This document shows positions 1 through 64,000 of a stretch of 64,000 nt of DNA, piece after piece. Position 1 is the first letter of the stretch; the number at the start of each line of letters is the position of its first letter. The notes under the pieces are model-generated. The model had not been told where the DNA came from. It saw only the letters and a program-made list of their open reading frames with translations, and ran no database searches. A program made the position numbers and the translations under genes. This DNA is from Brevinematales bacterium (lineage in GTDB: Bacteria > Spirochaetota > Brevinematia > Brevinematales > GWF1-51-8). The stretch covers positions 1 through 64,000 of the forward strand of contig JAGVBZ010000008.1 in NCBI GenBank assembly GCA_020059465.1, given 5' to 3'.

Positions 1-59
1 AAAATAAAAACTCCTTGCGGGCATGCGAGGGGTTGATTTTAGGAACGATTTGTGACATA

Positions 60-212
60 CTATTTGCGACTAATAGGACAAAAAAAATGCGAGACGACAG
101 TAGCAAACGGATTGATCGAAATAGCAACTGCCGCATTCCCCTGTGAAGGTGTCGCAATACTGAGTGTGAAAGCAAAAGCGATCACAGCCATAAACACGAT
201 AGGTTTACGCAT
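60..212 (-). CDS. small secreted or membrane protein, possibly frameshifted
   Basis: This ORF is too short for the ORF track. It begins with ATG behind a strong AAGGAGGG site and encodes 50 residues. The first 27 look like a signal peptide (MRKPIVFMAVIAFAFTL then ATPSQGNAA). The remainder is short and ends shortly after a run of eight T. With seven T the frame stays open to the left edge of the window, so the gene may really be longer and broken by an indel or homopolymer error. I do not recognise a family. The excellent ribosome site and signal peptide make translation likely; the true C-terminus is uncertain. Confidence 0.5.
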   Translation of the reverse strand: MRKPIVFMAVIAFAFTLSIATPSQGNAAVAISINPFATVVSHFFCPISRK

Positions 213-303
213 GTAAAACCCTCCTTAAAATAGTTCCAATATCATAGTGTATGCCTATATTTTTGTCAAATTTATTTACTGAATATTTATCGTATGTTTA
301 TTA

Positions 304-1662
304 TTACTTGGCTCCCGACCACGCGCCTTCTCTCAAATCGAGAACCACGTCGTTATCGGGCGGTTCGAGGTCGACACGGAGATTCTCGATCACATACTTC
401 TGATTGTCGAACACTATGCTTCCCCATATCCCAAGCCCATCGATCTTTGCTTCGTATGTTTTGTTCGTATCCTCGCCGGCGTAATGCATTACAAATCCTT
501 CCGCGACATAGGGAGTGATCTGCTGGGCTTCCCCGGCGGTGACTCCATACTTGATCAGTTTATCGTAAATCATGGATGAGAGTCCTTCGATTACATACGC
601 CTTCGCATAGGCGGCAAGGTCACCGTTATACGCCGGGATGCTTGTGATATTCATGGTACTCACCGTCATTTTCTGATTGGCGCCGATATCGACGATCCTC
701 ATCGGGGAGGGATATGTCACAAGCGAACCCGTCTCGATATCGAACAGGAAACTTTTATTCGCGAAACTTTTCAAGGTGATATCGTTAGCGTGGTAATGCC
801 CCGTGAAAACCGCCCGAACATGATAGGCTGCGAGCATTTGTGAAATACCGGGGTATTCGTCGATGATATATTCCGGGTGCAGCTTCTCCTGTCCCTTCCA
901 ATGCGGTACCGCGCCGTGATGCATGACCGCAATTACCGCCTTGTTCTTGATTACCGCGTCGTGGAGTATTGTCTCGATCCAATCCAATGAGGGCTGGGTC
1001 AGTTTACCCGCAGTCACAGGCTCGCCGAGCTTGAAATTATCCTTGTGATCGGTAGAGTCGATACATAAGAGCCAAAGTCCGCTGACAGGCTCGACCGCGT
1101 ACGAAAGGGAATTGGTATCCCGTGCGAATGCCTCCTGATAACCGTACAGGAAATAAATCTGCGCGAATTCCTCTGCGTTGATCGTATCGACCTTTGTTAT
1201 ATTTGTACCGTTATAGCTTACTGCATGGGGATTATTGATATCGTGATTCCCGGGAACAACATAGACGGATTTCCCCGATGCTTCAATTTTCGAAAGGTAA
1301 GCCGACACCTTTTCATGACAAAGTTTTTCCCCGTCCTTCGTCAGGTCGCCGGAAATAATTACGAACCGCGCGGAAGATTGAATTATTTTTTCCACAGCGG
1401 CCTGAATAAGGCTTTCGCTTAACGTCAGCAGCTTCCTGTCGTTTAGAAGGTAATTCGAGTACGCCTGCCCCGATACACCCAGCGATTTATCGTAATAATG
1501 CAGGTCGCTCATTGTGATAAACCTTACCTCGGGAAACGCCGCGGCGGGTTTTGTCAGAAACTCTGTTTTATTGACATACTTATATTCCAGATTTTTACCG
1601 CATCCGGCAAACACAGCGAATAAACATACGACGCCTGCAAACTTTAGAAATCCCTTATTCAT
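304..1662 (-). CDS. metallophosphoesterase lipoprotein
   Basis: A 452-residue calcineurin-like phosphoesterase. The N-terminus is a lipoprotein signal with lipobox FAGC (Cys about 21), so it should be anchored in the envelope. The dinuclear metal-site motifs appear in the family order: SDLHYYD (D-x-H) near residue 52, SGDLTKDG, PGNHDIN, then MHHG and GHYHAND. These give the usual Asp/His/Asn ligands, so the enzyme is probably active; the substrate cannot be read from sequence. The start has a GGAGG site. It lies 23 nt downstream of the GH15 gene on the same strand and is probably co-transcribed with it. A second lipoprotein of this superfamily lies at 9586-10404. Confidence 0.85.
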   Translation of the reverse strand: MNKGFLKFAGVVCLFAVFAGCGKNLEYKYVNKTEFLTKPAAAFPEVRFITMSDLHYYDKSLGVSGQAYSNYLLNDRKLLTLSESLIQAAVEKIIQSSARFVIISGDLTKDGEKLCHEKVSAYLSKIEASGKSVYVVPGNHDINNPHAVSYNGTNITKVDTINAEEFAQIYFLYGYQEAFARDTNSLSYAVEPVSGLWLLCIDSTDHKDNFKLGEPVTAGKLTQPSLDWIETILHDAVIKNKAVIAVMHHGAVPHWKGQEKLHPEYIIDEYPGISQMLAAYHVRAVFTGHYHANDITLKSFANKSFLFDIETGSLVTYPSPMRIVDIGANQKMTVSTMNITSIPAYNGDLAAYAKAYVIEGLSSMIYDKLIKYGVTAGEAQQITPYVAEGFVMHYAGEDTNKTYEAKIDGLGIWGSIVFDNQKYVIENLRVDLEPPDNDVVLDLREGAWSGAK

Positions 1663-1685
1663 CCCTTCCTCCGGTTAGTATAAAA

Positions 1686-3689
1686 CTACTTCTTCCCCTT
1701 CATGAAATCCGTCACAATAATATATACGCCGGCGCCAAATCCCGCCATCGGGATCGCGCCCTGAAACGATTGATTTTTCTGCTCGAGCAGTTCCGGAACC
1801 AGATAGAAATTCGCCTTCGCGTTATCGACTATCCAGCGGACTATCTCGTAGGCGCGGTCTTTGTTTCCCATCATGTAATACGCCACCGCGATGCGCAGAT
1901 CGACGACAATCCATTCCTGAAGATCGTACCATGTATTATCGTCGTTGCGGAAGAATCCCGGGGACTTCTCCATCTTGAGGTATTTCTCCAACGCCGCAAG
2001 CGTCGCCGCCGCGACTTTTTTATCGACCATACCGAAATTGACCGCCTCGATTACCGACGCATCCATGTAGGAGTTCGCCCCTTTCGCTTTATCCTCAAGA
2101 TTGACAACTATCACATTATCGACAATAAAGTTCTTCAGGAATCCCGCCTTAATCGCATCCGCCTTCGCAAGATAATACTTTTTATCCTTCTTGTCGGGCG
2201 AGATATTCGCAAACTGAGTCAGTCCGTTATAAGCGTTGATAGTGGAATACGCAAAATGTTTTTTCCCGTCTACACCCTTCTCAGGCTCCCAATGCCGTTC
2301 CCATATCGAAGAATCGGGTTTGAGGTATCCCTCCGGCTCCATCAGGTGCACCAGTACATCGGCGATCAGTTCCTTCGCGACAGGGTAGTACTTCTTCAGG
2401 AACGCTTTATCCTTGCTGGCCTGCACATATTCCGAGAACGCCCACAGGAATAGACCGAAATCGTCCCATTCCAGGTTCGGCCCGGACTGGTTCAAATCGC
2501 TCTCCTCGTCACCGTTTCCGTAATAGCGGCAGACGGATATTTTATAGTCCTTTCCGACATAGTTCGCGCCGTTAAATTTCCCGTTGGGCGCGTTCAGCAT
2601 GAACTCGAGGCACGCTTTGGCTTCTTCGAGATGACCGCTTTTCACCAGCGCGACCATAGAATAGGAAGCGTCGCGGGGCCAGCAGATATTCCATTGTCCG
2701 GGAGGCATGCTCGCAAGTATCTGGCCGTAGGGTTTTCCCGGCTCGCGGCATTGCGCCATCTTCAGGACGGCGGTCGACTGCTTATAGAGCAGTTTCTCGT
2801 CCTCGGTAAGATACGACGGGATTTTCTCGACCTTGTGCCATTTATCCCACCACGCCATCTCGTCGCTCAAACACTTGTCCGCGCCGTTCTTCAGGTAGGA
2901 CGACATTTCCTTGATATATTCGTCATCCTGACCGCTCGGGCATAATGCGAATACCGCCATTACACGGACATTCTGGCCTTTCTTTATAGCGACAGGTTTA
3001 TACCGCATCGCCCCGATCAGGTCGCTTCCTTCCTCGACAACGTTATCCAGCGCTACAGTATTCTTCGAGAAATTATCCGGATAGTTTTTCTTCATTTTAT
3101 ACGCGTACGAATCCGGCGACGGCACAAGGGTCATCAGGATAGGCGAACCCTCCTTTACCTTTGACGCCGATTCGCTAAATACTATGCCGCCGTCCATATC
3201 CTTCTTCACAGCGGTCTCCTTGGAGCTCAGCGCGGCCTCGACATACAGGAACGGATTGACCGTTACGTCGCCGTCGCCGATATTGGCGAGTTCGAGCACC
3301 GCCACTATAATACGCTTATCCGACTGCATCGGCATAAAGTAATACTCGTTGACCGAGATATTCTGCAATTCGGAGTAGGATTTATTGATCTTGACTATCC
3401 CCGTACCGTTGACATACTCCGCCTGCTCCACTTTCCAGCTATCGAGCCACCCGTTATTTACACCCCATCGGATGCCGTCCTTCTTCAGGAAGCTCTGGGA
3501 CTGGCTTTTCTGGTCGTACTGTTTATATATGTGATCATAGAAATAGATCAGACTCTTGCTCTTCTTCATATCGTACACCGCCACACTCATCCCGTTCCCG
3601 AACGGCAGATAATTATAGGACGGTTTGATCGTGTACTCCGCGAATAATATTGCAGGCATCATCAACACCAATAATAGTAACGTTTTCAT
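1686..3689 (-). CDS. secreted glycoside hydrolase family 15 (glucoamylase-like)
   Basis: A 667-residue protein with a cleavable signal peptide (MKTLLLLVLMMPAILFA). The N-terminal ~280 residues form a beta-rich domain, as in bacterial GH15 enzymes; the rest is the alpha/alpha-barrel. Family motifs are visible: WPRDASY at 337-343, LEWDDFG near 407, SIWE at 461-464 (candidate general acid Glu464), and VPELLEQ near 630 (candidate base). The family removes glucose from starch-like or related alpha-glucans. Its export suggests use of external or periplasmic oligosaccharides, which fits the glycogen phosphorylase at 27311, although that is on a separate operon. A TTGAAA-17-TATGAT promoter lies just upstream. 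Confidence 0.82.
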   Translation of the reverse strand: MKTLLLLVLMMPAILFAEYTIKPSYNYLPFGNGMSVAVYDMKKSKSLIYFYDHIYKQYDQKSQSQSFLKKDGIRWGVNNGWLDSWKVEQAEYVNGTGIVKINKSYSELQNISVNEYYFMPMQSDKRIIVAVLELANIGDGDVTVNPFLYVEAALSSKETAVKKDMDGGIVFSESASKVKEGSPILMTLVPSPDSYAYKMKKNYPDNFSKNTVALDNVVEEGSDLIGAMRYKPVAIKKGQNVRVMAVFALCPSGQDDEYIKEMSSYLKNGADKCLSDEMAWWDKWHKVEKIPSYLTEDEKLLYKQSTAVLKMAQCREPGKPYGQILASMPPGQWNICWPRDASYSMVALVKSGHLEEAKACLEFMLNAPNGKFNGANYVGKDYKISVCRYYGNGDEESDLNQSGPNLEWDDFGLFLWAFSEYVQASKDKAFLKKYYPVAKELIADVLVHLMEPEGYLKPDSSIWERHWEPEKGVDGKKHFAYSTINAYNGLTQFANISPDKKDKKYYLAKADAIKAGFLKNFIVDNVIVVNLEDKAKGANSYMDASVIEAVNFGMVDKKVAAATLAALEKYLKMEKSPGFFRNDDNTWYDLQEWIVVDLRIAVAYYMMGNKDRAYEIVRWIVDNAKANFYLVPELLEQKNQSFQGAIPMAGFGAGVYIIVTDFMKGKK

Positions 3690-3717
3690 ATGTTACTCCC
3701 TTTATTGTTTTGTATAT

Positions 3718-3746
3718 ATCATACATTAATATCCCGTACATTTCAA
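3718..3746 (-). promoter_or_regulatory. sigma70-type promoter for the GH15 operon
   Basis: On the minus strand TTGAAA (3741-3746) is followed by 17 nt and TATGAT (3718-3723). It lies about 30 nt before the GH15 start codon. Confidence 0.6.
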
Positions 3747-3890
3747 ATAAATAGGTACTGCGTACGGCCTGTCCTCGCCGTAAGGCGGGGGCTTGCCCGA
3801 ATTCAGGCCGGGAACATGCAATGCTTTTACCCTTGTTCGAGTGCAGATAAACGATCGGCAGTAAAATCGAACAAAGGGGCGCGCGGCAGG

Positions 3891-3919
3891 TTGACTAAAC
3901 TTGTTGTACCGCCTATACT
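3891..3919 (+). promoter_or_regulatory. sigma70-type promoter for the lipid kinase
   Basis: TTGACT (3891-3896), a 17-nt spacer, then TATACT (3914-3919). The predicted transcript starts about 3926, leaving a very short leader before the kinase gene. Confidence 0.75.
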
Positions 3920-3949
3920 TTATATGAAAGCACAATCCTGGTGAAATTT

Positions 3950-4999
3950 ATGAGTAAAAAGAAGCTTAACCCTCAAACCTACAGGAAATATCTCCTGATT
4001 TACAACCCCCGTTCCGGACAGGGGAAGTACCGTCAGTATATCGACGAAACAATCCGTTACTTCCGCGAGTACGGGCTGGAACTCCGCACGCAGGGCACCG
4101 AGGAACCCGGCCACGCCACTGTTATAGCCCGCGACGCCTGCGAATCGGACTATGACGTCATAATCGGGGCCGGCGGCGACGGTACGATCAACGAGGTACT
4201 GAACGGGATGGTGGGAAGCGATAAGACCCTCGCTGTACTGCCGTGGGGCACCGGCAACGTATTCGCCGCCGAGATGAATATCCCGGCACATCCGCGGCAG
4301 GCATGCAGGGTAATTACCGACGGGTTCACCGCGCGGCTGGACGTTGGGCGTATTTCGGCTGCGCTCAATACAGGCGTCACTCAGATGCTCGACGACCGTA
4401 TCTCGATGTCGCTCAATAACCGTCATTTTCTGCTGATGTGCGGCGCAGGTTTCGACGCGTACTCGATCAAGAAAGTCGAGCAGATGAATATCAAGCGGGT
4501 ATTCGGAAAGATCGCATACGTTATGGGAAGCCTCCATGCGTTTACGATGTACGGATTCCCCGAAATCGGAATCGAGCTGGATAACGGCCGCCGCGATAAA
4601 GGCACGTTCGTCCTCGTATCGAACACCAGCCGATACGGGGTCTATTTCACTATCTCCCCGCGCGCAATCCCGACGGACGGGTTTCTCGACGTGTATGTGT
4701 TCAAGGAAGCCGGGCGGTGGAACTTTATCAAACTCGCCGCGCAGGTGTTCATGACAGCGTTCATGCCCCGCACGAGGAGAAGGAAGATTTTCTTCAAGAA
4801 GCAGGCGTTCTACCGCACGAAGTCGGTAAGACTCACTTCCGCGCAGAATGTCCCCACACAGATCGACGGCGAATTGTACCATTCCCTCCCGGTGACCGTC
4901 GAGGCGGTACCGTCGGCGCTGAACGTCATCCTGCCGAAGCGCGTATTGATGAAGGTAAGGAGATACGCTCCTGCGGGCTTAGTTCTGGGCAGGCGATAG
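3950..4999 (+). CDS. diacylglycerol/lipid kinase family protein
   Basis: About 349 residues matching the soluble DAGK catalytic fold (DgkB/YegS/sphingosine kinase type). Visible motifs are the N-terminal LIYNPRSGQG, the nucleotide-binding GAGGDGTINEVLNG near residue 80, and LPWGTGNVFA. Later segments (MCGAGFDAY, QIDGE) fit the second, beta-sandwich domain. The family phosphorylates membrane lipids with ATP; the exact lipid is unknown. The ORF track starts at a GTG (3941), but the ATG at 3950 has the better-spaced GGTGA site and lies suitably behind the promoter, so I prefer it. It is monocistronic and convergent with the large OmpA-domain gene. Confidence 0.85.
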   Translation: MSKKKLNPQTYRKYLLIYNPRSGQGKYRQYIDETIRYFREYGLELRTQGTEEPGHATVIARDACESDYDVIIGAGGDGTINEVLNGMVGSDKTLAVLPWGTGNVFAAEMNIPAHPRQACRVITDGFTARLDVGRISAALNTGVTQMLDDRISMSLNNRHFLLMCGAGFDAYSIKKVEQMNIKRVFGKIAYVMGSLHAFTMYGFPEIGIELDNGRRDKGTFVLVSNTSRYGVYFTISPRAIPTDGFLDVYVFKEAGRWNFIKLAAQVFMTAFMPRTRRRKIFFKKQAFYRTKSVRLTSAQNVPTQIDGELYHSLPVTVEAVPSALNVILPKRVLMKVRRYAPAGLVLGRR

Positions 5000-5265
5000 G
5001 CCAACTCTGATAATCATTCCGAGCAAATCAAGGCTCGATCAGTATCGTCACCGCGAACAGTGAGCATTACCGAACCGGAAGCGGCTTGTTCAAATCAGAT
5101 CACTTCGTTCGCTCGCAGAGACAGCATCAAAACAGGCAGTATTTATAAATATGTATACCCACCCTTCGACTTCGCTCAGGGTGAAGGTTTATTTTCATGC
5201 CGGGCGCTTGTCTCTTAAAATGAGTGCCGGTCATAGCCGAGGTATAGGCGCAATCGATGCATCCA
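5000..5265. repeat. intergenic region with two degenerate dispersed-repeat motifs
   Basis: No gene is seen here. Around 5100-5128 the reverse strand reads TGTCTCTGCGAGCGAACGAA, which resembles the arms of the inverted repeat at 56486-56577. Around 5161-5184 is CACCCTTCGACTTCGCTCAG followed by GGTG, a hairpin-forming motif of a kind scattered between genes in many bacteria. Both look like remnants of mobile intergenic repeats. Confidence 0.4.
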
Positions 5266-5271
5266 AATAAA

Positions 5272-5296
5272 ATCCCCCCGCTCATCACGGGGGGAT
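5272..5296 (-). terminator. Rho-independent terminator of the OmpA-domain gene
   Basis: ATCCCCCC/GGGGGGAT hairpin followed on the minus strand by TTTTATTT, placed 16 nt after the stop codon. Confidence 0.85.
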
Positions 5297-5311
5297 ATCA
5301 AATCAAATCTG

Positions 5312-8300
5312 TTATTTCTTCTTCGGCGGCTGCTTCGGGATAACATGGATATAGAACTCCACCCTGCGGTTCATCGCGTGCAGGCGTTCCTGCTCCACCT
5401 GCGGCAGCGTATTTAAAATATCCTTCACTAACAGTTCGCTTTCGCCCGCGCCCTTGAAGTACAGCAGCGACTTGAACACGTTGAGGTCCTTCGTCAGATA
5501 ATCGTAGACCGATGTCGCGCGGTTGATCGAGAGGGTCATATTATAGTTATCCGGCCCGCGTTCGTCGGTATGCCCGCGCACTTCGATAGTAAACGCATTC
5601 GTTATACCGTAGTTCGTCGGGTTCTGAATAAGCTTCTTGAACATATCGGCGAGCATGACGAGTTTCTTTTTATCGCTGGGGTTCAGCGCAGCGCTGTCGT
5701 AGCCGAACGTGATGCTGTCCATTATAATCATGAACCCGTCGGAAGTAGGCTTGATCAGGATACCCGATTCGAAACGGTTGGTGATCGCAGACGAATTGCC
5801 GAGCTTATCGGTCGCGGTCAGCACCAGCATGAAATCCTGCATCGATCCGACCGATTCATTCGGGCGGTCGCTCTTTCCGTCCCACGCGATCGTCGCGTTG
5901 TTCGTGACAGCCTTACCGGAGTAGCTCTTGAACGGGATATAGTCGGTATAGCTCGACGATTTCTGATAAAGCGTCAGGACTTTGTAGATCGTCATGTCCC
6001 ATTTATCGACACCGTTCTTATCGAGCACACTGTAATTCAGGTAGAGTATGTCTCCCTTCCCGTCGCCGTCGGGCGAGAAGTAATTCGGCACCGACCAGAG
6101 ATTAAGTGTGGGGGCAGTCCGGTCGAGAACGATGTTCTGTATCTTTCCGGATATCTGGTTTCCGCTGTCGAACACAAAGTACACGTTAGCGGAATAAACC
6201 CCGTCCGGAGCAAACCCGCTGCCGTAGTCGCTCTCGCCGTTCCATGAAATATTGGAATAATTGTTCTTATCCATTTTGTAGGTCTTGACCGCGCGCCCGA
6301 CTTCGTCGAAGACAACCATCTTCGCTTCGACCAGCCCGTCGGTGGACGAGAGCTTGGAGCCGAAGTTCAGCTTTTTATACTGATCTTTTCCGTTCGGAGC
6401 GAGATAGTAATCCTTTACCACAAACTCGAGCTTCTCGAATTCGCGGACAAGCTTGATATTATCGATCTTCATCTCGGTGGAATTCCCCGCGATATCGACG
6501 CCGTTGATAATAAGAGTGTACTTTCCCTGAGGAGCGGGTTTGCCCTTATCGTCGTTCCCGTTCCATTTAAGCTCAGAGGGGATGTCCTCTATGCTCTTCC
6601 ATACGAACTTCCTGATAATATTTCCGTTCGCATCCGTGATATACGCAAATACTCGGTCGCCCTTATTACCCTTCACGTTCAGGCTGAACACGATGGATTC
6701 CTTAACACCGTCGTTATTGGGCGAGAACGCGAGATAAGTATAATCCTGTCCGGGGGCGAGTTCGATCTTCGGCGGCTCGTTATCGACTATGATCTTGCGT
6801 TCAATCGAATTCGTCTTCTGCTCGACCTCCGCGAAATCCGCCACCGCGATATAGGTATAAACACCGTCCGGAACATATTTTCCGCTGTCGTCCTTTCCGT
6901 CCCATGTATAATCCATGATGAACTTCGGGCTGGATACCTTCTTAACGATGTTTCCGTTTTCGTCTTTGATTATAAACGAGAACTGGGATAGCCACTTGGT
7001 ATCCGATAAATTGAACTTGAAGCCGGCGCTCTGGCTGTTGCCGCCGCCCTGCGGAGAGATCGCGACAGTGTCCGCCTGAACAGTAACCGTCTCAAATCCC
7101 GCCTTGACAATAATCGGCTTAGCCGCGATGAATACTGCGCTGTTCCCAAGCTCGTCGTAGCTTTCTATAATAAAGCTGTACTTTCCGTCCGGCACTGGCT
7201 TCAGATCGTTGCCGCGCCCGTCCCATAGGTATTTTTTATACTTATTAGGATTACCCGGATCGGTGGGATCGCCGTTTTCATACATATCCTTCGTAAATTT
7301 ATCATACTTGACCAAACTCTCCTGCGAATCCACTATTTTTATCCGATAGGTGTCGCCCTGATCGCCCTTAACATCCGATAAAAGTATCTCCACCGGCTCG
7401 ATCTTGCCCTTATCGTTGGGCTGGATCAGCGGCTTGGGTATCTCGATCCTGATCTGGGGGGCGATCGTATCCAGCTTCACCGTCTTCTTCTGGCTGACCG
7501 GGTGGTTGCCGCTATCGTAGAATACAAGGAACTCGCCGGAATATTCGCCGTCGACCGCGGTCTTTCCCGCCGAATCCTTACCGTCCCATGAAAGTTCCTG
7601 CGGCGGATTACCCGTTCCGTCATACTTTATCACAACCTTGCCGTCGGACGACAGGACACGGAACGTCCAGTTCAGCAGTCCGGTGGAGTCCGATACCGAG
7701 GGTTTGAATATGATATCGTCCATCCATCCGTCCCCGTTGGGGGAGAATCCGTCATTTCTCAGTTTCAGCTCTACCGTCTGTATCGTACGGACAAGTTTGA
7801 ACTGATCGACTTTCGCCAGCGAACGGTTTCCCGCCAGATCGGACACGTTGATAATGAACGTATAGTCGCCTTCGGGAACCGGTTTACCGTCATCGCCGAC
7901 GCCGTTCCAAACAATCTTATCCGGCGCCTGTGACGTGTATTCGAACTTCTTTACCTCCATTCCGTAGGAGTTCCAAATCTCGGCGGAAATGATATCGCCC
8001 TGCTGAATATTCTGACCCTTGAGGGTAAATACGATCTCCTCTTTCGCGCCGTCGCCGTTGGGAGAGAAAATAGTCATATTCGGGGTGACATCCACCTTCG
8101 GCACCTTCGTATCGATAACAACCTTTCCCGTTTTATTAGTCGCGGTGTTGCCGTTCTCGTCCCAAGCGATCAGGATATAGGTATAATTCCCGTCGCCGCC
8201 CAGAATACCGAGATCGTTAACGCCTGCCCAGTTAATATACGCAGGTACATTTACCGCCTTCTTCGCGGAGAATATCTGCGTAAAGAATTTCTCGATAGTC

Positions 8301-9451
8301 AGGCTTTGTATTTTCGATTCGGGCACTCCTTCGAATACCCTTATTTTTGTCCTTTTGCTGTCGAATATCTCCAGCCTCCATCCGGCGAGAAGCGTATTAT
8401 CCGACGCTTTGAGGCCGAATTTCGCGCTGTCCTGTATACCGTCATGGTTTGGGGAAATATACGAATAATCCTGATCGACCCCCACCGTCGGCGGGACTTT
8501 ATCATAGTATCCCCACGCGATGCTGAGGTTGATCATATGGGCGAACTCGTCCGTCCCGTTGAATTTCTGCATCTGGATGGCGTACGAGAGGTCGATATCG
8601 GTGGTGGCGTCGCTGTTCTGCGCCAGCCCGAATTTCCCGCTCAGGCCCAGCCCGAACGTGAACGGCCCTACCCCGAAATTGTTGTATGTGTACCCCGCGC
8701 GGATATTGAACAGGTCGAAAAGCGTCTGTTCGATACCGATACCCGCCACAAAGTCGAGCGGCGCCCACGGCACGGTCACGTCCGCGGAAATCTTCATCTT
8801 ATAGGCTTCGTACTTAATCAGATAGAACGATGCGCCCAAACCTATCCCCATTCCGGGCATAGTGTCGGAGTTCGTCAGGTTGATATTTTTACCGATATTC
8901 TTGAACACCGCGCCCCACGAGAAGTTCAGAAACCCCAAGCCCTCCGATAAGGAATCGTCGAAATTGACGATACCCATATCGAACCCGAGCTGCCAGTCCG
9001 AGCTCTGGGGATTCAGGATAGTGTTTGCAAATCCGCCCTTCAGGCCGAAACCCCAATAAAGGGTATCGGTGATCGGTTTCGCGATTGCGATATTCAGCGC
9101 GGCGATATTTTTAACCCCGTTATCCGAGCCGTAGATATAAAGCGCGTCGAACCAGAACACTCCGCTCACGGTCGGCAGCGCGAATCCAAGCTCGCCGAGG
9201 AACTGTGAGGTGCCGAACCCACCGACGCCGAAACTGTTCGCTATGCGGCGAAGGTCTCCCAGCGCCGCGGGGTTGAACCACATACCGCTCATCCCACCCG
9301 GCGAGCTGATGCCCGTGTATCCGAGCGCGGCTTCCTTAGCGCCGACCCCGATATAATGATATTGCGCTCCGGGATAAAGTGTTATCCCGTATACCGCGGG
9401 AATCGCGGCCGCAATGATAAATAACGCGAGAATACTCTTCACAATTTTCAT
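5312..9451 (-). CDS. giant envelope protein: PorV-like barrel, FlgD-type Ig repeats, OmpA C-terminus
   Basis: I place the start at 9451 (1379 residues), where ATG follows AGGAGGG and opens a signal peptide (MKIVKSILALFIIAAAIPAVYG). The ORF-track extension to 9544 has no ribosome site. Residues to about 310 resemble the PorV/UPF0164-type outer-membrane barrel (GVGAKEAALGYTG, MWFNPAAL). Then come at least seven Ig-like units, each opening with a variant of FSPNGDG and ending in PDGVYTY-type strands as in FlgD Ig-like domains. The last ~110 residues are an OmpA peptidoglycan-binding domain (VRGHTDERG and a following arginine-rich segment). The architecture implies a tether between outer membrane and cell wall. 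It is transcribed alone, with its own terminator. Confidence 0.85.
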   Translation of the reverse strand: MKIVKSILALFIIAAAIPAVYGITLYPGAQYHYIGVGAKEAALGYTGISSPGGMSGMWFNPAALGDLRRIANSFGVGGFGTSQFLGELGFALPTVSGVFWFDALYIYGSDNGVKNIAALNIAIAKPITDTLYWGFGLKGGFANTILNPQSSDWQLGFDMGIVNFDDSLSEGLGFLNFSWGAVFKNIGKNINLTNSDTMPGMGIGLGASFYLIKYEAYKMKISADVTVPWAPLDFVAGIGIEQTLFDLFNIRAGYTYNNFGVGPFTFGLGLSGKFGLAQNSDATTDIDLSYAIQMQKFNGTDEFAHMINLSIAWGYYDKVPPTVGVDQDYSYISPNHDGIQDSAKFGLKASDNTLLAGWRLEIFDSKRTKIRVFEGVPESKIQSLTIEKFFTQIFSAKKAVNVPAYINWAGVNDLGILGGDGNYTYILIAWDENGNTATNKTGKVVIDTKVPKVDVTPNMTIFSPNGDGAKEEIVFTLKGQNIQQGDIISAEIWNSYGMEVKKFEYTSQAPDKIVWNGVGDDGKPVPEGDYTFIINVSDLAGNRSLAKVDQFKLVRTIQTVELKLRNDGFSPNGDGWMDDIIFKPSVSDSTGLLNWTFRVLSSDGKVVIKYDGTGNPPQELSWDGKDSAGKTAVDGEYSGEFLVFYDSGNHPVSQKKTVKLDTIAPQIRIEIPKPLIQPNDKGKIEPVEILLSDVKGDQGDTYRIKIVDSQESLVKYDKFTKDMYENGDPTDPGNPNKYKKYLWDGRGNDLKPVPDGKYSFIIESYDELGNSAVFIAAKPIIVKAGFETVTVQADTVAISPQGGGNSQSAGFKFNLSDTKWLSQFSFIIKDENGNIVKKVSSPKFIMDYTWDGKDDSGKYVPDGVYTYIAVADFAEVEQKTNSIERKIIVDNEPPKIELAPGQDYTYLAFSPNNDGVKESIVFSLNVKGNKGDRVFAYITDANGNIIRKFVWKSIEDIPSELKWNGNDDKGKPAPQGKYTLIINGVDIAGNSTEMKIDNIKLVREFEKLEFVVKDYYLAPNGKDQYKKLNFGSKLSSTDGLVEAKMVVFDEVGRAVKTYKMDKNNYSNISWNGESDYGSGFAPDGVYSANVYFVFDSGNQISGKIQNIVLDRTAPTLNLWSVPNYFSPDGDGKGDILYLNYSVLDKNGVDKWDMTIYKVLTLYQKSSSYTDYIPFKSYSGKAVTNNATIAWDGKSDRPNESVGSMQDFMLVLTATDKLGNSSAITNRFESGILIKPTSDGFMIIMDSITFGYDSAALNPSDKKKLVMLADMFKKLIQNPTNYGITNAFTIEVRGHTDERGPDNYNMTLSINRATSVYDYLTKDLNVFKSLLYFKGAGESELLVKDILNTLPQVEQERLHAMNRRVEFYIHVIPKQPPKKK

Positions 9452-9585
9452 TTTTCCCTCCTGTTTATCATTCACATCCACGAATAATATCGGAATATAT
9501 CGAATTTTCCCGATTCCCTTGTTCGCGGGAATTCCAATTTTCAAAGACTTCCTTTTATTATTACGGTATTTCTACCCGAACATAA

Positions 9586-10404
9586 CTATATATTCAGCAT
9601 GAACGTGCTGTGAGAAATCGTTCCGCCGTTCACCTGTACGCGGATCACTTTACTGTTCCCGCCGTTCTCCTTAAAATCCTCGCCGACCACATACCGTACG
9701 CCGTTCACCGTCCTGTCGTCGTATGCGTGCGAATGCCCCATGAACACATAATCGACCCCATATGAGGAGAACAGGTCCATCAGGTAATAAACTTCCTCGA
9801 TATCGGTATACTGCTGTGTCTCTAAAATGGACGGGCTGAAGAACTCGAAATGGGTGAACACCACGCAAAGCGGTTCGGTATAAGTCCGCAGTATGTTTTC
9901 CAGCCATGCCCGCTGTTCCCCTCCGAGCGTACCGCTCGCGGAATCGAACGAGATAATACGGACATTCCCCGCCTTGAGCGTAAAGCACGAAGGCCCCAGG
10001 ATATCACGGTAATTCGCCCATCCCCCGAAGTAGAGGTCGTGGTTCCCCGGTGTGGAATAAAACGGAATACCCAGCCCGCTCATCAAATCGCGGTAATTCT
10101 GCATATATTGGAGCTCTCCCTGCTGGGTCAGGTCTCCGCACGCGAGGATATATTTATCGTCCGAGGTGAGCCTCGCCTTCAGCCTGTCGAAATTCCCGTT
10201 GTCCCATGAGTACACGTGCAGGTCTGCTAATACGATAAACGAATAATCATTAGTAGCGATCGCCAGATCGGGAACCGCCGGCAGCGCCCTGCTTTCGCTG
10301 AACCGTTTGTCGATATCAGCGGATGTCCCGAATAATCCGAATATATCCAGAGAACACGAGGATAAAAATAAAAACACGGCCAGCGCGGCGATATGTCTTA
10401 CCAT
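9586..10404 (-). CDS. metallophosphoesterase lipoprotein, compact form
   Basis: A 272-residue phosphoesterase with lipobox LSSC (Cys about 16). The motif series is complete: LADLHVY, ACGDLTQQG, TPGNHDLY, FTHFEF and MGHSHAYDD, covering the expected metal ligands. It is shorter than the 452-residue relative at 304-1662 and probably represents the bare catalytic domain on a lipid anchor. The start codon overlaps the 3' end of the outer-membrane protein gene by 7 nt, so it is the distal gene of the RNase R - barrel - phosphoesterase operon. The substrate is unknown. Confidence 0.85.
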   Translation of the reverse strand: MVRHIAALAVFLFLSSCSLDIFGLFGTSADIDKRFSESRALPAVPDLAIATNDYSFIVLADLHVYSWDNGNFDRLKARLTSDDKYILACGDLTQQGELQYMQNYRDLMSGLGIPFYSTPGNHDLYFGGWANYRDILGPSCFTLKAGNVRIISFDSASGTLGGEQRAWLENILRTYTEPLCVVFTHFEFFSPSILETQQYTDIEEVYYLMDLFSSYGVDYVFMGHSHAYDDRTVNGVRYVVGEDFKENGGNSKVIRVQVNGGTISHSTFMLNI

Positions 10405-11126
10405 TTTAATGCCACCCCCATCCCGATTTTAAGCTTATAGAATACCGACGAAAGGGCGATGCTTCCGGCGTTGATCACTCCGATATCGAGAGAAATATCA
10501 AACATGTCATCGAGCGCATAAGCATTCTTCAGGTAAATCCCGTAATTGCCGAAATTCCCCGCGAACATCCGCTCGTGATTGGCAAGCTCGATAGCGAGCG
10601 TGTATTTATCCCCGAAGAAGCGGAACGCATACCCGACCGAATAATAAAGCTGTTTTTCTGTGATCGGCGTATTATAGTAGAAGATATTCCAGATATCCGC
10701 TCCGGTCACAGTAAAACGGAAGTTTACCCCGAGCCGGATATGAAACCCGCTGATCCGGTACTCGGCATACGGAATAATCGAATTCGCGGCGAAACCGTAC
10801 TCCCCGGACGGATCGCTCAGGAATTTAAGGTAAACGCCCGCGCCGCTGCCGAAGATATTTTTCCATCCCGCCCCGAAGTAATATGCGTCGGTAAACCCGT
10901 GCGTCATATCCAAACCGTACCCTGCGCCGAAAACCACTGTATCCTTCCATTGGGCGTATATCCACGCTTTCAGGAGGGATTTCCCGCCGAGCGTCCGGTT
11001 AAAAACAAACTCGGGGGAGACCCCGAGCTTGAATTGAATTTCCTGTAGAATAACCGGGTTCTCCGTGCCCTGCGCGAACACCGCCCGCGCAGTAAGTATT
11101 AGAAAAAGGGCTAAGCTTATTCTCAC
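10398..11126 (-). CDS. outer-membrane beta-barrel protein, function unknown
   Basis: A 242-residue protein with signal peptide MRISLALFLILTARAVFA and a mature part of alternating aromatic/hydrophobic strands (for example FGAGYGLDMTHGF and LYYSVGYAFRFFG). It ends in KIGMGVALKW; a terminal aromatic residue is typical of BAM substrates. The start is GTG behind AGGAGG, overlapping the RNase R stop by 4 nt (GTGA), so translation is coupled. No family was recognised. The overlap on both sides makes co-expression with RNase R and the phosphoesterase certain, although no shared task is evident. Confidence 0.65.
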   Translation of the reverse strand: MRISLALFLILTARAVFAQGTENPVILQEIQFKLGVSPEFVFNRTLGGKSLLKAWIYAQWKDTVVFGAGYGLDMTHGFTDAYYFGAGWKNIFGSGAGVYLKFLSDPSGEYGFAANSIIPYAEYRISGFHIRLGVNFRFTVTGADIWNIFYYNTPITEKQLYYSVGYAFRFFGDKYTLAIELANHERMFAGNFGNYGIYLKNAYALDDMFDISLDIGVINAGSIALSSVFYKLKIGMGVALKW

Positions 11127-12979
11127 GGTTTCCTCCTGCCGGGCCTGAATCCGGAGCCCCTGTTGACCTTCGGTTTGATGGCGCCGGGGACGGGAGTTTT
11201 CTCCGTACCGTACAGCGTAAAATCGAGAAAACCCTTCTCGACATTCACACGCTTCACCTTCACCCGAACCTTGTCGCCGATGGTATAACGGTTGCGTTTA
11301 TCGCGGCCCTGAGCCGTATATTCCTTTTCGTTTGCAACATAGTAATCGTCGTCGATATCGAAGTAACGGATGAGTCCTTCGACTCCGTAATCGGAAATCT
11401 GGACGAACATTCCGAACGCGGTCACTCCGGTGATCACGCCGTCGAAAAGCCTGCCTTCCTTGTCTTTCATGAACCGTACCGACTTGATTTTGTAAAACTC
11501 GCGTTCAGCGTCCATCGCCACCCGTTCGGTGATGGATATATGTTTCGCCATTTCGTCCAGTTCCTCTTCGCTGTACGAATGCTCCTTCCTGTGGCGCAGA
11601 ACGTCCTTAATCAGGCGATGCACCAGCAGGTCGGCGTAACGGCGGATGGGCGAGGTAAAATGCGTATAAAACTCGAAGCCCAGCCCGTAATGCCCGAGGT
11701 TCTCGGTATCGTAACGCGCCTGCGTCATCGAACGCAGAAGCAATTGGCTGAGGAATTCCTTGTAGGGCTTGTCCTTTATTTCGAACAGTACCCGCTGGAT
11801 TTCCTGCGGCGTGGGCACCGGTACGCCCTGAAATTTATGCCCGAACCTGAGCGCAAGACGCACAAAGTCGGCAATTTTCTCGTTAGGCGGCTCTTCGTGA
11901 ATACGGAATATGGAATGCCCCTTCCCGGCGAGGAATTTCGCGATCACCTTATTCGCCGCGAGCATGAATTCCTCGACAATCCGTTCAGAATCGAGCCTGT
12001 CCTTGAGCCATACCCTCGACGGTTCGCCCGCCGAGTCGAGCGCGACCTTCTGCTCCTTGAAATCGAAGTCGATACTGCCGTCGGCAATACGCTTCTTATA
12101 AAGTATCTGGAAAACCTCATGCATCCTGTCGAGGGTTTCGCAAAGCTCCGGGTCTTCCGGGGTAAGTTCGCCGTCAAAGTAACGCTGGACGTCGGTATAG
12201 TTCAGGCGGTAGCGCGTACGGATTACCGTCTCCTTCACCTCGTACGACAAGACGTCGCCCTCGCGGGAGATGTCGATGAACGCCGATACGGTGAGCTTAT
12301 CCTCATGGGGATTGAGACTGCAAAGCCCGTTGGACAGCACCTCCGGGAACATGGGAACCACTTTATCGATAAAATAGTAACTGTTACCGCGTTTCAGCGC
12401 TTCCTTATCGAGCTTGGAATCGGCCGGGACATAATTGGATACGTCGGCTATATGCACTCCGAGCCGCCATCCGTCCTTCCGGACTTCAAGCGATACCGCG
12501 TCGTCCAAATCCTTCGCGTCAACCCCGTCGATAGTGACGACCATACCGTCGCGTAAATCCACCCTGCGGGCGAGCTCGGACAACGGTATCTCAGTCGGGA
12601 TACGTTCGGCCTCGACAAATACGGGGCGGGGGAATTCGGAACGGATATGGTGCTTTTCGACCACACGCGGGAAATCCTCCGACGCCTCCTTGAGGGGGGC
12701 GGATTCCGTACGCGGTTTCCCGAATAATTCGCGCTTTTTCGGTTTCTTTTCTTCATGTTTGCGGGCGCGTTCTTCCTCGACCGGTTCGACCGTCCCGCTC
12801 CATGAAATATCCCCCGTATCACGGGAAAACTTTATAATACCCTTAGTATTGTACTCATCGAGCACCAACCGGAGGCGTTTCCGCTTGTTCTTGTTATCCG
12901 CCTCGAACATTTCCTGCAGCACGGCGAATTTGGTCTCGCCCGCTTTCTTGATCGCTTCTAAAATCTCTTTACGTTTCAA
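11123..12979 (-). CDS. rnr: RNase R/VacB-family 3'-5' exoribonuclease, short form
   Basis: A 618-residue exoribonuclease. Residues 1-65 look like a winged-helix domain, followed by a charged linker. The RNB catalytic domain starts near 130, with the metal-binding DGVDAKDLDDAV containing the conserved aspartates. Near the C-terminus is an S1 RNA-binding domain (FDGVITGVTAFGMFVQI), then a basic tail. E. coli RNase R is about 813 residues; the missing part corresponds to the two cold-shock domains between the helix-turn-helix and RNB. The start is TTG behind AGGAG with 8-nt spacing. The gene lies 11 nt after a PpiC gene and overlaps the next gene by 4 nt. Confidence 0.9.
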   Translation of the reverse strand: MKRKEILEAIKKAGETKFAVLQEMFEADNKNKRKRLRLVLDEYNTKGIIKFSRDTGDISWSGTVEPVEEERARKHEEKKPKKRELFGKPRTESAPLKEASEDFPRVVEKHHIRSEFPRPVFVEAERIPTEIPLSELARRVDLRDGMVVTIDGVDAKDLDDAVSLEVRKDGWRLGVHIADVSNYVPADSKLDKEALKRGNSYYFIDKVVPMFPEVLSNGLCSLNPHEDKLTVSAFIDISREGDVLSYEVKETVIRTRYRLNYTDVQRYFDGELTPEDPELCETLDRMHEVFQILYKKRIADGSIDFDFKEQKVALDSAGEPSRVWLKDRLDSERIVEEFMLAANKVIAKFLAGKGHSIFRIHEEPPNEKIADFVRLALRFGHKFQGVPVPTPQEIQRVLFEIKDKPYKEFLSQLLLRSMTQARYDTENLGHYGLGFEFYTHFTSPIRRYADLLVHRLIKDVLRHRKEHSYSEEELDEMAKHISITERVAMDAEREFYKIKSVRFMKDKEGRLFDGVITGVTAFGMFVQISDYGVEGLIRYFDIDDDYYVANEKEYTAQGRDKRNRYTIGDKVRVKVKRVNVEKGFLDFTLYGTEKTPVPGAIKPKVNRGSGFRPGRRKP

Positions 12980-12990
12980 CTAGATATCTC

Positions 12991-14445
12991 CTAATTGCCC
13001 TGCTTCTTGACCGCGGATTCTAACTGATTCCGCAGTTCCTTCAGGGCGTCTTCATTCCATACCAGACCGTATTTCTCGATGGAATTTGTCTGCCACTTCG
13101 TATATAACGTATCGTACTTTTCCTGCGCCAAATTCTTATAAATCATATTCGAGACCGATTCGAACGATACCGCCCCGTTGGTCGATACATAAAGCGATTT
13201 CGATTTCTCGTAATAACTCAGTACCTCCTTCGGTTTGACCGCCGAATATGCAGCCGAATAAAGCTGCGCTTTCAGATTATCCGTACAATACGTTTTTATC
13301 CATTCATCCTTGCGTTTCGCCAATTCGTTAATAAATTCCTGTTTGTTCTGCTCTCCTTTAGTATAACTCAATCCGGCGAAATATAAAAAATTCCTGAGAG
13401 ATTTCATCTCTTTTAGAAATGTATCGAAATTCAGGTTCTTCGCAAACCCCGGAGTGAAAATCTCTATCAAATCCTTACATTCCCGCCAATTGTAATCCCG
13501 TCCCCAGATATTGATGACGGGGGATTTTTCAGGAATCAATTCCAGCGTATACGGTATGCTGTTTATGACAATTCCTTTATTCTCCATGTAAATGCTGTAA
13601 AGTTCCTTCACCTGCTTTATCTTCATAATATTCTGCAGATTTTTATACTGCTGCTGAAAATTCCCGCCCGTTAACGTTTTAATTTCCTCCAATGACTTCT
13701 GCTTCGGCGTCTCGGCGATGAATACGATATGATAACCGTACTGTGTCTTCACAGGCTGGGCGAGAAGCCCCGTCGTTTTCGCGTCGAATAACGGCGCCTC
13801 GAACTCCGGGACGGTCATCCCCTCGATAATATACCCGACATCGCCGCCGCCCTTTGCGGTCAACGAGTCCTGCGAGTATTGTTTCGCGTAGTTTTCAAAT
13901 AACTGCTTCTGCGTAACAGAACTCTGAAGTCTGCCTATCATGTTGGTCGAAAGAATATAAGCCTGCGACCAGTATTCCTCGGTCAGCGCCGTGTTTGTCG
14001 AAGTTATCCCCTTCTTTTTCAGTATGGCGGGGACATCGATCAGGATATGCGAAACCCTTACAACCGGGAACTTGCTCTGCTGAAGCTCGGCTGTTTCCAG
14101 TTTCATTCCGGCCTCGTAGAGAAGCGACCAATACAGCTTTTTCATTTCCCGTTCGTAATACGGGGGGAAATCGGGCTGATTCGTAATCCCGGCATCCATC
14201 ATCTCAAGATATGCCAGTTCGGGAAGAATATAGCGTTCGAAAATCCCGATTTTCAGCCACTTCATATCGATCACAGAGTTCCCGATTTTCAGCGCCGCAT
14301 TCTCCAGATCGGTTTTTACCATTTCGCCTGTGACAACCCATTCGACCGCACCTTTTTTTACAAATCCGGCGATCCCAGCCGAGGAACACCCGGAAATCAT
14401 CCCGGTTAAAAATATGAATGCTATCCCGACTATTATATTTTTCAT
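12991..14445 (-). CDS. PpiC-type peptidyl-prolyl isomerase lipoprotein (copy 1)
   Basis: A 484-residue lipoprotein (lipobox ISGC) with SurA/PrsA-like organisation. An N-terminal helical region precedes a parvulin domain (about residues 120-240) containing VSHILIDV, GGGDVGY and YGYHIVFI, so both hallmark histidines are present. A C-terminal helical module carries INIWGRDYNWRECKDLI. It is the most divergent of three tandem paralogues (next: 14508-16172 and 16369-17898). The likely role is assisting folding of exported envelope proteins. It lies 62 nt behind a terminator-bearing gap and 11 nt before rnr, so it may be expressed by read-through or from a promoter I cannot identify. Confidence 0.8.
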   Translation of the reverse strand: MKNIIVGIAFIFLTGMISGCSSAGIAGFVKKGAVEWVVTGEMVKTDLENAALKIGNSVIDMKWLKIGIFERYILPELAYLEMMDAGITNQPDFPPYYEREMKKLYWSLLYEAGMKLETAELQQSKFPVVRVSHILIDVPAILKKKGITSTNTALTEEYWSQAYILSTNMIGRLQSSVTQKQLFENYAKQYSQDSLTAKGGGDVGYIIEGMTVPEFEAPLFDAKTTGLLAQPVKTQYGYHIVFIAETPKQKSLEEIKTLTGGNFQQQYKNLQNIMKIKQVKELYSIYMENKGIVINSIPYTLELIPEKSPVINIWGRDYNWRECKDLIEIFTPGFAKNLNFDTFLKEMKSLRNFLYFAGLSYTKGEQNKQEFINELAKRKDEWIKTYCTDNLKAQLYSAAYSAVKPKEVLSYYEKSKSLYVSTNGAVSFESVSNMIYKNLAQEKYDTLYTKWQTNSIEKYGLVWNEDALKELRNQLESAVKKQGN

Positions 14446-14471
14446 GGCAGTTCCTTCATTAATATAATAAA

Positions 14472-14495
14472 AAAGCGGGAGCTAACTCCCGCTTT
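14472..14495 (-). terminator. terminator between PpiC copies 2 and 1
   Basis: Perfect 10-bp stem AAAGCGGGAG/CTCCCGCTTT with a CTAA loop, followed on the minus strand by a T-rich tail, 13 nt after the copy-2 stop codon. Confidence 0.85.
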
Positions 14496-14507
14496 ATAAA
14501 ACTTACT

Positions 14508-16172
14508 TTACTTACCAGGTTGAGGCTGAACTTGTATTTTAGGCTGCGCTTGCGGCTGCCCTTGAGGCTGCCCGCCCTGCGCTTTCTGCTGCTCCTGCAT
14601 CATTTTCTTCTGCTTCTCTTCCCATTCCTTCTTCTTCTTTTCCTGTTCCTTCATATAGTTATCGACATCTTCCTTGATGGCCTTGCTGAGAGTCTTGATG
14701 CCCTCGTCGGAAACAACGACATTGTATTTCTTGAACACGCCTTCCTTCCACTGATTAATAAGCTGCATCTGGGAGTTGTTGGCAAGCTGCATTAATACCG
14801 TATTGGAAACCTGTGTGAAGGGAAGTGTTTCCATTACAGGCATTTTGGTCGCCTTATTGGTAACAACCAAACCCTTTTTATCTTTCTTAGCCTGCTGGAA
14901 CATAGTCATTTTCACGGTATTGTAGTAATTGGTCAGTTCGGCGTATTTGATCATACCTTTGGCCTGCTCGGCAAATTCCTTATCCATCGCGCCAGCGCAG
15001 AAATCAACCATAATATTCTTCTTGTTATTTGCATATTCCTTAGCGAATTCGGGTTTCTTATCAAGCCCTTCCTTCAACGCCTTCTCGGCATAGAACATGA
15101 ACTCCTTACAATTCCTGATCTGCTCGGCAAACGACGCTACCGTAAGGTTCTGCGAGAAGCCGGGAACAAACAGGTCGATAATCTCGCGGCACTTCGCCCA
15201 TGTGTAGGGAGTGCCCCAGATCTCGACAATCTTGGTGTCGTCGGGGAGACTGGCTATCGAATAAGATTTTCCGTCAACAGTAATATTGGTGTTTTTTATA
15301 TCGAGAGTGAACAAGTCCTTCATATTCAGGGACTTTAACGAGTTTTCAATCGCATACCATGTCCGTCCGGCTTCCTGTCCGACTTCGTTCTCGAGGTCCT
15401 TGAAGCTCATCATTTTTGCGGGAGTGGTGACATAGATAATATGGTATCCGTAAGTGGTTTTTACCGGCGCGGCGATCAGGCCTTTGCCCTTCATCGCGAA
15501 CACTGCCGATGAAAACTCGGGAACCATCTGACCGTCGGGGAAATATCCCAGGTCGCCGCCGCGTGCAGCGGAACCCGGATCATGGGACATGCCCTGCGCA
15601 AGCATCGCGAACTCCTTATCGAGGTCCTTCGCCATCTTGAGGGAATCTATCGTGTTCTTTGCCATCGCTTCGTTCTCTTTCCATTTCTGGTCGACTACCG
15701 CCGCATCGAGAGTAGCGTTGGTACCGTTTGTCAAATAGGTAGAAGGCACGGAAAGAAGGATGTGAGAGGCGCGCGCCAGAAGGAACTGTCCTTCCTGAAG
15801 CTGCTTGCGGAGAAATTCGTTTCCGAAACGGTTGAGGAGAGAATAGAACATCTGCTTCTCGGCCTTCTCGTATTCCGTCTTGAATTCCGGTTTATTGGTA
15901 TAACCCGATTCGATCATATCCATAGCCTTAAGCTCCATGATGACCAAGTTTTCGGTGATAAAGCTCTTCAGCCCGTTCAAATCTTCGGGAGCGATTCTTT
16001 TCTGAACCGCATAGTAGAACAATTCCTTACGGACATCGCCTACGACGAAAGAATGTTTCTGCCCCTTGAACTCATAAGATGCCATTTCGGCGCCGTCATA
16101 ATTCGCGCAGGAAAAAAACAATCCCGCGAAAAGCACCGACAAAACGATGGCGGTGATTTTTGTCATTTTCAT
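14508..16172 (-). CDS. PpiC-type peptidyl-prolyl isomerase lipoprotein (copy 2)
   Basis: I start at 16172 (554 residues) because AGGAG precedes this ATG by 7 nt; the ORF-track extension lacks a ribosome site. The lipobox is FFSC. The N-terminal helical part contains ESGYTNKPEFKTEYEKAEKQ. The parvulin domain has ASHILLSV, RGGDLGYF and YGYHIIYV. The C-terminal module has VEIWGTPYTWAKCREIIDLF followed by a segment resembling the N-terminal helix (GLDKKPEFAKEY), suggesting internal duplication around the parvulin insert. The protein ends in a Lys/Glu coiled coil and a Gln/Pro-rich tail. It has its own promoter and terminator. Confidence 0.85.
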   Translation of the reverse strand: MKMTKITAIVLSVLFAGLFFSCANYDGAEMASYEFKGQKHSFVVGDVRKELFYYAVQKRIAPEDLNGLKSFITENLVIMELKAMDMIESGYTNKPEFKTEYEKAEKQMFYSLLNRFGNEFLRKQLQEGQFLLARASHILLSVPSTYLTNGTNATLDAAVVDQKWKENEAMAKNTIDSLKMAKDLDKEFAMLAQGMSHDPGSAARGGDLGYFPDGQMVPEFSSAVFAMKGKGLIAAPVKTTYGYHIIYVTTPAKMMSFKDLENEVGQEAGRTWYAIENSLKSLNMKDLFTLDIKNTNITVDGKSYSIASLPDDTKIVEIWGTPYTWAKCREIIDLFVPGFSQNLTVASFAEQIRNCKEFMFYAEKALKEGLDKKPEFAKEYANNKKNIMVDFCAGAMDKEFAEQAKGMIKYAELTNYYNTVKMTMFQQAKKDKKGLVVTNKATKMPVMETLPFTQVSNTVLMQLANNSQMQLINQWKEGVFKKYNVVVSDEGIKTLSKAIKEDVDNYMKEQEKKKKEWEEKQKKMMQEQQKAQGGQPQGQPQAQPKIQVQPQPGK

Positions 16173-16218
16173 TCGGATTCTCCTTTGTATTTTACTATTC
16201 AATAAATAGTTAACAAAT

Positions 16219-16247
16219 ACTATAATGTAAAACAAGTTTTATATCAA
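16219..16247 (-). promoter_or_regulatory. promoter of PpiC copy 2
   Basis: Minus-strand TTGATA (16242-16247), 17-nt spacer, TATAGT (16219-16224), about 45 nt upstream of the start codon. Confidence 0.65.
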
Positions 16248-16368
16248 GAATCTTGACTGTTTTTCTGACAAATCAGGGTAATAGATAGAATTTCCCGTGT
16301 TTTCGATGCCTTTATTTTACGGATAAACAGGTTGTTAAAAATCTTCCGTGAACCCCGTTTTGCGGTTA

Positions 16369-17898
16369 TTATTTTAATTTATCCCCCAGATCTTTCTTGA
16401 CAGCGTCGAATAATACTTCCAAGCCCTTTTCGGAAAACTCGACGTGATAATTCTTCATCGCATTATTCTTCCATTCCGTATAGATATTTTTCTGATTCTG
16501 ATATATTAATTCGTCTGCTATTGCATTAGACGCTTTTTCAAATGGTATGGTCTCCATTTCCGGCTTTCCGGTCTTTTTATTCATGATGAAATCGCCCTTG
16601 ATATCCTTCTTGATCTCTACGTATTTTCCCATTTTTTTATGCTCCTGATAGTACTTCAGCACATCCGCTGGGGTAACCATTTTCGCCGCCTTCTCATGGA
16701 AAGCATCATGAAACTCATCGGCACATTGTTCGGTCAACACATCCTGAAGCTGTTTTTTATACTTCGCCTGAAAACCCGGGCTTTTATCGGCCCCGTCTGT
16801 CAGCGCTTTCTGCGCGAAGTACATGAATTCCCCGCAATTTCCGGTCTGTTCGCCGAATGAGATCAGGGTCATATTCGACGAAAACCCCGGCACAAAAATA
16901 TCGATAATCTTCCGGCATTTTTCCCATGTGTACGGCTCGCCCCAGATATCCATGAGTTTCATCCACGGCGGAAGAGTTTTCAGCGTGTAGGTATTCCCGC
17001 CGGCCAGTATCTCTGAGCTTTTATAATCGATGGAAAAATAAACGGCCAGATTCGCGTTTTTTAATCCATTCCCGACAGCCTGCCATATCCCGTTCACCGC
17101 CTCTCCCATTTTCTGCTCGACATCCCGATAGTTCATCAGTGCCGGCGGGAGAGTGACATAGATGATATGCCATCCGAATTTAGTTTTTACCGGATGGGGA
17201 ACCAGACCTTTCGTTTTCATCCCGAACACGGCGTCGGAAAACTCTTTCACCATAGTATATTCACTGAAATAACCCAGATCGCCCCCATTTTCCCCGGAGA
17301 GCGTATCGCCGGATAACTTTTTCGCCATCTCAGCGAAATCGTTCTCTAAATCCTTCGACTTCTTGAGCACTTCGAGGCTTTCCTTTGCGGCCGCCTCCTG
17401 CTTCAGCGATTTTTCCGCGAATTTCTCCGGCGACAGTTTTATCAGATGCCCGGCGACCTGAACAGTTTCCGGGACGGAGAATAAAATATGCGACGCGCCC
17501 GCGAAAAGAAATTTACCGTTAGTCAATAATGAATTTATGATGTCATTTCCGTATTCTCTGAGAAGCGTATAATAAATATAATCCTTTTTTGCCGCGAACT
17601 TGTTTTTAAATTCAGGAGTATTGGTCAATCCGGAAGCGGCGATTTCCCATTCCATCAACCGGGGTATAAGTATCTGCTCGGTAAAGCCGGATTTCAGGTT
17701 ATCCGTCGATTCGAGAATCATTTTCTGATAGTAAGCAATACCCGCCAAATCCTCACGGACATCGCCGACGGTTATTACGCTCTTCTGACCCATGCAGTCG
17801 TAGGATACGACTACCGTATTATCGACGCCGTCCGACGGGAATAGCGGCACGGTAACCATGATCGATAAAAAGACTAGATATACTTCTAAAAGTTTCAC
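16369..17898 (-). CDS. PpiC-type peptidyl-prolyl isomerase, secreted (copy 3)
   Basis: A 509-residue paralogue of the two preceding genes. It starts at GTG behind AGGAG (7-nt spacing). Its signal peptide (MKLLEVYLVFLSIMVTVPLFPS) has no lipobox cysteine, so unlike copies 1 and 2 it is probably soluble in the periplasm. The parvulin domain carries ASHILFSV, NGGDLGYF and FGWHIIYV, with both conserved histidines. The C-terminal module again shows MDIWGEPYTWEKCRKIIDIF with its cysteine. It lacks the Gln/Pro tail of copy 2. It is the first gene of the foldase array in transcription order. Confidence 0.82.
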   Translation of the reverse strand: MKLLEVYLVFLSIMVTVPLFPSDGVDNTVVVSYDCMGQKSVITVGDVREDLAGIAYYQKMILESTDNLKSGFTEQILIPRLMEWEIAASGLTNTPEFKNKFAAKKDYIYYTLLREYGNDIINSLLTNGKFLFAGASHILFSVPETVQVAGHLIKLSPEKFAEKSLKQEAAAKESLEVLKKSKDLENDFAEMAKKLSGDTLSGENGGDLGYFSEYTMVKEFSDAVFGMKTKGLVPHPVKTKFGWHIIYVTLPPALMNYRDVEQKMGEAVNGIWQAVGNGLKNANLAVYFSIDYKSSEILAGGNTYTLKTLPPWMKLMDIWGEPYTWEKCRKIIDIFVPGFSSNMTLISFGEQTGNCGEFMYFAQKALTDGADKSPGFQAKYKKQLQDVLTEQCADEFHDAFHEKAAKMVTPADVLKYYQEHKKMGKYVEIKKDIKGDFIMNKKTGKPEMETIPFEKASNAIADELIYQNQKNIYTEWKNNAMKNYHVEFSEKGLEVLFDAVKKDLGDKLK

Positions 17899-17983
17899 TG
17901 AACGCTCCTGCCCGGCATACCAGTATAAAGAAATAAGATATATCAGAAATAATAATATATCAAGAATTGGAAATGTAAAAAAC

Positions 17984-18013
17984 TATTGCATTAATTCACA
18001 CCCCCGCTATAAT
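17984..18013 (+). promoter_or_regulatory. promoter of the AT-rich repeat lipoprotein (repeat copy A)
   Basis: TTGCAT (17986-17991), 16-nt spacer, TATAAT (18008-18013). The 23 nt at 17984-18006 are identical to 19328-19350 in front of moxR. After one mismatch TATAATATT is also shared. Confidence 0.75.
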
Positions 18014-18070
18014 ATTTAAGATGATTCTCAACGCGTTGTATCATAGTATTCATCCGGAGAGGAGATTTAA

Positions 18071-19300
18071 ATGTCGTCGGAAGAAAAAAAGGAATATGGG
18101 ATTCTATCTAAAAAGACATTTATTGTAATTTTTTTTATTTCAGTATTATTATTTTCTTGCTCTCAAAATGGGAATAAGAATCCCGAGTCTAACACGGAAA
18201 TTGTATTACTAACGAATACTATTAATTCTACTATTACTATTTTTGCGGATAAAGAAATCATTACACCCTTAGGGCAGAAGATTAAAAAGGGAACTTATTA
18301 TATTAAGTATTCAACGGGAATGTACAAAGGATATATTCTTGCCGAGAATTGGAAAGATACAAATTTGGGAATGGTTTTAAAAGAAAATAGTTATGTTTTA
18401 TTATATAAAAACGGTAACCCAGAAAGACTCACACTTGCTAAAAACTGGGAAGAACCTTCAACAGGAATGGTTATTAAAGCAAATAATGAAATTCAATTAT
18501 ATATAAGTGGAAACTTGAAAAAATTCATAATCGCTAATAATGCAAAAGATATAAAAAACGGGATGATTTTTAAAGCAAATTCCGAAGTGCTCTTCTTTCA
18601 AAACGGTTATCCGAATAAGTTCATACTCGTAGAAAATTGGAAAAAACCTGATAACGGAATGATTCTAAAAGCAAATACCCCTATTATTAAGTATGAAAAT
18701 GGGAATTTTCAAAAATTCACGCTTGCCAAAGAATGGAAAGACCCAAATACCGGAATGTTTCTAAGAGATAATTTTGAGTTTAATTGGTATGAAAACGGGA
18801 ATCCGGTAAATTTTGTTCTTGCTAAGGATTGGAGAGATCCAAAAAATAATATGATAATAAAAGCAGATACGGAGGTTCTGCAATATAAAAACGGTAATTT
18901 TAAAAAAATAGTACTCGGTGAGGATTGGAACGATCCAAAAACAGGAAAGATTCTTAAAGGCAATACCGAGGTTTTATGGTATGAAAATGGAGGTATCAGT
19001 AAATTTACCCTCGCAGAAAACTGGAAAGGTTCTGAATCAGGAATTGTTTTTAAAAAGAATACAGAAGTGTTCCTTTTTAAAAACGGAAGTCTTCAAAAGT
19101 TTATTATTGCTGAAAACTGGAGAAGTCCGAATATAGGAATAATAATAAAAGCAGATACAGAAGTAATAATGTATGAAAACGGAAAGTTTAAAAAACTTAT
19201 TCTTGCCGATGACTTTAATGAATTTAAAGCAGGGTCTACTATCTATATTTCACCTAGCGGAACTCCAAAAGTTTTCGATCCGGCAACGGACATTTTATAA
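18071..19300 (+). CDS. AT-rich lipoprotein made of 32-residue repeats
   Basis: A 409-residue protein starting at ATG behind AGGAG. It has a short cytoplasmic N-tail, one hydrophobic segment and lipobox LFSC (Cys about 30). From about residue 70 to 400 it consists of nine or so tandem 32-residue units of the form 'nG-nh-k-F-hLA-pW-dP-p-tGMhhKApTEVhhY' (consensus in classes; h hydrophobic, p polar), one unit reading ENGNFQKFTLAKEWKDPNTG. The regularity suggests a beta-solenoid or stacked beta-hairpin rod at the cell surface. I do not recognise the family; MORN, WG and YD repeats have different lengths. The base composition (about one-third GC) and codon use differ sharply from the neighbours, indicating recent acquisition. 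Confidence 0.75.
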   Translation: MSSEEKKEYGILSKKTFIVIFFISVLLFSCSQNGNKNPESNTEIVLLTNTINSTITIFADKEIITPLGQKIKKGTYYIKYSTGMYKGYILAENWKDTNLGMVLKENSYVLLYKNGNPERLTLAKNWEEPSTGMVIKANNEIQLYISGNLKKFIIANNAKDIKNGMIFKANSEVLFFQNGYPNKFILVENWKKPDNGMILKANTPIIKYENGNFQKFTLAKEWKDPNTGMFLRDNFEFNWYENGNPVNFVLAKDWRDPKNNMIIKADTEVLQYKNGNFKKIVLGEDWNDPKTGKILKGNTEVLWYENGGISKFTLAENWKGSESGIVFKKNTEVFLFKNGSLQKFIIAENWRSPNIGIIIKADTEVIMYENGKFKKLILADDFNEFKAGSTIYISPSGTPKVFDPATDIL

Positions 19301-19327
19301 ATATCCCCTGCTTTCCTATTAAATATT

Positions 19328-19357
19328 TATTGCATTAATTCACACCCCCGATATAAT
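19328..19357 (+). promoter_or_regulatory. promoter of the MoxR operon (repeat copy B)
   Basis: TTGCAT (19330-19335), 16-nt spacer, TATAAT (19352-19357). It duplicates the promoter at 17984-18013, 1344 bp upstream. Confidence 0.75.
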
Positions 19358-19412
19358 ATTAAAGTCGATTCTGGCGCGCCCCGAGGCGTTAAAAAATATT
19401 CAGGAGACGTGT

Positions 19413-20411
19413 ATGGAATTCGGAGAAATTCAGGTCTATTCGGAAAAGATGATCGCCAATATAGAAAAGGTCATAGTCGGCAAACGCGCCGTGATCGAGA
19501 AAGCCCTTGTCGCGCTGTTCTGCAAGGGGCATATCCTCCTGGAGGACGTGCCCGGACTCGGTAAGACCATGCTCGCGCGTTCGATCGCGAAATCGATCGA
19601 CGGGACGTTCCGGCGTATCCAGGGTACGCCCGACCTGCTGCCCGCGGATATCATCGGCGTATCCATATTCAACCCGTCCACCAAGAAGTTCGAATTCCGT
19701 CCCGGCCCCGTGTTCGCCCAGCTCGTGCTGGTGGACGAAATCAACCGCGCCACCCCGAAAACGCAGTCGGCGCTCCTCGAGGCCATGGGCGAGACCCAGA
19801 TATCCGTCGAGGGTATGGGCATCAAACTGCCCCAGCCGTTCGTGGTGTTCGCCACCCAGAACCCCATCGAGTTCGAGGGAACATTCCCGCTTCCCGAAGC
19901 GCAGATGGACCGTTTCTTCGTCAGCCTGTCGATCGGATATCCCGACCAGCAGGAGGAGGAGGAAATCATCCTTCGCCAGCAGACCCGCCACCCTATAGAA
20001 AGCCTCACCCCTGTGGTGACTCCCGACATCGTGCTGGCCATCCAACAGCAGGTGTCGAGCGTGCATGTCGATAACACATTACGCAGTTATATCATGAAAA
20101 TCATATTGGCCACCCGTACCGATTCCAACCTGATGCTCGGCTCGTCGCCCCGCGGAAGTATTTCGCTCTATAAGGCGGTGCAGGCGTTCGCGGCGTTAAA
20201 CGGAAGGGACTATGTCATCCCCGAGGATATCAAGTCCCTCGCCGTACCGGTGCTCAAGCACAGGATTATCCTGAAGTCGGAATCGAAGCTGAAGAACCTG
20301 AAACCCGAGAGTGTGATCGAACGTATCCTTTCGACTATTCCGGTACCGATGGAGGAGGAGACTCAGGGTACTGTCGATGCGAAACAATCCATGGAAATGA
20401 GGAACCAGTAG
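19413..20411 (+). CDS. MoxR-family AAA+ ATPase
   Basis: A 332-residue AAA+ protein of the MoxR/RavA class. Walker A (EDVPGLGKT) lies near residues 47-55 and Walker B (LVDEINRA) near 108-115; sensor-type FATQNPIEFEGTFPLPEAQMDRF is typical of the family. MoxR ATPases act as chaperones that activate metal- or vWA-domain partners. Here the partner is probably the DUF58 protein encoded 4 nt downstream. The start has CAGGAG 7 nt upstream. It is the first gene of a three-gene plus-strand operon. Neighbour order MoxR-DUF58-DUF4129 is a common conserved arrangement. Confidence 0.92.
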   Translation: MEFGEIQVYSEKMIANIEKVIVGKRAVIEKALVALFCKGHILLEDVPGLGKTMLARSIAKSIDGTFRRIQGTPDLLPADIIGVSIFNPSTKKFEFRPGPVFAQLVLVDEINRATPKTQSALLEAMGETQISVEGMGIKLPQPFVVFATQNPIEFEGTFPLPEAQMDRFFVSLSIGYPDQQEEEEIILRQQTRHPIESLTPVVTPDIVLAIQQQVSSVHVDNTLRSYIMKIILATRTDSNLMLGSSPRGSISLYKAVQAFAALNGRDYVIPEDIKSLAVPVLKHRIILKSESKLKNLKPESVIERILSTIPVPMEEETQGTVDAKQSMEMRNQ

Positions 20412-20415
20412 CCCG

Positions 20416-21597
20416 ATGAAAACCGGCAAACTTGTTCTCATCTGCCTTTTCCTGATCGCGAACTTTCTTCTTGTCGATTTCCCGGGCGCGAAAATCGTTC
20501 TCGCGCTGGCGATTGTCGTCGTAGTATTCAATTACCTTTATACGCGCGGGGTCAAACGGGAGCTTTCCGTCCGGCGTTTTATGGATACCGAAAAGGTATT
20601 CATGGGGCTGTCCGAGGACACGTCGCTTGTTTCGGCGAACAGTTTCTTCCTGCCCCTGCACGCCCTGATTATCCATGACTCCGCCGATCTGAATATTTCC
20701 ATCCAGCAGATGCATTATTTCCTATTCTCCATAGACCCCATGAGCTCGGAGCTGGCGAATTACCAGCTTTTCGGGCGGAAACGCGGGAAATACCATGTCG
20801 GGCCGACCCGCGCGAAATTCACGGACTTCATGGGCATCAATTCATTCACCCTTGAGTACGACACTATGAAAGAAATCATCGTATTCCCGAATATATATAT
20901 CGTCGCGAACATGCCGTTCAAGAGCCTCCAGCCCTACGGATCGATCCGGAACAACCTCCGTATCTTCGAAGACCCCACTATGATCGTCGGGCTGAAGGAG
21001 TACCAGTACGGCGACGAGATCAAGAAGATCAACTGGAAGGTGTCCGCCAAGTACGATAAGCTCTATATCAATACCTACCAGCCCGCCATATCCGCGGGAA
21101 GTATGCTGATCCTCAACCTTGCCGACAGCGATTACACGTTCAGGAATAAAGAGTACTATATGGAACAGTCCATAGAAATCTCCGCGTCGTTTATCCGGCA
21201 CCTTTTTATCTACCGTCAGGAGATCGCGCTCGCCGTGAACTGCCGGGTCGACCGAATCGATACGAAAATTATCTCGGAGATCAATAAGGGGGACGCGCAT
21301 TTTACCCGGCTCCTGACCAGCCTTTCGCTGATGGAGCCTGCGATGCAGACGCCGTTTTCGAGCCTGCTCGACCAGTCCGCGCTCAACCTGAAATGGGGCA
21401 CATGTATTTATATCGTGACCCCGCGCCTCGACGAGGCCTCGCTGTACAAGCTTCTCGAATTCCGGCGTACCGGGCATACGGTCACCCTCATCAACCTCGG
21501 CCCGGAAATCCAGAAGGATATGAGCCTGTGGAATATCGGATTCCAGTCCTTCTTCGCGGAAATTGAGGGTAACCTGATTAACCTATTAAGGATATGA
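20416..21597 (+). CDS. DUF58 domain protein
   Basis: A 393-residue protein with two hydrophobic N-terminal segments (LVLICLFLIANFLLVDF and IVLALAIVVVVFNYLY), then a beta-rich region, then the DUF58 core with the signature GLKEYQYGDEIKKINWKVSA near residue 192. The C-terminal part resembles the vWA-like fold that usually follows DUF58. It is probably membrane-anchored with the domain in the cytoplasm, working with the MoxR ATPase. Biochemical function is unknown in this family. Spacing to moxR is 4 nt and to the next gene 1 nt, so translation is coupled. Confidence 0.85.
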   Translation: MKTGKLVLICLFLIANFLLVDFPGAKIVLALAIVVVVFNYLYTRGVKRELSVRRFMDTEKVFMGLSEDTSLVSANSFFLPLHALIIHDSADLNISIQQMHYFLFSIDPMSSELANYQLFGRKRGKYHVGPTRAKFTDFMGINSFTLEYDTMKEIIVFPNIYIVANMPFKSLQPYGSIRNNLRIFEDPTMIVGLKEYQYGDEIKKINWKVSAKYDKLYINTYQPAISAGSMLILNLADSDYTFRNKEYYMEQSIEISASFIRHLFIYRQEIALAVNCRVDRIDTKIISEINKGDAHFTRLLTSLSLMEPAMQTPFSSLLDQSALNLKWGTCIYIVTPRLDEASLYKLLEFRRTGHTVTLINLGPEIQKDMSLWNIGFQSFFAEIEGNLINLLRI

Positions 21598-21598
21598 T

Positions 21599-23170
21599 AT
21601 GTGGACTGCCAGCCGTAAAATATACCGCGCTTTCCTATGGTTATACACCGCCTCGGCGGTAACCATTATCTATTATACATTCTGTATCTATCTGCTCGGC
21701 ACTGGACTGCAGTACCTGTGGATCATCGGTTATATTTTCATAGCGTCCTTTTTCCTGACCGTCTTCTATCATTCGAGGAAGCTGTCCAACGTTTTCGCGA
21801 TATTCGCGGCATTCACCGCGTCGATGATCGTTATCTACGCAGTTAAATTCGCCCTGCTTTTCGCGCTCCCGCCGAAAACGTTTTATAACCTCGACGACGT
21901 CGGACTCGCTATCACCGGGGTAACCATCTTCCTCCTGATCCTCGGGATATTCCTGCTGGTCAACGGTAAATTCGATAGCCTCGACAAGATATTGGTGATG
22001 GAAGAATCGATCACCGATAAAGAAAAATATATTTCGTTTCTCAAGGAAGTGTTCGCCGGCAATAAGAAGCATATGGAAGTCGAACGGTTCGTCGGGGGCG
22101 CTGGCAACTTCGGACTCCTGTTCCTGACCATCACGCTGATCACCCTGCTCCGCGACCCTTCGGCAAAATGGATATACTCTATCGGGTTTCTGATTTTCAC
22201 AGTCAGCGCTATCGGAATATATCTCATCCTGTACCAGATGAAATCCGTGCTGGAATGGAAGCTCCTGGGATATGACGTTCCCCAGTCGATGACCCGGAAA
22301 TGGAACAAGCTCTTCGTGTGGTTCTTCATCCCGGTGATCGTTATCCCGCTCCTGATACCGTGGGACTACCAGATATTCCAGTCGAAAACGCTGAATAGTT
22401 TTATTTCCGAACAGACCGCCGGAATAAAGAAGATCGACTTTTCAGTGAAACCGGCGGTCAAGCCCCAGACTGTCACCAATACGAATCAGTCGTATATACA
22501 GGATACCAACGCCCAGTTGACGGTGACGGAAACACCTATTGAGGAGCCTGTGACCGGAATACAAACCCTGCTGCCGGTATTCTATGTATTCGCCGGGTTT
22601 ATCGGATTTTACCTGATCCTCGCGATCATCGGGGGCATACTGAGCGCCGCCTACCGTTATAAAAAACGCTCGCCGTTCATCGAGTTCATGATACGCCGTT
22701 ATAAACGAATACAGATCATCCTGCAGGTCATCGGGGGATTGTTCGTGATGATGGGCAAACTCTTCCTCGCGATCTTCGGATTCCATAAATTCAAACGCGG
22801 CCCTGCCGACCGCGAACTTTCCAGTCCGGTCGCCCAGCAATTATTCGCGCTGTTCAATATGGAAAAGGAACTGCCCGACGAAAAACAGGACGAGATCAAG
22901 ACTATTATCCGCGAGTTTGTCCGGCTGATCGACGTCCTGAACCGGTATGTCATACCCTACCGTTTCTATTACGGGCCGATGGAGTATATCGAAAAAGTAA
23001 TCAAAGAGATGCCCGAAGAAGAGAATGAACTGAAAGTAATAGTAACCATTTTTAACGAAAGCCGTTACAGCCTCCATCTTCTGGACGATGAGAAGAAAAG
23101 CCGTTACATGGTATCTACGGCAAATGTTATCAGTAATGCCGGGCAGAACCGTGAAGTACAGAATCCTTAG
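21599..23170 (+). CDS. multi-pass membrane protein with DUF4129-like C-terminus
   Basis: A 523-residue protein with about eight to nine membrane segments through residue ~380 and a cytoplasmic C-terminal region. The tail contains GPMEYIEKVIKEMPEEENEL followed by ESRYSLH, which resembles the DUF4129 pattern found in the third gene of MoxR-DUF58 operons. A polar loop (about residues 270-310) is rich in Thr/Pro/Gln and probably extracytoplasmic. The start is 1 nt after the DUF58 stop, with AAGGA upstream. After the TAG stop the same frame continues for 38 more codons encoding a hydrophobic segment (see findings), which could mean a nonsense-truncated longer protein. Confidence 0.7.
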   Translation: MWTASRKIYRAFLWLYTASAVTIIYYTFCIYLLGTGLQYLWIIGYIFIASFFLTVFYHSRKLSNVFAIFAAFTASMIVIYAVKFALLFALPPKTFYNLDDVGLAITGVTIFLLILGIFLLVNGKFDSLDKILVMEESITDKEKYISFLKEVFAGNKKHMEVERFVGGAGNFGLLFLTITLITLLRDPSAKWIYSIGFLIFTVSAIGIYLILYQMKSVLEWKLLGYDVPQSMTRKWNKLFVWFFIPVIVIPLLIPWDYQIFQSKTLNSFISEQTAGIKKIDFSVKPAVKPQTVTNTNQSYIQDTNAQLTVTETPIEEPVTGIQTLLPVFYVFAGFIGFYLILAIIGGILSAAYRYKKRSPFIEFMIRRYKRIQIILQVIGGLFVMMGKLFLAIFGFHKFKRGPADRELSSPVAQQLFALFNMEKELPDEKQDEIKTIIREFVRLIDVLNRYVIPYRFYYGPMEYIEKVIKEMPEEENELKVIVTIFNESRYSLHLLDDEKKSRYMVSTANVISNAGQNREVQNP

Positions 23171-23283
23171 CCGGATGAAGTAATCGCTGTTAAACCGATA
23201 TGGCATAGAATAATATTACTCGTTTCGATTGCGGTATTAGCGAATGTTGCTTACCGGATTGAATTATGGTTTATCAGGCGAGG

Positions 23284-23952
23284 CTAACTTTCCATAGCGA
23301 CATAAAAATCTTCGACCCTCAGGAGATTGTCCTTAAATTGAATCTGCGCGTTATGCAGAAAATCGGATTTGAGTTCCAGCGAAAGGAACTTACTGTCGGT
23401 CTTCCCCTCTTTTTCAATCTGGATTTTTATTTCGAACCGCGTCATCAGATTCGGATTATCGGCGGGCTGAGGGGCGGGCGCGAACGAATAAGCGCCGTCA
23501 TCGCCATGTTTCATCACCACCGGATTGCTCCAGTCGGAGTACTCCATCTCCGACAGCTTCCCGTTGATATACAAGTGCGCCGTGGCGTTCTCAAGCGGCA
23601 TCATCGTGCGCGAAGAAATCACCTTGCCGACGATTTTCGGAAATATAAAATAGGGTTTCGTTTTATCAAAGTCCTGCTCGCTTTGGGTGCCGATGCTGAT
23701 TTTCTTGACCAGCTTTAATCCTTCATCGACACGGATCATGATATCCGCGAGAAACTGGGGGTCGTTCTTATACTTATTAACAATATTCGTAAAGCCGCGG
23801 TCGCTGGTAATATACATCGGCGGTATCCGGTTCAGAACGAAGGAGGCGAGTTCGACCTTCTGGTTCTTGGTGATCCCTTCCTGCTTGGAATTTTCAAGAT
23901 CGTTGATAACATCCATAACGACATCTTCGAGGATGTTTTTTAATTCCAGCAT
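23284..23952 (-). CDS. ComFB-family protein with C-terminal Ig-like domain
   Basis: A 222-residue protein. Residues 1-90 match the late-competence ComFB pattern (ELKNILEDVVMDVINDL, then ELASFVLNRIPPMYITS). The family's usual cysteines are absent. Residues ~125-222 look like a carboxypeptidase-regulatory-type beta-sandwich (GKVISSRTMMPLENATAHLY). ComFB proteins are small and poorly understood; some have been linked to second-messenger signalling. No competence genes are nearby. The start has AGGAG, and its promoter faces that of pyrK. The stop codon overlaps the end of the possible extension of the upstream convergent gene. Confidence 0.7.
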   Translation of the reverse strand: MLELKNILEDVVMDVINDLENSKQEGITKNQKVELASFVLNRIPPMYITSDRGFTNIVNKYKNDPQFLADIMIRVDEGLKLVKKISIGTQSEQDFDKTKPYFIFPKIVGKVISSRTMMPLENATAHLYINGKLSEMEYSDWSNPVVMKHGDDGAYSFAPAPQPADNPNLMTRFEIKIQIEKEGKTDSKFLSLELKSDFLHNAQIQFKDNLLRVEDFYVAMES

Positions 23953-24003
23953 CTTTTCTCCTTTCTTCTATTACTAAGATATCCTAATATATCCACCCTA
24001 TAT

Positions 24004-24031
24004 ATTGTAGCAGATTGCCCGGATTTGTCAA
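24004..24031 (-). promoter_or_regulatory. promoter of the ComFB-like gene
   Basis: Minus-strand TTGACA (24026-24031), 16-nt spacer, TACAAT (24004-24009). Confidence 0.6.
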
Positions 24032-24069
24032 TTCCTTTTACGTATGACGGAAGCGCATTATTCCGTGTT

Positions 24070-24098
24070 TTGACTAAAACCGGAAAACGAGTTATTAT
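24070..24098 (+). promoter_or_regulatory. promoter of pyrK
   Basis: TTGACT (24070-24075), 17-nt spacer, TATTAT (24093-24098), ending 22 nt before the GTG start. Confidence 0.6.
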
Positions 24099-24120
24099 TA
24101 TCACCGTTAAGGAGCGACGT

Positions 24121-24873
24121 GTGATAATCAAGGAATATACCGAAATACTGGAAAGTACCATCGCCGGAACTTATCTGACACTTCGGCTGAATGCACCTAA
24201 AATAGCGGCGAGCGCCCTTCCCGGTCAGTTTGTGAATATCCGTACCGGCGACGGATTCGACCCCCTTCTCCGCCGTCCGTTCGGGGTATACGATAGAAGC
24301 GGAGATACGATATCGGTGATGGTACTCCTGCGGGGCAGGGGCACCCGCGCCCTCGCGGAAAAAAACGCCGGCGACACGATCAGCGTCCTCGGCCCGCTCG
24401 GTAATCCGTTCCCCGCGCCTCATCCCGGTAAACCGCCGCTGCTGATAGCCGGAGGCGTCGGCGCGGCTCCGTTCCTGTACTTCGCAAGGGGCTTATCTAA
24501 ACCAAAAATGATTCTCGGCGCACGAGACCGTTTGCTCCTTCCGCCGCTCGAATCCTTTATGAGTGCATGCGAATTGATGATATCCACCGACGACGGCAGC
24601 AAAGGGTCGCGCGGTACTGTCATAGACGTACTCAAACAATTCGACCTATCGGCGCATACGGTTTACGCATGCGGGCCGAAGGGAATGTTTGCCGCGCTAT
24701 CGGAATACTTTTCGGCACAGCCCGTTTCTCCGCTCGCCTATTTCTCGCTCGAGACCTATATGGGATGCGGATTCGGAGCATGCAAGGGGTGCAGTGTTCC
24801 CGCGCCTGACGGCGGATTGAAGCTCTGCTGTACGGACGGTCCGACGTTTTTATGGAGTGAGGTTATGCTGTGA
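24121..24873 (+). CDS. pyrK: dihydroorotate dehydrogenase electron transfer subunit
   Basis: I start at GTG 24121 (250 residues), which has AAGGAG 6 nt upstream; the ORF-track extension would begin upstream of the promoter. The protein is a ferredoxin-reductase-type flavoprotein: FAD-binding region with DPLLRRPFGVYD, NAD-binding GGVGAAPFLYFA, and a C-terminal 2Fe-2S loop MGCGFGACKGC...CC. This is the PyrK pattern, which passes electrons from PyrD type 1B to NAD. No pyrD is in the window, so the partner must be elsewhere; a related reductase subunit of another enzyme is possible but less likely. It overlaps the next gene by 4 nt. Confidence 0.85.
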   Translation: MIIKEYTEILESTIAGTYLTLRLNAPKIAASALPGQFVNIRTGDGFDPLLRRPFGVYDRSGDTISVMVLLRGRGTRALAEKNAGDTISVLGPLGNPFPAPHPGKPPLLIAGGVGAAPFLYFARGLSKPKMILGARDRLLLPPLESFMSACELMISTDDGSKGSRGTVIDVLKQFDLSAHTVYACGPKGMFAALSEYFSAQPVSPLAYFSLETYMGCGFGACKGCSVPAPDGGLKLCCTDGPTFLWSEVML

Positions 24874-25343
24874 GTTTTCGTTTCTTATTTTCGCTCGGCC
24901 TTCTGCTCTCGCTCGTGAATTTCTCTCTGAACGTCGGCTCGTACGTGTTTTATTATTCCGTCCTGGGATACGGCCTCATGCTCGTCTCGTTTCTCCTAAA
25001 GGATTTCACCTTTATCGACGGGATATGGCTTTTCCTGATCGGGGGAATATTCACCGCCGTACTGCTCGACCAGAACCAGTGGTCGCTGATCTTCCTTATG
25101 ATATTCTGCATATTCTTTTCGGCCGGCCATCTGATCGGGTCACGGAAACCATGGATACGCGCCGTTTCTATAGTATCAATCGTTACAGTAATCGTTTCGC
25201 TTGGCGGACTGATCTCTCTGATAGCGGGAGTGCCGGCGTTTCTTCCGCTGATCGATCCGTTTATCATAGGCACAGTACTTATGCAGGCAATTCTTACCGT
25301 GTTCGATACGCCGGAGAACGAAATATCTGTCAGAAAAATTTGA
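24870..25343 (+). CDS. small integral membrane protein, unknown function
   Basis: A 157-residue protein starting at GTG that overlaps the pyrK stop (GTGA), so it is translationally coupled. It contains about five hydrophobic segments (FLFSLGLLLSLVNFSLNVG, YGLMLVSFLL, LIFLMIFCIFFSAGHLIG, VTVIVSLGGLISLIAG and the final one). The C-terminus is short and charged. I recognise no family. The overlap with pyrK is its only functional hint. Confidence 0.65.
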   Translation: MSFRFLFSLGLLLSLVNFSLNVGSYVFYYSVLGYGLMLVSFLLKDFTFIDGIWLFLIGGIFTAVLLDQNQWSLIFLMIFCIFFSAGHLIGSRKPWIRAVSIVSIVTVIVSLGGLISLIAGVPAFLPLIDPFIIGTVLMQAILTVFDTPENEISVRKI

Positions 25344-25368
25344 ATATTGAACGATTTATGACTATAAT
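25340..25368 (+). promoter_or_regulatory. promoter of the TPR/transglutaminase-like gene
   Basis: TTGAAT (25340-25345), 17-nt spacer, TATAAT (25363-25368). Confidence 0.7.
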
Positions 25369-25394
25369 AGTATAAAATCAGAGAGGGTAGAAAC

Positions 25395-27017
25395 ATGCTA
25401 AGAACAATATCCGCATTACTGCTTTTCGTACTGCTGTCGGCTGTTCCGGGCCGAGCGTATATTTCGAAGTTCATCGACATCCCCGCCGATTCCAAGGAGG
25501 CACAGTTCCTCCAGAATCCCGCGCAGTTCTCGCTCGCGGAGGGCGGATTGATCGCGTCGGGCATCTACACCGAGGACAACCTCAAGAAACTGAACAATAT
25601 TATCGCAGAAAGTAAAAAGATCACCGACCCCGATAAAAAAGCGCTCGCTAAGAAAATATTCGAGTTCATGCATAAGACCGTACTCAAGAAGTATATCGCC
25701 GACGCGACAACGCTCGAAAACGTGCTGAAGAGCAGCCACTTCAACTGCGTGTCGTCCACCCTCATCTATAATATTCTCCTCGACCAGCAGGGAATTACCG
25801 CTAAGGCGGTCGTACTCCCGTCGCAGGAACACGTGTTTTCCATCCTCAAGTTCGATACCCCTGTCGAGGCAGAAGCCACATCACCCTACGGGTTTGACGC
25901 CGCGAACAACCCTGAGATACAGGCGAACCTGAAGAAACTCACCGGGGCGGTTTATTCCTCACAAGCAAAGGACCGTATCGAGGTGGACAACATCGGTCTG
26001 CTGGCGTTCCTCTATGTCAACCGCGCCTATTTCGCCAGCCAGAAGAAGGATAACTACAACGCTTTCCAATATATGCTGAAAGCCGCTGCGATTTACCCCG
26101 GCAGCGCGATTGTCGCGACCAATACCGCAAGCGCGTTCGTCAATTACTCCGCCGACCTGATCGATAAGAAGGACTTCGCCAAGGCAATGTCAATCCTCGA
26201 AGAGGCGATGGACAAACTGAATGTCGATAAGACGAAAATTATCAATAATTACCGCGCCGCGCTGGACGGATTTATCTCCCAGCTTGTCGACTCCAAGAAG
26301 TACGACGACGCATTCGCCGCGCTCGGTAAGGCTGAACAGCTCACCGGATCGAAGATGCCCGATATCGAGGAAAATGTTTATGTCCGGGTACTCTACAGCC
26401 TTGTCAATAACGAGAAGGATTTCCAGAAAGCCCTATCGCTTGCCGTCGTTGTGTCGAAGAAATATCCTGATTCCAAGTATATCCAGAACGTCGTCCTGAA
26501 CGGGTTCAACAGCGTGTACGATATGCTGATCAAGAGTATCGACGGTTATCCGGAAGGGGAAGACCTGTTCCTGAGCTGGTACAGGCTGAAATCCGGAGCA
26601 CAGTTCGACCCGATTTATGAGAACTATTACTCCAAGGCCGCAATCACAAAATTCGAGAACTCGACCACAGACGAGGGTCTCAGGATTATCGATAAGGCGA
26701 TTAAGCTCCTCCCGAAGTCGAGTGTGCTGAAGAATAACGCTATCTATATCGCGGGAAACCAGGCGAATGCATACGCCGACAAGAAGGATTACGAGAACGC
26801 TGCAAAATACCTTAAAATCGCGCTCACCTATCAGGCTGATAACAAGAATATCCTCGATAACCTCAAGGTGCTCTATATCGCGTGGATATACGCCGAGATC
26901 GACGCGGAGAAGTACGCGAGCGCTGACAAGATATGCACCGAGGCGCTCACGCGTTTCCCGGACGACAGTAAAATTCTGTATTATAGAAAGTATATCGATA
27001 AGAAGCTGAAGAAATAG
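25395..27017 (+). CDS. secreted transglutaminase-like/SirB1-type protein with TPR repeats
   Basis: A 540-residue protein with signal peptide (MLRTISALLLFVLLSAVPGRA). Residues ~85-170 form a transglutaminase-like domain: Cys118 in HFNCVSSTLIYN, His146 in SQEHVFSIL, and an acidic strand after it, giving a plausible Cys-His pair as in SirB1-like proteins. From about residue 205 the protein is built of helical TPR-like repeats (for example AFQYMLKAAAIYPGSAIVAT and NAAKYLKIALTYQADNKNIL). The likely location is the periplasm; activity is unproven. A GAGAGGG site precedes the ATG. It is monocistronic and closed by a strong 18-bp hairpin terminator. Confidence 0.78.
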   Translation: MLRTISALLLFVLLSAVPGRAYISKFIDIPADSKEAQFLQNPAQFSLAEGGLIASGIYTEDNLKKLNNIIAESKKITDPDKKALAKKIFEFMHKTVLKKYIADATTLENVLKSSHFNCVSSTLIYNILLDQQGITAKAVVLPSQEHVFSILKFDTPVEAEATSPYGFDAANNPEIQANLKKLTGAVYSSQAKDRIEVDNIGLLAFLYVNRAYFASQKKDNYNAFQYMLKAAAIYPGSAIVATNTASAFVNYSADLIDKKDFAKAMSILEEAMDKLNVDKTKIINNYRAALDGFISQLVDSKKYDDAFAALGKAEQLTGSKMPDIEENVYVRVLYSLVNNEKDFQKALSLAVVVSKKYPDSKYIQNVVLNGFNSVYDMLIKSIDGYPEGEDLFLSWYRLKSGAQFDPIYENYYSKAAITKFENSTTDEGLRIIDKAIKLLPKSSVLKNNAIYIAGNQANAYADKKDYENAAKYLKIALTYQADNKNILDNLKVLYIAWIYAEIDAEKYASADKICTEALTRFPDDSKILYYRKYIDKKLKK

Positions 27018-27050
27018 CTGACATTACAAGACCGAAGATCAAAGTAATCT

Positions 27051-27091
27051 ATAAACGAAAAGAGGGCCGTCTAGGCCCTCTTTTCGTTTAT
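27051..27091 (+). terminator. strong terminator after the TPR protein
   Basis: An 18-bp perfect inverted repeat with a 5-nt loop; the right arm ends in TTTTCGTTTAT. The symmetric A/T flanks would let it work in both directions. Confidence 0.85.
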
Positions 27092-27094
27092 ACC

Positions 27095-27240
27095 CCGATC
27101 CACGCAGGCTGTATGCGTAAAAATCAGCATAATCCGTGACCTCCGTGTGAAAACAGGATGCAATCTACCGACCCCAATTCGACACAGATTCCGCGGATTA
27201 AGCAGATAGATGCGGATGAAAAATATGTATCAGATAATCT
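27095..27240. repeat. intergenic degenerate repeat text, no gene
   Basis: This stretch between two terminators has no coding signal. It contains ATAATCCGTGACCTCCGTG and ACACAGATTCCGCGGATTAA, which resembles CACACGGATTACACGGATTG at 63391-63410. These look like copies of a low-complexity dispersed intergenic repeat. Confidence 0.35.
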
Positions 27241-27248
27241 AAAAGAAG

Positions 27249-27270
27249 AGCCGCGTTTGTCAACGCGGCT
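27249..27270 (-). terminator. terminator of glycogen phosphorylase
   Basis: AGCCGCGTT/AACGCGGCT stem with 4-nt loop followed on the minus strand by CTTCTTTT, about 40 nt after the glgP stop. Confidence 0.8.
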
Positions 27271-27310
27271 CCTTATATCATTCCGATTCTTTCAATAGCT
27301 TTCGACGCAG

Positions 27311-29761
27311 TTACTTTACGGGCGTCTTTTTGATATTCCAGATCTCTTTCGCGTACTCGAGGATCGTACGGTCGCTGGAAAATCTCCCGCTCCGCGCGAC
27401 ATTGATAATCGCCTTCTTGATCCACGAATCCTTGTCGCGGAAGTTCTTATCGATCTTCTCCTGCGCCTTAACATACTCCGCGAAATCCTTGAGGACATAG
27501 TACTGGTCGGCACGGTTTCCGTCGACACCGTTCATCAGATAGTCGTACAGTTCGCGAAATATCTCATGCCCTTCGCGCGGGTTATATGTTCCGTCCACCA
27601 ATTGATCGATCACTTTATGCAGTTCGGCATTGGCGTTGTATATCTCCCACGGGTTATATCCGTTATCGTTGAGCTTTGCGACCTCTTCCGCGAGGAGTCC
27701 GAAGATGAACGCGTTATCCTGCCCGGCTTCTTCGACAATCTCGATATTCGCGCCGTCCATCGTACCGAGCGTAAGCGCGCCATTCATCATAAACTTCATA
27801 TTACCCGTGCCGCTCGCTTCTTTCCCGGCGGTGGATATTTGTTCGGACACATCCGATGCGGGGAAAATCATCTCAGCAAGGGATACACGATAATTCGCCA
27901 GGAAAACCACTTTAAGTTTCCCGTTAACAGCAGGGTCGTTATTGATCTTCTCGGCCACCGAGTTGATCAGTTTGATAATCAGCTTCGCACGGCGGTATCC
28001 CGACGCGGCTTTCGCGCTGAAAATAAACGTACGGGGATGAATATCGATTTTCGGGTTAGCCTTGATTTTATTATACAGGTACATAATATGCATGACGTTG
28101 AGGAGCTGGCGCTTGTACTCGTGCAGACGCTTGACCTGTACGTCGAAGATCGATTCGGGGTCGACGATAATCCCGTTATTTCTCTTGATATACTCGGCAA
28201 GACGTTTCTTGCTGTCGAGTTTGATATCCCAGAACTTCTTCCGGAAATCCTTATCGTCCGCGAATTCTTCAAGTTTCTTGAGCTTCGACATATCGGTAAT
28301 CCATTCGCCGCCGATCTTCTCATTGATGAGCTTCGCGAGTTCGGGATTGGACTTGAGGAGCCATCTGCGCTGGGTCACACCGTTCGTCTTATTGCAGAAT
28401 TTTTCCGGGTAAAGCTCGAACCAGTCCTTGAGGGTATCCTGCTTCAGTATGTCTGTATGCAGGGCGGCGACACCGTTGACCTTGTGGCCGCCTTCAATCG
28501 CAAGAGCCGCCATATTGATGACGCCGTTCCCGATTATCGCCATGCGCTGATGACGCGCGTAATCGTTGGGATATTTCTTCCGAAGCTTATCGGTAAGCCG
28601 GCGGTTGATTTCTTCTATAATCTGGTAGATTCGCGGCAGGAGGTTGCAGAATAGGGTCACGTCCCATTTCTCGAGCGCCTCTATCATGATGGTATGGTTC
28701 GTGAACGCGCAGGTCTTGTTCATAATGCCCCACGCCTCGTCCCATTCCATCCCCTGTACGTCCATCAGGAGACGCATCAGTTCGGGCACAGCCACTACCG
28801 GATGGGTATCGTTCATCTGTATCGCTATCTCGTCGGAGAACTTCGTAAAATCGTCCCCGTGACGCTTTTTATATTTGCGGATCAGATCCTGAAGGCTCGC
28901 CGATACGAAGAAATACTGCTGGCGGAGGCGCAGGCGTTTTCCGGGTTCGGTATGGTCGTTGGGATAAAGAACGCGCGATATATCCTTCGCTATATTAGCC
29001 TTCTCGACCGCTTTAAGGTACTGCCCGTCATTGAACAACTGAAGGTCGAAATCCTCCGGAGAGTTGGCGTCCCAGAGACGCAGGGTATTTACCGTCTTTA
29101 CGCCGAAACCCACAACCGGGGTATCGTACGGGGTCGCGCGGATCACTTCGGAATCGACCATATTGAAATGCGACCGGCCCTTCTCGTCCGGGATAATTTC
29201 AACATGCCCGCCGAAATGCACGTCGACGGCGTCGTCGTCGCAGCGGATCGACCAGGGATCGCCGAAACGGAGCCAGCGGTCGGGATACTCCACCTGATAA
29301 CCGTTGATGATCTTCTGCTCGAACATACCGTAGCGGTAACGGATGCCGTAACCGTGTCCGGGAAGCTCCAAAGTGGCAAGCGAATCGAGGAAACACGCGG
29401 CAAGACGTCCGAGTCCCCCGTTTCCGAGGCCGGCGTCAAACTCCGTGTCCTCTATTTCGTTATAATCGAACCCGATATCTTTTAATACGGCGGCGACGTC
29501 CTCCTGAATCAGGAGGTTGACCAGGTTATTACCCAGTGCGCGCCCCATCAGGTACTCCGCGGATAAGTAATATGCCTGCTTGACGTTACTCTTCTCGTAG
29601 GTCTCGCGGGTTTCGACCCAGTTATCCCCGATATACATCATGGTTGCATAGCAGGTCGCGTCGAATATCTCGCGCTTTGAGGCGTTCTCAAGAGTTTTCC
29701 CGAAACGCATTTTCAGTTTTTGGATGATTTCTTCTTTGAACTTTTTCTTATCGATTTTCAT
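27311..29761 (-). CDS. glgP: glycogen/maltodextrin phosphorylase
   Basis: An 816-residue GT35 phosphorylase of normal length. Visible family signatures include GNGGLGRLAACFLDSLATL near the N-terminus, EIAIQMNDTHPVV, and the pyridoxal-phosphate lysine segment EASGTGNMKFMMNGALTLGT, followed by DGANIEI. It releases glucose-1-phosphate from alpha-1,4-glucans in the cytoplasm. No other glycogen gene is adjacent, so it is a single-gene unit with its own promoter and terminator. Functionally it pairs with the exported GH15 enzyme at 1686 and PTS enzyme I at 51518. Confidence 0.96.
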   Translation of the reverse strand: MKIDKKKFKEEIIQKLKMRFGKTLENASKREIFDATCYATMMYIGDNWVETRETYEKSNVKQAYYLSAEYLMGRALGNNLVNLLIQEDVAAVLKDIGFDYNEIEDTEFDAGLGNGGLGRLAACFLDSLATLELPGHGYGIRYRYGMFEQKIINGYQVEYPDRWLRFGDPWSIRCDDDAVDVHFGGHVEIIPDEKGRSHFNMVDSEVIRATPYDTPVVGFGVKTVNTLRLWDANSPEDFDLQLFNDGQYLKAVEKANIAKDISRVLYPNDHTEPGKRLRLRQQYFFVSASLQDLIRKYKKRHGDDFTKFSDEIAIQMNDTHPVVAVPELMRLLMDVQGMEWDEAWGIMNKTCAFTNHTIMIEALEKWDVTLFCNLLPRIYQIIEEINRRLTDKLRKKYPNDYARHQRMAIIGNGVINMAALAIEGGHKVNGVAALHTDILKQDTLKDWFELYPEKFCNKTNGVTQRRWLLKSNPELAKLINEKIGGEWITDMSKLKKLEEFADDKDFRKKFWDIKLDSKKRLAEYIKRNNGIIVDPESIFDVQVKRLHEYKRQLLNVMHIMYLYNKIKANPKIDIHPRTFIFSAKAASGYRRAKLIIKLINSVAEKINNDPAVNGKLKVVFLANYRVSLAEMIFPASDVSEQISTAGKEASGTGNMKFMMNGALTLGTMDGANIEIVEEAGQDNAFIFGLLAEEVAKLNDNGYNPWEIYNANAELHKVIDQLVDGTYNPREGHEIFRELYDYLMNGVDGNRADQYYVLKDFAEYVKAQEKIDKNFRDKDSWIKKAIINVARSGRFSSDRTILEYAKEIWNIKKTPVK

Positions 29762-29791
29762 CTTTCAGCTCCCGATAATAAGTGAGGATTC

Positions 29792-29820
29792 ATTATAGGA
29801 AAAGAATGAAAAAAACTCAA
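29792..29820 (-). promoter_or_regulatory. promoter of glgP
   Basis: Minus-strand TTGAGT (29815-29820), 17-nt spacer, TATAAT (29792-29797), about 30 nt before the start codon. Confidence 0.7.
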
Positions 29821-29837
29821 GGATAGCAAGAGTGAGA

Positions 29838-30692
29838 TTACGGCTGCGGTTCCGGGTTCAGCTGACTGACTATGGAGTTTTTCCCCATACATTTCGCCTG
29901 ATATAGCGCCTGATCCGCAAGTTGAACCAATTCTTCGGGCTCCTCCGAATCGGTAGGAAATTCCGCGATACCCGCACTCAACGTGATACGGAAATCTCCC
30001 TTATCGCAATGCTGTTCGATAGCCTGCTTGATTCTGTTGACACATTCCAATGCGCCTTCGCGCTGGGTCTGGGGAAGCAGCATAATAAACTCATCCCCGC
30101 CGTAGCGGCACGCTATATCCTCGGAACGCTTATGCTGACGGATAGTCTCGGCGATACATCGAAGCGCGTGGTCGCCCATCGAATGCCCGAAGTTATCGTT
30201 GACTTCCTTGAGATTATCCAGATCCATGAATACAAGGCTGAACGGCATCTTATAACGTTTGGAACGCTTCCGTTCGGCGTCGAGCGCGCGCTGGAGATAA
30301 CGGTAATTGTATAACCCCGTCAATTCGTCCATCAGCGCATTTTTCTCGGTCACCTCATAAAGGAACATTTCGATAATGATAGGGTTTTTCAGGAGCCGGT
30401 AATCCGATGTGAAATAATCGACAATTGCCAGACGGAGGCTGATATCTCGGCGCAGCAGTTTTTCAAAATAGTAATACCGGTCGAGGATTTTTTCCCAATG
30501 TTTTTTCGCCTCATCCTCTTTAAATTCAAGATGCGTCAATATGAATAGGAGCATCGAGTAAAACTGTGTTTTGTCTTTAGGTATGCAGTTATCATAAATC
30601 CGCTTGATGTCGTGAAGTATTTCACCGCCCTTCAGGTATTCCTCATTCAAAATGTTTAATAACACATCTTTAAGCATCAGATTGACTTCCAT
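29838..30692 (-). CDS. diguanylate cyclase (GGDEF)
   Basis: I start at ATG 30692 (284 residues), which follows AGGAGG; the ORF-track start lies inside the promoter. The N-terminal ~110 residues are helical and unrecognised, probably a sensory or dimerisation region without membrane segments. The C-terminal GGDEF domain contains MDLDNLKEVNDNFGH, an intact active site YGGDEF, and an RSED inhibitory-site motif exactly five residues before it, so product feedback by cyclic di-GMP is expected. The enzyme makes cyclic di-GMP from GTP in the cytoplasm. It is transcribed divergently from a small coiled-coil gene whose promoter shares a 13-bp motif. Confidence 0.9.
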   Translation of the reverse strand: MEVNLMLKDVLLNILNEEYLKGGEILHDIKRIYDNCIPKDKTQFYSMLLFILTHLEFKEDEAKKHWEKILDRYYYFEKLLRRDISLRLAIVDYFTSDYRLLKNPIIIEMFLYEVTEKNALMDELTGLYNYRYLQRALDAERKRSKRYKMPFSLVFMDLDNLKEVNDNFGHSMGDHALRCIAETIRQHKRSEDIACRYGGDEFIMLLPQTQREGALECVNRIKQAIEQHCDKGDFRITLSAGIAEFPTDSEEPEELVQLADQALYQAKCMGKNSIVSQLNPEPQP

Positions 30693-30722
30693 CCCGCCTC
30701 CTTCACCAAATCCCCGAACGAT

Positions 30723-30751
30723 ATTATAAAGTAAGATATAATAAACCACAA
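30723..30751 (-). promoter_or_regulatory. promoter of the diguanylate cyclase, inside an inverted repeat
   Basis: Minus-strand TTGTGG (30746-30751), 17-nt spacer, TATAAT (30723-30728). CCCGAACG (30713-30720) and CGTTCGGG (30752-30759) flank it as an 8-bp inverted repeat. The spacer end ATATCTTACTT directly before the -10 also precedes the -10 of the divergent gene. Confidence 0.65.
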
Positions 30752-30784
30752 CGTTCGGGCAGGTAAAATATTCGGGTTCCGCCT

Positions 30785-30800
30785 GTACTTTTTAAAGTAC
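30785..30800. promoter_or_regulatory. palindrome between divergent promoters
   Basis: GTACTTTTTAAAGTAC is a near-perfect palindrome (7-bp arms, TT centre) in the middle of the divergent region. It could be an operator; no regulator is known. Confidence 0.35.
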
Positions 30801-30840
30801 TGAGTATCATCAATCTGCCTTCTCATTAACAGATAATTCC

Positions 30841-30869
30841 TTGATATTTTATATATCTTACTTTAAGAT
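30841..30869 (+). promoter_or_regulatory. promoter of the small coiled-coil gene
   Basis: TTGATA (30841-30846), 17-nt spacer, TAAGAT (30864-30869). The spacer end matches that of the facing diguanylate cyclase promoter. Confidence 0.55.
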
Positions 30870-30901
30870 TATTTAACTGAAATATATGGAGGAAACATAA
30901 T

Positions 30902-31147
30902 ATGGTTCAAAGTCTCGATGAAGTAATGAATAAAATTAAATCCATTAAAGAAGAGATGGATGTAGTGGAATACCGTGTTCTGAATACCCGTACCCACATT
31001 GAAATAATTGAAGAAAGCCTGAAAAAAATCAGCAAAGAAGTTCTGGAAGGGTTTCATAGCGTTTCCCATAAAATTAACAGGCTCGAAGAAATCATCCTGC
31101 GGCTTGAAAAAGAAGTGGACGAACTTTGCAATCGGCAAAAACAATAG
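30902..31147 (+). CDS. small coiled-coil protein
   Basis: An 81-residue protein with GGAGG 7-9 nt before the ATG and its own promoter and terminator, so it is a real single-gene unit. Almost the whole chain is predicted coiled coil (VMNKIKSIKEEMDVVEYRV, then INRLEEIILRLEKEVDEL). It has no signal peptide and no cysteine pattern apart from one Cys near the end. It resembles generic SlyX/ZapB-like short helical proteins in length only. The function is unknown. The shared promoter motif with the neighbouring diguanylate cyclase hints at co-regulation. Confidence 0.75.
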   Translation: MVQSLDEVMNKIKSIKEEMDVVEYRVLNTRTHIEIIEESLKKISKEVLEGFHSVSHKINRLEEIILRLEKEVDELCNRQKQ

Positions 31148-31163
31148 TAATTGAATCGTGATA

Positions 31164-31192
31164 AAAACAGGCTGACACCAGCCTGTTTTTTT
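31164..31192 (+). terminator. terminator of the coiled-coil gene
   Basis: AAAACAGGCT/AGCCTGTTTT stem with a 6-nt loop running into TTTTTTTA. Confidence 0.85.
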
Positions 31193-31193
31193 A

Positions 31194-31222
31194 TTTACAA
31201 TCCGGATAAAAAAGGATAGAAT
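31194..31222 (+). promoter_or_regulatory. promoter of tldD
   Basis: TTTACA (31194-31199), 17-nt spacer, TAGAAT (31217-31222), 27 nt before the start codon. Confidence 0.5.
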
Positions 31223-31248
31223 ATCAATATCAAACCACGGAGTTAATC

Positions 31249-32607
31249 ATGCTGGATATGATGAAAGATAAAATTTCCTCCATTCATTCCGACTACGGCG
31301 AACTGCATTTTGAGAAAAGCGAAAGCTGTGAGATCGCCTATTCCAATAATAACATCGAGCGTATCGGGAACGCAAAGACTTCCGGGGGAAACGCCCGCGT
31401 ATTGAAAAATAACGGATGGGGATTCGTCACGTTCAACACCCCCGACTTCGATACGTTTATCCCGTCGGCAGTGCAGAACGCCGAGCTGGTGGGACGCGGT
31501 AAATCCGAGATTTACACCGATCATCATCCGGTAATTGCCGACATCGAAACAGAGTACCAAATCGACCCGGCGTCTGTATCCCTCGAAGAAAAAAACGACC
31601 TTGTCCGGAAATACAACGATTTAATGAAACACCCTCAGATAGCGAATACGGTCGTGAAATATGTCGACAGCCGCGTCGAACGGTATTTCGTTAATACCGA
31701 AGGCTCGGCCATCAGGAGAACCCGTACATTCACAGGGATCGTATGGAAGGCGCTCGCGCGCGACGGCAGCAACGTCCAGTTCGCGTTCGATACGGTGGGC
31801 GGTTGCGCCGGCTACGAGAATGTCACCGGTCTCGACGACCGCATCTTGGAAATCAAAGAGCGCGCGCTGAAACTCCTCGACGCGAAAAAAGTGAAGGCCG
31901 GCAAGTACCGTGTCCTTTTGAATCCCATGCTCGCGGGCACATTCGTCCATGAGGCGTTCGGACACCTCTCGGAGTCGGACCGTCTCTACGAGAACCCGCG
32001 CCTCAAGGATATCCTGCTGATGGGGAAGGAGTTCGGCCCGGAATACCTGAATATCGTTGACGACGGTTCCCTTCCGGGATACGCGGGATACACTCCATAC
32101 GACGACGAGGGAATCCCCGGACGGAAAAATTACCTGATAAAAAAGGGTATCCTCACCGGCAGACTCCATTCCCGCGAAACCGCCGCGAAGATGAACGAGC
32201 CGCCGTCGGGAAACGCACGCGCGATCAGCTCGGCGTTCCAGCCCATCGTCCGTATGACGAACACGTTTATCGAGAACGGTAAGTCCCCGTTCGACGAGAT
32301 GCTCGCCTCTATCGGCGACGGTATCTACGCATGCGACGATATCGGGGGGATGACCGACGACGAGATGTTTACGTTCTCCGCGGCGTACGCATACCGCATA
32401 CGCGGCGGCAGGATCGCCGAGCTGCTTCGGGACGTAGTGCTGACGGGAAACGTATTCTCTACATTAAAAAATATCCGTATGATAGGGAACGATCTGAAGA
32501 TTTTCGGGGGATTGGGAGGATGCGGAAAGGGCGGACAGTCGCCCCTGCCCGTCGGGCTGGGAAGCCCGCACATCCTGATCGACGACGTTCTGATCGGCGG
32601 GGATTAG
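31249..32607 (+). CDS. tldD: TldD-family metallopeptidase
   Basis: A 452-residue protein of the TldD/PmbA (M103) family. The HExxxH zinc motif appears as HEAFGH at 234-239, followed by ESDRL and VDDGSLPGYAGYTPYDDEG, a hallmark stretch of the catalytic TldD subunit. A glycine-rich C-terminal segment closes the barrel-like fold. TldD normally acts with non-catalytic TldE/PmbA as a cytoplasmic peptidase on unfolded or modified peptides. No tldE is adjacent here, so the protein either acts alone or the partner is elsewhere. The start has CGGAG 7 nt upstream. It converges with the TPR gene at only 2 nt. Confidence 0.93.
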   Translation: MLDMMKDKISSIHSDYGELHFEKSESCEIAYSNNNIERIGNAKTSGGNARVLKNNGWGFVTFNTPDFDTFIPSAVQNAELVGRGKSEIYTDHHPVIADIETEYQIDPASVSLEEKNDLVRKYNDLMKHPQIANTVVKYVDSRVERYFVNTEGSAIRRTRTFTGIVWKALARDGSNVQFAFDTVGGCAGYENVTGLDDRILEIKERALKLLDAKKVKAGKYRVLLNPMLAGTFVHEAFGHLSESDRLYENPRLKDILLMGKEFGPEYLNIVDDGSLPGYAGYTPYDDEGIPGRKNYLIKKGILTGRLHSRETAAKMNEPPSGNARAISSAFQPIVRMTNTFIENGKSPFDEMLASIGDGIYACDDIGGMTDDEMFTFSAAYAYRIRGGRIAELLRDVVLTGNVFSTLKNIRMIGNDLKIFGGLGGCGKGGQSPLPVGLGSPHILIDDVLIGGD

Positions 32608-32609
32608 CT

Positions 32610-33701
32610 TTATGTCAGGATCAGTACCTGTTTTATCTGGTTCTTAAGCTCTATGGAGCGTTCCCTGAACCCCCGGTCGACATTCGACAGACTCTGCAGG
32701 AACTCGTACGCGTCTTCGAGCCGTTTACCGGAGATATAGCACGCGGTCAGATTATTCAGATTATCCGGGCGTTTTTTCAGCCTGATCGCCTCATCAAGCG
32801 ACCGCTCTGCGTCTATCAGATACCCCGCCTTCAGGTACAGCGTCCCGAGATTATAATGCGCCCGTTCGAATAACGGCGCGAATTCGATCGCCTTCTTATA
32901 ATTCTCCACCGCGCTGCCGAAGTTTTTTTGACGGAAATAAATGTTGCCGAGGTTATAGTAGAAAACCGGATTTGAGCGGAACAGTCCGGTCAGAGTTTTC
33001 AGCGCGAGTTTCGAATTTTCAATATCGCCTGCGGAGTAAAACGCCCTTGAGATCAGGTACATCACCCGGTAGTCGTTCCGCGCGTGCGTCTGCACCGCCT
33101 TATCGTATATCAGTTCTTTCAATAAATCCTTGTCACCCTTCCGTTTCATCACCTCGAACAGATCGATATAGACCTCCGGCTGACCCGGGTACTCCATGAT
33201 CAGTTTCCGTACTTCGTTCAGCGCGGAATCGTAACGCTCATGAATCATGTGGGTATAGAGCGACGCGCGCCCTTCCTCGATCCGCATTTCGTACGACAAT
33301 CCCGTCTGATGCAGGTAACGGTCGGCATGCGCCCTGTGCTCCCGCGATTTGCGGCGCTTGATGATCTCGTAGAGGGCGAACGCCCGGACAAAGTAATTAT
33401 CGCATGAAAGCATGGTATCGAGGATATCGTCCAGTTCGTAAAAGTCCCCCGTCAGGAAACGGCACCAAAAAAGGGAGTACCATGCAAACCCGCCGTGAAA
33501 CTCCCGTTCTTTCATGAGTTTTGCGATGGACTTAAAATCCGACCGGAGCAGGTGGGAGAACATGAGATATGAAAGGGCTTTCTCCGAACGCTGAGCGCTC
33601 CACGACCGTTGAAACGACTTTGCCGCATTGTTGAAATCCGCTTTATCGAAAGAATGTTTCCCGTGATTGAAGGATTTCTTCGGGTCGTGGCGAAAAATCA
33701 T
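32610..33701 (-). CDS. TPR-repeat protein
   Basis: A 363-residue cytoplasmic protein with no signal peptide. TPR-like helical pairs are visible through the chain. The clearest are PVFYYNLGNIYFRQKNFGSA and RAHYNLGTLYLKAGYLIDAE, with canonical A-x-NLG-x-x-Y spacing, and an earlier degenerate group (SLYTHMIHERYDSALNEVRK). It probably serves as a protein-binding scaffold. Its ATG overlaps the ribD stop by 4 nt (ATGA) behind AAGGGG, so it is translated with RibD, although no functional link is known. Confidence 0.8.
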   Translation of the reverse strand: MIFRHDPKKSFNHGKHSFDKADFNNAAKSFQRSWSAQRSEKALSYLMFSHLLRSDFKSIAKLMKEREFHGGFAWYSLFWCRFLTGDFYELDDILDTMLSCDNYFVRAFALYEIIKRRKSREHRAHADRYLHQTGLSYEMRIEEGRASLYTHMIHERYDSALNEVRKLIMEYPGQPEVYIDLFEVMKRKGDKDLLKELIYDKAVQTHARNDYRVMYLISRAFYSAGDIENSKLALKTLTGLFRSNPVFYYNLGNIYFRQKNFGSAVENYKKAIEFAPLFERAHYNLGTLYLKAGYLIDAERSLDEAIRLKKRPDNLNNLTACYISGKRLEDAYEFLQSLSNVDRGFRERSIELKNQIKQVLILT

Positions 33702-34780
33702 AAATACCCCTTAATTATTACGTCTCCTTCTATATTTTCGACAGAAATGTCCTTTAGTTTTAGGGCGCGGCTCATCGGATTTTTCGTTTCTCCCTCGAAG
33801 GGCTGAATGCCCTTTCCGCCGAGAATCTTCGGAGCCACTATCGCAAACACTTTATCGATTATCCCCGCCTGAAGCGCGCTGTAAAAAAGGCGGCCGCCTC
33901 CCTCGATGAACAGCGACTCTATCCCTTCCGTTTTGCCGAGGTATTCCGTCACCGATTTCATATCGAACGGCGCGGGGAATTCCACGAAACGTTTGCCGCG
34001 GTGTTCGCAGGTATCCCGGAATTCCTGCGGCGCATCAGGGGAAATCACAAACAGGGTCTGCCCCTCGTCGGCCATAACATGGGAGCCGGAAGGAGTTTCC
34101 CCTTTGGGGTCGATAATCACCCTCAGGGGATTCTTTATTACCGGGACGAGCCGGACGTTCAGACGCGGATTGTCTTTCAGGACAGTACCGATCCCGATCA
34201 TAATCGCGTCGACGCGGTTCCGGAAATTATGCACCCATTTCAGGCTTTCCTCCCCGCTCACCCATTGGGAGTCCCCATCAATATTAGCGATATTCCCATC
34301 GAGAGTCATCGCGTACTTAGCATAGGTATACGGAATACCTGTACTGATAAATTTAAAGAAATCCTCGTTCAGCTCGCGAAGCTCACTTTCGCGCTCGTGC
34401 AGGATTTTCGTAGACACCCCCGCCTTTTCGAGAAGCTCGATACCCTTTCCGTTGATGTGGGGATTGGGGTCGCGCATCCCGATAATCACCTCCGCAATTC
34501 CCGCATCGATAATCGCCTGCGCGCAGGACGCGGTATGCTTGCCGGGGAACATGACGCAGGGTTCGAGCGTGACATACATCGTGGATCCGTGACACTTATT
34601 TCCGGCGTCGCGGATAGCGAGAATCTCCGCATGCTCCTGTCCCGCCTTCCGAGTGGCGCCTCTGCCTACAATCGTGTCATCCCGCACAACAACAGCCCCT
34701 ACCGCGGGGTTCGGCGAAGTCGATCCTTTTACCGTATGCGCGAGTTTAAGCGCCTCTTCAAAATATATTCTCTCAAACAT
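33698..34780 (-). CDS. ribD: bifunctional riboflavin biosynthesis deaminase/reductase
   Basis: A 360-residue protein of standard RibD length. The N-terminal deaminase has zinc-site motifs EHAEILAI and LEPC...GKHTASC. The C-terminal reductase begins near 150 (YAKYAMTLDGNIA) and holds IGIGTVLKDNPRLNVR and IEGGGRLFYSAL. It carries out two successive steps of riboflavin synthesis in the cytoplasm. The second metal ligand cluster reads MFPGKHTASC rather than the common GRTPPC. No other rib gene and no FMN riboswitch are present. AAGGAG lies 10 nt upstream of the ATG. Confidence 0.94.
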   Translation of the reverse strand: MFERIYFEEALKLAHTVKGSTSPNPAVGAVVVRDDTIVGRGATRKAGQEHAEILAIRDAGNKCHGSTMYVTLEPCVMFPGKHTASCAQAIIDAGIAEVIIGMRDPNPHINGKGIELLEKAGVSTKILHERESELRELNEDFFKFISTGIPYTYAKYAMTLDGNIANIDGDSQWVSGEESLKWVHNFRNRVDAIMIGIGTVLKDNPRLNVRLVPVIKNPLRVIIDPKGETPSGSHVMADEGQTLFVISPDAPQEFRDTCEHRGKRFVEFPAPFDMKSVTEYLGKTEGIESLFIEGGGRLFYSALQAGIIDKVFAIVAPKILGGKGIQPFEGETKNPMSRALKLKDISVENIEGDVIIKGYL

Positions 34781-35066
34781 AAAAAAAATTCTCCTTTATT
34801 CCGAAATTCATAATGCACAGCGTGTGCGTTGTTGTGCGAAACGATAAAATGAGCGATACATTTTCTAAAGCTATATATTTTAAGAAATTATCTTTTTTTT
34901 AGCAATAAACGGACGAGGAAAATGTTCGGGAAAAAAGTTAAGTGCTTATAGGTTAAGCATATACAAGGTGTTTATATTTCTTTACAGTACATAGAGTTAG
35001 AGAGTGAGGTTTTGCTCAGTTTTTTACGCCCTCTAACTGCTTACCCTGTAACGACATTACATTTCT
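34781..35066. other. AT-rich intergenic region upstream of dnaA
   Basis: No gene is seen. It is AT-rich with short inverted repeats: TGCTTA/TAAGCA around 34942-34958 and GTTAGAG/CTCTAAC around 34996-35038. I looked for TTATCCACA-type DnaA boxes on both strands and found none; the nearest, TAATGCACA at about 34811, has two mismatches. It could hold dnaA control sites or an atypical origin, but the text does not establish either. Confidence 0.35.
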
Positions 35067-35096
35067 TTGCGTTAGGCTTGCAAAAAGGATTATAAT
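35067..35096 (+). promoter_or_regulatory. promoter of dnaA
   Basis: TTGCGT (35067-35072), 18-nt spacer, TATAAT (35091-35096), about 60 nt before the dnaA start. Confidence 0.55.
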
Positions 35097-35155
35097 TATT
35101 GCGGTTAACGTGGGAAAAGAGGTTGGGATAAATCAATACTTCATGAGAGGGGATT

Positions 35156-36496
35156 ATGGAAATTTGGCCGAGCATTTACAGCGAGTTATCAAAATCCACC
35201 GATTCTCAATTAAACAGCGCGATTCTAGGCAAGATCGAGTTCCGGGAAATTTTGAACGACGATACAATCGTATTATGCGCGCCAGACGAATTCACCAAGG
35301 GCTGGTTCAGCGAGAATTTTCTTCATTCAGCGCAGGTGATTTCAAAAACACTGTTCGAGAAAAATTACCAGTTCCGTATCGAGGTGGTGAACGAAAAATC
35401 GTTTACCGAAGTTAAGGAGCGCGGAAAGAAGGCTCAGAAGCCGAGCATCTACTCCATGAACCTGAACCCGAAATATACGTTTGAACACTACGTAGTCGGT
35501 AACTCCAACGACTTCGCCCATGCGGCGGCGCTCAATGTCGCCAAATTCCCCGGCGGAAGCTATAACCCGTTATTCATCTACGGCAACGTCGCGCTCGGAA
35601 AAACCCATCTCCTCCAGGCTATCGCGCACAGAATACTCGGCGAGAAGCCCGACCTGAAAATCCTCTATATCACTAGCGAAGCGTTTACCAACGAATTCGT
35701 CGAAGCCGTACGCGACGACAAACAATCCAGCCGAAGCCGTTTCCGTGAAAAATACCGCAATATAGACGTTCTCCTGATGGACGATATCCAGTTCCTCCAG
35801 AATAAGGCCTCCACGCTCAGCGAACTGTTCCATACGTTCAACGAACTGTTCCATGACCGTAAGCAGATGGTGTTCGCGTGCGACCAGCCCCCGAAGAGTC
35901 TTCAGGCTATCGAGGAACGTCTCCGCACACGTTTCGACTCGGGACTGACTGTCGAGATAAAAATCCCCGATTACGAGACCCGCAAGGCCATCCTGCTCGA
36001 GAAGGCCAAGGACGATAATATCGAAATTCCCGACAATGTTGTGGATTATATCTCCGAGCATATCGATTCTGACATCCGTACGCTCGAAGGCTCGCTGACT
36101 AAGGTCATCGCCTATTCCAGCCTGAAAAAGAAACAGATCTCGCTTGACCTAACCAAGGACATCCTGCGCGATAAGATAAAAATCGAAGCCCCGAAAAACC
36201 TGACGATCACCGATATCCAGAAGGTGGTCAGCAAATTCTTCGGAGTCAGTATTAACGATCTCAAGTCGCCTAAACGAATGGAGAGTATCACTTATCCGCG
36301 GCAGATCGCCATGTATCTCGCCACGGAATATACCTCGCTCTCGCTCACCGAAATCGGGCAGTTTTTCGGAGGGAAAGCTCATACTACAGTCATGCGGTCG
36401 TCCCAGAAGATCGGCGGGCTCCTGAAGAGCCGTAAAAAGGTCAAACGGGAGATCGAGGACATTATCTCGCAATTTTACAACAGCGCGCGAAGATAG
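35156..36496 (+). CDS. dnaA: chromosomal replication initiator DnaA
   Basis: A 446-residue DnaA of usual length, with a GAGGGG site. Domain I spans ~1-80 and a short linker follows. The AAA+ core has Walker A GNVALGKT (143-150), Walker B LLMDDIQF (~207-214) and RTLEGSLTKVIAY. The C-terminal DNA-binding domain has SPKRMESITYPRQIAMYL and the signature helix GGKAHTTV (405-412). The family consensus there is GGRDHTTV: the base-contacting Asp is Ala408 here, while His and both Thr remain. Unlike most bacteria, dnaN, rpmH and gyrase genes are not adjacent; ribD is upstream and a SurA-N-like gene downstream. Confidence 0.95.
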   Translation: MEIWPSIYSELSKSTDSQLNSAILGKIEFREILNDDTIVLCAPDEFTKGWFSENFLHSAQVISKTLFEKNYQFRIEVVNEKSFTEVKERGKKAQKPSIYSMNLNPKYTFEHYVVGNSNDFAHAAALNVAKFPGGSYNPLFIYGNVALGKTHLLQAIAHRILGEKPDLKILYITSEAFTNEFVEAVRDDKQSSRSRFREKYRNIDVLLMDDIQFLQNKASTLSELFHTFNELFHDRKQMVFACDQPPKSLQAIEERLRTRFDSGLTVEIKIPDYETRKAILLEKAKDDNIEIPDNVVDYISEHIDSDIRTLEGSLTKVIAYSSLKKKQISLDLTKDILRDKIKIEAPKNLTITDIQKVVSKFFGVSINDLKSPKRMESITYPRQIAMYLATEYTSLSLTEIGQFFGGKAHTTVMRSSQKIGGLLKSRKKVKREIEDIISQFYNSARR

Positions 36497-36626
36497 CCGC
36501 TGAGCGGGCTAACCCCGATATGTATCAAATGATCGGGGTGATGATATTGCCCATGCCGGGAGAGGATTACCCACTGACGCTGTTCCGCGCAATGATGCGG
36601 GATTAAGACTATACCGCCCAAATCCA

Positions 36627-36660
36627 TAAAAAAGAGGGCTGCTCTATGCAGTCCTCTTTT
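36627..36660 (+). terminator. terminator of dnaA region
   Basis: AAAAGAGG-GCTGC/GCAG-TCCTCTTTT hairpin with a 5-nt loop; T-run at the right end. It lies 130 nt after the dnaA stop. Confidence 0.7.
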
Positions 36661-36672
36661 CCGTTCTTATCC

Positions 36673-36709
36673 AATAAAAAAGAGGGCCTAAAAGGCCCTC
36701 TTTTTTATT
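36673..36709 (-). terminator. terminator of the SurA-N-like gene (probably bidirectional)
   Basis: A 16-bp perfect stem containing AGAGGGCC/GGCCCTCT with a TAAAA loop and A/T-runs on both sides, immediately downstream of the minus-strand gene ending at 36720. Confidence 0.85.
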
Positions 36710-36719
36710 ACTTAACCGT

Positions 36720-37481
36720 TTATTGCTGAGGCATCGGCTGCTGAGGCATTGCCTGAGAAGGCAGCATCTGTCCGCCACCCATTCCGCCGCTCATGCCCAT
36801 CTCGGTAATACCGAGGGTCTTCATCGCATCGAAATTGCGTTCGATTTTATAGCCTTCTTTGATGTGGCTGATAAAACTCATCATCCACTGCTGGAGTTTC
36901 ATTTTCTTCACGTTCTCTGTGGCGACCTGCTTGATCTGCTCGGCGTTGTATCCCGACTTCTTGAATTCGTTCTTATACTGCTGATAGAATTGTTCGATCT
37001 CCTGGGGCGTCGGGTTGAAACTGCTCTCGACAGGAAGATTGTCCTTTAAATAAAGGGTGTAGATCGACTGCCGAGCGGATGAATTGATCAGAAGATTCGC
37101 CGTCTTCACGTTCATATTGCCCTTATTGACCGCCTGAAGGGTAACAATATACTCGTCGATCATGCTTTCAAAATACTGCCATTTCAGCTTGGCTTCGTCC
37201 TGAGGCGATAATCCGGCGAACTGAGGAGAGGTGCTTTTCAGCAGATTATATGAATCCTCAAATTCGGCTTTCGATATCGCGTAATCGTCGATTTTTACCA
37301 GCCAATTATTCCCGACTTCGGATGCCTTATTCAATTGAACCATGATTTTATCCGATTTGACTATACCGCCGCTTGTGGACGACCCCCCGAATAGCCTAGC
37401 GCCGAGAAATCCCACTGCGGCACCCACCGCAAAAGCGATGATGATAAAGACAATCGCGCCGGCACCCTTGTTCTCTGACAT
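36720..37481 (-). CDS. membrane-anchored SurA-N-like protein
   Basis: I start at ATG 37481 (253 residues) behind AAGGAG; the longer ORF-track start has no site. A single N-terminal membrane segment (GAIVFIIIAFAVGAAVGFLGARLF) is followed by a helical region resembling the SurA/PpiC N-terminal chaperone domain (WLVKIDDYAISKAEFEDSYN, FESMIDEYIVTLQAV, FNPTPQEIEQFYQQYKNEF). No parvulin domain is present. The C-terminus is Met/Gly/Pro/Gln-rich (GMSGGMGGGQ, repeated MPQQ). It is probably an envelope chaperone-like protein related in role to the three PpiC genes at 12991-17898. It is transcribed divergently from 37600 with overlapping promoters. Confidence 0.7.
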   Translation of the reverse strand: MSENKGAGAIVFIIIAFAVGAAVGFLGARLFGGSSTSGGIVKSDKIMVQLNKASEVGNNWLVKIDDYAISKAEFEDSYNLLKSTSPQFAGLSPQDEAKLKWQYFESMIDEYIVTLQAVNKGNMNVKTANLLINSSARQSIYTLYLKDNLPVESSFNPTPQEIEQFYQQYKNEFKKSGYNAEQIKQVATENVKKMKLQQWMMSFISHIKEGYKIERNFDAMKTLGITEMGMSGGMGGGQMLPSQAMPQQPMPQQ

Positions 37482-37515
37482 AAAGTTCTCCTTGCATAAT
37501 AATTTTTCACCTAAT

Positions 37516-37561
37516 ACTTTATTATTTTCCGCTTGAAAAATCAAGTTTTTGATAATAAATT
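37516..37561. promoter_or_regulatory. divergent promoters sharing a palindrome
   Basis: CTTGAAAAATCAAG (37532-37545) supplies a -35 in each direction: plus TTGAAA (37533-37538), 17 nt, TAAATT (37556-37561); minus TTGATT (37539-37544), 17 nt, TAAAGT (37516-37521). The -10 boxes are weak. Confidence 0.4.
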
Positions 37562-37599
37562 CGATATAGAGAATAACGAAAAGGTTTTAGGAGTTACAA

Positions 37600-38091
37600 A
37601 TGAATTTTAGAAGAATTTCCATCTCCCTGATGATTATTGCGATTTTCCCCGCTTTGGTATACCTGAAGATAAAAGAAAAGATCGATTACGATTCCTCCAG
37701 CCCGACCAGTGTCGTCAAGGCTGCCAATAAAATGCTCGCAAACAGCGATTTCGAGCAGCTCCTTGAAATAACGGAATTTTCCGAGAAGAAACGGACTCAG
37801 ATGACGATCGACATGATAAAAACCAATATCAACGCGCTGAGTATTATTATGAGCGAGGCAAAGAAAATAGAGTTTTTCGAAGTGCTGAAGGAATCAATCT
37901 ACACGAACAATGCCGATATTCTCGCGATTGTTTATACCAAATGGCGCGTTAAAATCGATCAGTCCAAACTTTCCGGTAAAACGGTTCTTCCCTCGGGCGG
38001 AGGTCAGAAACCTTACTCTGAGGTGCTAGTGAACTATCTCCTGAGACTTTTCGACGGAAAATGGAAGATCATATCTAAAAAATCGATGTAA
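37600..38091 (+). CDS. hypothetical exported or membrane-anchored protein
   Basis: A 163-residue protein with AGGAG before the ATG and an N-terminal hydrophobic segment (ISLMIIAIFPALVYLKI) that could be a signal anchor. The rest resembles small NTF2-like proteins of the DUF4878 sort: helices carrying SSPTSVVKAANKMLANSDF, then strands ending in LLRLFDGKWKIISKKSM. I make that comparison on pattern only. It lies 13 nt upstream of panB and is probably the first gene of a two-gene unit; a functional link with pantothenate synthesis is not apparent. Confidence 0.6.
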   Translation: MNFRRISISLMIIAIFPALVYLKIKEKIDYDSSSPTSVVKAANKMLANSDFEQLLEITEFSEKKRTQMTIDMIKTNINALSIIMSEAKKIEFFEVLKESIYTNNADILAIVYTKWRVKIDQSKLSGKTVLPSGGGQKPYSEVLVNYLLRLFDGKWKIISKKSM

Positions 38092-38104
38092 TAAGGATAA
38101 ACCC

Positions 38105-38896
38105 TTGACAGTATCGAAAATCCTCGCCTCAAAAAATAAAGAAAAAATCGTCATGCTGACCGTGTACGATTTCCTCACTGCAAAAATTCTGGAAAGCGCC
38201 GGCGTGGATATTCTTCTCGTGGGTGATTCCCTCGGAACTGTCGTGATGGGTTATTCCAGCACCCTTCCAGTAACAATGGACGAGGTGATCCATCATGTCC
38301 GCGCGGTACGCAGCGGCGCTCCTAAATCGTTTATTGTCGCGGATATGCCCTTCCTCAGCTATGGTACGTCCGAGGAGGAAGGGGTATTCAACGCGGGTAA
38401 ACTGATAAAAGAGGGCGGAGCAAACGCGGTCAAGTTAGAGGGCGGCGCCGAACGCGGCGGGCTGATCGACGCGATGACGTCGATCGGTATTCCGGTGATG
38501 GGGCATCTGGGGCTTCTTCCGCAGTCCGTGAACCGTTACGGTTACCGGATAGCGGGAAAGACGGTCGAAGAGACCGATAAGCTCATCCAGGACGCCCAGA
38601 CGCTCGAAAAAGCGGGGGCGTTCGCAATCGTGATCGAAGGTACGACCGAGGAAGCTGCTAAGGCGGTTTCCGGAGCAATCAGTATCCCTACCATCGGGAT
38701 CGGCGCGGGGCGTTTTACCGACGGTCAAGTTCTGGTTATTACGGATATGCTTGGGATGGATCCCGATAACGAACTCAAACATAACAAGAAATACGCCGAT
38801 ATTCACGGCGCGGTTCTTTCCGCTGTACAAAGCTATATAGGCGATGTGAAATCCGGGAAATTTCCCGGAGAGGAACAGATTACCCACTCGTCATAG
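38105..38896 (+). CDS. panB: 3-methyl-2-oxobutanoate hydroxymethyltransferase
   Basis: A 263-residue PanB of normal length. The conserved stretches are plain: LTVYDFLTAKILESAGVDIL, VGDSLGTVVMGYSSTLPVTM with the Asp metal ligand, GGANAVKLEGG, and GIPVMGHLGLLPQSVN. It makes ketopantoate from alpha-ketoisovalerate and methylene-tetrahydrofolate, the first committed step to pantothenate and CoA. The start is TTG with AAGGAT 6 nt upstream. panC and panD are not in the window. Confidence 0.95.
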   Translation: MTVSKILASKNKEKIVMLTVYDFLTAKILESAGVDILLVGDSLGTVVMGYSSTLPVTMDEVIHHVRAVRSGAPKSFIVADMPFLSYGTSEEEGVFNAGKLIKEGGANAVKLEGGAERGGLIDAMTSIGIPVMGHLGLLPQSVNRYGYRIAGKTVEETDKLIQDAQTLEKAGAFAIVIEGTTEEAAKAVSGAISIPTIGIGAGRFTDGQVLVITDMLGMDPDNELKHNKKYADIHGAVLSAVQSYIGDVKSGKFPGEEQITHSS

Positions 38897-38903
38897 TTTG
38901 TTT

Positions 38904-39260
38904 CTATTCCTTCTTCAAACCATCCTTTTCATTTTTACTGAGACTCTTGTACACCAGATCGTACGAATGGTCGAGCATTTTTATCACTTCTTCATCGGGC
39001 ACGGTCCCGTTGCAGATTACCGTATTCCAATGCCGCTTGTTAAAATGGTATCCTGGAATTACCGACGTGTAACGTTCGCGGTAATCCTGCGCGAGATATG
39101 GATCGCATTTCAGCGAAAACCACGGCACATCACCGTCCTCCGACAATAACGCGAACATTTTCGTTCCCACCTTATACACGAGGGCCTCCGGCCCGAACGG
39201 CATCCCTTCCGTCGCGTATTCTTTCCTGAGACAAGCCTCCCTGATTTCAATGAACGTCAT
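38904..39260 (-). CDS. MmcQ/YjbR family protein
   Basis: I start at the ATG at 39260 (118 residues) because AGGAG lies 7 nt upstream. The sequence fits the MmcQ/YjbR (CyaY-like fold) family: TEGMPFGPEALVYKVGTKMF, then FSLKCDP, SVIPGYHFNKRHWNTV, and a C-terminal helix EEVIKMLDHSYDLV. The family is proposed to bind DNA, but its role is not settled. It ends 8 nt from panB, converging with it; it is a stand-alone gene. Confidence 0.8.
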   Translation of the reverse strand: MTFIEIREACLRKEYATEGMPFGPEALVYKVGTKMFALLSEDGDVPWFSLKCDPYLAQDYRERYTSVIPGYHFNKRHWNTVICNGTVPDEEVIKMLDHSYDLVYKSLSKNEKDGLKKE

Positions 39261-39315
39261 ACCCGTTCTCCTCAACACCCCAGAGTAATTATAAGCGCTT
39301 TTCAGGATAATGTAA

Positions 39316-39348
39316 ATAAAAAAAACCGTCCCGGCGACGGAACGGTTT
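39316..39348 (-). terminator. terminator of the Lnb-like gene
   Basis: AAACCGT/ACGGTTT stem with one internal mismatch, followed on the minus strand by eight T, about 115 nt after the stop. Confidence 0.7.
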
Positions 39349-39461
39349 CATAGAACCCGGTTTTTATAAAAAGCCCCGGATTTATATAAAGCACCTCTGA
39401 ACAAAATGATAAATATTTTAGTATATGTTCTCGGAAATACAATACCCTAAACGGAGTATTT

Positions 39462-42212
39462 TTAGAAAACCGTGTTTAAGAAATGATAAAGATCTATCCC
39501 AAGTCCGAAATTATCCCACTTCATCGATAGGGAAATACCGAACGATTCCTCTCCGGCGTTAAAACCCTTACCCGCTGTTCCGTCCCCCCACTTTCGTTCG
39601 TACCAAACCCCGGCTGTCAGAATCTCATTCCGGTTCTTCCCCAGACCGAAGCTAAAAGACAGGTCGGTTCGCCATACCACCGGGACAATATCGGAGAATC
39701 CCAGGTACGGCTCAAAAAAGAATCCGAAACGGTAATGCAGATCGGAGGTCAGCCGGACAATGTTCTGGGAATTCCCGAAAAGATAAAACTTCGCTTCGAG
39801 CCGCGGGGTAACATCCAGATAACGATTGAGATTATCCCCGCTGTCATAGACATAGGAAAACCCGCCGCATATACCGAGGCTCAGAAAGTGCTCGAAATTA
39901 TTCAGTTCGAAGATATATAAGCTGAACATGACATCCAGCACATTGATATCATGTTTGATGCCCGGGATTATATTATAGTGCGCATCCCATAAGGTGAAAC
40001 CGAACCCGGGCAGGAACCATCCGCTATAATCGACGTCCGTCCCGCTCATCGCCTGTTCCAGCTTCAGCAGGGTGAAACGGCTTCCGTACAAGAGCGACGC
40101 CGCCGCGAATCCGCTTTCTATCGCGCCGAACGATGCATACGGCACCATCTCGTATGTCCCGATTTCCAGAAGCACGTCGTTCCGCATCGCGAAAATACCC
40201 TGATCCCCCATCTTCTGCGAGAGAAACCCCATTTTAAACCCCAGCGACAGGTAATTCTCTCCCCCTGTGCTGAAACCGGCAAACGTTATTTTTAACGGAT
40301 AAGCGTTTGATACATACGAGCCTTTCTTGCGGTATTCCACCGAGTAATTCTCGAACTCCTCTCTTATCTCGAAAGACGGGTCGGGGTCGTCGGCGTTGTT
40401 TTGTATCAGGAAAAGCCTCAGCCGGAAAATATTCCGGATGACCGTCGTTACAATCTGATTATTCGCGAGCTTCGCCTGAACTGCGGGACTGCCCAGATAG
40501 CGCTCGCGGTCGAGGGAGTAGATCATATACTTGAGCAGGAGACGCCCGGCGAGGAGAAATTCCGGCGGAAGCGCGGTGTTGTTTCCCTGTGTGTATGCGG
40601 TAGCCATATCCATATAGAGATCGGTTAACCCCTCGTACGCCTCCGCGCGGTCGATATTCGTCTCGCGCGAGACCGTATCGGCAAACAGTTTTTCGATCAT
40701 TCCGATCTGCCCGGCATCTGCGGGTAACGTGCCCGATTTCAACATCCGGATAAAGTCCTCGCGGATAATGAGGTTTTTCTGGGTCGCGAAACGCGCGATG
40801 GTGGTGTTATTCCAGAACTCGGGGTACACAAATCCCGACAGACGGTCGAGGGCGTAGAGTTTCGCGCAGAGATTGTTCGGCATCCCGAACATCTCGCCCA
40901 TCACGGCTTTCTTCCCGGCAGGGAAGACCTCGTTGACCAGATCGACGATCAGCGTTCCGCAGTTCCGGTTGAAAAACAAGTACGGCGTGCTGTACGTATT
41001 CCGCATCTCCCACATCCGCATGATCAGGTACTCGATTTCCGGCTGGGAAAGGACGAGTTTGATCCGGTAGATATGCCGTTTCTCGATCACCTTCGCGCGG
41101 GTGACGACTTCGGCGAACGTTTCCTCCTGTATCATGGACGGGTACGCCCCGAATACCCCCCGGAACATAAACAGTAATCCCGTGTCTTTGGTTTTCCCGT
41201 AATGGTACACATTGGCGACAAAACTGATGCATTTCGAGATACCCTGCACGTCTCCCTCGCCCTTCTTCTGGATCAGGAGAAGGATATGCCCGGCAAGGTT
41301 GACCGCTGACGACGCCACTGGGGTGGCATAAAGAAGCTCGATATGGTCGACCTCCGCGGGGTCGATCCAGTTCGAGTAGCAGAACTCCGCCGCAAGTTCC
41401 TTCTGCGGATCGGGCATAGACGGGAAAAGCGATCGGAAATAGGCGTATTTGCACGGGAGCCTGTTGATCAGGTGCATCGCCGGATCGGGATATGCTGTCG
41501 GGAGGAAAAATTCCACAGCGAATGTCGCAAAATCTTCCCACGGACTGCTCATCCCCTCCTTGCAGACAAACCCCTCGATCTTCTGGTTTTCCGAAGAGTT
41601 GCCGAGCAGGTCGAGGCCGTTGAAACGACCTAAAATGCGCCATTCGTCCTGGTCGCTGAAATGGTGCTCGCTGTCGAGGAACTTTGTCATGCAGTACAAT
41701 AACAGCCGCTGAACAGTGGGCGCGACCACTGAGGGATCCGCCGCCGCTTCATAAACGATTGGCTCCCACCATTTATAGTACGCGATGCCGGGCGGACGGT
41801 TTGTCAGATGCACGGGATTGTCGATACTGAGGCTGAAAAATCCGCCGAGATAGATGTTGGTATCGGAGCACGGGAGAGGCAGTTCATAGAAAAGGTTAAG
41901 CTCGACAGCACGGCCCCACTGATCGACCGAGCATTTATCCTTCCAAGAATGCCCGGGTTGAAGGGGTTTGACCGTCTTTTTCAGAGTCACGGACTTCATC
42001 TCCCGGTACTCCGGGGGAAGTTTATCGAAAAGCGCAAGTACCGCCTCGAGTTCCTGCTTCGTCCACGGAAACTCCGGGTTATCGGCGATCCGTACCGGGG
42101 TATCCGCCGCGATTTTACCGATCAGACCCGGTATGTCCCATCCCTGCGGATATGCGGGAACGAACAGGCAGATCAGGAATACCCATACGCTGAAATGCAC
42201 TAGTCTATTCAA
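39462..42212 (-). CDS. Lnb-like (DUF4105) periplasmic domain fused to an outer-membrane barrel
   Basis: A 916-residue exported protein. It starts at TTG behind GGAGG and has a signal peptide (LVHFSVWVFLICLFVPAYP). A large N-terminal domain to ~270 is not recognised. Around 280-450 is the Lnb/DUF4105 pattern: LLYATPVASSAVNLAGHILL with the conserved GH, then the catalytic-type FFNRNCGTLIVDLV with its Cys. From ~640 to the C-terminus the sequence is strand-rich and aromatic (FAGFSTGGENYLSLGFKMGF) and ends in HFLNTVF, as in a barrel. The Lnb family is linked to lipoprotein N-terminal acylation or to cysteine-hydrolase chemistry; the present activity is inferred. Its promoter region has a CGGGAATTCCCG palindrome. 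Confidence 0.72.
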   Translation of the reverse strand: MNRLVHFSVWVFLICLFVPAYPQGWDIPGLIGKIAADTPVRIADNPEFPWTKQELEAVLALFDKLPPEYREMKSVTLKKTVKPLQPGHSWKDKCSVDQWGRAVELNLFYELPLPCSDTNIYLGGFFSLSIDNPVHLTNRPPGIAYYKWWEPIVYEAAADPSVVAPTVQRLLLYCMTKFLDSEHHFSDQDEWRILGRFNGLDLLGNSSENQKIEGFVCKEGMSSPWEDFATFAVEFFLPTAYPDPAMHLINRLPCKYAYFRSLFPSMPDPQKELAAEFCYSNWIDPAEVDHIELLYATPVASSAVNLAGHILLLIQKKGEGDVQGISKCISFVANVYHYGKTKDTGLLFMFRGVFGAYPSMIQEETFAEVVTRAKVIEKRHIYRIKLVLSQPEIEYLIMRMWEMRNTYSTPYLFFNRNCGTLIVDLVNEVFPAGKKAVMGEMFGMPNNLCAKLYALDRLSGFVYPEFWNNTTIARFATQKNLIIREDFIRMLKSGTLPADAGQIGMIEKLFADTVSRETNIDRAEAYEGLTDLYMDMATAYTQGNNTALPPEFLLAGRLLLKYMIYSLDRERYLGSPAVQAKLANNQIVTTVIRNIFRLRLFLIQNNADDPDPSFEIREEFENYSVEYRKKGSYVSNAYPLKITFAGFSTGGENYLSLGFKMGFLSQKMGDQGIFAMRNDVLLEIGTYEMVPYASFGAIESGFAAASLLYGSRFTLLKLEQAMSGTDVDYSGWFLPGFGFTLWDAHYNIIPGIKHDINVLDVMFSLYIFELNNFEHFLSLGICGGFSYVYDSGDNLNRYLDVTPRLEAKFYLFGNSQNIVRLTSDLHYRFGFFFEPYLGFSDIVPVVWRTDLSFSFGLGKNRNEILTAGVWYERKWGDGTAGKGFNAGEESFGISLSMKWDNFGLGIDLYHFLNTVF

Positions 42213-42242
42213 AGGAGCCTCCGCATATATGATATATCAGGC

Positions 42243-42254
42243 CGGGAATTCCCG
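42243..42254. promoter_or_regulatory. CGGGAATTCCCG palindrome upstream of the Lnb-like gene
   Basis: A perfect 12-bp palindrome placed between TTGCGG and TATCAT (17 nt apart on the minus strand), so it would sit in the promoter spacer. Operator function is a guess. Confidence 0.3.
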
Positions 42255-42290
42255 CAAGAACTCTTTCAGGCATTCAATATAAAATTTCAT

Positions 42291-42319
42291 TTGACAAACA
42301 GCATCAATCGTAATATAAT
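42291..42319 (+). promoter_or_regulatory. consensus sigma70 promoter
   Basis: TTGACA (42291-42296), 17-nt spacer, TATAAT (42314-42319): the only full-consensus promoter in the window. It drives the lipoprotein gene at 42347. Confidence 0.85.
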
Positions 42320-42346
42320 CACAAAAATCTTATGAAGGAAACTGCT

Positions 42347-42916
42347 ATGAGAATAGTATTATTACTTATTTCTCTCTTCATGCTGATCGGTTGTTCCGCA
42401 CCCGGGGAGGATCTGAAAAAAGTATGGGAGTTTCAGACCGGGGGATTCAGCCCGGATTTTAATATGTTTGTCTCACAGACCAATGAGGATCCCGAACTGT
42501 TCAAGCTGGCTTCGGAAACCAAGAAAGTGGTAGACAGCTACCTGAAGCCCGATAAGGACAAGGGGCTGGAGAGAATCCTTCTACAAATCGGGGGATTCGG
42601 GACAAATACCGGACCAGCTTTTCTCGGCGCGGTTACCCTTCTCTACTATTATTCCTCTCCCGGCGACGACCGGAAAATCCTCGAATTCTTCAATTCGTAC
42701 CCGGAGACATTTATTTCCGCCCTTAATTCCAAAGAATGGATTAAAAAACGCTATTATAAAGACGAATGGCTTGCACTGCTGAAAAGAGTAAAAGACATGA
42801 TCCGCGGCGACTATGAAGGTTTTATTTATTTGCAGCATAAGATGATATTTGAGGGCGATTTCTCGAGAATCCCGTCGCCTCTCGGTTTTTTAGAGGACAA
42901 TTTCTCCCTCAAATGA
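42347..42916 (+). CDS. hypothetical lipoprotein
   Basis: I use the ATG at 42347 (189 residues), 7 nt after GAAGGA. The signal peptide ends in lipobox LIGC. The mature part is helical with charged segments (VVDSYLKPDKDKGLERILLQ, NSYPETFISALNSKEWIKKR) and no recognised domain. A perfect sigma70 promoter lies about 30 nt upstream, so strong constitutive expression is likely. A hairpin without a T-run (42921-42940) follows the stop. Confidence 0.68.
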   Translation: MRIVLLLISLFMLIGCSAPGEDLKKVWEFQTGGFSPDFNMFVSQTNEDPELFKLASETKKVVDSYLKPDKDKGLERILLQIGGFGTNTGPAFLGAVTLLYYYSSPGDDRKILEFFNSYPETFISALNSKEWIKKRYYKDEWLALLKRVKDMIRGDYEGFIYLQHKMIFEGDFSRIPSPLGFLEDNFSLK

Positions 42917-42920
42917 TTAA

Positions 42921-42940
42921 AATACTCCGATAGGAGTATT
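42921..42940 (+). other. hairpin after the lipoprotein gene
   Basis: AATACTCC GATA GGAGTATT, an 8-bp perfect stem, 4 nt after the stop codon. It has no T-run, so it may stabilise mRNA or terminate weakly. Confidence 0.4.
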
Positions 42941-42991
42941 GAAAAATGAAATAAAACGATGATATTCTATATTATCATTTGGAGGTGAATT

Positions 42992-43630
42992 ATGATGAAG
43001 AAATGGATATCATTCGGTCTGATTCTGGGGGTTCTGAATACGGCGGTCTACCGCCCCGCGTTCGCGTTTTTCGCGGACAGTTCAGCGCAGTCTTCGGCGC
43101 AATCATCCAGTCAGTCTTCGGTAGAATCGTCCAGCCAATCGTCGAGCGACTCATCATCGAAGTCATCCGAACCGTCAGTAAGTGTGACGGTTACTTTATT
43201 GGTATTGGTAGTGCTTGCGGCGACAGGTTTGATTATTTGGGGTATCAGCACCACAACCGGAAGCGGCGGCGAAAAGAAGCCGAACCCGCAGGTGGAAGTC
43301 AGTATTCTTGTCGACGAAGCCGCGCGCATAAACGGTCATAATCTCGACGTACTCTCCAGGGTCTATGCCCTCGATAAAACGGTAATCGCGGGAATTATCA
43401 TGCAGGGGTATCTCGATCAAAAGATTTCCGCCGCCACTCCCGAATCAGCGGGCGAATCGATAGTATTTCTCTCGGAGTCATTGCTCTCGAAATCGGTCGA
43501 ACTGAACGGAACACAGCCCGCTGTTATTGAAAAACTGAAGAACGATCCGGCAAAACTTCAGGCGATTATGAGCGCGATGGAAGAAAACAAATCGCCCAGC
43601 GAGATCATGAGTATGGTTTTCGCGTTCTAA
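42992..43630 (+). CDS. Ser/Gln-rich membrane protein (tandem copy 1)
   Basis: A 212-residue protein with near-ideal GGAGGTGAATT before the ATG. The architecture is: signal peptide (to about 26), then ~35 residues almost entirely Ser with Gln/Ala/Glu/Asp/Lys (SSAQSSAQSSSQSSVESS), a membrane segment (VTLLVLVVLAATGLIIWGI), then a soluble helical domain beginning VEVSILVDEAARINGHNLDV and ending with ENKSPSEIMSMVFAF. The orientation after signal cleavage puts the Ser-rich part outside the membrane and the helical domain inside. It is a paralogue of 43827-44528; the C-terminal domains align end to end. I do not recognise the family. Confidence 0.75.
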   Translation: MMKKWISFGLILGVLNTAVYRPAFAFFADSSAQSSAQSSSQSSVESSSQSSSDSSSKSSEPSVSVTVTLLVLVVLAATGLIIWGISTTTGSGGEKKPNPQVEVSILVDEAARINGHNLDVLSRVYALDKTVIAGIIMQGYLDQKISAATPESAGESIVFLSESLLSKSVELNGTQPAVIEKLKNDPAKLQAIMSAMEENKSPSEIMSMVFAF

Positions 43631-43651
43631 TACCCCGATAAAAACATACCC

Positions 43652-43679
43652 GGCGGGGCATTCCAGTCCCGCCTTTTTT
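43652..43679 (+). terminator. terminator after Ser/Gln-rich copy 1
   Basis: GGCGGG/CCCGCC stem followed by TTTTTT. Confidence 0.8.
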
Positions 43680-43705
43680 ATTCCCCCGTCAATTCGGCAC
43701 ATCGG

Positions 43706-43734
43706 TTGACATTATTTTTTTACCCTGATAAAAT
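43706..43734 (+). promoter_or_regulatory. promoter of Ser/Gln-rich copy 2
   Basis: TTGACA (43706-43711), 17-nt spacer, TAAAAT (43729-43734); a leader of about 85 nt follows. Confidence 0.7.
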
Positions 43735-43826
43735 GCTCCAAGCGTTTTTATAAATATTTTTTCGATACATTGCAATTTTGAAGTTTTAGAAACATATTAT
43801 ATGTAGAGAGTTTCGGAGGGATGAAA

Positions 43827-44528
43827 ATGAAAAAAGGAATATGCATCGGGCTAATTATTGCATTATTGAATATGTTTGCAGTCTTTCCGGGAAGTGCGTA
43901 CGGCCTGATCGGCGCGGATTCCTCGGCGCAGGCATCCTCGCAGTCATCGGTAGATAGTTCCGTGCAATCCTCATCCGAATCATCGACCGACGGCTCCAGC
44001 AGAGCGTCGAGCGAGCAGTCCAGCCAATCGTCTACCCAGGCATCGAGCGAAGCCTCATCAAAATCATCCGACTCCTCGGGCAGCGTCAGCACTACGCTTG
44101 CCGTTATCCTGGTTATCGCGGGCATCAGCTTGATTATCACCGGAATCCTTACCACATCGAAAAACGTAAAACCTAAGCAATCGCCTCAGGCGGAGATCAG
44201 CCTTTTAATAGACGAGGCCGCCCATATCAACGGACATAATATCGACGTGCTGTCAAAGGCGTACAATCTCGATAAACAGACTGTCTCGGAAGTTATCATG
44301 CGCGGTTATCTTGACGGAGAGATTAACGCGAATACGCTGCAGGCGGCGGAGCACTCCCAGAAATTTCTCAGCGAAGCCCTGCTTTCGAAGTCTATCGAGG
44401 TGAACGGGGTTACACCTGCGGTGATCGAAAAACTCCAGAACAGCCCGCAGGCCGCTGAGGCGTTGAAACAGGCGTGGGAGGAGAATAAATCCCCCGGCAT
44501 CATGATGCAGATACTGTTCGCATATTAA
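43827..44528 (+). CDS. Ser/Gln-rich membrane protein (tandem copy 2)
   Basis: I start at the second ATG (43827, 233 residues) because GGAGG lies 7-8 nt upstream; the first ATG abuts the site. The layout is the same as copy 1: signal peptide, a longer Ser-rich stretch of ~50 residues (QASSQSSVDSSVQSSSESST), membrane segment (LAVILVIAGISLIITGIL), and the conserved soluble domain (AEISLLIDEAAHINGHNIDV, VTPAVIEKLQNSPQAAEAL, ENKSPGIMMQILFAY). The Ser-rich stretch differs in length and order from copy 1, while the flanks align, as expected of an expandable tract. It has its own promoter; an MBL-fold gene follows 12 nt later. Confidence 0.75.
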   Translation: MKKGICIGLIIALLNMFAVFPGSAYGLIGADSSAQASSQSSVDSSVQSSSESSTDGSSRASSEQSSQSSTQASSEASSKSSDSSGSVSTTLAVILVIAGISLIITGILTTSKNVKPKQSPQAEISLLIDEAAHINGHNIDVLSKAYNLDKQTVSEVIMRGYLDGEINANTLQAAEHSQKFLSEALLSKSIEVNGVTPAVIEKLQNSPQAAEALKQAWEENKSPGIMMQILFAY

Positions 44529-44540
44529 ATACCCGCGCAT

Positions 44541-45389
44541 ATGACCGATATCACAATTTATAAAATCAATACCGGATACCTGACTATCCGGGCGGGCGAC
44601 AGGCTGAGCGAGGCCGGGCTTGCGCATTACCGGAAGACGCCGGAAGACCCGGTACGTATCCCGGTAATCGTCTACGCCGTAAAACTCGGCGGCACTGTCG
44701 TCTATATCGATTCGGGTCTCGATATCCGGCGTTTCCCGATGGGGCATGCGCGTGAAAAGCTCTACCTGCCGGAGCGGGTACATAATCTCGCTAAACTTTT
44801 CCCGAGCGCATCCCGGAATATCGTTTGCATGACGCATCTTCATTCCGACCATACCGGAAACCTCGGTATTCTGCGCCCGGTAACAGTTTTCATTCATGAG
44901 GCTGAGTTGCATGAAGCAATGCGGCCGATGAGTTCTCGGAAGGCGTATATCAAACGCCATCTTTCGGGGGAAAACATCGCTGTTCTTCAGCCTGCGCGCT
45001 TCTCGGACGGGTATTACCCGTTCCCGCATACCGAACTGCCCGGATGTCCTGAAATCACAGTCCTGTACACACCCGGTCACACGCCGGGCGGTCTGTCCTT
45101 CCTGATGCACTACGCGGGCTTCCGTCTCCTGTTCGCCGGGGATATGTTCGAGGGGTTTGCCGGAATGCGCTATCCCCCGTTCCATACCGCCTGCGATCCG
45201 TCCGAATACATCGAGCAGATCGTACTGACCGGAGCGTGGATGCGCGAGGACAGCAGCCTCTTGGTATTTCTCTCGCACGATTCCTTCATCGACGAACTAG
45301 TCCCGGACGGCGTGATCATGCCGGAACACCTTCTGCGGATTAGGCAGGCGCAGTCGGAAATGCAGGAAATCCACGCCCCGCACCGCTGA
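44541..45389 (+). CDS. MBL-fold metallohydrolase
   Basis: A 282-residue metallo-beta-lactamase-fold enzyme. The zinc signature THLHSDHTG (HxHxDH) is near residue 97, with TPGHTPGGLSFL supplying the next His and FAGDMF the bridging Asp. The organisation is close to the AHL-lactonase-like group, which hydrolyses lactones or esters, but specificity cannot be told here. It has no signal peptide, so it is cytoplasmic. The ribosome site before the ATG is weak, and it lies 12 nt after the Ser/Gln-rich gene, so it may depend on that transcript. Confidence 0.87.
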   Translation: MTDITIYKINTGYLTIRAGDRLSEAGLAHYRKTPEDPVRIPVIVYAVKLGGTVVYIDSGLDIRRFPMGHAREKLYLPERVHNLAKLFPSASRNIVCMTHLHSDHTGNLGILRPVTVFIHEAELHEAMRPMSSRKAYIKRHLSGENIAVLQPARFSDGYYPFPHTELPGCPEITVLYTPGHTPGGLSFLMHYAGFRLLFAGDMFEGFAGMRYPPFHTACDPSEYIEQIVLTGAWMREDSSLLVFLSHDSFIDELVPDGVIMPEHLLRIRQAQSEMQEIHAPHR

Positions 45390-45395
45390 AAAAAC

Positions 45396-45424
45396 TTGCC
45401 GTATACCGAATTATTGTTTATAAT
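45396..45424 (+). promoter_or_regulatory. promoter of the acetyltransferase gene
   Basis: TTGCCG (45396-45401), 17-nt spacer, TATAAT (45419-45424). Confidence 0.65.
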
Positions 45425-45494
45425 TATATCAGGTGTCCCCTTGAACAGGGGTTGCCATACCCGGACTTACCCAAAAGCCGCGGGGGAGGAAACT

Positions 45495-45929
45495 ATGAAT
45501 ATCAAACTTAAGCCCGCGCGTTTATCCGACGCGCCGATTTTGGCCGAACTTCGTGTATCGGAATCAGCCGATAAAGACAGCCGGATCATCCACGAAAAGG
45601 AGCTTATCGGGAAGATTATGGGCGGATGGAAAATTGTGCTTATCGAGGATAACGGCGTATTAATCGGATACAGCGTGTTTCTCGACGAGGCGGATCCTGT
45701 TCATATCGATTCGATGACGACCTTTATCAGCGATTTTTATATTCATCCGGCGTTTAATAGGCCCGGTACGCCGGAAGAGATATTCCGGAAGCTCGCAGAT
45801 AATTACCTTCCTAAACAATCCTCGCTGGTGCTGGATATTTCCGAGCATGACAAAGACGCTCACGGTTTCTGGAGCAGGATGGGATTCAAACCCAGTTCGG
45901 TCCGGATGGTGAAATCGGAGGCCCGTTAG
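45495..45929 (+). CDS. GNAT-family N-acetyltransferase
   Basis: I start at ATG 45495 (144 residues), which has GGGGAGGA 5 nt upstream; the ORF-track start overlaps the promoter. The GNAT fold is recognisable: KLKPARLSDAPILAELR at the N-terminus, a central strand SDFYIHPAFNRPGTPEEIFR in the acetyl-CoA loop position (degenerate compared with Q/RxxGxG/A), and HGFWSRMGFKPSS at the C-terminus. The degenerate loop leaves some doubt about activity. The substrate is unknown. Confidence 0.75.
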   Translation: MNIKLKPARLSDAPILAELRVSESADKDSRIIHEKELIGKIMGGWKIVLIEDNGVLIGYSVFLDEADPVHIDSMTTFISDFYIHPAFNRPGTPEEIFRKLADNYLPKQSSLVLDISEHDKDAHGFWSRMGFKPSSVRMVKSEAR

Positions 45930-45969
45930 CCCCTGTGTGAGCGACGCCCGGCTGAAATTTCAAACCTAT

Positions 45970-46398
45970 TCAATTTCCGTCGTTGATGAAAACGAGTTTA
46001 TTGCCGCGATAGACGTAATTTTTAATTATGGAGATTTTCAGATTCATATCGTTGATAAATAGACGAAGCCCGTTATCGCCGGTCTGTTCCGCAATGATAT
46101 ACGTGTACGGCGATTCGGTCTGGGTTTTCAGGTGGAGGATTTTCATCCCGAGGTCATAGATATAAGTACTGTACTCGTTTCGCCGGTCCTCATGGGGCGA
46201 CTTCAATTCGAAGCTCCGGATCAGCGTATCGACAATATCCCGATGCTCGATAGTCCGGACTCCGGATTCGTCCTTAGCGGGAAGATATGCTTTCGTACGT
46301 ATCCGGCTGAATTCCCCGAGTTCGTTATCCACCGCTTTCAATGTGGTTTCCAACAGCAATTCTCCCCTCCGCGATAACGTAGATAACCCTTTTTCCAT
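45970..46398 (-). CDS. hypothetical cytoplasmic protein
   Basis: A 142-residue protein with GGGGG 4 nt before the ATG. It has no signal peptide or membrane segment. The sequence alternates helices (STLSRRGELLLETTLKAVDN, IVDTLIRSFELKSP) with strands at the C-terminus (SPYTYIIAEQTGDNGLRLF, NYVYRGNKLVFINDGN). I do not recognise a family. It lies downstream of the frameshifted small gene on the same strand, 43 nt away, and could be co-transcribed with it. Confidence 0.55.
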   Translation of the reverse strand: MEKGLSTLSRRGELLLETTLKAVDNELGEFSRIRTKAYLPAKDESGVRTIEHRDIVDTLIRSFELKSPHEDRRNEYSTYIYDLGMKILHLKTQTESPYTYIIAEQTGDNGLRLFINDMNLKISIIKNYVYRGNKLVFINDGN

Positions 46399-46441
46399 TT
46401 TTCCCCCTGTTTAATTAAGCCGCCCGCATGTTCCCGGAAAA

Positions 46442-46739
46442 TTATTTCCCAAAGAAACTATTCTTATCATTCCCGCCGGAATTATTTTCTTCATAATCGT
46501 CCGTGCTCCAGTCCCATTCGTCCTCGTCCTTGATTTTGTCAATCTCGCCGCCGGAATCATCCTCGGTATCTCATATCAAAAAGCCGAACGCCTCCGCCAA
46601 GGTTGCCGCCGGTTTCTACTTTCCGCAGTAGAATACCTTGCCCGCCTTTTTTAGCTAAGCCGATCGGGAAACTCCCTGAGTTTAGCCCGGAAAATTTCCC
46701 TTCATCCCTGCCGTCAATAAAAAGTACGACCTCGTTCAT
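46442..46739 (-). pseudogene. small gene interrupted by a frameshift
   Basis: The first frame (ATG at 46739) gives 60 residues rich in Gly (VETGGNLGGGVRLFDM) and stops at 46557. Shifted by one base, an acidic stretch follows directly (DTEDDSGGEIDKIKDEDEWD, ending NSFFGK) to a TAA at 46442. Together they form a protein of about 98 residues with a glycine-rich body and acidic tail. A TTGACA-17-TATTAT promoter lies upstream, so the gene is likely transcribed. Either a one-base insertion has broken it or the base is a sequencing error. No family was recognised. Confidence 0.5.
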
Positions 46740-46778
46740 CGTTGCCCGAATATGATTCGGAAATATGTCTTAAGTCAG

Positions 46779-46807
46779 ATAATACCCTTTACTAAAGATT
46801 TTGTCAA
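46779..46807 (-). promoter_or_regulatory. promoter of the frameshifted small gene
   Basis: Minus-strand TTGACA (46802-46807), 17-nt spacer, TATTAT (46779-46784), 40 nt before the ATG. Confidence 0.7.
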
Positions 46808-46819
46808 GTTCGCTCAGTA

Positions 46820-48037
46820 TCAGGGGTTTCCCATCACTCCCATGAAGAGCAAAGTACCCGTCTCACGGTCGATAATCGCATAGAGGAACGGCCTGTCGCA
46901 GATCATGCGGAACAATTTCTGAGGGGGTTCAACAGCAGTCTTTGTGATATGTATCGCGGTGACAGCTGACGCCTCGCTTCCCTTCTCATTGACGACTATC
47001 TTCGCTTTCTGCTTGATCTTGGATATAAAAAGGTTTTCCCCATCGACCATTTTATCGAATCCGCCCGCGAAGGCTGCGGGCATTCCCAGCGCGCTCATGG
47101 TTTCTTTCAGATCTATGTCGGACTCGGCTGTAAAACGGGGCATGCCCATCTCGCATTTTTCAATCACCATACCGGAGAGAAGCTTGTTCCATTTATCTGC
47201 GCCGAACGAACTCACAAACGCGGACATGTCGCTTCCCATCGCAGGCAGAACGACGACCATCGCGAATTTTTCCTTACCGTAGTCCATCATCACCGATTGG
47301 AATTCTTTTTCCTCGTAGTACGGCAGTTTCGCCTGCATATACATCATCTTTACCGTCTTTTTCGTTTTATCGAAGCATGTGAAAGGGAGATCGGCGGTCA
47401 TCACTTCCGGGAACGGTTTGACCCATGCCCCCTTAAAATAGACCGCGTTGAGAATCAGCACGCTCAGCCCGCCGGGAATCTGTTCGATAATCGATTTTAT
47501 CATTCCCTTCGTGGCCGCATCCACCCAACTGTTGATGCGCCCGACCATACCGGGATCGTCGGGATTGATTACCGCCGTCTCGGCGTTATAAAAAGTTTTT
47601 ACATTCTTCTCATACTCCTTCTGAAGAGTGTCGCCCTTCATTACCCACAGCGAATTTGCGATGGATAAAACAGTATCGGGGTCTCTGTTCAGCAGGGCGT
47701 ACATCAGGTAACCGATGTTTGTATGGATCGCCGCCAATCCGGCATCCCCAAATCCCATCACGTTTTTCATCTGGGACAGGGTGTCTCCCGACGCGCCTTC
47801 AAGAGCGCATGATACCGCGAACGAAACCGATACGGGCGATAGAATTATATTTTTCCCCGGCGATGCGGAGTAAAGTTTCTTGAGCAGGTTCCAGCCGAAA
47901 TCCTGCTGTCCTTTGAGTATCTTCGCATCCAGCTTCGCCGATTTCCACTCCGGCGAGACCGCCGACCCGTTGGCGCACCCCGCTAAAACCACTGTAAGCA
48001 TTATCGCTGTTATTATGCCCGTAGATAGCTTTTTCAT
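46820..48037 (-). CDS. serpin lipoprotein
   Basis: I start at ATG 48037 (405 residues) behind GGAGG. Lipobox LAGC makes it an envelope lipoprotein. The serpin fold is evident: NIILSPVSVSFAVSCALEGA, LNAVYFKGAWVKPF, and near the C-terminus the reactive-loop hinge VVNEKGSEASAVTA followed by CDRPFLYAIID and LLFMGVMGNP. Small residues in the hinge (Gly, Ser, Ala) are those of inhibitory serpins, so it probably traps serine or cysteine proteases outside the inner membrane. The scissile bond should lie near THITK-type residues after the hinge, but I cannot assign P1 firmly. A second serpin is encoded 76 nt upstream. Confidence 0.9.
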   Translation of the reverse strand: MKKLSTGIITAIMLTVVLAGCANGSAVSPEWKSAKLDAKILKGQQDFGWNLLKKLYSASPGKNIILSPVSVSFAVSCALEGASGDTLSQMKNVMGFGDAGLAAIHTNIGYLMYALLNRDPDTVLSIANSLWVMKGDTLQKEYEKNVKTFYNAETAVINPDDPGMVGRINSWVDAATKGMIKSIIEQIPGGLSVLILNAVYFKGAWVKPFPEVMTADLPFTCFDKTKKTVKMMYMQAKLPYYEEKEFQSVMMDYGKEKFAMVVVLPAMGSDMSAFVSSFGADKWNKLLSGMVIEKCEMGMPRFTAESDIDLKETMSALGMPAAFAGGFDKMVDGENLFISKIKQKAKIVVNEKGSEASAVTAIHITKTAVEPPQKLFRMICDRPFLYAIIDRETGTLLFMGVMGNP

Positions 48038-48113
48038 AAATCCTCCAAAATCGCATGATATCAATACTACGTTATTTTCCTATGCCGATAACAAAGTTTG
48101 TTTCCTCGCAGGA

Positions 48114-49214
48114 TCAGGGGCGGGTAATCCGTGCCGCGATTAACGGTATCCCGAATACATCGTCATTTAAAATAAGGTAATATGTCCTATCGCATACCAG
48201 GGAGAATTCCGGTATGCGGGGGATGCCGCGGAATGACACCGCCGCAGCTGTTACCGATGCCGCCATCGTACCCGCTTCGTCTACCGATAAAGTGTTCCGC
48301 TGAACTATGCGGTTCACGTTCAGCATCCCGGCGGGATTAATCCCGGTAAGATCGGCGTCCCGCGAAAACAATAATTCGAGCCCTGACTTTTTCAATATCT
48401 GATCCGCGTTTATTTCATTTGAAACCGATACGCGCGGCGTAAGAAACTCCCCGAAGGAAACGGTCTTCGGGAACGGAATACCTTCGCCGAGAACCGCCGG
48501 GAAGATCTCGTCGCCGGAAACTCCCTGAGAGGGCACCAGAAACGACATAGAAAACCGGCCCCCGGTATACTTCAGCCGGACAGCTCTGTACGCTGTATTC
48601 TGACAGTATTCCATTTCGTCTCTGAGGCGCATCATATCCACCCGGGCACGCGAACCGTCGGGATAAATAAAATCACCCGGACAAGTTTCCCCGTTCCGGA
48701 ACGGCGTCTCCCATTGCCCGGCGAAAAGGATCGAATTGACCATCACCATGACTTCATCCGGCATTAGAACACGTAATACTTCCGTGATCCTGCCGTCCGT
48801 ATTTTCGGACGCCCATCTATTGATTTTCAGAAGGGTTTCTTTATCGAAGGCGGCGCAATCGGCGAAAAACCGGTAATCTCCGCGGACAGTGCCCAGGAAA
48901 TCATCGGATACCTGAAAGGAGTCTTTGATCAGAATTAGATTGGCGAGCGAAAGAAGCGATTCGCTTGCCCGCCGCGACGGGAATGATAAAAAACGGTTCA
49001 TTTCGCCTCGAAAGGATTCGGGCGAATTAATTCCGAGGAATGAACGCAGCGCACCGGCAGTCGCGCCGGCCGCGCCTTCGCTCAACGCGGATAAAAGAAC
49101 GAATATTCCGAATGGGGAAAATACCGAATTGCCGTTATCAGCACTTTGAAATAAATGACCCGCTAGAATAGACGCGGCTGACGAAACGGCGCGGAAAACC
49201 CCGGACTGATTCAC
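48114..49214 (-). CDS. serpin without a signal peptide
   Basis: I start at GTG 49214 (366 residues), which has GGAGG 10 nt upstream; the ORF-track N-terminus is arginine-rich and overlaps the previous gene. The fold is serpin: SVFSPFGIFVLLSALSEGAA, VNSILFAGQWETPF, hinge TLSVDEAGTMAASVTAAAV, then FSLVCDRTYYLIL. The loop hinge again carries small residues, so inhibition is plausible. There is no export signal, which suggests a cytoplasmic target, unlike the lipoprotein serpin downstream. It diverges strongly in sequence from its neighbour, so the duplication is old or the two arrived separately. Confidence 0.85.
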   Translation of the reverse strand: MNQSGVFRAVSSAASILAGHLFQSADNGNSVFSPFGIFVLLSALSEGAAGATAGALRSFLGINSPESFRGEMNRFLSFPSRRASESLLSLANLILIKDSFQVSDDFLGTVRGDYRFFADCAAFDKETLLKINRWASENTDGRITEVLRVLMPDEVMVMVNSILFAGQWETPFRNGETCPGDFIYPDGSRARVDMMRLRDEMEYCQNTAYRAVRLKYTGGRFSMSFLVPSQGVSGDEIFPAVLGEGIPFPKTVSFGEFLTPRVSVSNEINADQILKKSGLELLFSRDADLTGINPAGMLNVNRIVQRNTLSVDEAGTMAASVTAAAVSFRGIPRIPEFSLVCDRTYYLILNDDVFGIPLIAARITRP

Positions 49215-49233
49215 TACAGCGTCACCTCCCGGC

Positions 49234-51225
49234 TCATTCCGTGATCTTCGACAGCACCTTACCCAACACTTCGGCAAAAAGCCGAAGTATCGCTATATAA
49301 TCGTCACTCCAATTCCCCGTAGAACGGGTATTGTCGACGCCGACAAAACCTACGATATTTTTTCCGCGCCGGATAGGGACAACCGCCAAGGATTTTATAT
49401 TCTGCGAATTGAGTATATTCTTCTCCGATTCGGCATCGGGAGGAAGTTTCGATACATCTTCGATGATGATATTCTCGCCCTTTTTAATACGTTCATTCCA
49501 CCAGGGAAAACTTAACGCATCAAGGTTTTTCAGATTATCGATCTGCTTTTCCACACCCGGGGCGCACCATTCGTGGGTATTATCCAAAAAGCTGCCGTCG
49601 GTATTAATCATAAATACATATACGCGGTCGGCGGTGATAAAACGGCCTAAGTCTGCCAGTGACGCATTGATGGCGGTATCGATATCGGGAACCCCGATAT
49701 AATGCGATAAAACCGAAGAAACCGTACGCTCGAAATCGAACCAATGCTTCATCGCCTCCTTTGCCTTCAGTTCATCGGTAATATCCCTGACCGCAGCCAC
49801 GCGGAGAATCCTTCCGCGGTACTTCATATTCCGGCCGTTCGCCTCAGCCCAGAATACGGAATCGTCCTTCCGGAGCAGTTTCAACTCAAACGGCTTATCA
49901 TATCCCCCTTCGATCAGCTTCTGCACCCGTTCGCGGTCGTCCTCGGCGATAATCCGGTATATATTCATACCTAATAATTCATCCAATTTGTATCCCGTCA
50001 TTCTCGCGTAACTATCGTTGACATCGATGATTTTCTGGTCCATATGCAGCACAATTCCTTCATGAGATGCCTGCGCGAGTTTCTTATAACGGTCTTCGCT
50101 ATGAAGGTAGGCGCTCCGTGTCCGCAGTTGGACGATATACAGCACTCCGAACGCGATCAGTAGGCCCAGTATCCCCGCTCCGATCAGCCAGACCAGAATT
50201 TTATTCTGTTCGTAGAACGATAGCGGACGGTTGACGATCACGCTGTTTTCAGGGATTTCGGATAACGGTATGAAGAATTTCATCAATTGCCGATAATCGA
50301 ACATATACTGGTTGATATCTTCCTGCAGCACGGGAATATTGGAAACGCTCTCCCCGTTCAGTATTTTTATCGCCATCTCGGCGGCCTTTTTTCCCTGCTG
50401 GAATCCGCTGGTCACCAATCCGCCGACTACCCCCTTTCCGAGATAGAAGTCCCACACGACATATACCGGGACAGTGCTGGCCTTGGAGATCATTTCCCCG
50501 CTTTCGGTATAGCCGTAATTAACCCCGGCTTTATCCCGGTTGAATGTCAGGAGCAGAACGAGAGTATCGGGCGTCAAACCTCCGAGTTTTTCCAGCAGGT
50601 CCTGCATTGTCAGATCGTCCATGAATAGGAATTCAACCTGATTCTCGAATAACGGAATCACCTCCTGCATTCGCTTGAGGTTTCCGATACCGGTCGTGGT
50701 TTTATCGTTCACAACAATGATTTTTTTAGCCAGAGGATGCAGTTTCAGCATTATCCTGATAGTCCCGCCGAGGTCGTACTCTTCCTCGATGCCCGTGAAT
50801 AACAGGTTATTCCGAAGTTTAGAGGGATCGAGATAATTCACACCGCAGAACACGACCGGCGTACCCGGAAACAACTTGGGCTGACGTTCCAGCAGAAAGT
50901 TAAAAGCGTCGTCGTCCGAGGAGATTATAACGTCAAAATGCTTATTCTTGAATTTTTTCTGAAATATATCATAAAGCTGGTTGAGGTATCCCGGCGAAAA
51001 ATAGCTTTTCGTATCCATATACTCGAAATGAAATAGAATATCGGAGTACTCGGAATTTGCCAGCGTATTCAGTATGCCCATCGTTATATTGTCAGTCCAT
51101 TCCAAACCCTGACTATATGAATGCAGAACAAGGATTTCCTTATGTCCCTCAGCCGCCGATGCATACCCTAAAGGATAGGTTAGAAGGAATGCGCCGATGA
51201 TTAAACGAAAGAGTTGCTGTCTCAT
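49234..51225 (-). CDS. sensor protein: ABC-type binding domain, membrane segment, PAS, GAF, no output domain
   Basis: A 663-residue protein with a signal peptide and a periplasmic domain of the ABC_sub_bind type (HKEILVLHSYSQGLEWTDNI, VVFCGVNYLDPSKL) over residues ~27-310. A membrane segment follows (ILVWLIGAGILGLLIAFGVL, ~345-367), then a PAS domain (DVNDSYARMTGYKLDELLGM; AAVRDITDE at its end) and a GAF domain (VGFVGVDNTRSTGNWSDD) to the last residue. Such sensors normally continue into a histidine kinase or GGDEF. Here the chain stops after GAF, so it must signal through a partner or is truncated. Promoter TTGACT-17-TAAAGT; the serpins lie 19 nt downstream. Confidence 0.82.
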   Translation of the reverse strand: MRQQLFRLIIGAFLLTYPLGYASAAEGHKEILVLHSYSQGLEWTDNITMGILNTLANSEYSDILFHFEYMDTKSYFSPGYLNQLYDIFQKKFKNKHFDVIISSDDDAFNFLLERQPKLFPGTPVVFCGVNYLDPSKLRNNLLFTGIEEEYDLGGTIRIMLKLHPLAKKIIVVNDKTTTGIGNLKRMQEVIPLFENQVEFLFMDDLTMQDLLEKLGGLTPDTLVLLLTFNRDKAGVNYGYTESGEMISKASTVPVYVVWDFYLGKGVVGGLVTSGFQQGKKAAEMAIKILNGESVSNIPVLQEDINQYMFDYRQLMKFFIPLSEIPENSVIVNRPLSFYEQNKILVWLIGAGILGLLIAFGVLYIVQLRTRSAYLHSEDRYKKLAQASHEGIVLHMDQKIIDVNDSYARMTGYKLDELLGMNIYRIIAEDDRERVQKLIEGGYDKPFELKLLRKDDSVFWAEANGRNMKYRGRILRVAAVRDITDELKAKEAMKHWFDFERTVSSVLSHYIGVPDIDTAINASLADLGRFITADRVYVFMINTDGSFLDNTHEWCAPGVEKQIDNLKNLDALSFPWWNERIKKGENIIIEDVSKLPPDAESEKNILNSQNIKSLAVVPIRRGKNIVGFVGVDNTRSTGNWSDDYIAILRLFAEVLGKVLSKITE

Positions 51226-51269
51226 ATGGCCCCCAAATAGAATAATCCTATTTCATCCCTTTCTTACAT

Positions 51270-51298
51270 ACTTTAACCCCAAAGGGCTTGAAAGTCAA
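51270..51298 (-). promoter_or_regulatory. promoter of the PAS/GAF sensor (and perhaps serpins)
   Basis: Minus-strand TTGACT (51293-51298), 17-nt spacer, TAAAGT (51270-51275). Confidence 0.6.
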
Positions 51299-51338
51299 CA
51301 TTTTTTTCGTTGTTTATAACCTGATCGACTAATAATCA

Positions 51339-51504
51339 TCAGCTTCCCGAATAAAAGAATTCAAACCTGTTTTTATCCACTATCAAACTTTTCTCACCGA
51401 TTTCAACGGCATATTTCTGAGATTTTTTATAGGGAAATTCCAATACTGTTGTCTTGTTGTAAAACGTCCCTCCGATAGAAGGTACCGGAAAAAAACGAAA
51501 ACAT
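51339..51504 (-). pseudogene. candidate small gene after ptsI, frame broken at a T7 run
   Basis: ATG at 51504 lies 14 nt after the ptsI stop. Reading with six instead of seven T in the run at about 51489-51495 gives 54 residues, MFSFFPVPSIGGTFYNKTTV continuing to a TGA at 51339, with protein-like composition (KKSQKYAVEIGEKSLIVDKN). As written, the ATG frame stops after 24 codons. It could be a homopolymer error, a phase-variable gene, or an unused remnant. No family was recognised. Confidence 0.3.
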
Positions 51505-51517
51505 AGAAATCCCGCAA

Positions 51518-53317
51518 TTAATACTGTAGGCCCTTCCAGTCGCGTTTTTCGTCGTAGAAATAGGATTCGTAGATTTCGAGCAGGTTGTGTTTCAGGTCGG
51601 TTTTAAGGACTTCCTCGATTTCCTGCGGAGTGCTCATGTTCTTCACACTGTCCCACAAGGCCCGGGTATCGTTCGTATTGGACTTGAGGACTATAGTTTT
51701 TACCAGCGGAATGTACGCCGGGTTGATACTGAACCTTCGCAGCCCCATTCCGAGCAGGAGACGGATGTAAAGAGGATTACGCGCGATCTCGCCGCAGACC
51801 GACAACGGCGTATGATTCCTGCGGGCGTTGTGGATAGTCAGGCGGATCAGGTACAATACCGCCGGATTGAGCGGCTGATAGAACTTTGCAACCGACTGGT
51901 TGTTCCTGTCCACCGCGAGCGTGTATTGAACAAGATCGTTCGTGCCGATGCTGAAAAAATCCGCTTCCTTCGCGAGCTTGTCGGAAAGAAGCGCAGCCGA
52001 CGGTATCTCGATCATAATCCCGACAGGAATATTATACTTAAACGGCTTGCCCTCGCTCTTGACTTCGCTCTCGCACTGCTTGAAAATTTCCTTCACCCTG
52101 CGTACTTCGTCTATACAGGATATCATAGGGATCATGATCTTGACATTATCGTTGAATACGCTCGCGCGGATGATCGCACGAAGCTGCTGCTTGAATTTAT
52201 CCACTTCCTTCAGGAATACGCGGGTCGAACGCCATCCGAGGAACGGGTTCGGATCACGCGCCACATTATCGTTAATAAAGAACTTATCTCCCCCGATATC
52301 GAGGGTACGGATAACCACTTCCTTTTCCTGAAAGAGAAGGAGGAATTCCTTGTAAAGCTCGAACTGTTCGACTTCCGAAAGAAACTTCTGGCTCGCGATA
52401 AACGCTAATTCCGTACGAAAAAGCCCGATCCCCTCCGCGCCGTGACGCCGGGCAATATTAAGATCCATATTATTGGATACGTTGGCATATATCTGCACAT
52501 CCTCGCCGTCGTAGGTTTTCGACGGGAGCGCGACGACCTGGAATATTTCCTTTTCTTTCGCGTTATACGCGGCCTTGATATGCTGGTAATCCCCGCGCGT
52601 GTTCTCGTCGGGGTCGATGACCACCATCCCCTTGTATCCGTCCACTACTATCTGATCTTTCTTTTTCACATAGGAAAGCAGGTCTTTGATCCCGAATACC
52701 GCCGGAATTTCCAACGATTCCGCGATGATCGCGGCATGCGACGTCGTACCGCCTGACTCGGTGGCAATCCCCATCACATAGTCCTTGGGGATATGGAGTA
52801 CTTCTGCGGCGGATACTTCCTCCGCTACCAGAATAATCGGTTCCTGTATCGCCGACAGATCGATGTCGCCGAAAAGTTTCCGCAGGATGCGGTCGGCAAT
52901 CGCCTTAAAATCGAGATAACGACTCTGGAAATACTCGTTTTCCAGCTTGTCGAATTCCCTTTTGATATTTTCAAGCTCGAATACCATCGCCACATCGGCG
53001 GGATAAAGCTGGTTCTTTATTGTCTCAGGCACCTGTTTGTTGAATAATTCTTCGTCGAGGAGGAGGGAATAAAAGGATATGATCTGGGCGTTCTGCTGAT
53101 TCATCTGCTCGGGATTTCGTTTCTTGAGGGATTCGATCTCCTCGCGCACCTTTGCGATCGCGTCCCGGTACCGCTTCACCTCAGCGTCGACCTGGGATTC
53201 GTCAATCCGTGCATTATAATGCACGCTTTTCATGACATCGTGTCGTATCAGCACATTTCCTATAGCGATTCCTTTTGAAATGGGAATACCCCGCAAGGAA
53301 TACAATGTATCCTCCAT
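51518..53317 (-). CDS. ptsI: PTS enzyme I (phosphoenolpyruvate-protein phosphotransferase)
   Basis: A 595-599 residue enzyme I. The phospho-histidine region reads ESGGTTSHAAIIAESLEIPA near residue 190. The PEP-binding C-terminal barrel has RTLDIGGDKF, GTNDLVQYTLAVDRNN and VCGEIARNP with the active-site Cys. It takes phosphate from PEP and passes it to HPr in the cytoplasm. HPr and EII genes are not adjacent. The ATG at 53317 has no ribosome site, because GGAGG lies inside codons 1-3; GGAGG then serves the TTG at 53305 with 5-nt spacing, so translation probably begins there (595 residues). Promoter TTGATA-17-TATAAT. Confidence 0.95.
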   Translation of the reverse strand: MEDTLYSLRGIPISKGIAIGNVLIRHDVMKSVHYNARIDESQVDAEVKRYRDAIAKVREEIESLKKRNPEQMNQQNAQIISFYSLLLDEELFNKQVPETIKNQLYPADVAMVFELENIKREFDKLENEYFQSRYLDFKAIADRILRKLFGDIDLSAIQEPIILVAEEVSAAEVLHIPKDYVMGIATESGGTTSHAAIIAESLEIPAVFGIKDLLSYVKKKDQIVVDGYKGMVVIDPDENTRGDYQHIKAAYNAKEKEIFQVVALPSKTYDGEDVQIYANVSNNMDLNIARRHGAEGIGLFRTELAFIASQKFLSEVEQFELYKEFLLLFQEKEVVIRTLDIGGDKFFINDNVARDPNPFLGWRSTRVFLKEVDKFKQQLRAIIRASVFNDNVKIMIPMISCIDEVRRVKEIFKQCESEVKSEGKPFKYNIPVGIMIEIPSAALLSDKLAKEADFFSIGTNDLVQYTLAVDRNNQSVAKFYQPLNPAVLYLIRLTIHNARRNHTPLSVCGEIARNPLYIRLLLGMGLRRFSINPAYIPLVKTIVLKSNTNDTRALWDSVKNMSTPQEIEEVLKTDLKHNLLEIYESYFYDEKRDWKGLQY

Positions 53318-53337
53318 TGTAAAAAAACACTTTGCTT

Positions 53338-53366
53338 ATTATAACAGATTTTTACAAGAATATCAA
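53338..53366 (-). promoter_or_regulatory. promoter of ptsI
   Basis: Minus-strand TTGATA (53361-53366), 17-nt spacer, TATAAT (53338-53343). Confidence 0.7.
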
Positions 53367-53437
53367 ATCCTTTATCAGGGAACTGAACTTGTAATGTTTA
53401 CAACAATATATCGTAATCCCCGTACGGCCGCCGGAAT

Positions 53438-55198
53438 TTAATGGATTAGGAACGCGATACTGAAGGTGCTTCCCCTGCCGTATTTGCTTTTTAGTCTCAC
53501 CGAACCACCGTAGTATCCGATGAATGTTTTCACCATATATAACCCAAGCCCAGCGCCCCACTCGTTGAATGACGCGGATTCCTCGGTGCGGTAGAACTGC
53601 CCGAAAATGCTCTCGAGTTCCTTCTCCTTGATTCCCTGCCCTGTATCGATGATATCCACCAACAGGTATTCGTCTTTCTTGTACCCGCGAATATCAACCA
53701 TTCCATTGGGTTTATTATAGAAGATAGCGTTGGAAATCATCTCATCGAGTATCGTCCGGATAACAGTCTCATTGCCGAGGAAATTCTGGAATTCGGGCGA
53801 GAAATTCATCGTTATTGTCACTTTGCGTTTTTCACGCTCCTCGCTGTGCCGGTCGATGATCTCGCGGCACAGCCGCGCGAAATTCACCCTGTCGGCGAAC
53901 AGGTCTTTCACTTCCTGCTCGATCGATGTAATGGTCAGCACTTTATTTACCGTGTTATCGAATTTGTTGACCTGCGCAAGTATCCTGAGAAGCCCCTTCT
54001 GTTTCATATCGGGACTCATCGTCGTATCGTCGATCAGTTTCTGAATCTGTTTCTGAATATTCGCGACCGGTTGGGCAAGGTACTCGGATACATGGCTCAT
54101 GAATTGAGTCTTTAAATTTACCAGCTTCAGCAGTTCGTCGTTCTGCTTCCGGATACGTTCATAGAGCGCGGTGTTATTCACCGATATGGACGCCTGTGAG
54201 GAAAATATCTCCGCGACTTCCAGATCGAGATGCTTAAAAGTATCGCTGTCGGAGATAGTGTCCAGGTAGATAACACCCAGCGTCTTATCCTCGTAGGTCA
54301 GAGGGATGCATATGATGGATATATTGTAGTTCTTCCGCCCGATGCGGACCTTCTGGTTGACAATCAGTTTACTTCTTTTCGAACGGATCACCTCGTCGAT
54401 CACTCCCGATGAGAAGCGGAACGATTTTTTCGCAAGGTCGCGGAGTTCCAGTTTATAGAGACTCTCGGGCTTCAGCTCAACATCGTTCGATATAAACAAG
54501 ACCCCCCGCTGCGCGTTCAGGGACTGCACAAGACTGCGGAGTATTTTATCGAACAGGATATCCTCGTCCATCAGCGAACTGATGGAATGATTGATCTCCA
54601 ATACATTTCGAAGCGCGGTATCGCGTTGGGCAAGTTCCCGCATAGTAAGTTCGGATAGATGCTCGCGCGCCTGAATAATTCTCTGAGCCTCCTGACGTTC
54701 GATATCGGTCAGGTATTGAAGATTCTCCTGCGCCTTTACCGTGTCCACCGCAGAACGCTTTTCACGGTCTGATAGCTCAAGTATCTTCTGCTGAGCTTCG
54801 ATTACCTTCTCCCGCTCAATCCTCTCCTGATCGCTCAGCATCTCGACGCTCTCGAGCGCCTTTATTGTGGCCTCGGCCTGAATTTTTTCCTTGACCGCGA
54901 GGCCGTGCAGACTCTCGTGCGCGCGGATCACATCTTCCGCGTTCTGGATCTCCTTCACCATGTACTCGCGGATCAATTCCTGCGCGCCGATGATTTCGTC
55001 CGCTTCTTTCCGTTCTTTTGCCGCCAATGTCGCGAGCGCGTTATATGCCTCGGAAACTTTTTCGAGATGTATAATATAGTCGTCCTTTGTCTTCATGATA
55101 CTGCTCAGACGCTTTATCTCGTTTTCCTGTTCCATGATTTTTTTCATTAAGTCCCTAGGACCGTTCCCAATTGTCCCGGTTTTCGACTTTTTCGGCAT
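53438..55198 (-). CDS. GAF/HATPase sensor kinase with seven 21-residue coiled-coil repeats and no H-box histidine
   Basis: A 586-residue cytoplasmic protein. Residues 51-197 are seven exact-length 21-residue units, each starting with Ala (for example AQENLQYLTDIERQEAQRII), i.e. three heptads per unit: a rigid coiled-coil stalk. A GAF domain spans ~200-345. The dimerisation helix follows, but its H-box reads FMSHVSEYLAQPV, where Glu372 stands at the usual phospho-accepting His. The HATPase domain (N-box DEMISNAIFYN, DTGQGI, GAGLGLYMV) looks intact. It is therefore an ATP-binding domain without the normal acceptor. AGGAG before the ATG; promoter TTGACA-17-TATAGT. Confidence 0.82.
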   Translation of the reverse strand: MPKKSKTGTIGNGPRDLMKKIMEQENEIKRLSSIMKTKDDYIIHLEKVSEAYNALATLAAKERKEADEIIGAQELIREYMVKEIQNAEDVIRAHESLHGLAVKEKIQAEATIKALESVEMLSDQERIEREKVIEAQQKILELSDREKRSAVDTVKAQENLQYLTDIERQEAQRIIQAREHLSELTMRELAQRDTALRNVLEINHSISSLMDEDILFDKILRSLVQSLNAQRGVLFISNDVELKPESLYKLELRDLAKKSFRFSSGVIDEVIRSKRSKLIVNQKVRIGRKNYNISIICIPLTYEDKTLGVIYLDTISDSDTFKHLDLEVAEIFSSQASISVNNTALYERIRKQNDELLKLVNLKTQFMSHVSEYLAQPVANIQKQIQKLIDDTTMSPDMKQKGLLRILAQVNKFDNTVNKVLTITSIEQEVKDLFADRVNFARLCREIIDRHSEEREKRKVTITMNFSPEFQNFLGNETVIRTILDEMISNAIFYNKPNGMVDIRGYKKDEYLLVDIIDTGQGIKEKELESIFGQFYRTEESASFNEWGAGLGLYMVKTFIGYYGGSVRLKSKYGRGSTFSIAFLIH

Positions 55199-55233
55199 AA
55201 ACGCTCCTTTTGCGAAAACAAATCGGCAAATTA

Positions 55234-55262
55234 ACTATATATCAACTCCTGACGAATGTCAA
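55234..55262 (-). promoter_or_regulatory. promoter of the coiled-coil kinase gene
   Basis: Minus-strand TTGACA (55257-55262), 17-nt spacer, TATAGT (55234-55239). Confidence 0.7.
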
Positions 55263-55320
55263 TAGTCCTTTTATTTTCGGAACAAACCCTTCTATAAATT
55301 CAATTCATGCCCTGTTTTCC

Positions 55321-55349
55321 TTGCATTTATATAGAAAATACCCTAAAAT
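55321..55349 (+). promoter_or_regulatory. promoter of the dodecin gene
   Basis: TTGCAT (55321-55326), 17-nt spacer, TAAAAT (55344-55349). Confidence 0.65.
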
Positions 55350-55372
55350 TGGGCGAATATAAGGAGGCCGAT

Positions 55373-55576
55373 ATGCCGATTGTAAAAGTCATTGAAATTC
55401 TCGCCGAATCGAAGAAAAGCTGGGAGGACGCCGCATCCAACGCCGTCAACGAAGCATCCAAGACTGTAAAGGACATCACCGGCGTGGACGTGCTCGGATT
55501 CAAGGCCGACGTCAAGGACGGAAAGGTCGTCAATTATAAAGCCCATTGCAAGATCGCGTTTGTAGTCGCAAGATAG
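55373..55576 (+). CDS. dodecin
   Basis: I start at the ATG at 55373 (67 residues), which has AAGGAGG 5 nt upstream and lies behind a promoter. The short sequence MPIVKVIEILAESKKSWEDA then AVNEASKTVKDITGVDVLGF matches dodecin length and pattern (a strand, a helix, two strands). Dodecins form hollow dodecamers that bind flavin (or CoA) in the cytoplasm and act as storage or buffer. The residue used for flavin stacking (usually Trp in the first helix) may be the Trp in KSWEDA. It is a single-gene unit. Confidence 0.9.
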   Translation: MPIVKVIEILAESKKSWEDAASNAVNEASKTVKDITGVDVLGFKADVKDGKVVNYKAHCKIAFVVAR

Positions 55577-55670
55577 GGAACACCCCGCGTTTCATTGCGT
55601 AAAACAGATACTGCCGGCGAACCGCCATGATTTTGAATTCAATATCATATACTCGATAAATGCTCTTTCA

Positions 55671-56432
55671 CTACCCAATCTCTCCCCAGAATACCTGCGT
55701 CTCGTATTTCAATACGACTTTTCCGCCGGATTGACAGCGTTCGAATAGATCCCGCAGTCCCGCGAACATTTCGTCATAATGTTCCTCGCCCTTCAGCGGG
55801 GTATAGGACGCCGACAGCATCCTTCCCTCGATACCCGTGTAATCGAACTCCTGCGAATTATTGAAAAACGCTCGGTGAAATACGCCGTCCCTGAACAGCG
55901 CGGCGAAATCGTTATCCTTGAGACGCTTATGCACCAGATTATGATAACGGTAAACAAACCGCTCTAAAAGGGCGTTGTATCCCTCGCAGAACGGGTCGCC
56001 CTCGGTCACCCGGTCGTTCCAAATCAGGACGGCATTCCCGCCGGGTTTGAGGATTCGCGCGAATTCCCGTTTCGCCCCGTCGAAATCGAACCAATGGAAC
56101 GCCTGCGCGGCGGTAATAAAATCGACGCTTCGGCTATCGAGGCCTGTTTCCTCGGCGGGCGCCTGCACAGCAGTGAATCCGTCCATCCCAGCAAGGTCGT
56201 GCTCCGCCTGCGCGAGCATCTCCGGGTTCGGCTCGACCGCGTAAACCGTCGCGCCCCTGTCCAGTAGAATACGTGTAAATATTCCCGTACCCGCGCCGAG
56301 ATCCGCGACAGTCACCCCCGGCGCAAATCCGACGTCGCCGAACAGATAATCGATAGCTTCGACGGGATACGCCGGACGGTACTTCGAATAGTTTTCCACC
56401 CGGTTCGAGAACCTTGTTTTTCCGTTGTTCAT
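55671..56432 (-). CDS. class I SAM-dependent methyltransferase
   Basis: I start at ATG 56432 (253 residues) behind AGGAG; the ORF-track extension reads through a terminator. The Rossmann methyltransferase motifs are clear: VADLGAGTGIFTRILLDRG (motif I), YAVEPNPEML (motif II), VDFITAAQAFHWFD and LKPGGNAVLIW. The HWFD segment is common in the UbiE/YcgJ-like group of small-molecule methyltransferases. The substrate is unknown. It is a single gene with no related neighbour. Confidence 0.87.
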   Translation of the reverse strand: MNNGKTRFSNRVENYSKYRPAYPVEAIDYLFGDVGFAPGVTVADLGAGTGIFTRILLDRGATVYAVEPNPEMLAQAEHDLAGMDGFTAVQAPAEETGLDSRSVDFITAAQAFHWFDFDGAKREFARILKPGGNAVLIWNDRVTEGDPFCEGYNALLERFVYRYHNLVHKRLKDNDFAALFRDGVFHRAFFNNSQEFDYTGIEGRMLSASYTPLKGEEHYDEMFAGLRDLFERCQSGGKVVLKYETQVFWGEIG

Positions 56433-56450
56433 TCTCGCTCCTGTAAAAAA

Positions 56451-56469
56451 AAGCCCCAGTTCGGGGCTT
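56451..56469 (-). terminator. terminator downstream of the D15 barrel gene
   Basis: AAGCCCC/GGGGCTT stem followed on the minus strand by eight T. It lies between the barrel gene and the methyltransferase, beyond the inverted repeat. Confidence 0.75.
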
Positions 56470-56485
56470 ATTAACAAATTGCTAT

Positions 56486-56577
56486 TGTCATTGCGAGGCA
56501 CGATCCGAAGCAATCTATTTTACTGCCGTATAAGGAATAAAACAGACTGCTTCACCGAATTGCGCCTCGCAGCGACA
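56486..56577. repeat. inverted repeat element
   Basis: The left arm (56486-56516) begins TGTCATTGCGAGGCACGATC; the reverse complement of the right arm (56544-56577) begins TGTCGCTGCGAGGCGCAATT. Arms are ~31-34 nt with several mismatches, separated by 27 nt. It has the look of a non-autonomous mobile repeat of the 'TTGCGAGG...GAAGCAATCT' sort seen between genes in many bacteria. A degenerate single arm is near 5100. Confidence 0.6.
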
Positions 56578-56633
56578 TATCATGATCGAAGTTCATTGTT
56601 CGTCATCACCCCTTCGGCCGGGGGTCTGCAGTA

Positions 56634-57857
56634 TTAGAACTGATGGTCTAATCCGATATAGACGCCCATCTGGTCTCTCCAGAATCCGAAGTCGGCGGCG
56701 ATAATAAAGTCCTCGCCCCATAAAACACGGAGTGCCGCGCCCCAAGTCACCTCTAATTCGTTGAGGTTCAATGAAGAGATATCATGCCATGTACCCCCGA
56801 TATCCGAAAACAGGACGAGTTCCAGATGCCAGATATCCCATAGGAACGGGCCGAAATCGAGGAAGCGCCACCGGATTTCCGGGGTGAATATGATTTTCAG
56901 GTTGTCGACAAAACGGAATTTCGGGATACCCCGCATCGTATCGTTCCCGCCGATCCCGTCCGCCGGCTGTACCCCGCCGACTTTCTGCGCCTTAAAGAAC
57001 GGAACCTCGCCGAATAACTGGTCGTACATCAGGCGTTCCGCGATCACGAGCCGTTTATAGGACGGGAACGGATCGAAATATGCCGAATGCTTGAACGTCA
57101 GGCGGGAGTAGTTATACATCCCCGCAAGCGCAAATTCGTACATGATCTCGTTATATGTTCCCGAATGAGGGTTCGGTTCATAGTCCCGGTTGTCGAAACG
57201 GAACCCGACCATCATCGACCAGACAGTTCCGCCGTCCAAACCGAGGGGTTTACTGTCCATCAGGTAGGACGTTTTATTCGACTGCACCGTGCTTTTTGAA
57301 AAACTGTACCCTTCGAGATAACTCCCTACCAGGAGATCGAAGGTCTTGTCATGCCCGAACGACTTACCCCATGCCAGCGGAGTACTGATGGTAAAATAGA
57401 TATACGGATGCCTCTGCTCATAGAAATAATTCGTTACGTTGGTATATCCGAGGGTTGCGGCTGGATCGACGATGGAATCAGCGTAACCGTAAAAATTCTC
57501 GGCGAGCGCGAAAATGTATTCCGCCATACCCTGCACACGAAACGGCTGGCCGGCAATCCATAACGCGGGGATATCGAAACGGATATCCGGATCCATCTGT
57601 CCCTTGGTAGTATAGGTAAATTCGGTATATATTTTCCAAAGATAATCCTTCGATTTGCCGTCATACCCGTAGAGAGAAACGCTTATCCCGAAACCCACGC
57701 CTGTATCGGTGTCGCCGTATACTAACGGAAAAGGCTTAAATGCCACACCCGCCTCGGGAATCCCCGTATTCGTGTTGGTTGTCATATTAGTGCCCTGAGC
57801 CGCCGCAACACCCGCAATCCCCGCCGTAAAGAGTACCGATAGAAGAATCCGCTTCAT
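56634..57857 (-). CDS. outer-membrane protein of the BamA/D15 surface-antigen type
   Basis: A 407-residue protein with a signal peptide (MKRILLSVLFTAGIAGVAAA) and AAGGAGG before the ATG. The C-terminal half shows the D15/BamA barrel pattern: FRFDNRDYEPNPHSGTYNE, then GGNDTMRGIPKFRFVD, which holds the RG element of the loop 6 motif, and a final strand ending in LDHQF with terminal Phe. No POTRA repeats precede the barrel, so it is not the main BamA. It more likely belongs to the group of short patatin-associated or solo D15 barrels. Promoter TTGACA-16-TATAAT. Confidence 0.8.
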   Translation of the reverse strand: MKRILLSVLFTAGIAGVAAAQGTNMTTNTNTGIPEAGVAFKPFPLVYGDTDTGVGFGISVSLYGYDGKSKDYLWKIYTEFTYTTKGQMDPDIRFDIPALWIAGQPFRVQGMAEYIFALAENFYGYADSIVDPAATLGYTNVTNYFYEQRHPYIYFTISTPLAWGKSFGHDKTFDLLVGSYLEGYSFSKSTVQSNKTSYLMDSKPLGLDGGTVWSMMVGFRFDNRDYEPNPHSGTYNEIMYEFALAGMYNYSRLTFKHSAYFDPFPSYKRLVIAERLMYDQLFGEVPFFKAQKVGGVQPADGIGGNDTMRGIPKFRFVDNLKIIFTPEIRWRFLDFGPFLWDIWHLELVLFSDIGGTWHDISSLNLNELEVTWGAALRVLWGEDFIIAADFGFWRDQMGVYIGLDHQF

Positions 57858-57883
57858 CTTTGCCTCCTTTTCATAGTGTTCTC

Positions 57884-57911
57884 ATTATAATGAAGAAATC
57901 CGCCGTGTCAA
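57884..57911 (-). promoter_or_regulatory. promoter of the D15 barrel gene
   Basis: Minus-strand TTGACA (57906-57911), 16-nt spacer, TATAAT (57884-57889). Confidence 0.75.
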
Positions 57912-58034
57912 TCATTTATTCCGAGAAATAGCGTACAGATGCTTATTCAATATCGTCCATAGCACCGCACCTGCCCTTTCACACTCCGAAGGATATTTCC
58001 GCCCATTGTCGCCCCGGGCATGCCGAAGGGAGGT

Positions 58035-58063
58035 TTGCCTTTTTCGTGCAATACTGTTATAAT
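58035..58063 (+). promoter_or_regulatory. promoter of the 58089 gene
   Basis: TTGCCT (58035-58040), 17-nt spacer, TATAAT (58058-58063). It ends 25 nt before the ATG, which excludes the longer ORF-track start. Confidence 0.7.
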
Positions 58064-58088
58064 AGAAACAAGAAAACAGGAATTACCA

Positions 58089-58910
58089 ATGAAAAAAAAT
58101 CGCGGGCTTCTTGCCCTGCTCATCACGTTCATCCTTCTCGCTGTAGGCGTGTTCTCTCTCCGTCCGTTCTGGGGCTCCGAGATGCCGAATTTTGTCATGC
58201 GTCAGGTCTCGAAATATCTCACCTACTCCAAGAATAAGAAACCGAAAAACGTCTATATCGGCGAACCCTCCGCAAAACTGGTCGTCCCGGCAGATGTTCA
58301 TTTACTGAACGTCCCTGAAGAATGGAACGGAGTTTATACCGGCAAACTGGGCGGGAAACCGATAAAGGTACTTGTCGCCAACGGAAGCATTACCTACGCG
58401 GTCGGATACTACTATAAAAAAATCCCGCATATGATCACTGTCCCGGAATACTACCTTTACCAAGGCATCCACCCTGTTATTACATACGACACCGTCACTA
58501 TTCAAGGGAAAAAAGGCCCCACCGTTTTCAGTTTTACCAACGGCCAAATAACTATTACCGAGAACGGGATCGAGACCGGGAGTTTCGTACGTGTATCGGG
58601 ATTTACGGCATATTCGGTTATCCCGTCCAAATGGAGCGGAGTATATATCGGGGTCGTGGGGTTTATGGGGATTCGCGCATGGGCGGCAGGCGGAAGTTTT
58701 ACCGTAGGCCTGGGTAATTATAACGGAAAACGCATTATCATCACCCTGCCGGAACAGGCATACTATACCGGATATCCGTTCACGGTAACTGAGGACAGAA
58801 TCACCGCGTCCATACCGCCCCTCAACGCGGAAATGGAACTGATGATCGCCTCCAACAAGGTCGCGGTATGGGGGAACGGGAAAAAGATCGGTTCGGTCAT
58901 GAAAGATTAG
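58089..58910 (+). CDS. hypothetical exported protein with two similar beta-rich halves
   Basis: I start at the ATG at 58089 (273 residues) with AGGAA upstream. An N-terminal membrane segment or signal (LLALLITFILLAVGVFSL) is followed by a beta-rich exported part. Two halves resemble each other: VPEEWNGVYTGKLGGKPIKV with later ITVPEYYLYQG, and IPSKWSGVYIGVVGFMGIRA with later ITLPEQAYYTG. This internal repeat of ~100 residues suggests a duplicated beta domain. No family was recognised. The next gene begins 44 nt downstream and is probably in the same transcript. Confidence 0.6.
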   Translation: MKKNRGLLALLITFILLAVGVFSLRPFWGSEMPNFVMRQVSKYLTYSKNKKPKNVYIGEPSAKLVVPADVHLLNVPEEWNGVYTGKLGGKPIKVLVANGSITYAVGYYYKKIPHMITVPEYYLYQGIHPVITYDTVTIQGKKGPTVFSFTNGQITITENGIETGSFVRVSGFTAYSVIPSKWSGVYIGVVGFMGIRAWAAGGSFTVGLGNYNGKRIIITLPEQAYYTGYPFTVTEDRITASIPPLNAEMELMIASNKVAVWGNGKKIGSVMKD

Positions 58911-58954
58911 TTTCTCAGAGTTTAAACAAAATATCTTTCCACGAGGGAGAGTCT

Positions 58955-60553
58955 ATGAAAAAACTCTATTTCGTCATTCTATTTCTAATTATAGTGTTTT
59001 CCGGACAGGGTTTCGCGATAATCCCGGAGGCGTACGATGATCTCTATCAAATCCTGACGACCCGGTTTGCCGGCAAGATCAAGCAGTGGTCGGACGGCGA
59101 TCCGTTATCCTTATTTTCCACCGTGTACAAGTTCGACCAACAGGGGTGGATCAATTATATCAAAGACCCGACCGGGTGTTTTACAGTGGCCTATGAAGCG
59201 GACCGTACGGTGATAACGGTCGAGGGGGAATTCTACGATAAGTCTTATTACTACTGCCGTTTCACGCTGACCACGAACCGGGATTTCCAGAACGTCATTG
59301 TAGAAAACGGCGCGTCCAGGACTAAAACGGTAATCCAATTCACCTACGGCGCCAACGGGAAACTTATCCATAAAAAGGTAATTGTTTCCAAGGATGGCAA
59401 GGATAAGACCCTCGACCTGAAATATATTTACGACGGAAAGGGAGTCCTGCTCGAGGAGAACACGTACGAGAACGGCGAAATGCTGACCTATAAGCAGGCG
59501 TATGTTTGCGACGCGAGCGGGTGTGTCCTCGAGAAAACATCGTTCTACAAGAGCCAGTTCGATAATAAACCTAAACTGACCGAAAAGAATGTGTATACCT
59601 ATGATTCAGCGTACAATGTCACGTCCAAGAAGGTATACGATTATCACGGTGTGTTGAAGGACAGTATGGGATATGCCTATAACTCGCAGAAAAATATCAT
59701 CGAGAAAACTCACTACCTTCAGGGGGGAAAGGTCGATTATTCGACCATGTACCATTACTCCGCGGACGAGATGAAACTACTCTATTCGTATACCTATAAA
59801 GGCGGGGTCTATTCGTCAGTCCAGAAATTCCTGTACGATGCGAACGGCAGCATGATCCAGAAGTACTATTTCACCCCCGAAGGGAAGCTCGACAGTTTCA
59901 TGAAAGTCACGCTCGACGCGAAAAATAGAATTACCGAGGAAGTTTACTACAACGATAAGACGCAGATCGATTATACGCTCAGATACGTCTACGATTCGAA
60001 GGGGCTGATGACCGAGCAGAACGAGGTTTATCCCGACAATAGTAAGGGATTCCGGTATGTGTATACCTACGATTCGAAGGGATACCTCACCCTCGAAACA
60101 GACTACGAGCCCGGCGGAAAGCTCGATTCTACCTATAAATATATCAACAGCCCTGCCGGTAAGGTACAGACACTGATTTGCGCCGGTCCCGACGGGAAAA
60201 TGCAGTACCGCATCGAGTATCTTTACAATCCCGACGGCAAGCTCGCCAAAGAGAAAAAGTACAATCAGGACAATATGCTGGAATACACTTACCAGTACAT
60301 TTTCAATCATATGGGACAGGTGATGGAGGAACGTAAAATCACCCCGTCGGGAAATATCATATACGGCTATCTTCTATGGTATAACAACAAGGGCAGACTT
60401 GTCACAAAGAAGGAATATTCCCCCGGATGCATGCTCGACATCCGCGAAATCTATACGTACGACTCGAAGGGAAACCTTATCCTCATCGAGACATCGGATA
60501 CCGGCGGCAATATTGTCAAAAAGCAGGAGTACCGGATTCTCTACTGGGAATAG
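58955..60553 (+). CDS. secreted protein with YD/RHS-like repeats
   Basis: I start at ATG 58955 (532 residues) behind GAGGGAG. A signal peptide (MKKLYFVILFLIIVFSGQGFA) precedes a ~100-residue N-domain. From about 130 onward there are some fourteen repeats of ~24 residues with the YD pattern, such as YVYDSKGLMTEQNEVYPD and YTYDSKGYLTLETDYEPGGK. They resemble RHS/YD repeats, which form a beta-strand shell, but there is no RHS core cleavage motif and no C-terminal toxin domain: the chain ends with a repeat. It is probably a surface or periplasmic binding protein rather than an RHS toxin. Confidence 0.75.
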   Translation: MKKLYFVILFLIIVFSGQGFAIIPEAYDDLYQILTTRFAGKIKQWSDGDPLSLFSTVYKFDQQGWINYIKDPTGCFTVAYEADRTVITVEGEFYDKSYYYCRFTLTTNRDFQNVIVENGASRTKTVIQFTYGANGKLIHKKVIVSKDGKDKTLDLKYIYDGKGVLLEENTYENGEMLTYKQAYVCDASGCVLEKTSFYKSQFDNKPKLTEKNVYTYDSAYNVTSKKVYDYHGVLKDSMGYAYNSQKNIIEKTHYLQGGKVDYSTMYHYSADEMKLLYSYTYKGGVYSSVQKFLYDANGSMIQKYYFTPEGKLDSFMKVTLDAKNRITEEVYYNDKTQIDYTLRYVYDSKGLMTEQNEVYPDNSKGFRYVYTYDSKGYLTLETDYEPGGKLDSTYKYINSPAGKVQTLICAGPDGKMQYRIEYLYNPDGKLAKEKKYNQDNMLEYTYQYIFNHMGQVMEERKITPSGNIIYGYLLWYNNKGRLVTKKEYSPGCMLDIREIYTYDSKGNLILIETSDTGGNIVKKQEYRILYWE

Positions 60554-60614
60554 CCCCCGGCTTCGTTCAGGGGGACATTCCGGAGAAATACTATCTAGGA
60601 CTGATGAGGAAAAA

Positions 60615-61316
60615 ATGAATAGTCAGCAGATCAAACAGATCGCTATGGAATTAGGCGCCGATCTCTGCGGGATCGCGTCGGAGGAAAGGTTCTCCGGCGC
60701 GCCGGAAGGATTCCGCCCGCGCGATATCTACTCGAAATGCAAATCGGTAGCGGTGTTCGCGAAACGTGTGCCGTCCGAATCCCTCTACGCGGAGAACATT
60801 ATCTCCTATACGCATATCAATAACCTCGTCATGCAGGAGACCGACCGGACCGCGTTGTCGATCTCGCTCGCGCTTCAGGATAAGGGCATCCCGAATGTCA
60901 TGATTCCCACCGACGACCCGTTGGAGTACTGGGAACCGGAGAACCAGTACGCCCGCGGGATACTTTCCCTGCGTCACGCCGGATACCTGTCCGGTCTCGG
61001 ATACCTTGGGAAAAACACCCTGCTGATCAACCCGCGCTATGGGAATATGTTACAGATCGGCGCGGTGCTTCTGGGTATCGTTCTCGAACCGGATAAGATA
61101 CTCGATACGAGATGTCCCGACGGATGCAGGCTCTGTATCGACAACTGCCCGGCGGGTGCGCTTGACGGTACGACAGTCATCCAGAAACTCTGCCGCCCGC
61201 TGTCCAATTTCAAAACCGAAAAGGGCTATACCCTCAAGAAGTGCTATAGATGCCGTAATGTCTGCCCGTCTGCGGCGGGTACTGCGCGTACTTCGCACAC
61301 TAATCCCATTACATAG
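60615..61316 (+). CDS. QueG-like iron-sulfur protein (epoxyqueuosine reductase family)
   Basis: I start at the ATG at 60615 (233 residues), with GAGGA upstream; the ORF-track extension overlaps the YD protein in another frame. The N-terminal part is family-typical (MELGADLCGIASEERF, GAPEGFRPRDIYSKCKSVAV). The C-terminal half has a ferredoxin-type cluster CPDGCRLCIDNCP, and CYRCRNVCP gives a second set of cysteines. E. coli QueG is about 379 residues; this one is shorter and lacks the C-terminal HEAT-like part. It is therefore one of the shorter 4Fe-4S relatives whose substrate is uncertain. Confidence 0.8.
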   Translation: MNSQQIKQIAMELGADLCGIASEERFSGAPEGFRPRDIYSKCKSVAVFAKRVPSESLYAENIISYTHINNLVMQETDRTALSISLALQDKGIPNVMIPTDDPLEYWEPENQYARGILSLRHAGYLSGLGYLGKNTLLINPRYGNMLQIGAVLLGIVLEPDKILDTRCPDGCRLCIDNCPAGALDGTTVIQKLCRPLSNFKTEKGYTLKKCYRCRNVCPSAAGTARTSHTNPIT

Positions 61317-61446
61317 TATGGTACTCAATCAGACAGTCAGCCTGCGATGAATAAACAGCATAGCCGTCGCGTACCTCGTACGCAAATCCTATTAGGTAAT
61401 ACTGCAATTATTCGGTTCAGCCAGCCTGCGGATGACAAATAGACCA

Positions 61447-61788
61447 TTATCCCCGGAATATAAAGAATACCGCGCCCATCAGGCATAACGCCGCCCACAG
61501 GTAATTCAGCTTGATCGGCTGGCCCATATAGAACACGGCGAACGGGACGAACACCGCGAGGGTAATCACTTCCTGCATGATCTTCAGTTTCGGGAGGTCA
61601 AGCACCGTATAACCGATCCGGTTCGCGGGCACCTGCAGCATATACTCGAACAGCGCGATACCCCAACTTACCAGCGCGGCGATCCACCACGGTTTATCGT
61701 GGAGATTCTTCAGGTGGGAATACCACGCGAACGTCATGAATACGTTGGAACACACGAGAAGCAGAATAGTCTGCGCGATAGGAGGCAT
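61447..61788 (-). CDS. DUF486/DMT-family small membrane protein
   Basis: A 113-residue protein with GGAG 6 nt before the ATG. Four hydrophobic segments are visible (AQTILLLVCSNVFMTFAWYS, WWIAALVSWGIALFEYML, VITLAVFVPFAVFYMG, NYLWAALCLMGAVFFIF). YSHLKNLHDKPWWIAALVSW and NRIGYTVLDLPKLKIMQE match the DUF486 pattern, a branch of the drug/metabolite transporter fold. Transport function in this small group is not established. It is a single-gene unit next to the ankyrin gene. Confidence 0.85.
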   Translation of the reverse strand: MPPIAQTILLLVCSNVFMTFAWYSHLKNLHDKPWWIAALVSWGIALFEYMLQVPANRIGYTVLDLPKLKIMQEVITLAVFVPFAVFYMGQPIKLNYLWAALCLMGAVFFIFRG

Positions 61789-61869
61789 GTTTTTCTCCGG
61801 GATAATGAAGAAATCGAATCACCCAATTATCGGCAGAATTTGTTCGCGGTATCTATCTGCATCGTACTT

Positions 61870-63282
61870 TTATTTCGCCCCGGCTGCCTTCAGGAGATTG
61901 ATCATTTCTATATTTCCTTTTTTATTAGCAATACCCATCGCCGTCATGCCTTTCTTAGAAACCGCATTGATATCGGCTTTCGCCGCAATTAATACATTTA
62001 CGGCATCTGTTTGCCCGAATTCAGCCGCCAGCATCAACGCCGTCCAGCCAAAAATATCAACACTATTAATATCAGCCTTCGCCGTTATTAACGCGGTTAA
62101 TGTGCCGGAATACCCATGACCTGCCGCGATTATCAACGCAGTCGCTCCGTCTTTTTTTGCAGCATTGACATTAGCCCCCGCCGCAATCAGCGCATTTACT
62201 GCATCCGTATGCCCATTTTCCGCCGCGAACATCAACGCCGTCCAGCCATCGTTATTGCTCGCGTTAACATCAACCTTTCCCGCAATTAGCGTTTCTACTA
62301 CGTCTGTATGTCCGTTCTGCGCGGCAACCATCAAGACGGTGGTGCTGTTTTTTGTTTCCGCGTTTATATCAGCTTTCGCGGCAATCAGCGCATCTATTAT
62401 GCCCATCTTTCCGCTGGCGGCCGCTGACATTAGCGCCGTCCAGCCGGATTCGCTGACCGCGTTAACGTCAGCCTTCGCATTAATCAGCGTCTTTACAGTA
62501 TCCATATGTCCGCCATACGCCGCATTCATCAACATTGTCCATCCGGTTTTATTAACCGCGTTAATATCGGCCTTTGCTGCGATCAGCGCCTTAACCGCGT
62601 CTGTATGTCCTTTTTCAGCCGCAATCATCAATACCGTCCAGCCGTCTTTATCAACCGCGTTGACATCAGCCTTTGCCGTTATCAACGCCCTTACAATGTC
62701 CGTATATCCTTTTGCCGATGCTTTTATCAACGCCGTCGCACCACCCTTTTTAACAGCGTCAACATCGGCTTTCGCGGCAATCAGCGCCTTTACAGCGCCT
62801 GTATTCCCTGTGTCCGCCGCGATCATCAATGCAGTCCAGCCGTCTTTATCTACTGCGTTGACATCAGCCTTCGCTATAATCAGCATCTTTATTATGTCCG
62901 TACTTCCGTTCTTCGCAGCAAACATCAATGCCGTCGCGCCCTTATTATTACCCGCGTTTACATTAGCCTTCACGGCTATCAGAGCCTTCACTGTGTCCGT
63001 ATGTCCTTTTTCCGCCGCAAACATCAATGCCGTTTTATTGTACTTACTGATTATGTTTACATCAGCCTTCGCTGAAATCAGCGCATTGATTACATCAACA
63101 TTTCCTTTTTCAGCCGCAATCATCAACGCCGTTTCACCGTCCTTATTTAGTACTTCGTTTATATCCCCCTTATAATTCTTAATAAACTCGATATCCCCTT
63201 CCTTCGCCGCGTCCAGCAGATTATCCGCAGGGAATAACATCGCCGGAAATAAAAATAGTATCAACACTATGAATTTCATCAT
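61870..63282 (-). CDS. exported ankyrin-repeat protein
   Basis: A 470-residue protein with AGGGGG 6 nt before the ATG and a signal peptide (MMKFIVLILFLFPAMLFPA). The rest is about thirteen 33-residue ankyrin repeats with the usual GWTALMIAAEKGHTDAVKAL pattern. The repeats are near-identical in protein and DNA (99-bp periodicity), so recent expansion or exchange between units is likely and unit number may vary between strains. Exported ankyrin proteins bind other proteins in the periplasm or outside; the partner is unknown. Confidence 0.9.
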   Translation of the reverse strand: MMKFIVLILFLFPAMLFPADNLLDAAKEGDIEFIKNYKGDINEVLNKDGETALMIAAEKGNVDVINALISAKADVNIISKYNKTALMFAAEKGHTDTVKALIAVKANVNAGNNKGATALMFAAKNGSTDIIKMLIIAKADVNAVDKDGWTALMIAADTGNTGAVKALIAAKADVDAVKKGGATALIKASAKGYTDIVRALITAKADVNAVDKDGWTVLMIAAEKGHTDAVKALIAAKADINAVNKTGWTMLMNAAYGGHMDTVKTLINAKADVNAVSESGWTALMSAAASGKMGIIDALIAAKADINAETKNSTTVLMVAAQNGHTDVVETLIAGKVDVNASNNDGWTALMFAAENGHTDAVNALIAAGANVNAAKKDGATALIIAAGHGYSGTLTALITAKADINSVDIFGWTALMLAAEFGQTDAVNVLIAAKADINAVSKKGMTAMGIANKKGNIEMINLLKAAGAK

Positions 63283-63562
63283 ACGAAGCCCCCTATTAAA
63301 TCATTTAAAACTATTGTAATTCCAGTAAACTATTCTGTCAATGAATCGTTTTTTTATCCGCGTATCCGATCAATCCGCCGGCCCCATTATCACACGGATT
63401 ACACGGATTGCGCCGATTCGCGCGGAAACCGGAGGCCGAGTGCGAAGCATATCGAGGCGGGCTTATCATTCATTATCATTCGCGTTTATTCGTGTTTATT
63501 TGCCGATGGTTTCCTATTTCACTTTTTACTTTACACTTTCAACTTCCTGCTGAACAAAAAAA
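63283..63562. repeat. intergenic region with dispersed repeat text
   Basis: No gene is seen in this stretch. It contains CACACGGATTACACGGATTG (63391-63410), similar to text near 27130-27200, and TTCGCGTTTATTCGTGTTTA (about 63478-63497), which has the look of common intergenic repeat remnants. Confidence 0.35.
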
Positions 63563-63589
63563 CCGCCCGCAGGACATACCCACGGACGG
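63563..63589 (-). terminator. terminator of the LemA gene
   Basis: On the minus strand CCGTCCG pairs with CGGGCGG (one U-G pair) and is followed by seven T. It lies about 25 nt after the stop. Confidence 0.7.
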
Positions 63590-63612
63590 CCGATTATTAC
63601 CTATATTCAGCG

Positions 63613-64000
63613 TTAAAACTCGACCTTCACCCCTTCCCGCATCGTCACCGATTCGATCTCGTAGTACGGTTTCTTTACAAACCCGCCCATACCCGCGATG
63701 ATCGCGCCGGGGAACATCTGGGTCGCATTGTTGTAATCGCGTACGACCGCGTTGTAGTAACGTCTCGAACGCTCGATCTCGGTCTCGATCTGCTGGAGCT
63801 GTTCCATCAGTTCATTGAACTGCTTGTCGGCCTTGAGATCGGGATAGCTCTCGGTGAGAGAATAGACGCTCCGGAGGGTCTGGGTCAGCATGTTCTCCGC
63901 TTCGATCTGCTTCTGGACGTCGTCGGCCTTGATATTAATCGCCTGGTTACGCGCCTGTATGACACGTTCGAGAGTTTCGCTCTCGTGTTTGGTGTACCCC
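63613..64000 (-). CDS. LemA-family protein, cut by the window edge
   Basis: The frame is open to the right edge, so the N-terminus is missing and at least 129 residues are present. The visible part, GYTKHESETLERVIQARNQA, then LTESYPDLKADKQFNELMEQ and YYNAVVRDYNNATQMFPGAI, is the LemA core. LemA proteins have an N-terminal membrane anchor (outside the window) and a four-helix body; the function is poorly known. The ORF-track start at 63891 is an internal methionine. A hairpin terminator follows the stop. Confidence 0.92.
   Translation of the reverse strand, partial: GYTKHESETLERVIQARNQAINIKADDVQKQIEAENMLTQTLRSVYSLTESYPDLKADKQFNELMEQLQQIETEIERSRRYYNAVVRDYNNATQMFPGAIIAGMGGFVKKPYYEIESVTMREGVKVEF

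Follow-up and report, generated by a model that had tools for sequence, protein, structure and literature searches.

Two near-identical promoters on either side of an AT-rich lipoprotein gene: lineage-specific promoter copying at the MoxR operon of a Brevinematales bacterium

Introduction

In the genome of an uncultured spirochaete of the Brevinematales (assembly GCA_020059465.1), the gene for a MoxR AAA+ ATPase and the AT-rich lipoprotein gene directly upstream of it are preceded by the same 23-nt sequence, which covers most of a promoter. How two neighbouring genes came to share this sequence, and whether gene and promoter arrived together, is the question raised by this locus. The first-pass annotation of the 64,000-nt stretch analysed here (positions 1 to 64,000 of contig JAGVBZ010000008.1, hereafter the window) had proposed that the gene was inserted in front of the MoxR operon with duplication of the promoter, and that the unit might be an on/off cassette; the alternative that it offered was an operator shared by a regulon.

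The moxR gene (19413..20411, forward strand; AAA_3 and AAA_lid_2) is followed on the same strand by the gene for a DUF58 protein (20416..21597) and by a third gene of the operon (21599..23170), which encodes a membrane protein with a sub-threshold match to DUF4129. Such gene sets of spirochaetes have been suggested to form an operon without clear function (PMC5700661). Between rnr and the lipoprotein gene lie three tandem genes for PPIC-type rotamases, alike and on the reverse strand (12991-17898), among them the divergent gene PPI_c (16369..17898, reverse strand).

Results

The moxR promoter lies in a 53-nt direct repeat

The 23-mer TATTGCATTAATTCACACCCCCG is found, exact and on the forward strand, at 17984-18006 and 19328-19350, where the first-pass annotation had placed it. 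The two copies are the core of a direct repeat longer than had been reported, of 53 nt with 87% identity (17976-18028 and 19320-19372, forward strand), with a spacing of 1344 bp between the copies. Both have the layout TTGCAT - 16 nt - TATAAT: the upstream copy, the putative promoter of the lipoprotein gene, has its -35 hexamer at 17986-17991 and its -10 hexamer at 18008-18013, and the downstream copy, the putative moxR promoter, has them at 19330-19335 and 19352-19357. The promoter was missed by a generic promoter scan because the -35 hexamer is poor, agreeing with TTGACA at three of six positions. Over 44 nt, which take in the two hexamers, the spacer and 8 nt on each side, the two copies are identical at 38 positions, 15 of the 16 spacer positions being common to both. 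When the 44-nt moxR promoter was compared with both strands of the window, the best place other than the upstream copy matched at 24 positions; the near-identity of the copies extends beyond the functional positions and exceeds this background maximum, as is characteristic of recent promoter copying. In the 5' leaders past the 53-nt repeat, the likeness is not significant (p 0.06).

A genome-wide search for TATTGCATTAATTCACACCCCCG, allowing up to 3 mismatches, returned 2 sites in the whole 3.19-Mb genome; none is expected in the shuffled window. A regulon operator is excluded for this genome by the finding of only two such sites. Promoters of a looser form, TATTGAATTTTTTCA...TATAATATT, are present at an unrelated cluster of lipoprotein-like genes in this genome and in the related genome G002, and were rejected as a regulon, only the -35 and -10 being common. 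The promoter of that cluster has a very short leader (L100 2871-2920 and L101 2639-2690, both on the reverse strand).

The AT-rich gene encodes a predicted beta-repeat lipoprotein

The gene between the two copies (18071..19300, forward strand) encodes a protein of 409 aa made of nine 32-aa repeats and a capping unit. Its GC content is 31.0%, in agreement with the earlier estimate of about one-third, and its GC3 of 0.271 is the lowest of the 45 ORFs of the window (mean 0.613, sd 0.087). It is the clearest composition outlier of the window and, in this respect, resembles an inserted cassette. By inspection, the N-terminus comprises a hydrophobic segment and then a lipobox-like LLFSC; given this probable lipobox, the product is likely to be an envelope lipoprotein.

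No Pfam family scored above cut-off with the protein, so the MORN_2 gathering score was not reached, and a distant homologue in genome G081, scoring 28.8 bits, likewise fell short of the MORN_2 cut-off (29.6). Searches of NCBIfam, PHROGs and PDB sequences returned nothing usable, and no homologue was found in viral contigs. A first structure model, obtained with 3 sequences, was poor (pLDDT 46) and was set aside. With three distant homologues added, AlphaFold2 predicted a regular beta-strand repeat with a mean pLDDT of 81, about half of the residues being at pLDDT 90 or above. Foldseek matched this model to MORN-repeat proteins (E down to 6e-10) and to engineered OspA (E 1e-6), with TM-scores so low, about 0.2-0.3, that the likeness is one of repeat style and not of family; the remaining PDB matches, to long beta-repeat shells, come from repetition alone. 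The model thus predicts a MORN/OspA-like beta-repeat protein. Each of the four genus genomes also encodes a conserved distant relative of 269-300 aa with KAGxxVxFYExGKxxxGxL repeats (in G000, at G000:C6:39589-40302).

The lipoprotein gene is older at this site than the promoter copy

The genus comparison covered four genomes, namely that of the window (G000), G001 (GWF1_49_6), G002 and G003 (GWF1_51_8), and the informative related loci are only three: contig C18 of G002 and contigs C23 and C7, both from the GWF1_51_8 bin. That bin seems to be a mixed one. In it rnr occurs twice, at 88% and 67% identity to the copy in the window, and G001 contains none; in addition, C23 ends inside the first 124 codons of moxR and a G001 contig (G001:C25) starts at codon 154. 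On account of the rnr counts and of these complementary moxR ends, C23 probably belongs to GWF1_49_6.

A homologous lipoprotein gene is present at the same site, flanked by the PPIase genes and moxR, in G002 (425 aa, 47% identity, GC3 0.66) and in C23 (379 aa, 47% identity, GC3 0.63), the identity ranging from 43 to 47% depending on the alignment. A genus-wide pattern search for the promoter motif yielded two copies in G000 and one each in G002 and C23, before moxR, and this single copy in close relatives is again what recent copying leaves behind. The G002 and C23 lipoprotein genes have another promoter, itself composed of TTGC, a 16-nt spacing and TATAAT. A new insertion of the gene along with its promoter is not supported, since these homologues of normal GC stand at the exact site behind a different promoter. 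Gene and promoter copy therefore have separate histories, the gene being the older of the two. What stands of the proposed duplication is the second promoter, which is specific to the G000 lineage; its joint insertion with the gene finds no support. The annotation had itself named, as evidence against insertion, a gene of normal composition conserved at the site together with both promoters: the conserved gene was found, the conserved pair of promoters was not. An older duplication in G002 and C23 was also considered and rejected, the two promoters of each agreeing at 25 and 27 of 44 nt, no more than the moxR promoter shares with some other places in the roughly 200 kb of those genomes that were compared.

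In C7, the syntenic region runs from a phosphodiesterase gene through rnr and three PPIase genes to moxR, DUF58 and on, without the lipoprotein gene and with one moxR promoter. Protein distances give the order ((G002, C23), G000), C7, and rnr identity is 67% for C7 against 88-89% within the clade of G000, G002 and C23. The comparison with an empty site, which the annotation had suggested, thus does find a single-promoter site without the gene in C7, but the closest relatives, G002 and C23, carry the gene. The gene is absent from order-level relatives. As judged from these sequences, it is a clade-specific, fast-evolving gene in front of a MoxR-DUF58-DUF4129 operon. The rotamase gene PPI_c is fast-evolving too; it is 54% identical to its G002 counterpart and missing from C23, and turnover is rapid over the whole stretch from PPI_b to moxR. 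The moxR leader of C23 is more than 100 nt longer than that of G002, the added stretch containing short TTCGCG-type repeats (L050 380-540).

The second promoter copy arose in the G000 lineage

Both G000 copies differ in the same way from the moxR promoters of G002 and C23: the spacer has CACACC where the relatives have CATTCC, TATAATATT stands in place of TATAATACT, and GATTCT follows the -10. That both copies have these differences in common places the origin of the second one in the G000 lineage. The sequence 5' of the upstream copy (ATATCAAGAAT, near 17960) still resembles C23, and hence the replaced stretch begins close to 17970. If anything, the upstream copy is closer to the sister moxR promoters than is the moxR-side copy (46 against 42 of 58 positions, to G002), and it keeps the sister features AAAAAACTATTGC, C before TATAAT and AGATGAT, which the moxR-side copy has lost. 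This likeness fits an insertion between the old and the new promoter as well as it fits conversion.

Replacement or drift of the AT-rich allele

Two things are private to the G000 lineage, the second promoter copy and an AT-rich, 47%-identical allele of the lipoprotein gene. The reading that I favour, and to which I give about an even chance, is that, once the G000 and G002 lineages had separated, a copy of the moxR promoter overwrote that of the lipoprotein gene, probably with replacement of the allele. The strongest competitor, possible though clearly less probable, is vertical descent: the gene would have evolved fast and drifted towards AT-rich codons, and gene conversion over about 50 nt between the promoters would have been a separate event. 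The lipoprotein is 47% identical to both sister proteins, its neighbours mostly 69-92% (PPI_c 54%). Its distances nevertheless bear the same ratio to those of rnr in both comparisons (0.22 against 0.036 for G002-C23, 0.756 against 0.12 for G000-G002), the lipoprotein evolving about six times faster each time. Given this equality of rates across both splits, the divergence of the protein could have come about by vertical descent alone, and by itself it is no evidence of foreign origin. Drift gains further from the fast evolution of the neighbouring PPI_c, and from the GC content of the intergenic DNA of the window, about 40-43%, towards which lost codon selection would lower that of the gene. 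Yet PPI_c evolves fast without a shift in composition (GC3 0.56), and the lipoprotein GC3, 0.27, is below even the intergenic GC content. At 4-fold sites, identity between G000 and G002 is 0.28 for the lipoprotein gene and 0.51-0.74 for its neighbours. Finally, the repeats of G002 and C23 correspond unit by unit (a correspondence seen in none of 5000 shuffles), but repeat positions in G000 show no correspondence to those of the sisters (p 0.47 for G002, p 0.58 for C23). The GC3, the 4-fold identity and the lost unit-by-unit correspondence, taken together, favour a replaced allele over drift. No closer homologue or donor of the AT-rich allele was found among 393 genomes of the phylum.

Insertion of the AT-rich gene, with promoter duplication, into an empty site before moxR is unlikely in the form in which it survives, namely after loss of an earlier resident gene. 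The syntenic, empty, single-promoter site of C7 and the sister moxR features (AAAAAACTATTGC and the others) retained by the upstream copy are what such an insertion would leave. However, it demands that this gene family was lost from the site and later returned to it, and C7, being outside the clade (rnr 67%), does not show an empty state in the G000 lineage. Of the other marks of an inserted cassette, a donor was lacking in the phylum sample, and no integrase or transposase was recognised by eye among the ORFs around the locus.

It is very improbable that selection keeps the two promoters alike because a regulator binds the spacer as a shared operator. Sigma-70 promoters do not require spacer identity, and the moxR spacer TAATTCAnnCCCCCG is kept in G002 and C23; against this, there are only two copies genome-wide, the spacer is conserved neither in the C7 moxR promoter nor in the sister lipoprotein promoters, and the likeness between G002 and C23 runs on into the flanks. 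Least probable of all is the on/off cassette, in which recombination between the 53-nt copies would delete the 1344-bp unit in a subpopulation and leave moxR one intact promoter: the arrangement suits it, the direct repeats having 23 bases in a row in common, but this run of identity is short, a deleted unit would not come back unless imported anew, and such deletion is a possible consequence of the repeats, not evidence of a switch.

Discussion

On the simplest account, the common ancestor of G000, G002 and C23 already had the lipoprotein gene at this site, the gene having been either gained in that ancestor or lost in C7. In the reading that I favour, the neighbouring moxR promoter was then copied over the gene's original promoter in G000, once this lineage had diverged from that of G002, whether by local duplication, by gene conversion or through recombination at the promoter itself. 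The same recombination event, or a related one, probably brought in the AT-rich coding sequence, a replacement allele whose source would be an unsampled relative. Near-identical promoters of the sigma-70 type would now drive both the lipoprotein gene and the MoxR operon, from which co-expression is predicted; the copied promoter would thereby tie an envelope lipoprotein to the expression of the operon. In a bolder version, which I consider a long shot, the moxR promoter is a recombination target at which lipoprotein alleles, or none, are swapped while the operon always keeps a promoter. Short promoter homology would then admit incoming DNA, and the locus would serve the genus as a small site of allele exchange. 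Unless such exchange or switching holds, the wider consequences are limited.

Since near relatives have the gene there with its own promoter, the locus is best read as local promoter copying of an ordinary kind, and not as a new foreign cassette or an established on/off switch. It also shows that a gene of outlying composition can lie between direct repeats without being a new insertion. The copying is real, lineage-specific and of a kind already described (PMC5906472): 15% of random-sequence strains relocated an existing promoter. There as here, a near-identical promoter of the neighbourhood comes to stand upstream of another gene. This locus differs in that the genome is natural, that a pre-existing promoter was replaced and that a diverged allele lies alongside, all known from sequence alone; it offers a clean natural case, dated by relatives, of a promoter copied to a neighbouring gene. 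Oren et al. 2014 (cited in PMC5019451) reportedly described regulatory rewiring by transfer of non-coding DNA. In that rewiring, as in the present case, regulatory DNA is swapped and the gene stays at its locus, but the replacing sequence here came from the adjoining promoter within one genome and not from the homologous region of another strain.

The lipoprotein itself is predicted to share a regular beta-strand repeat with MORN-type proteins and with the single-layer beta-sheet of OspA, from which its 32-aa repeat, its lack of a Pfam family above cut-off and its low TM-scores set it apart. The operon has the order known from spirochaete MoxR-DUF58 (Bat-type aerotolerance) sets, a MoxR AAA+ ATPase and then DUF58 and membrane proteins (PMC5700661), and is distinguished from them by the upstream lipoprotein gene, which, among the genomes searched, is confined at this site to the genus.
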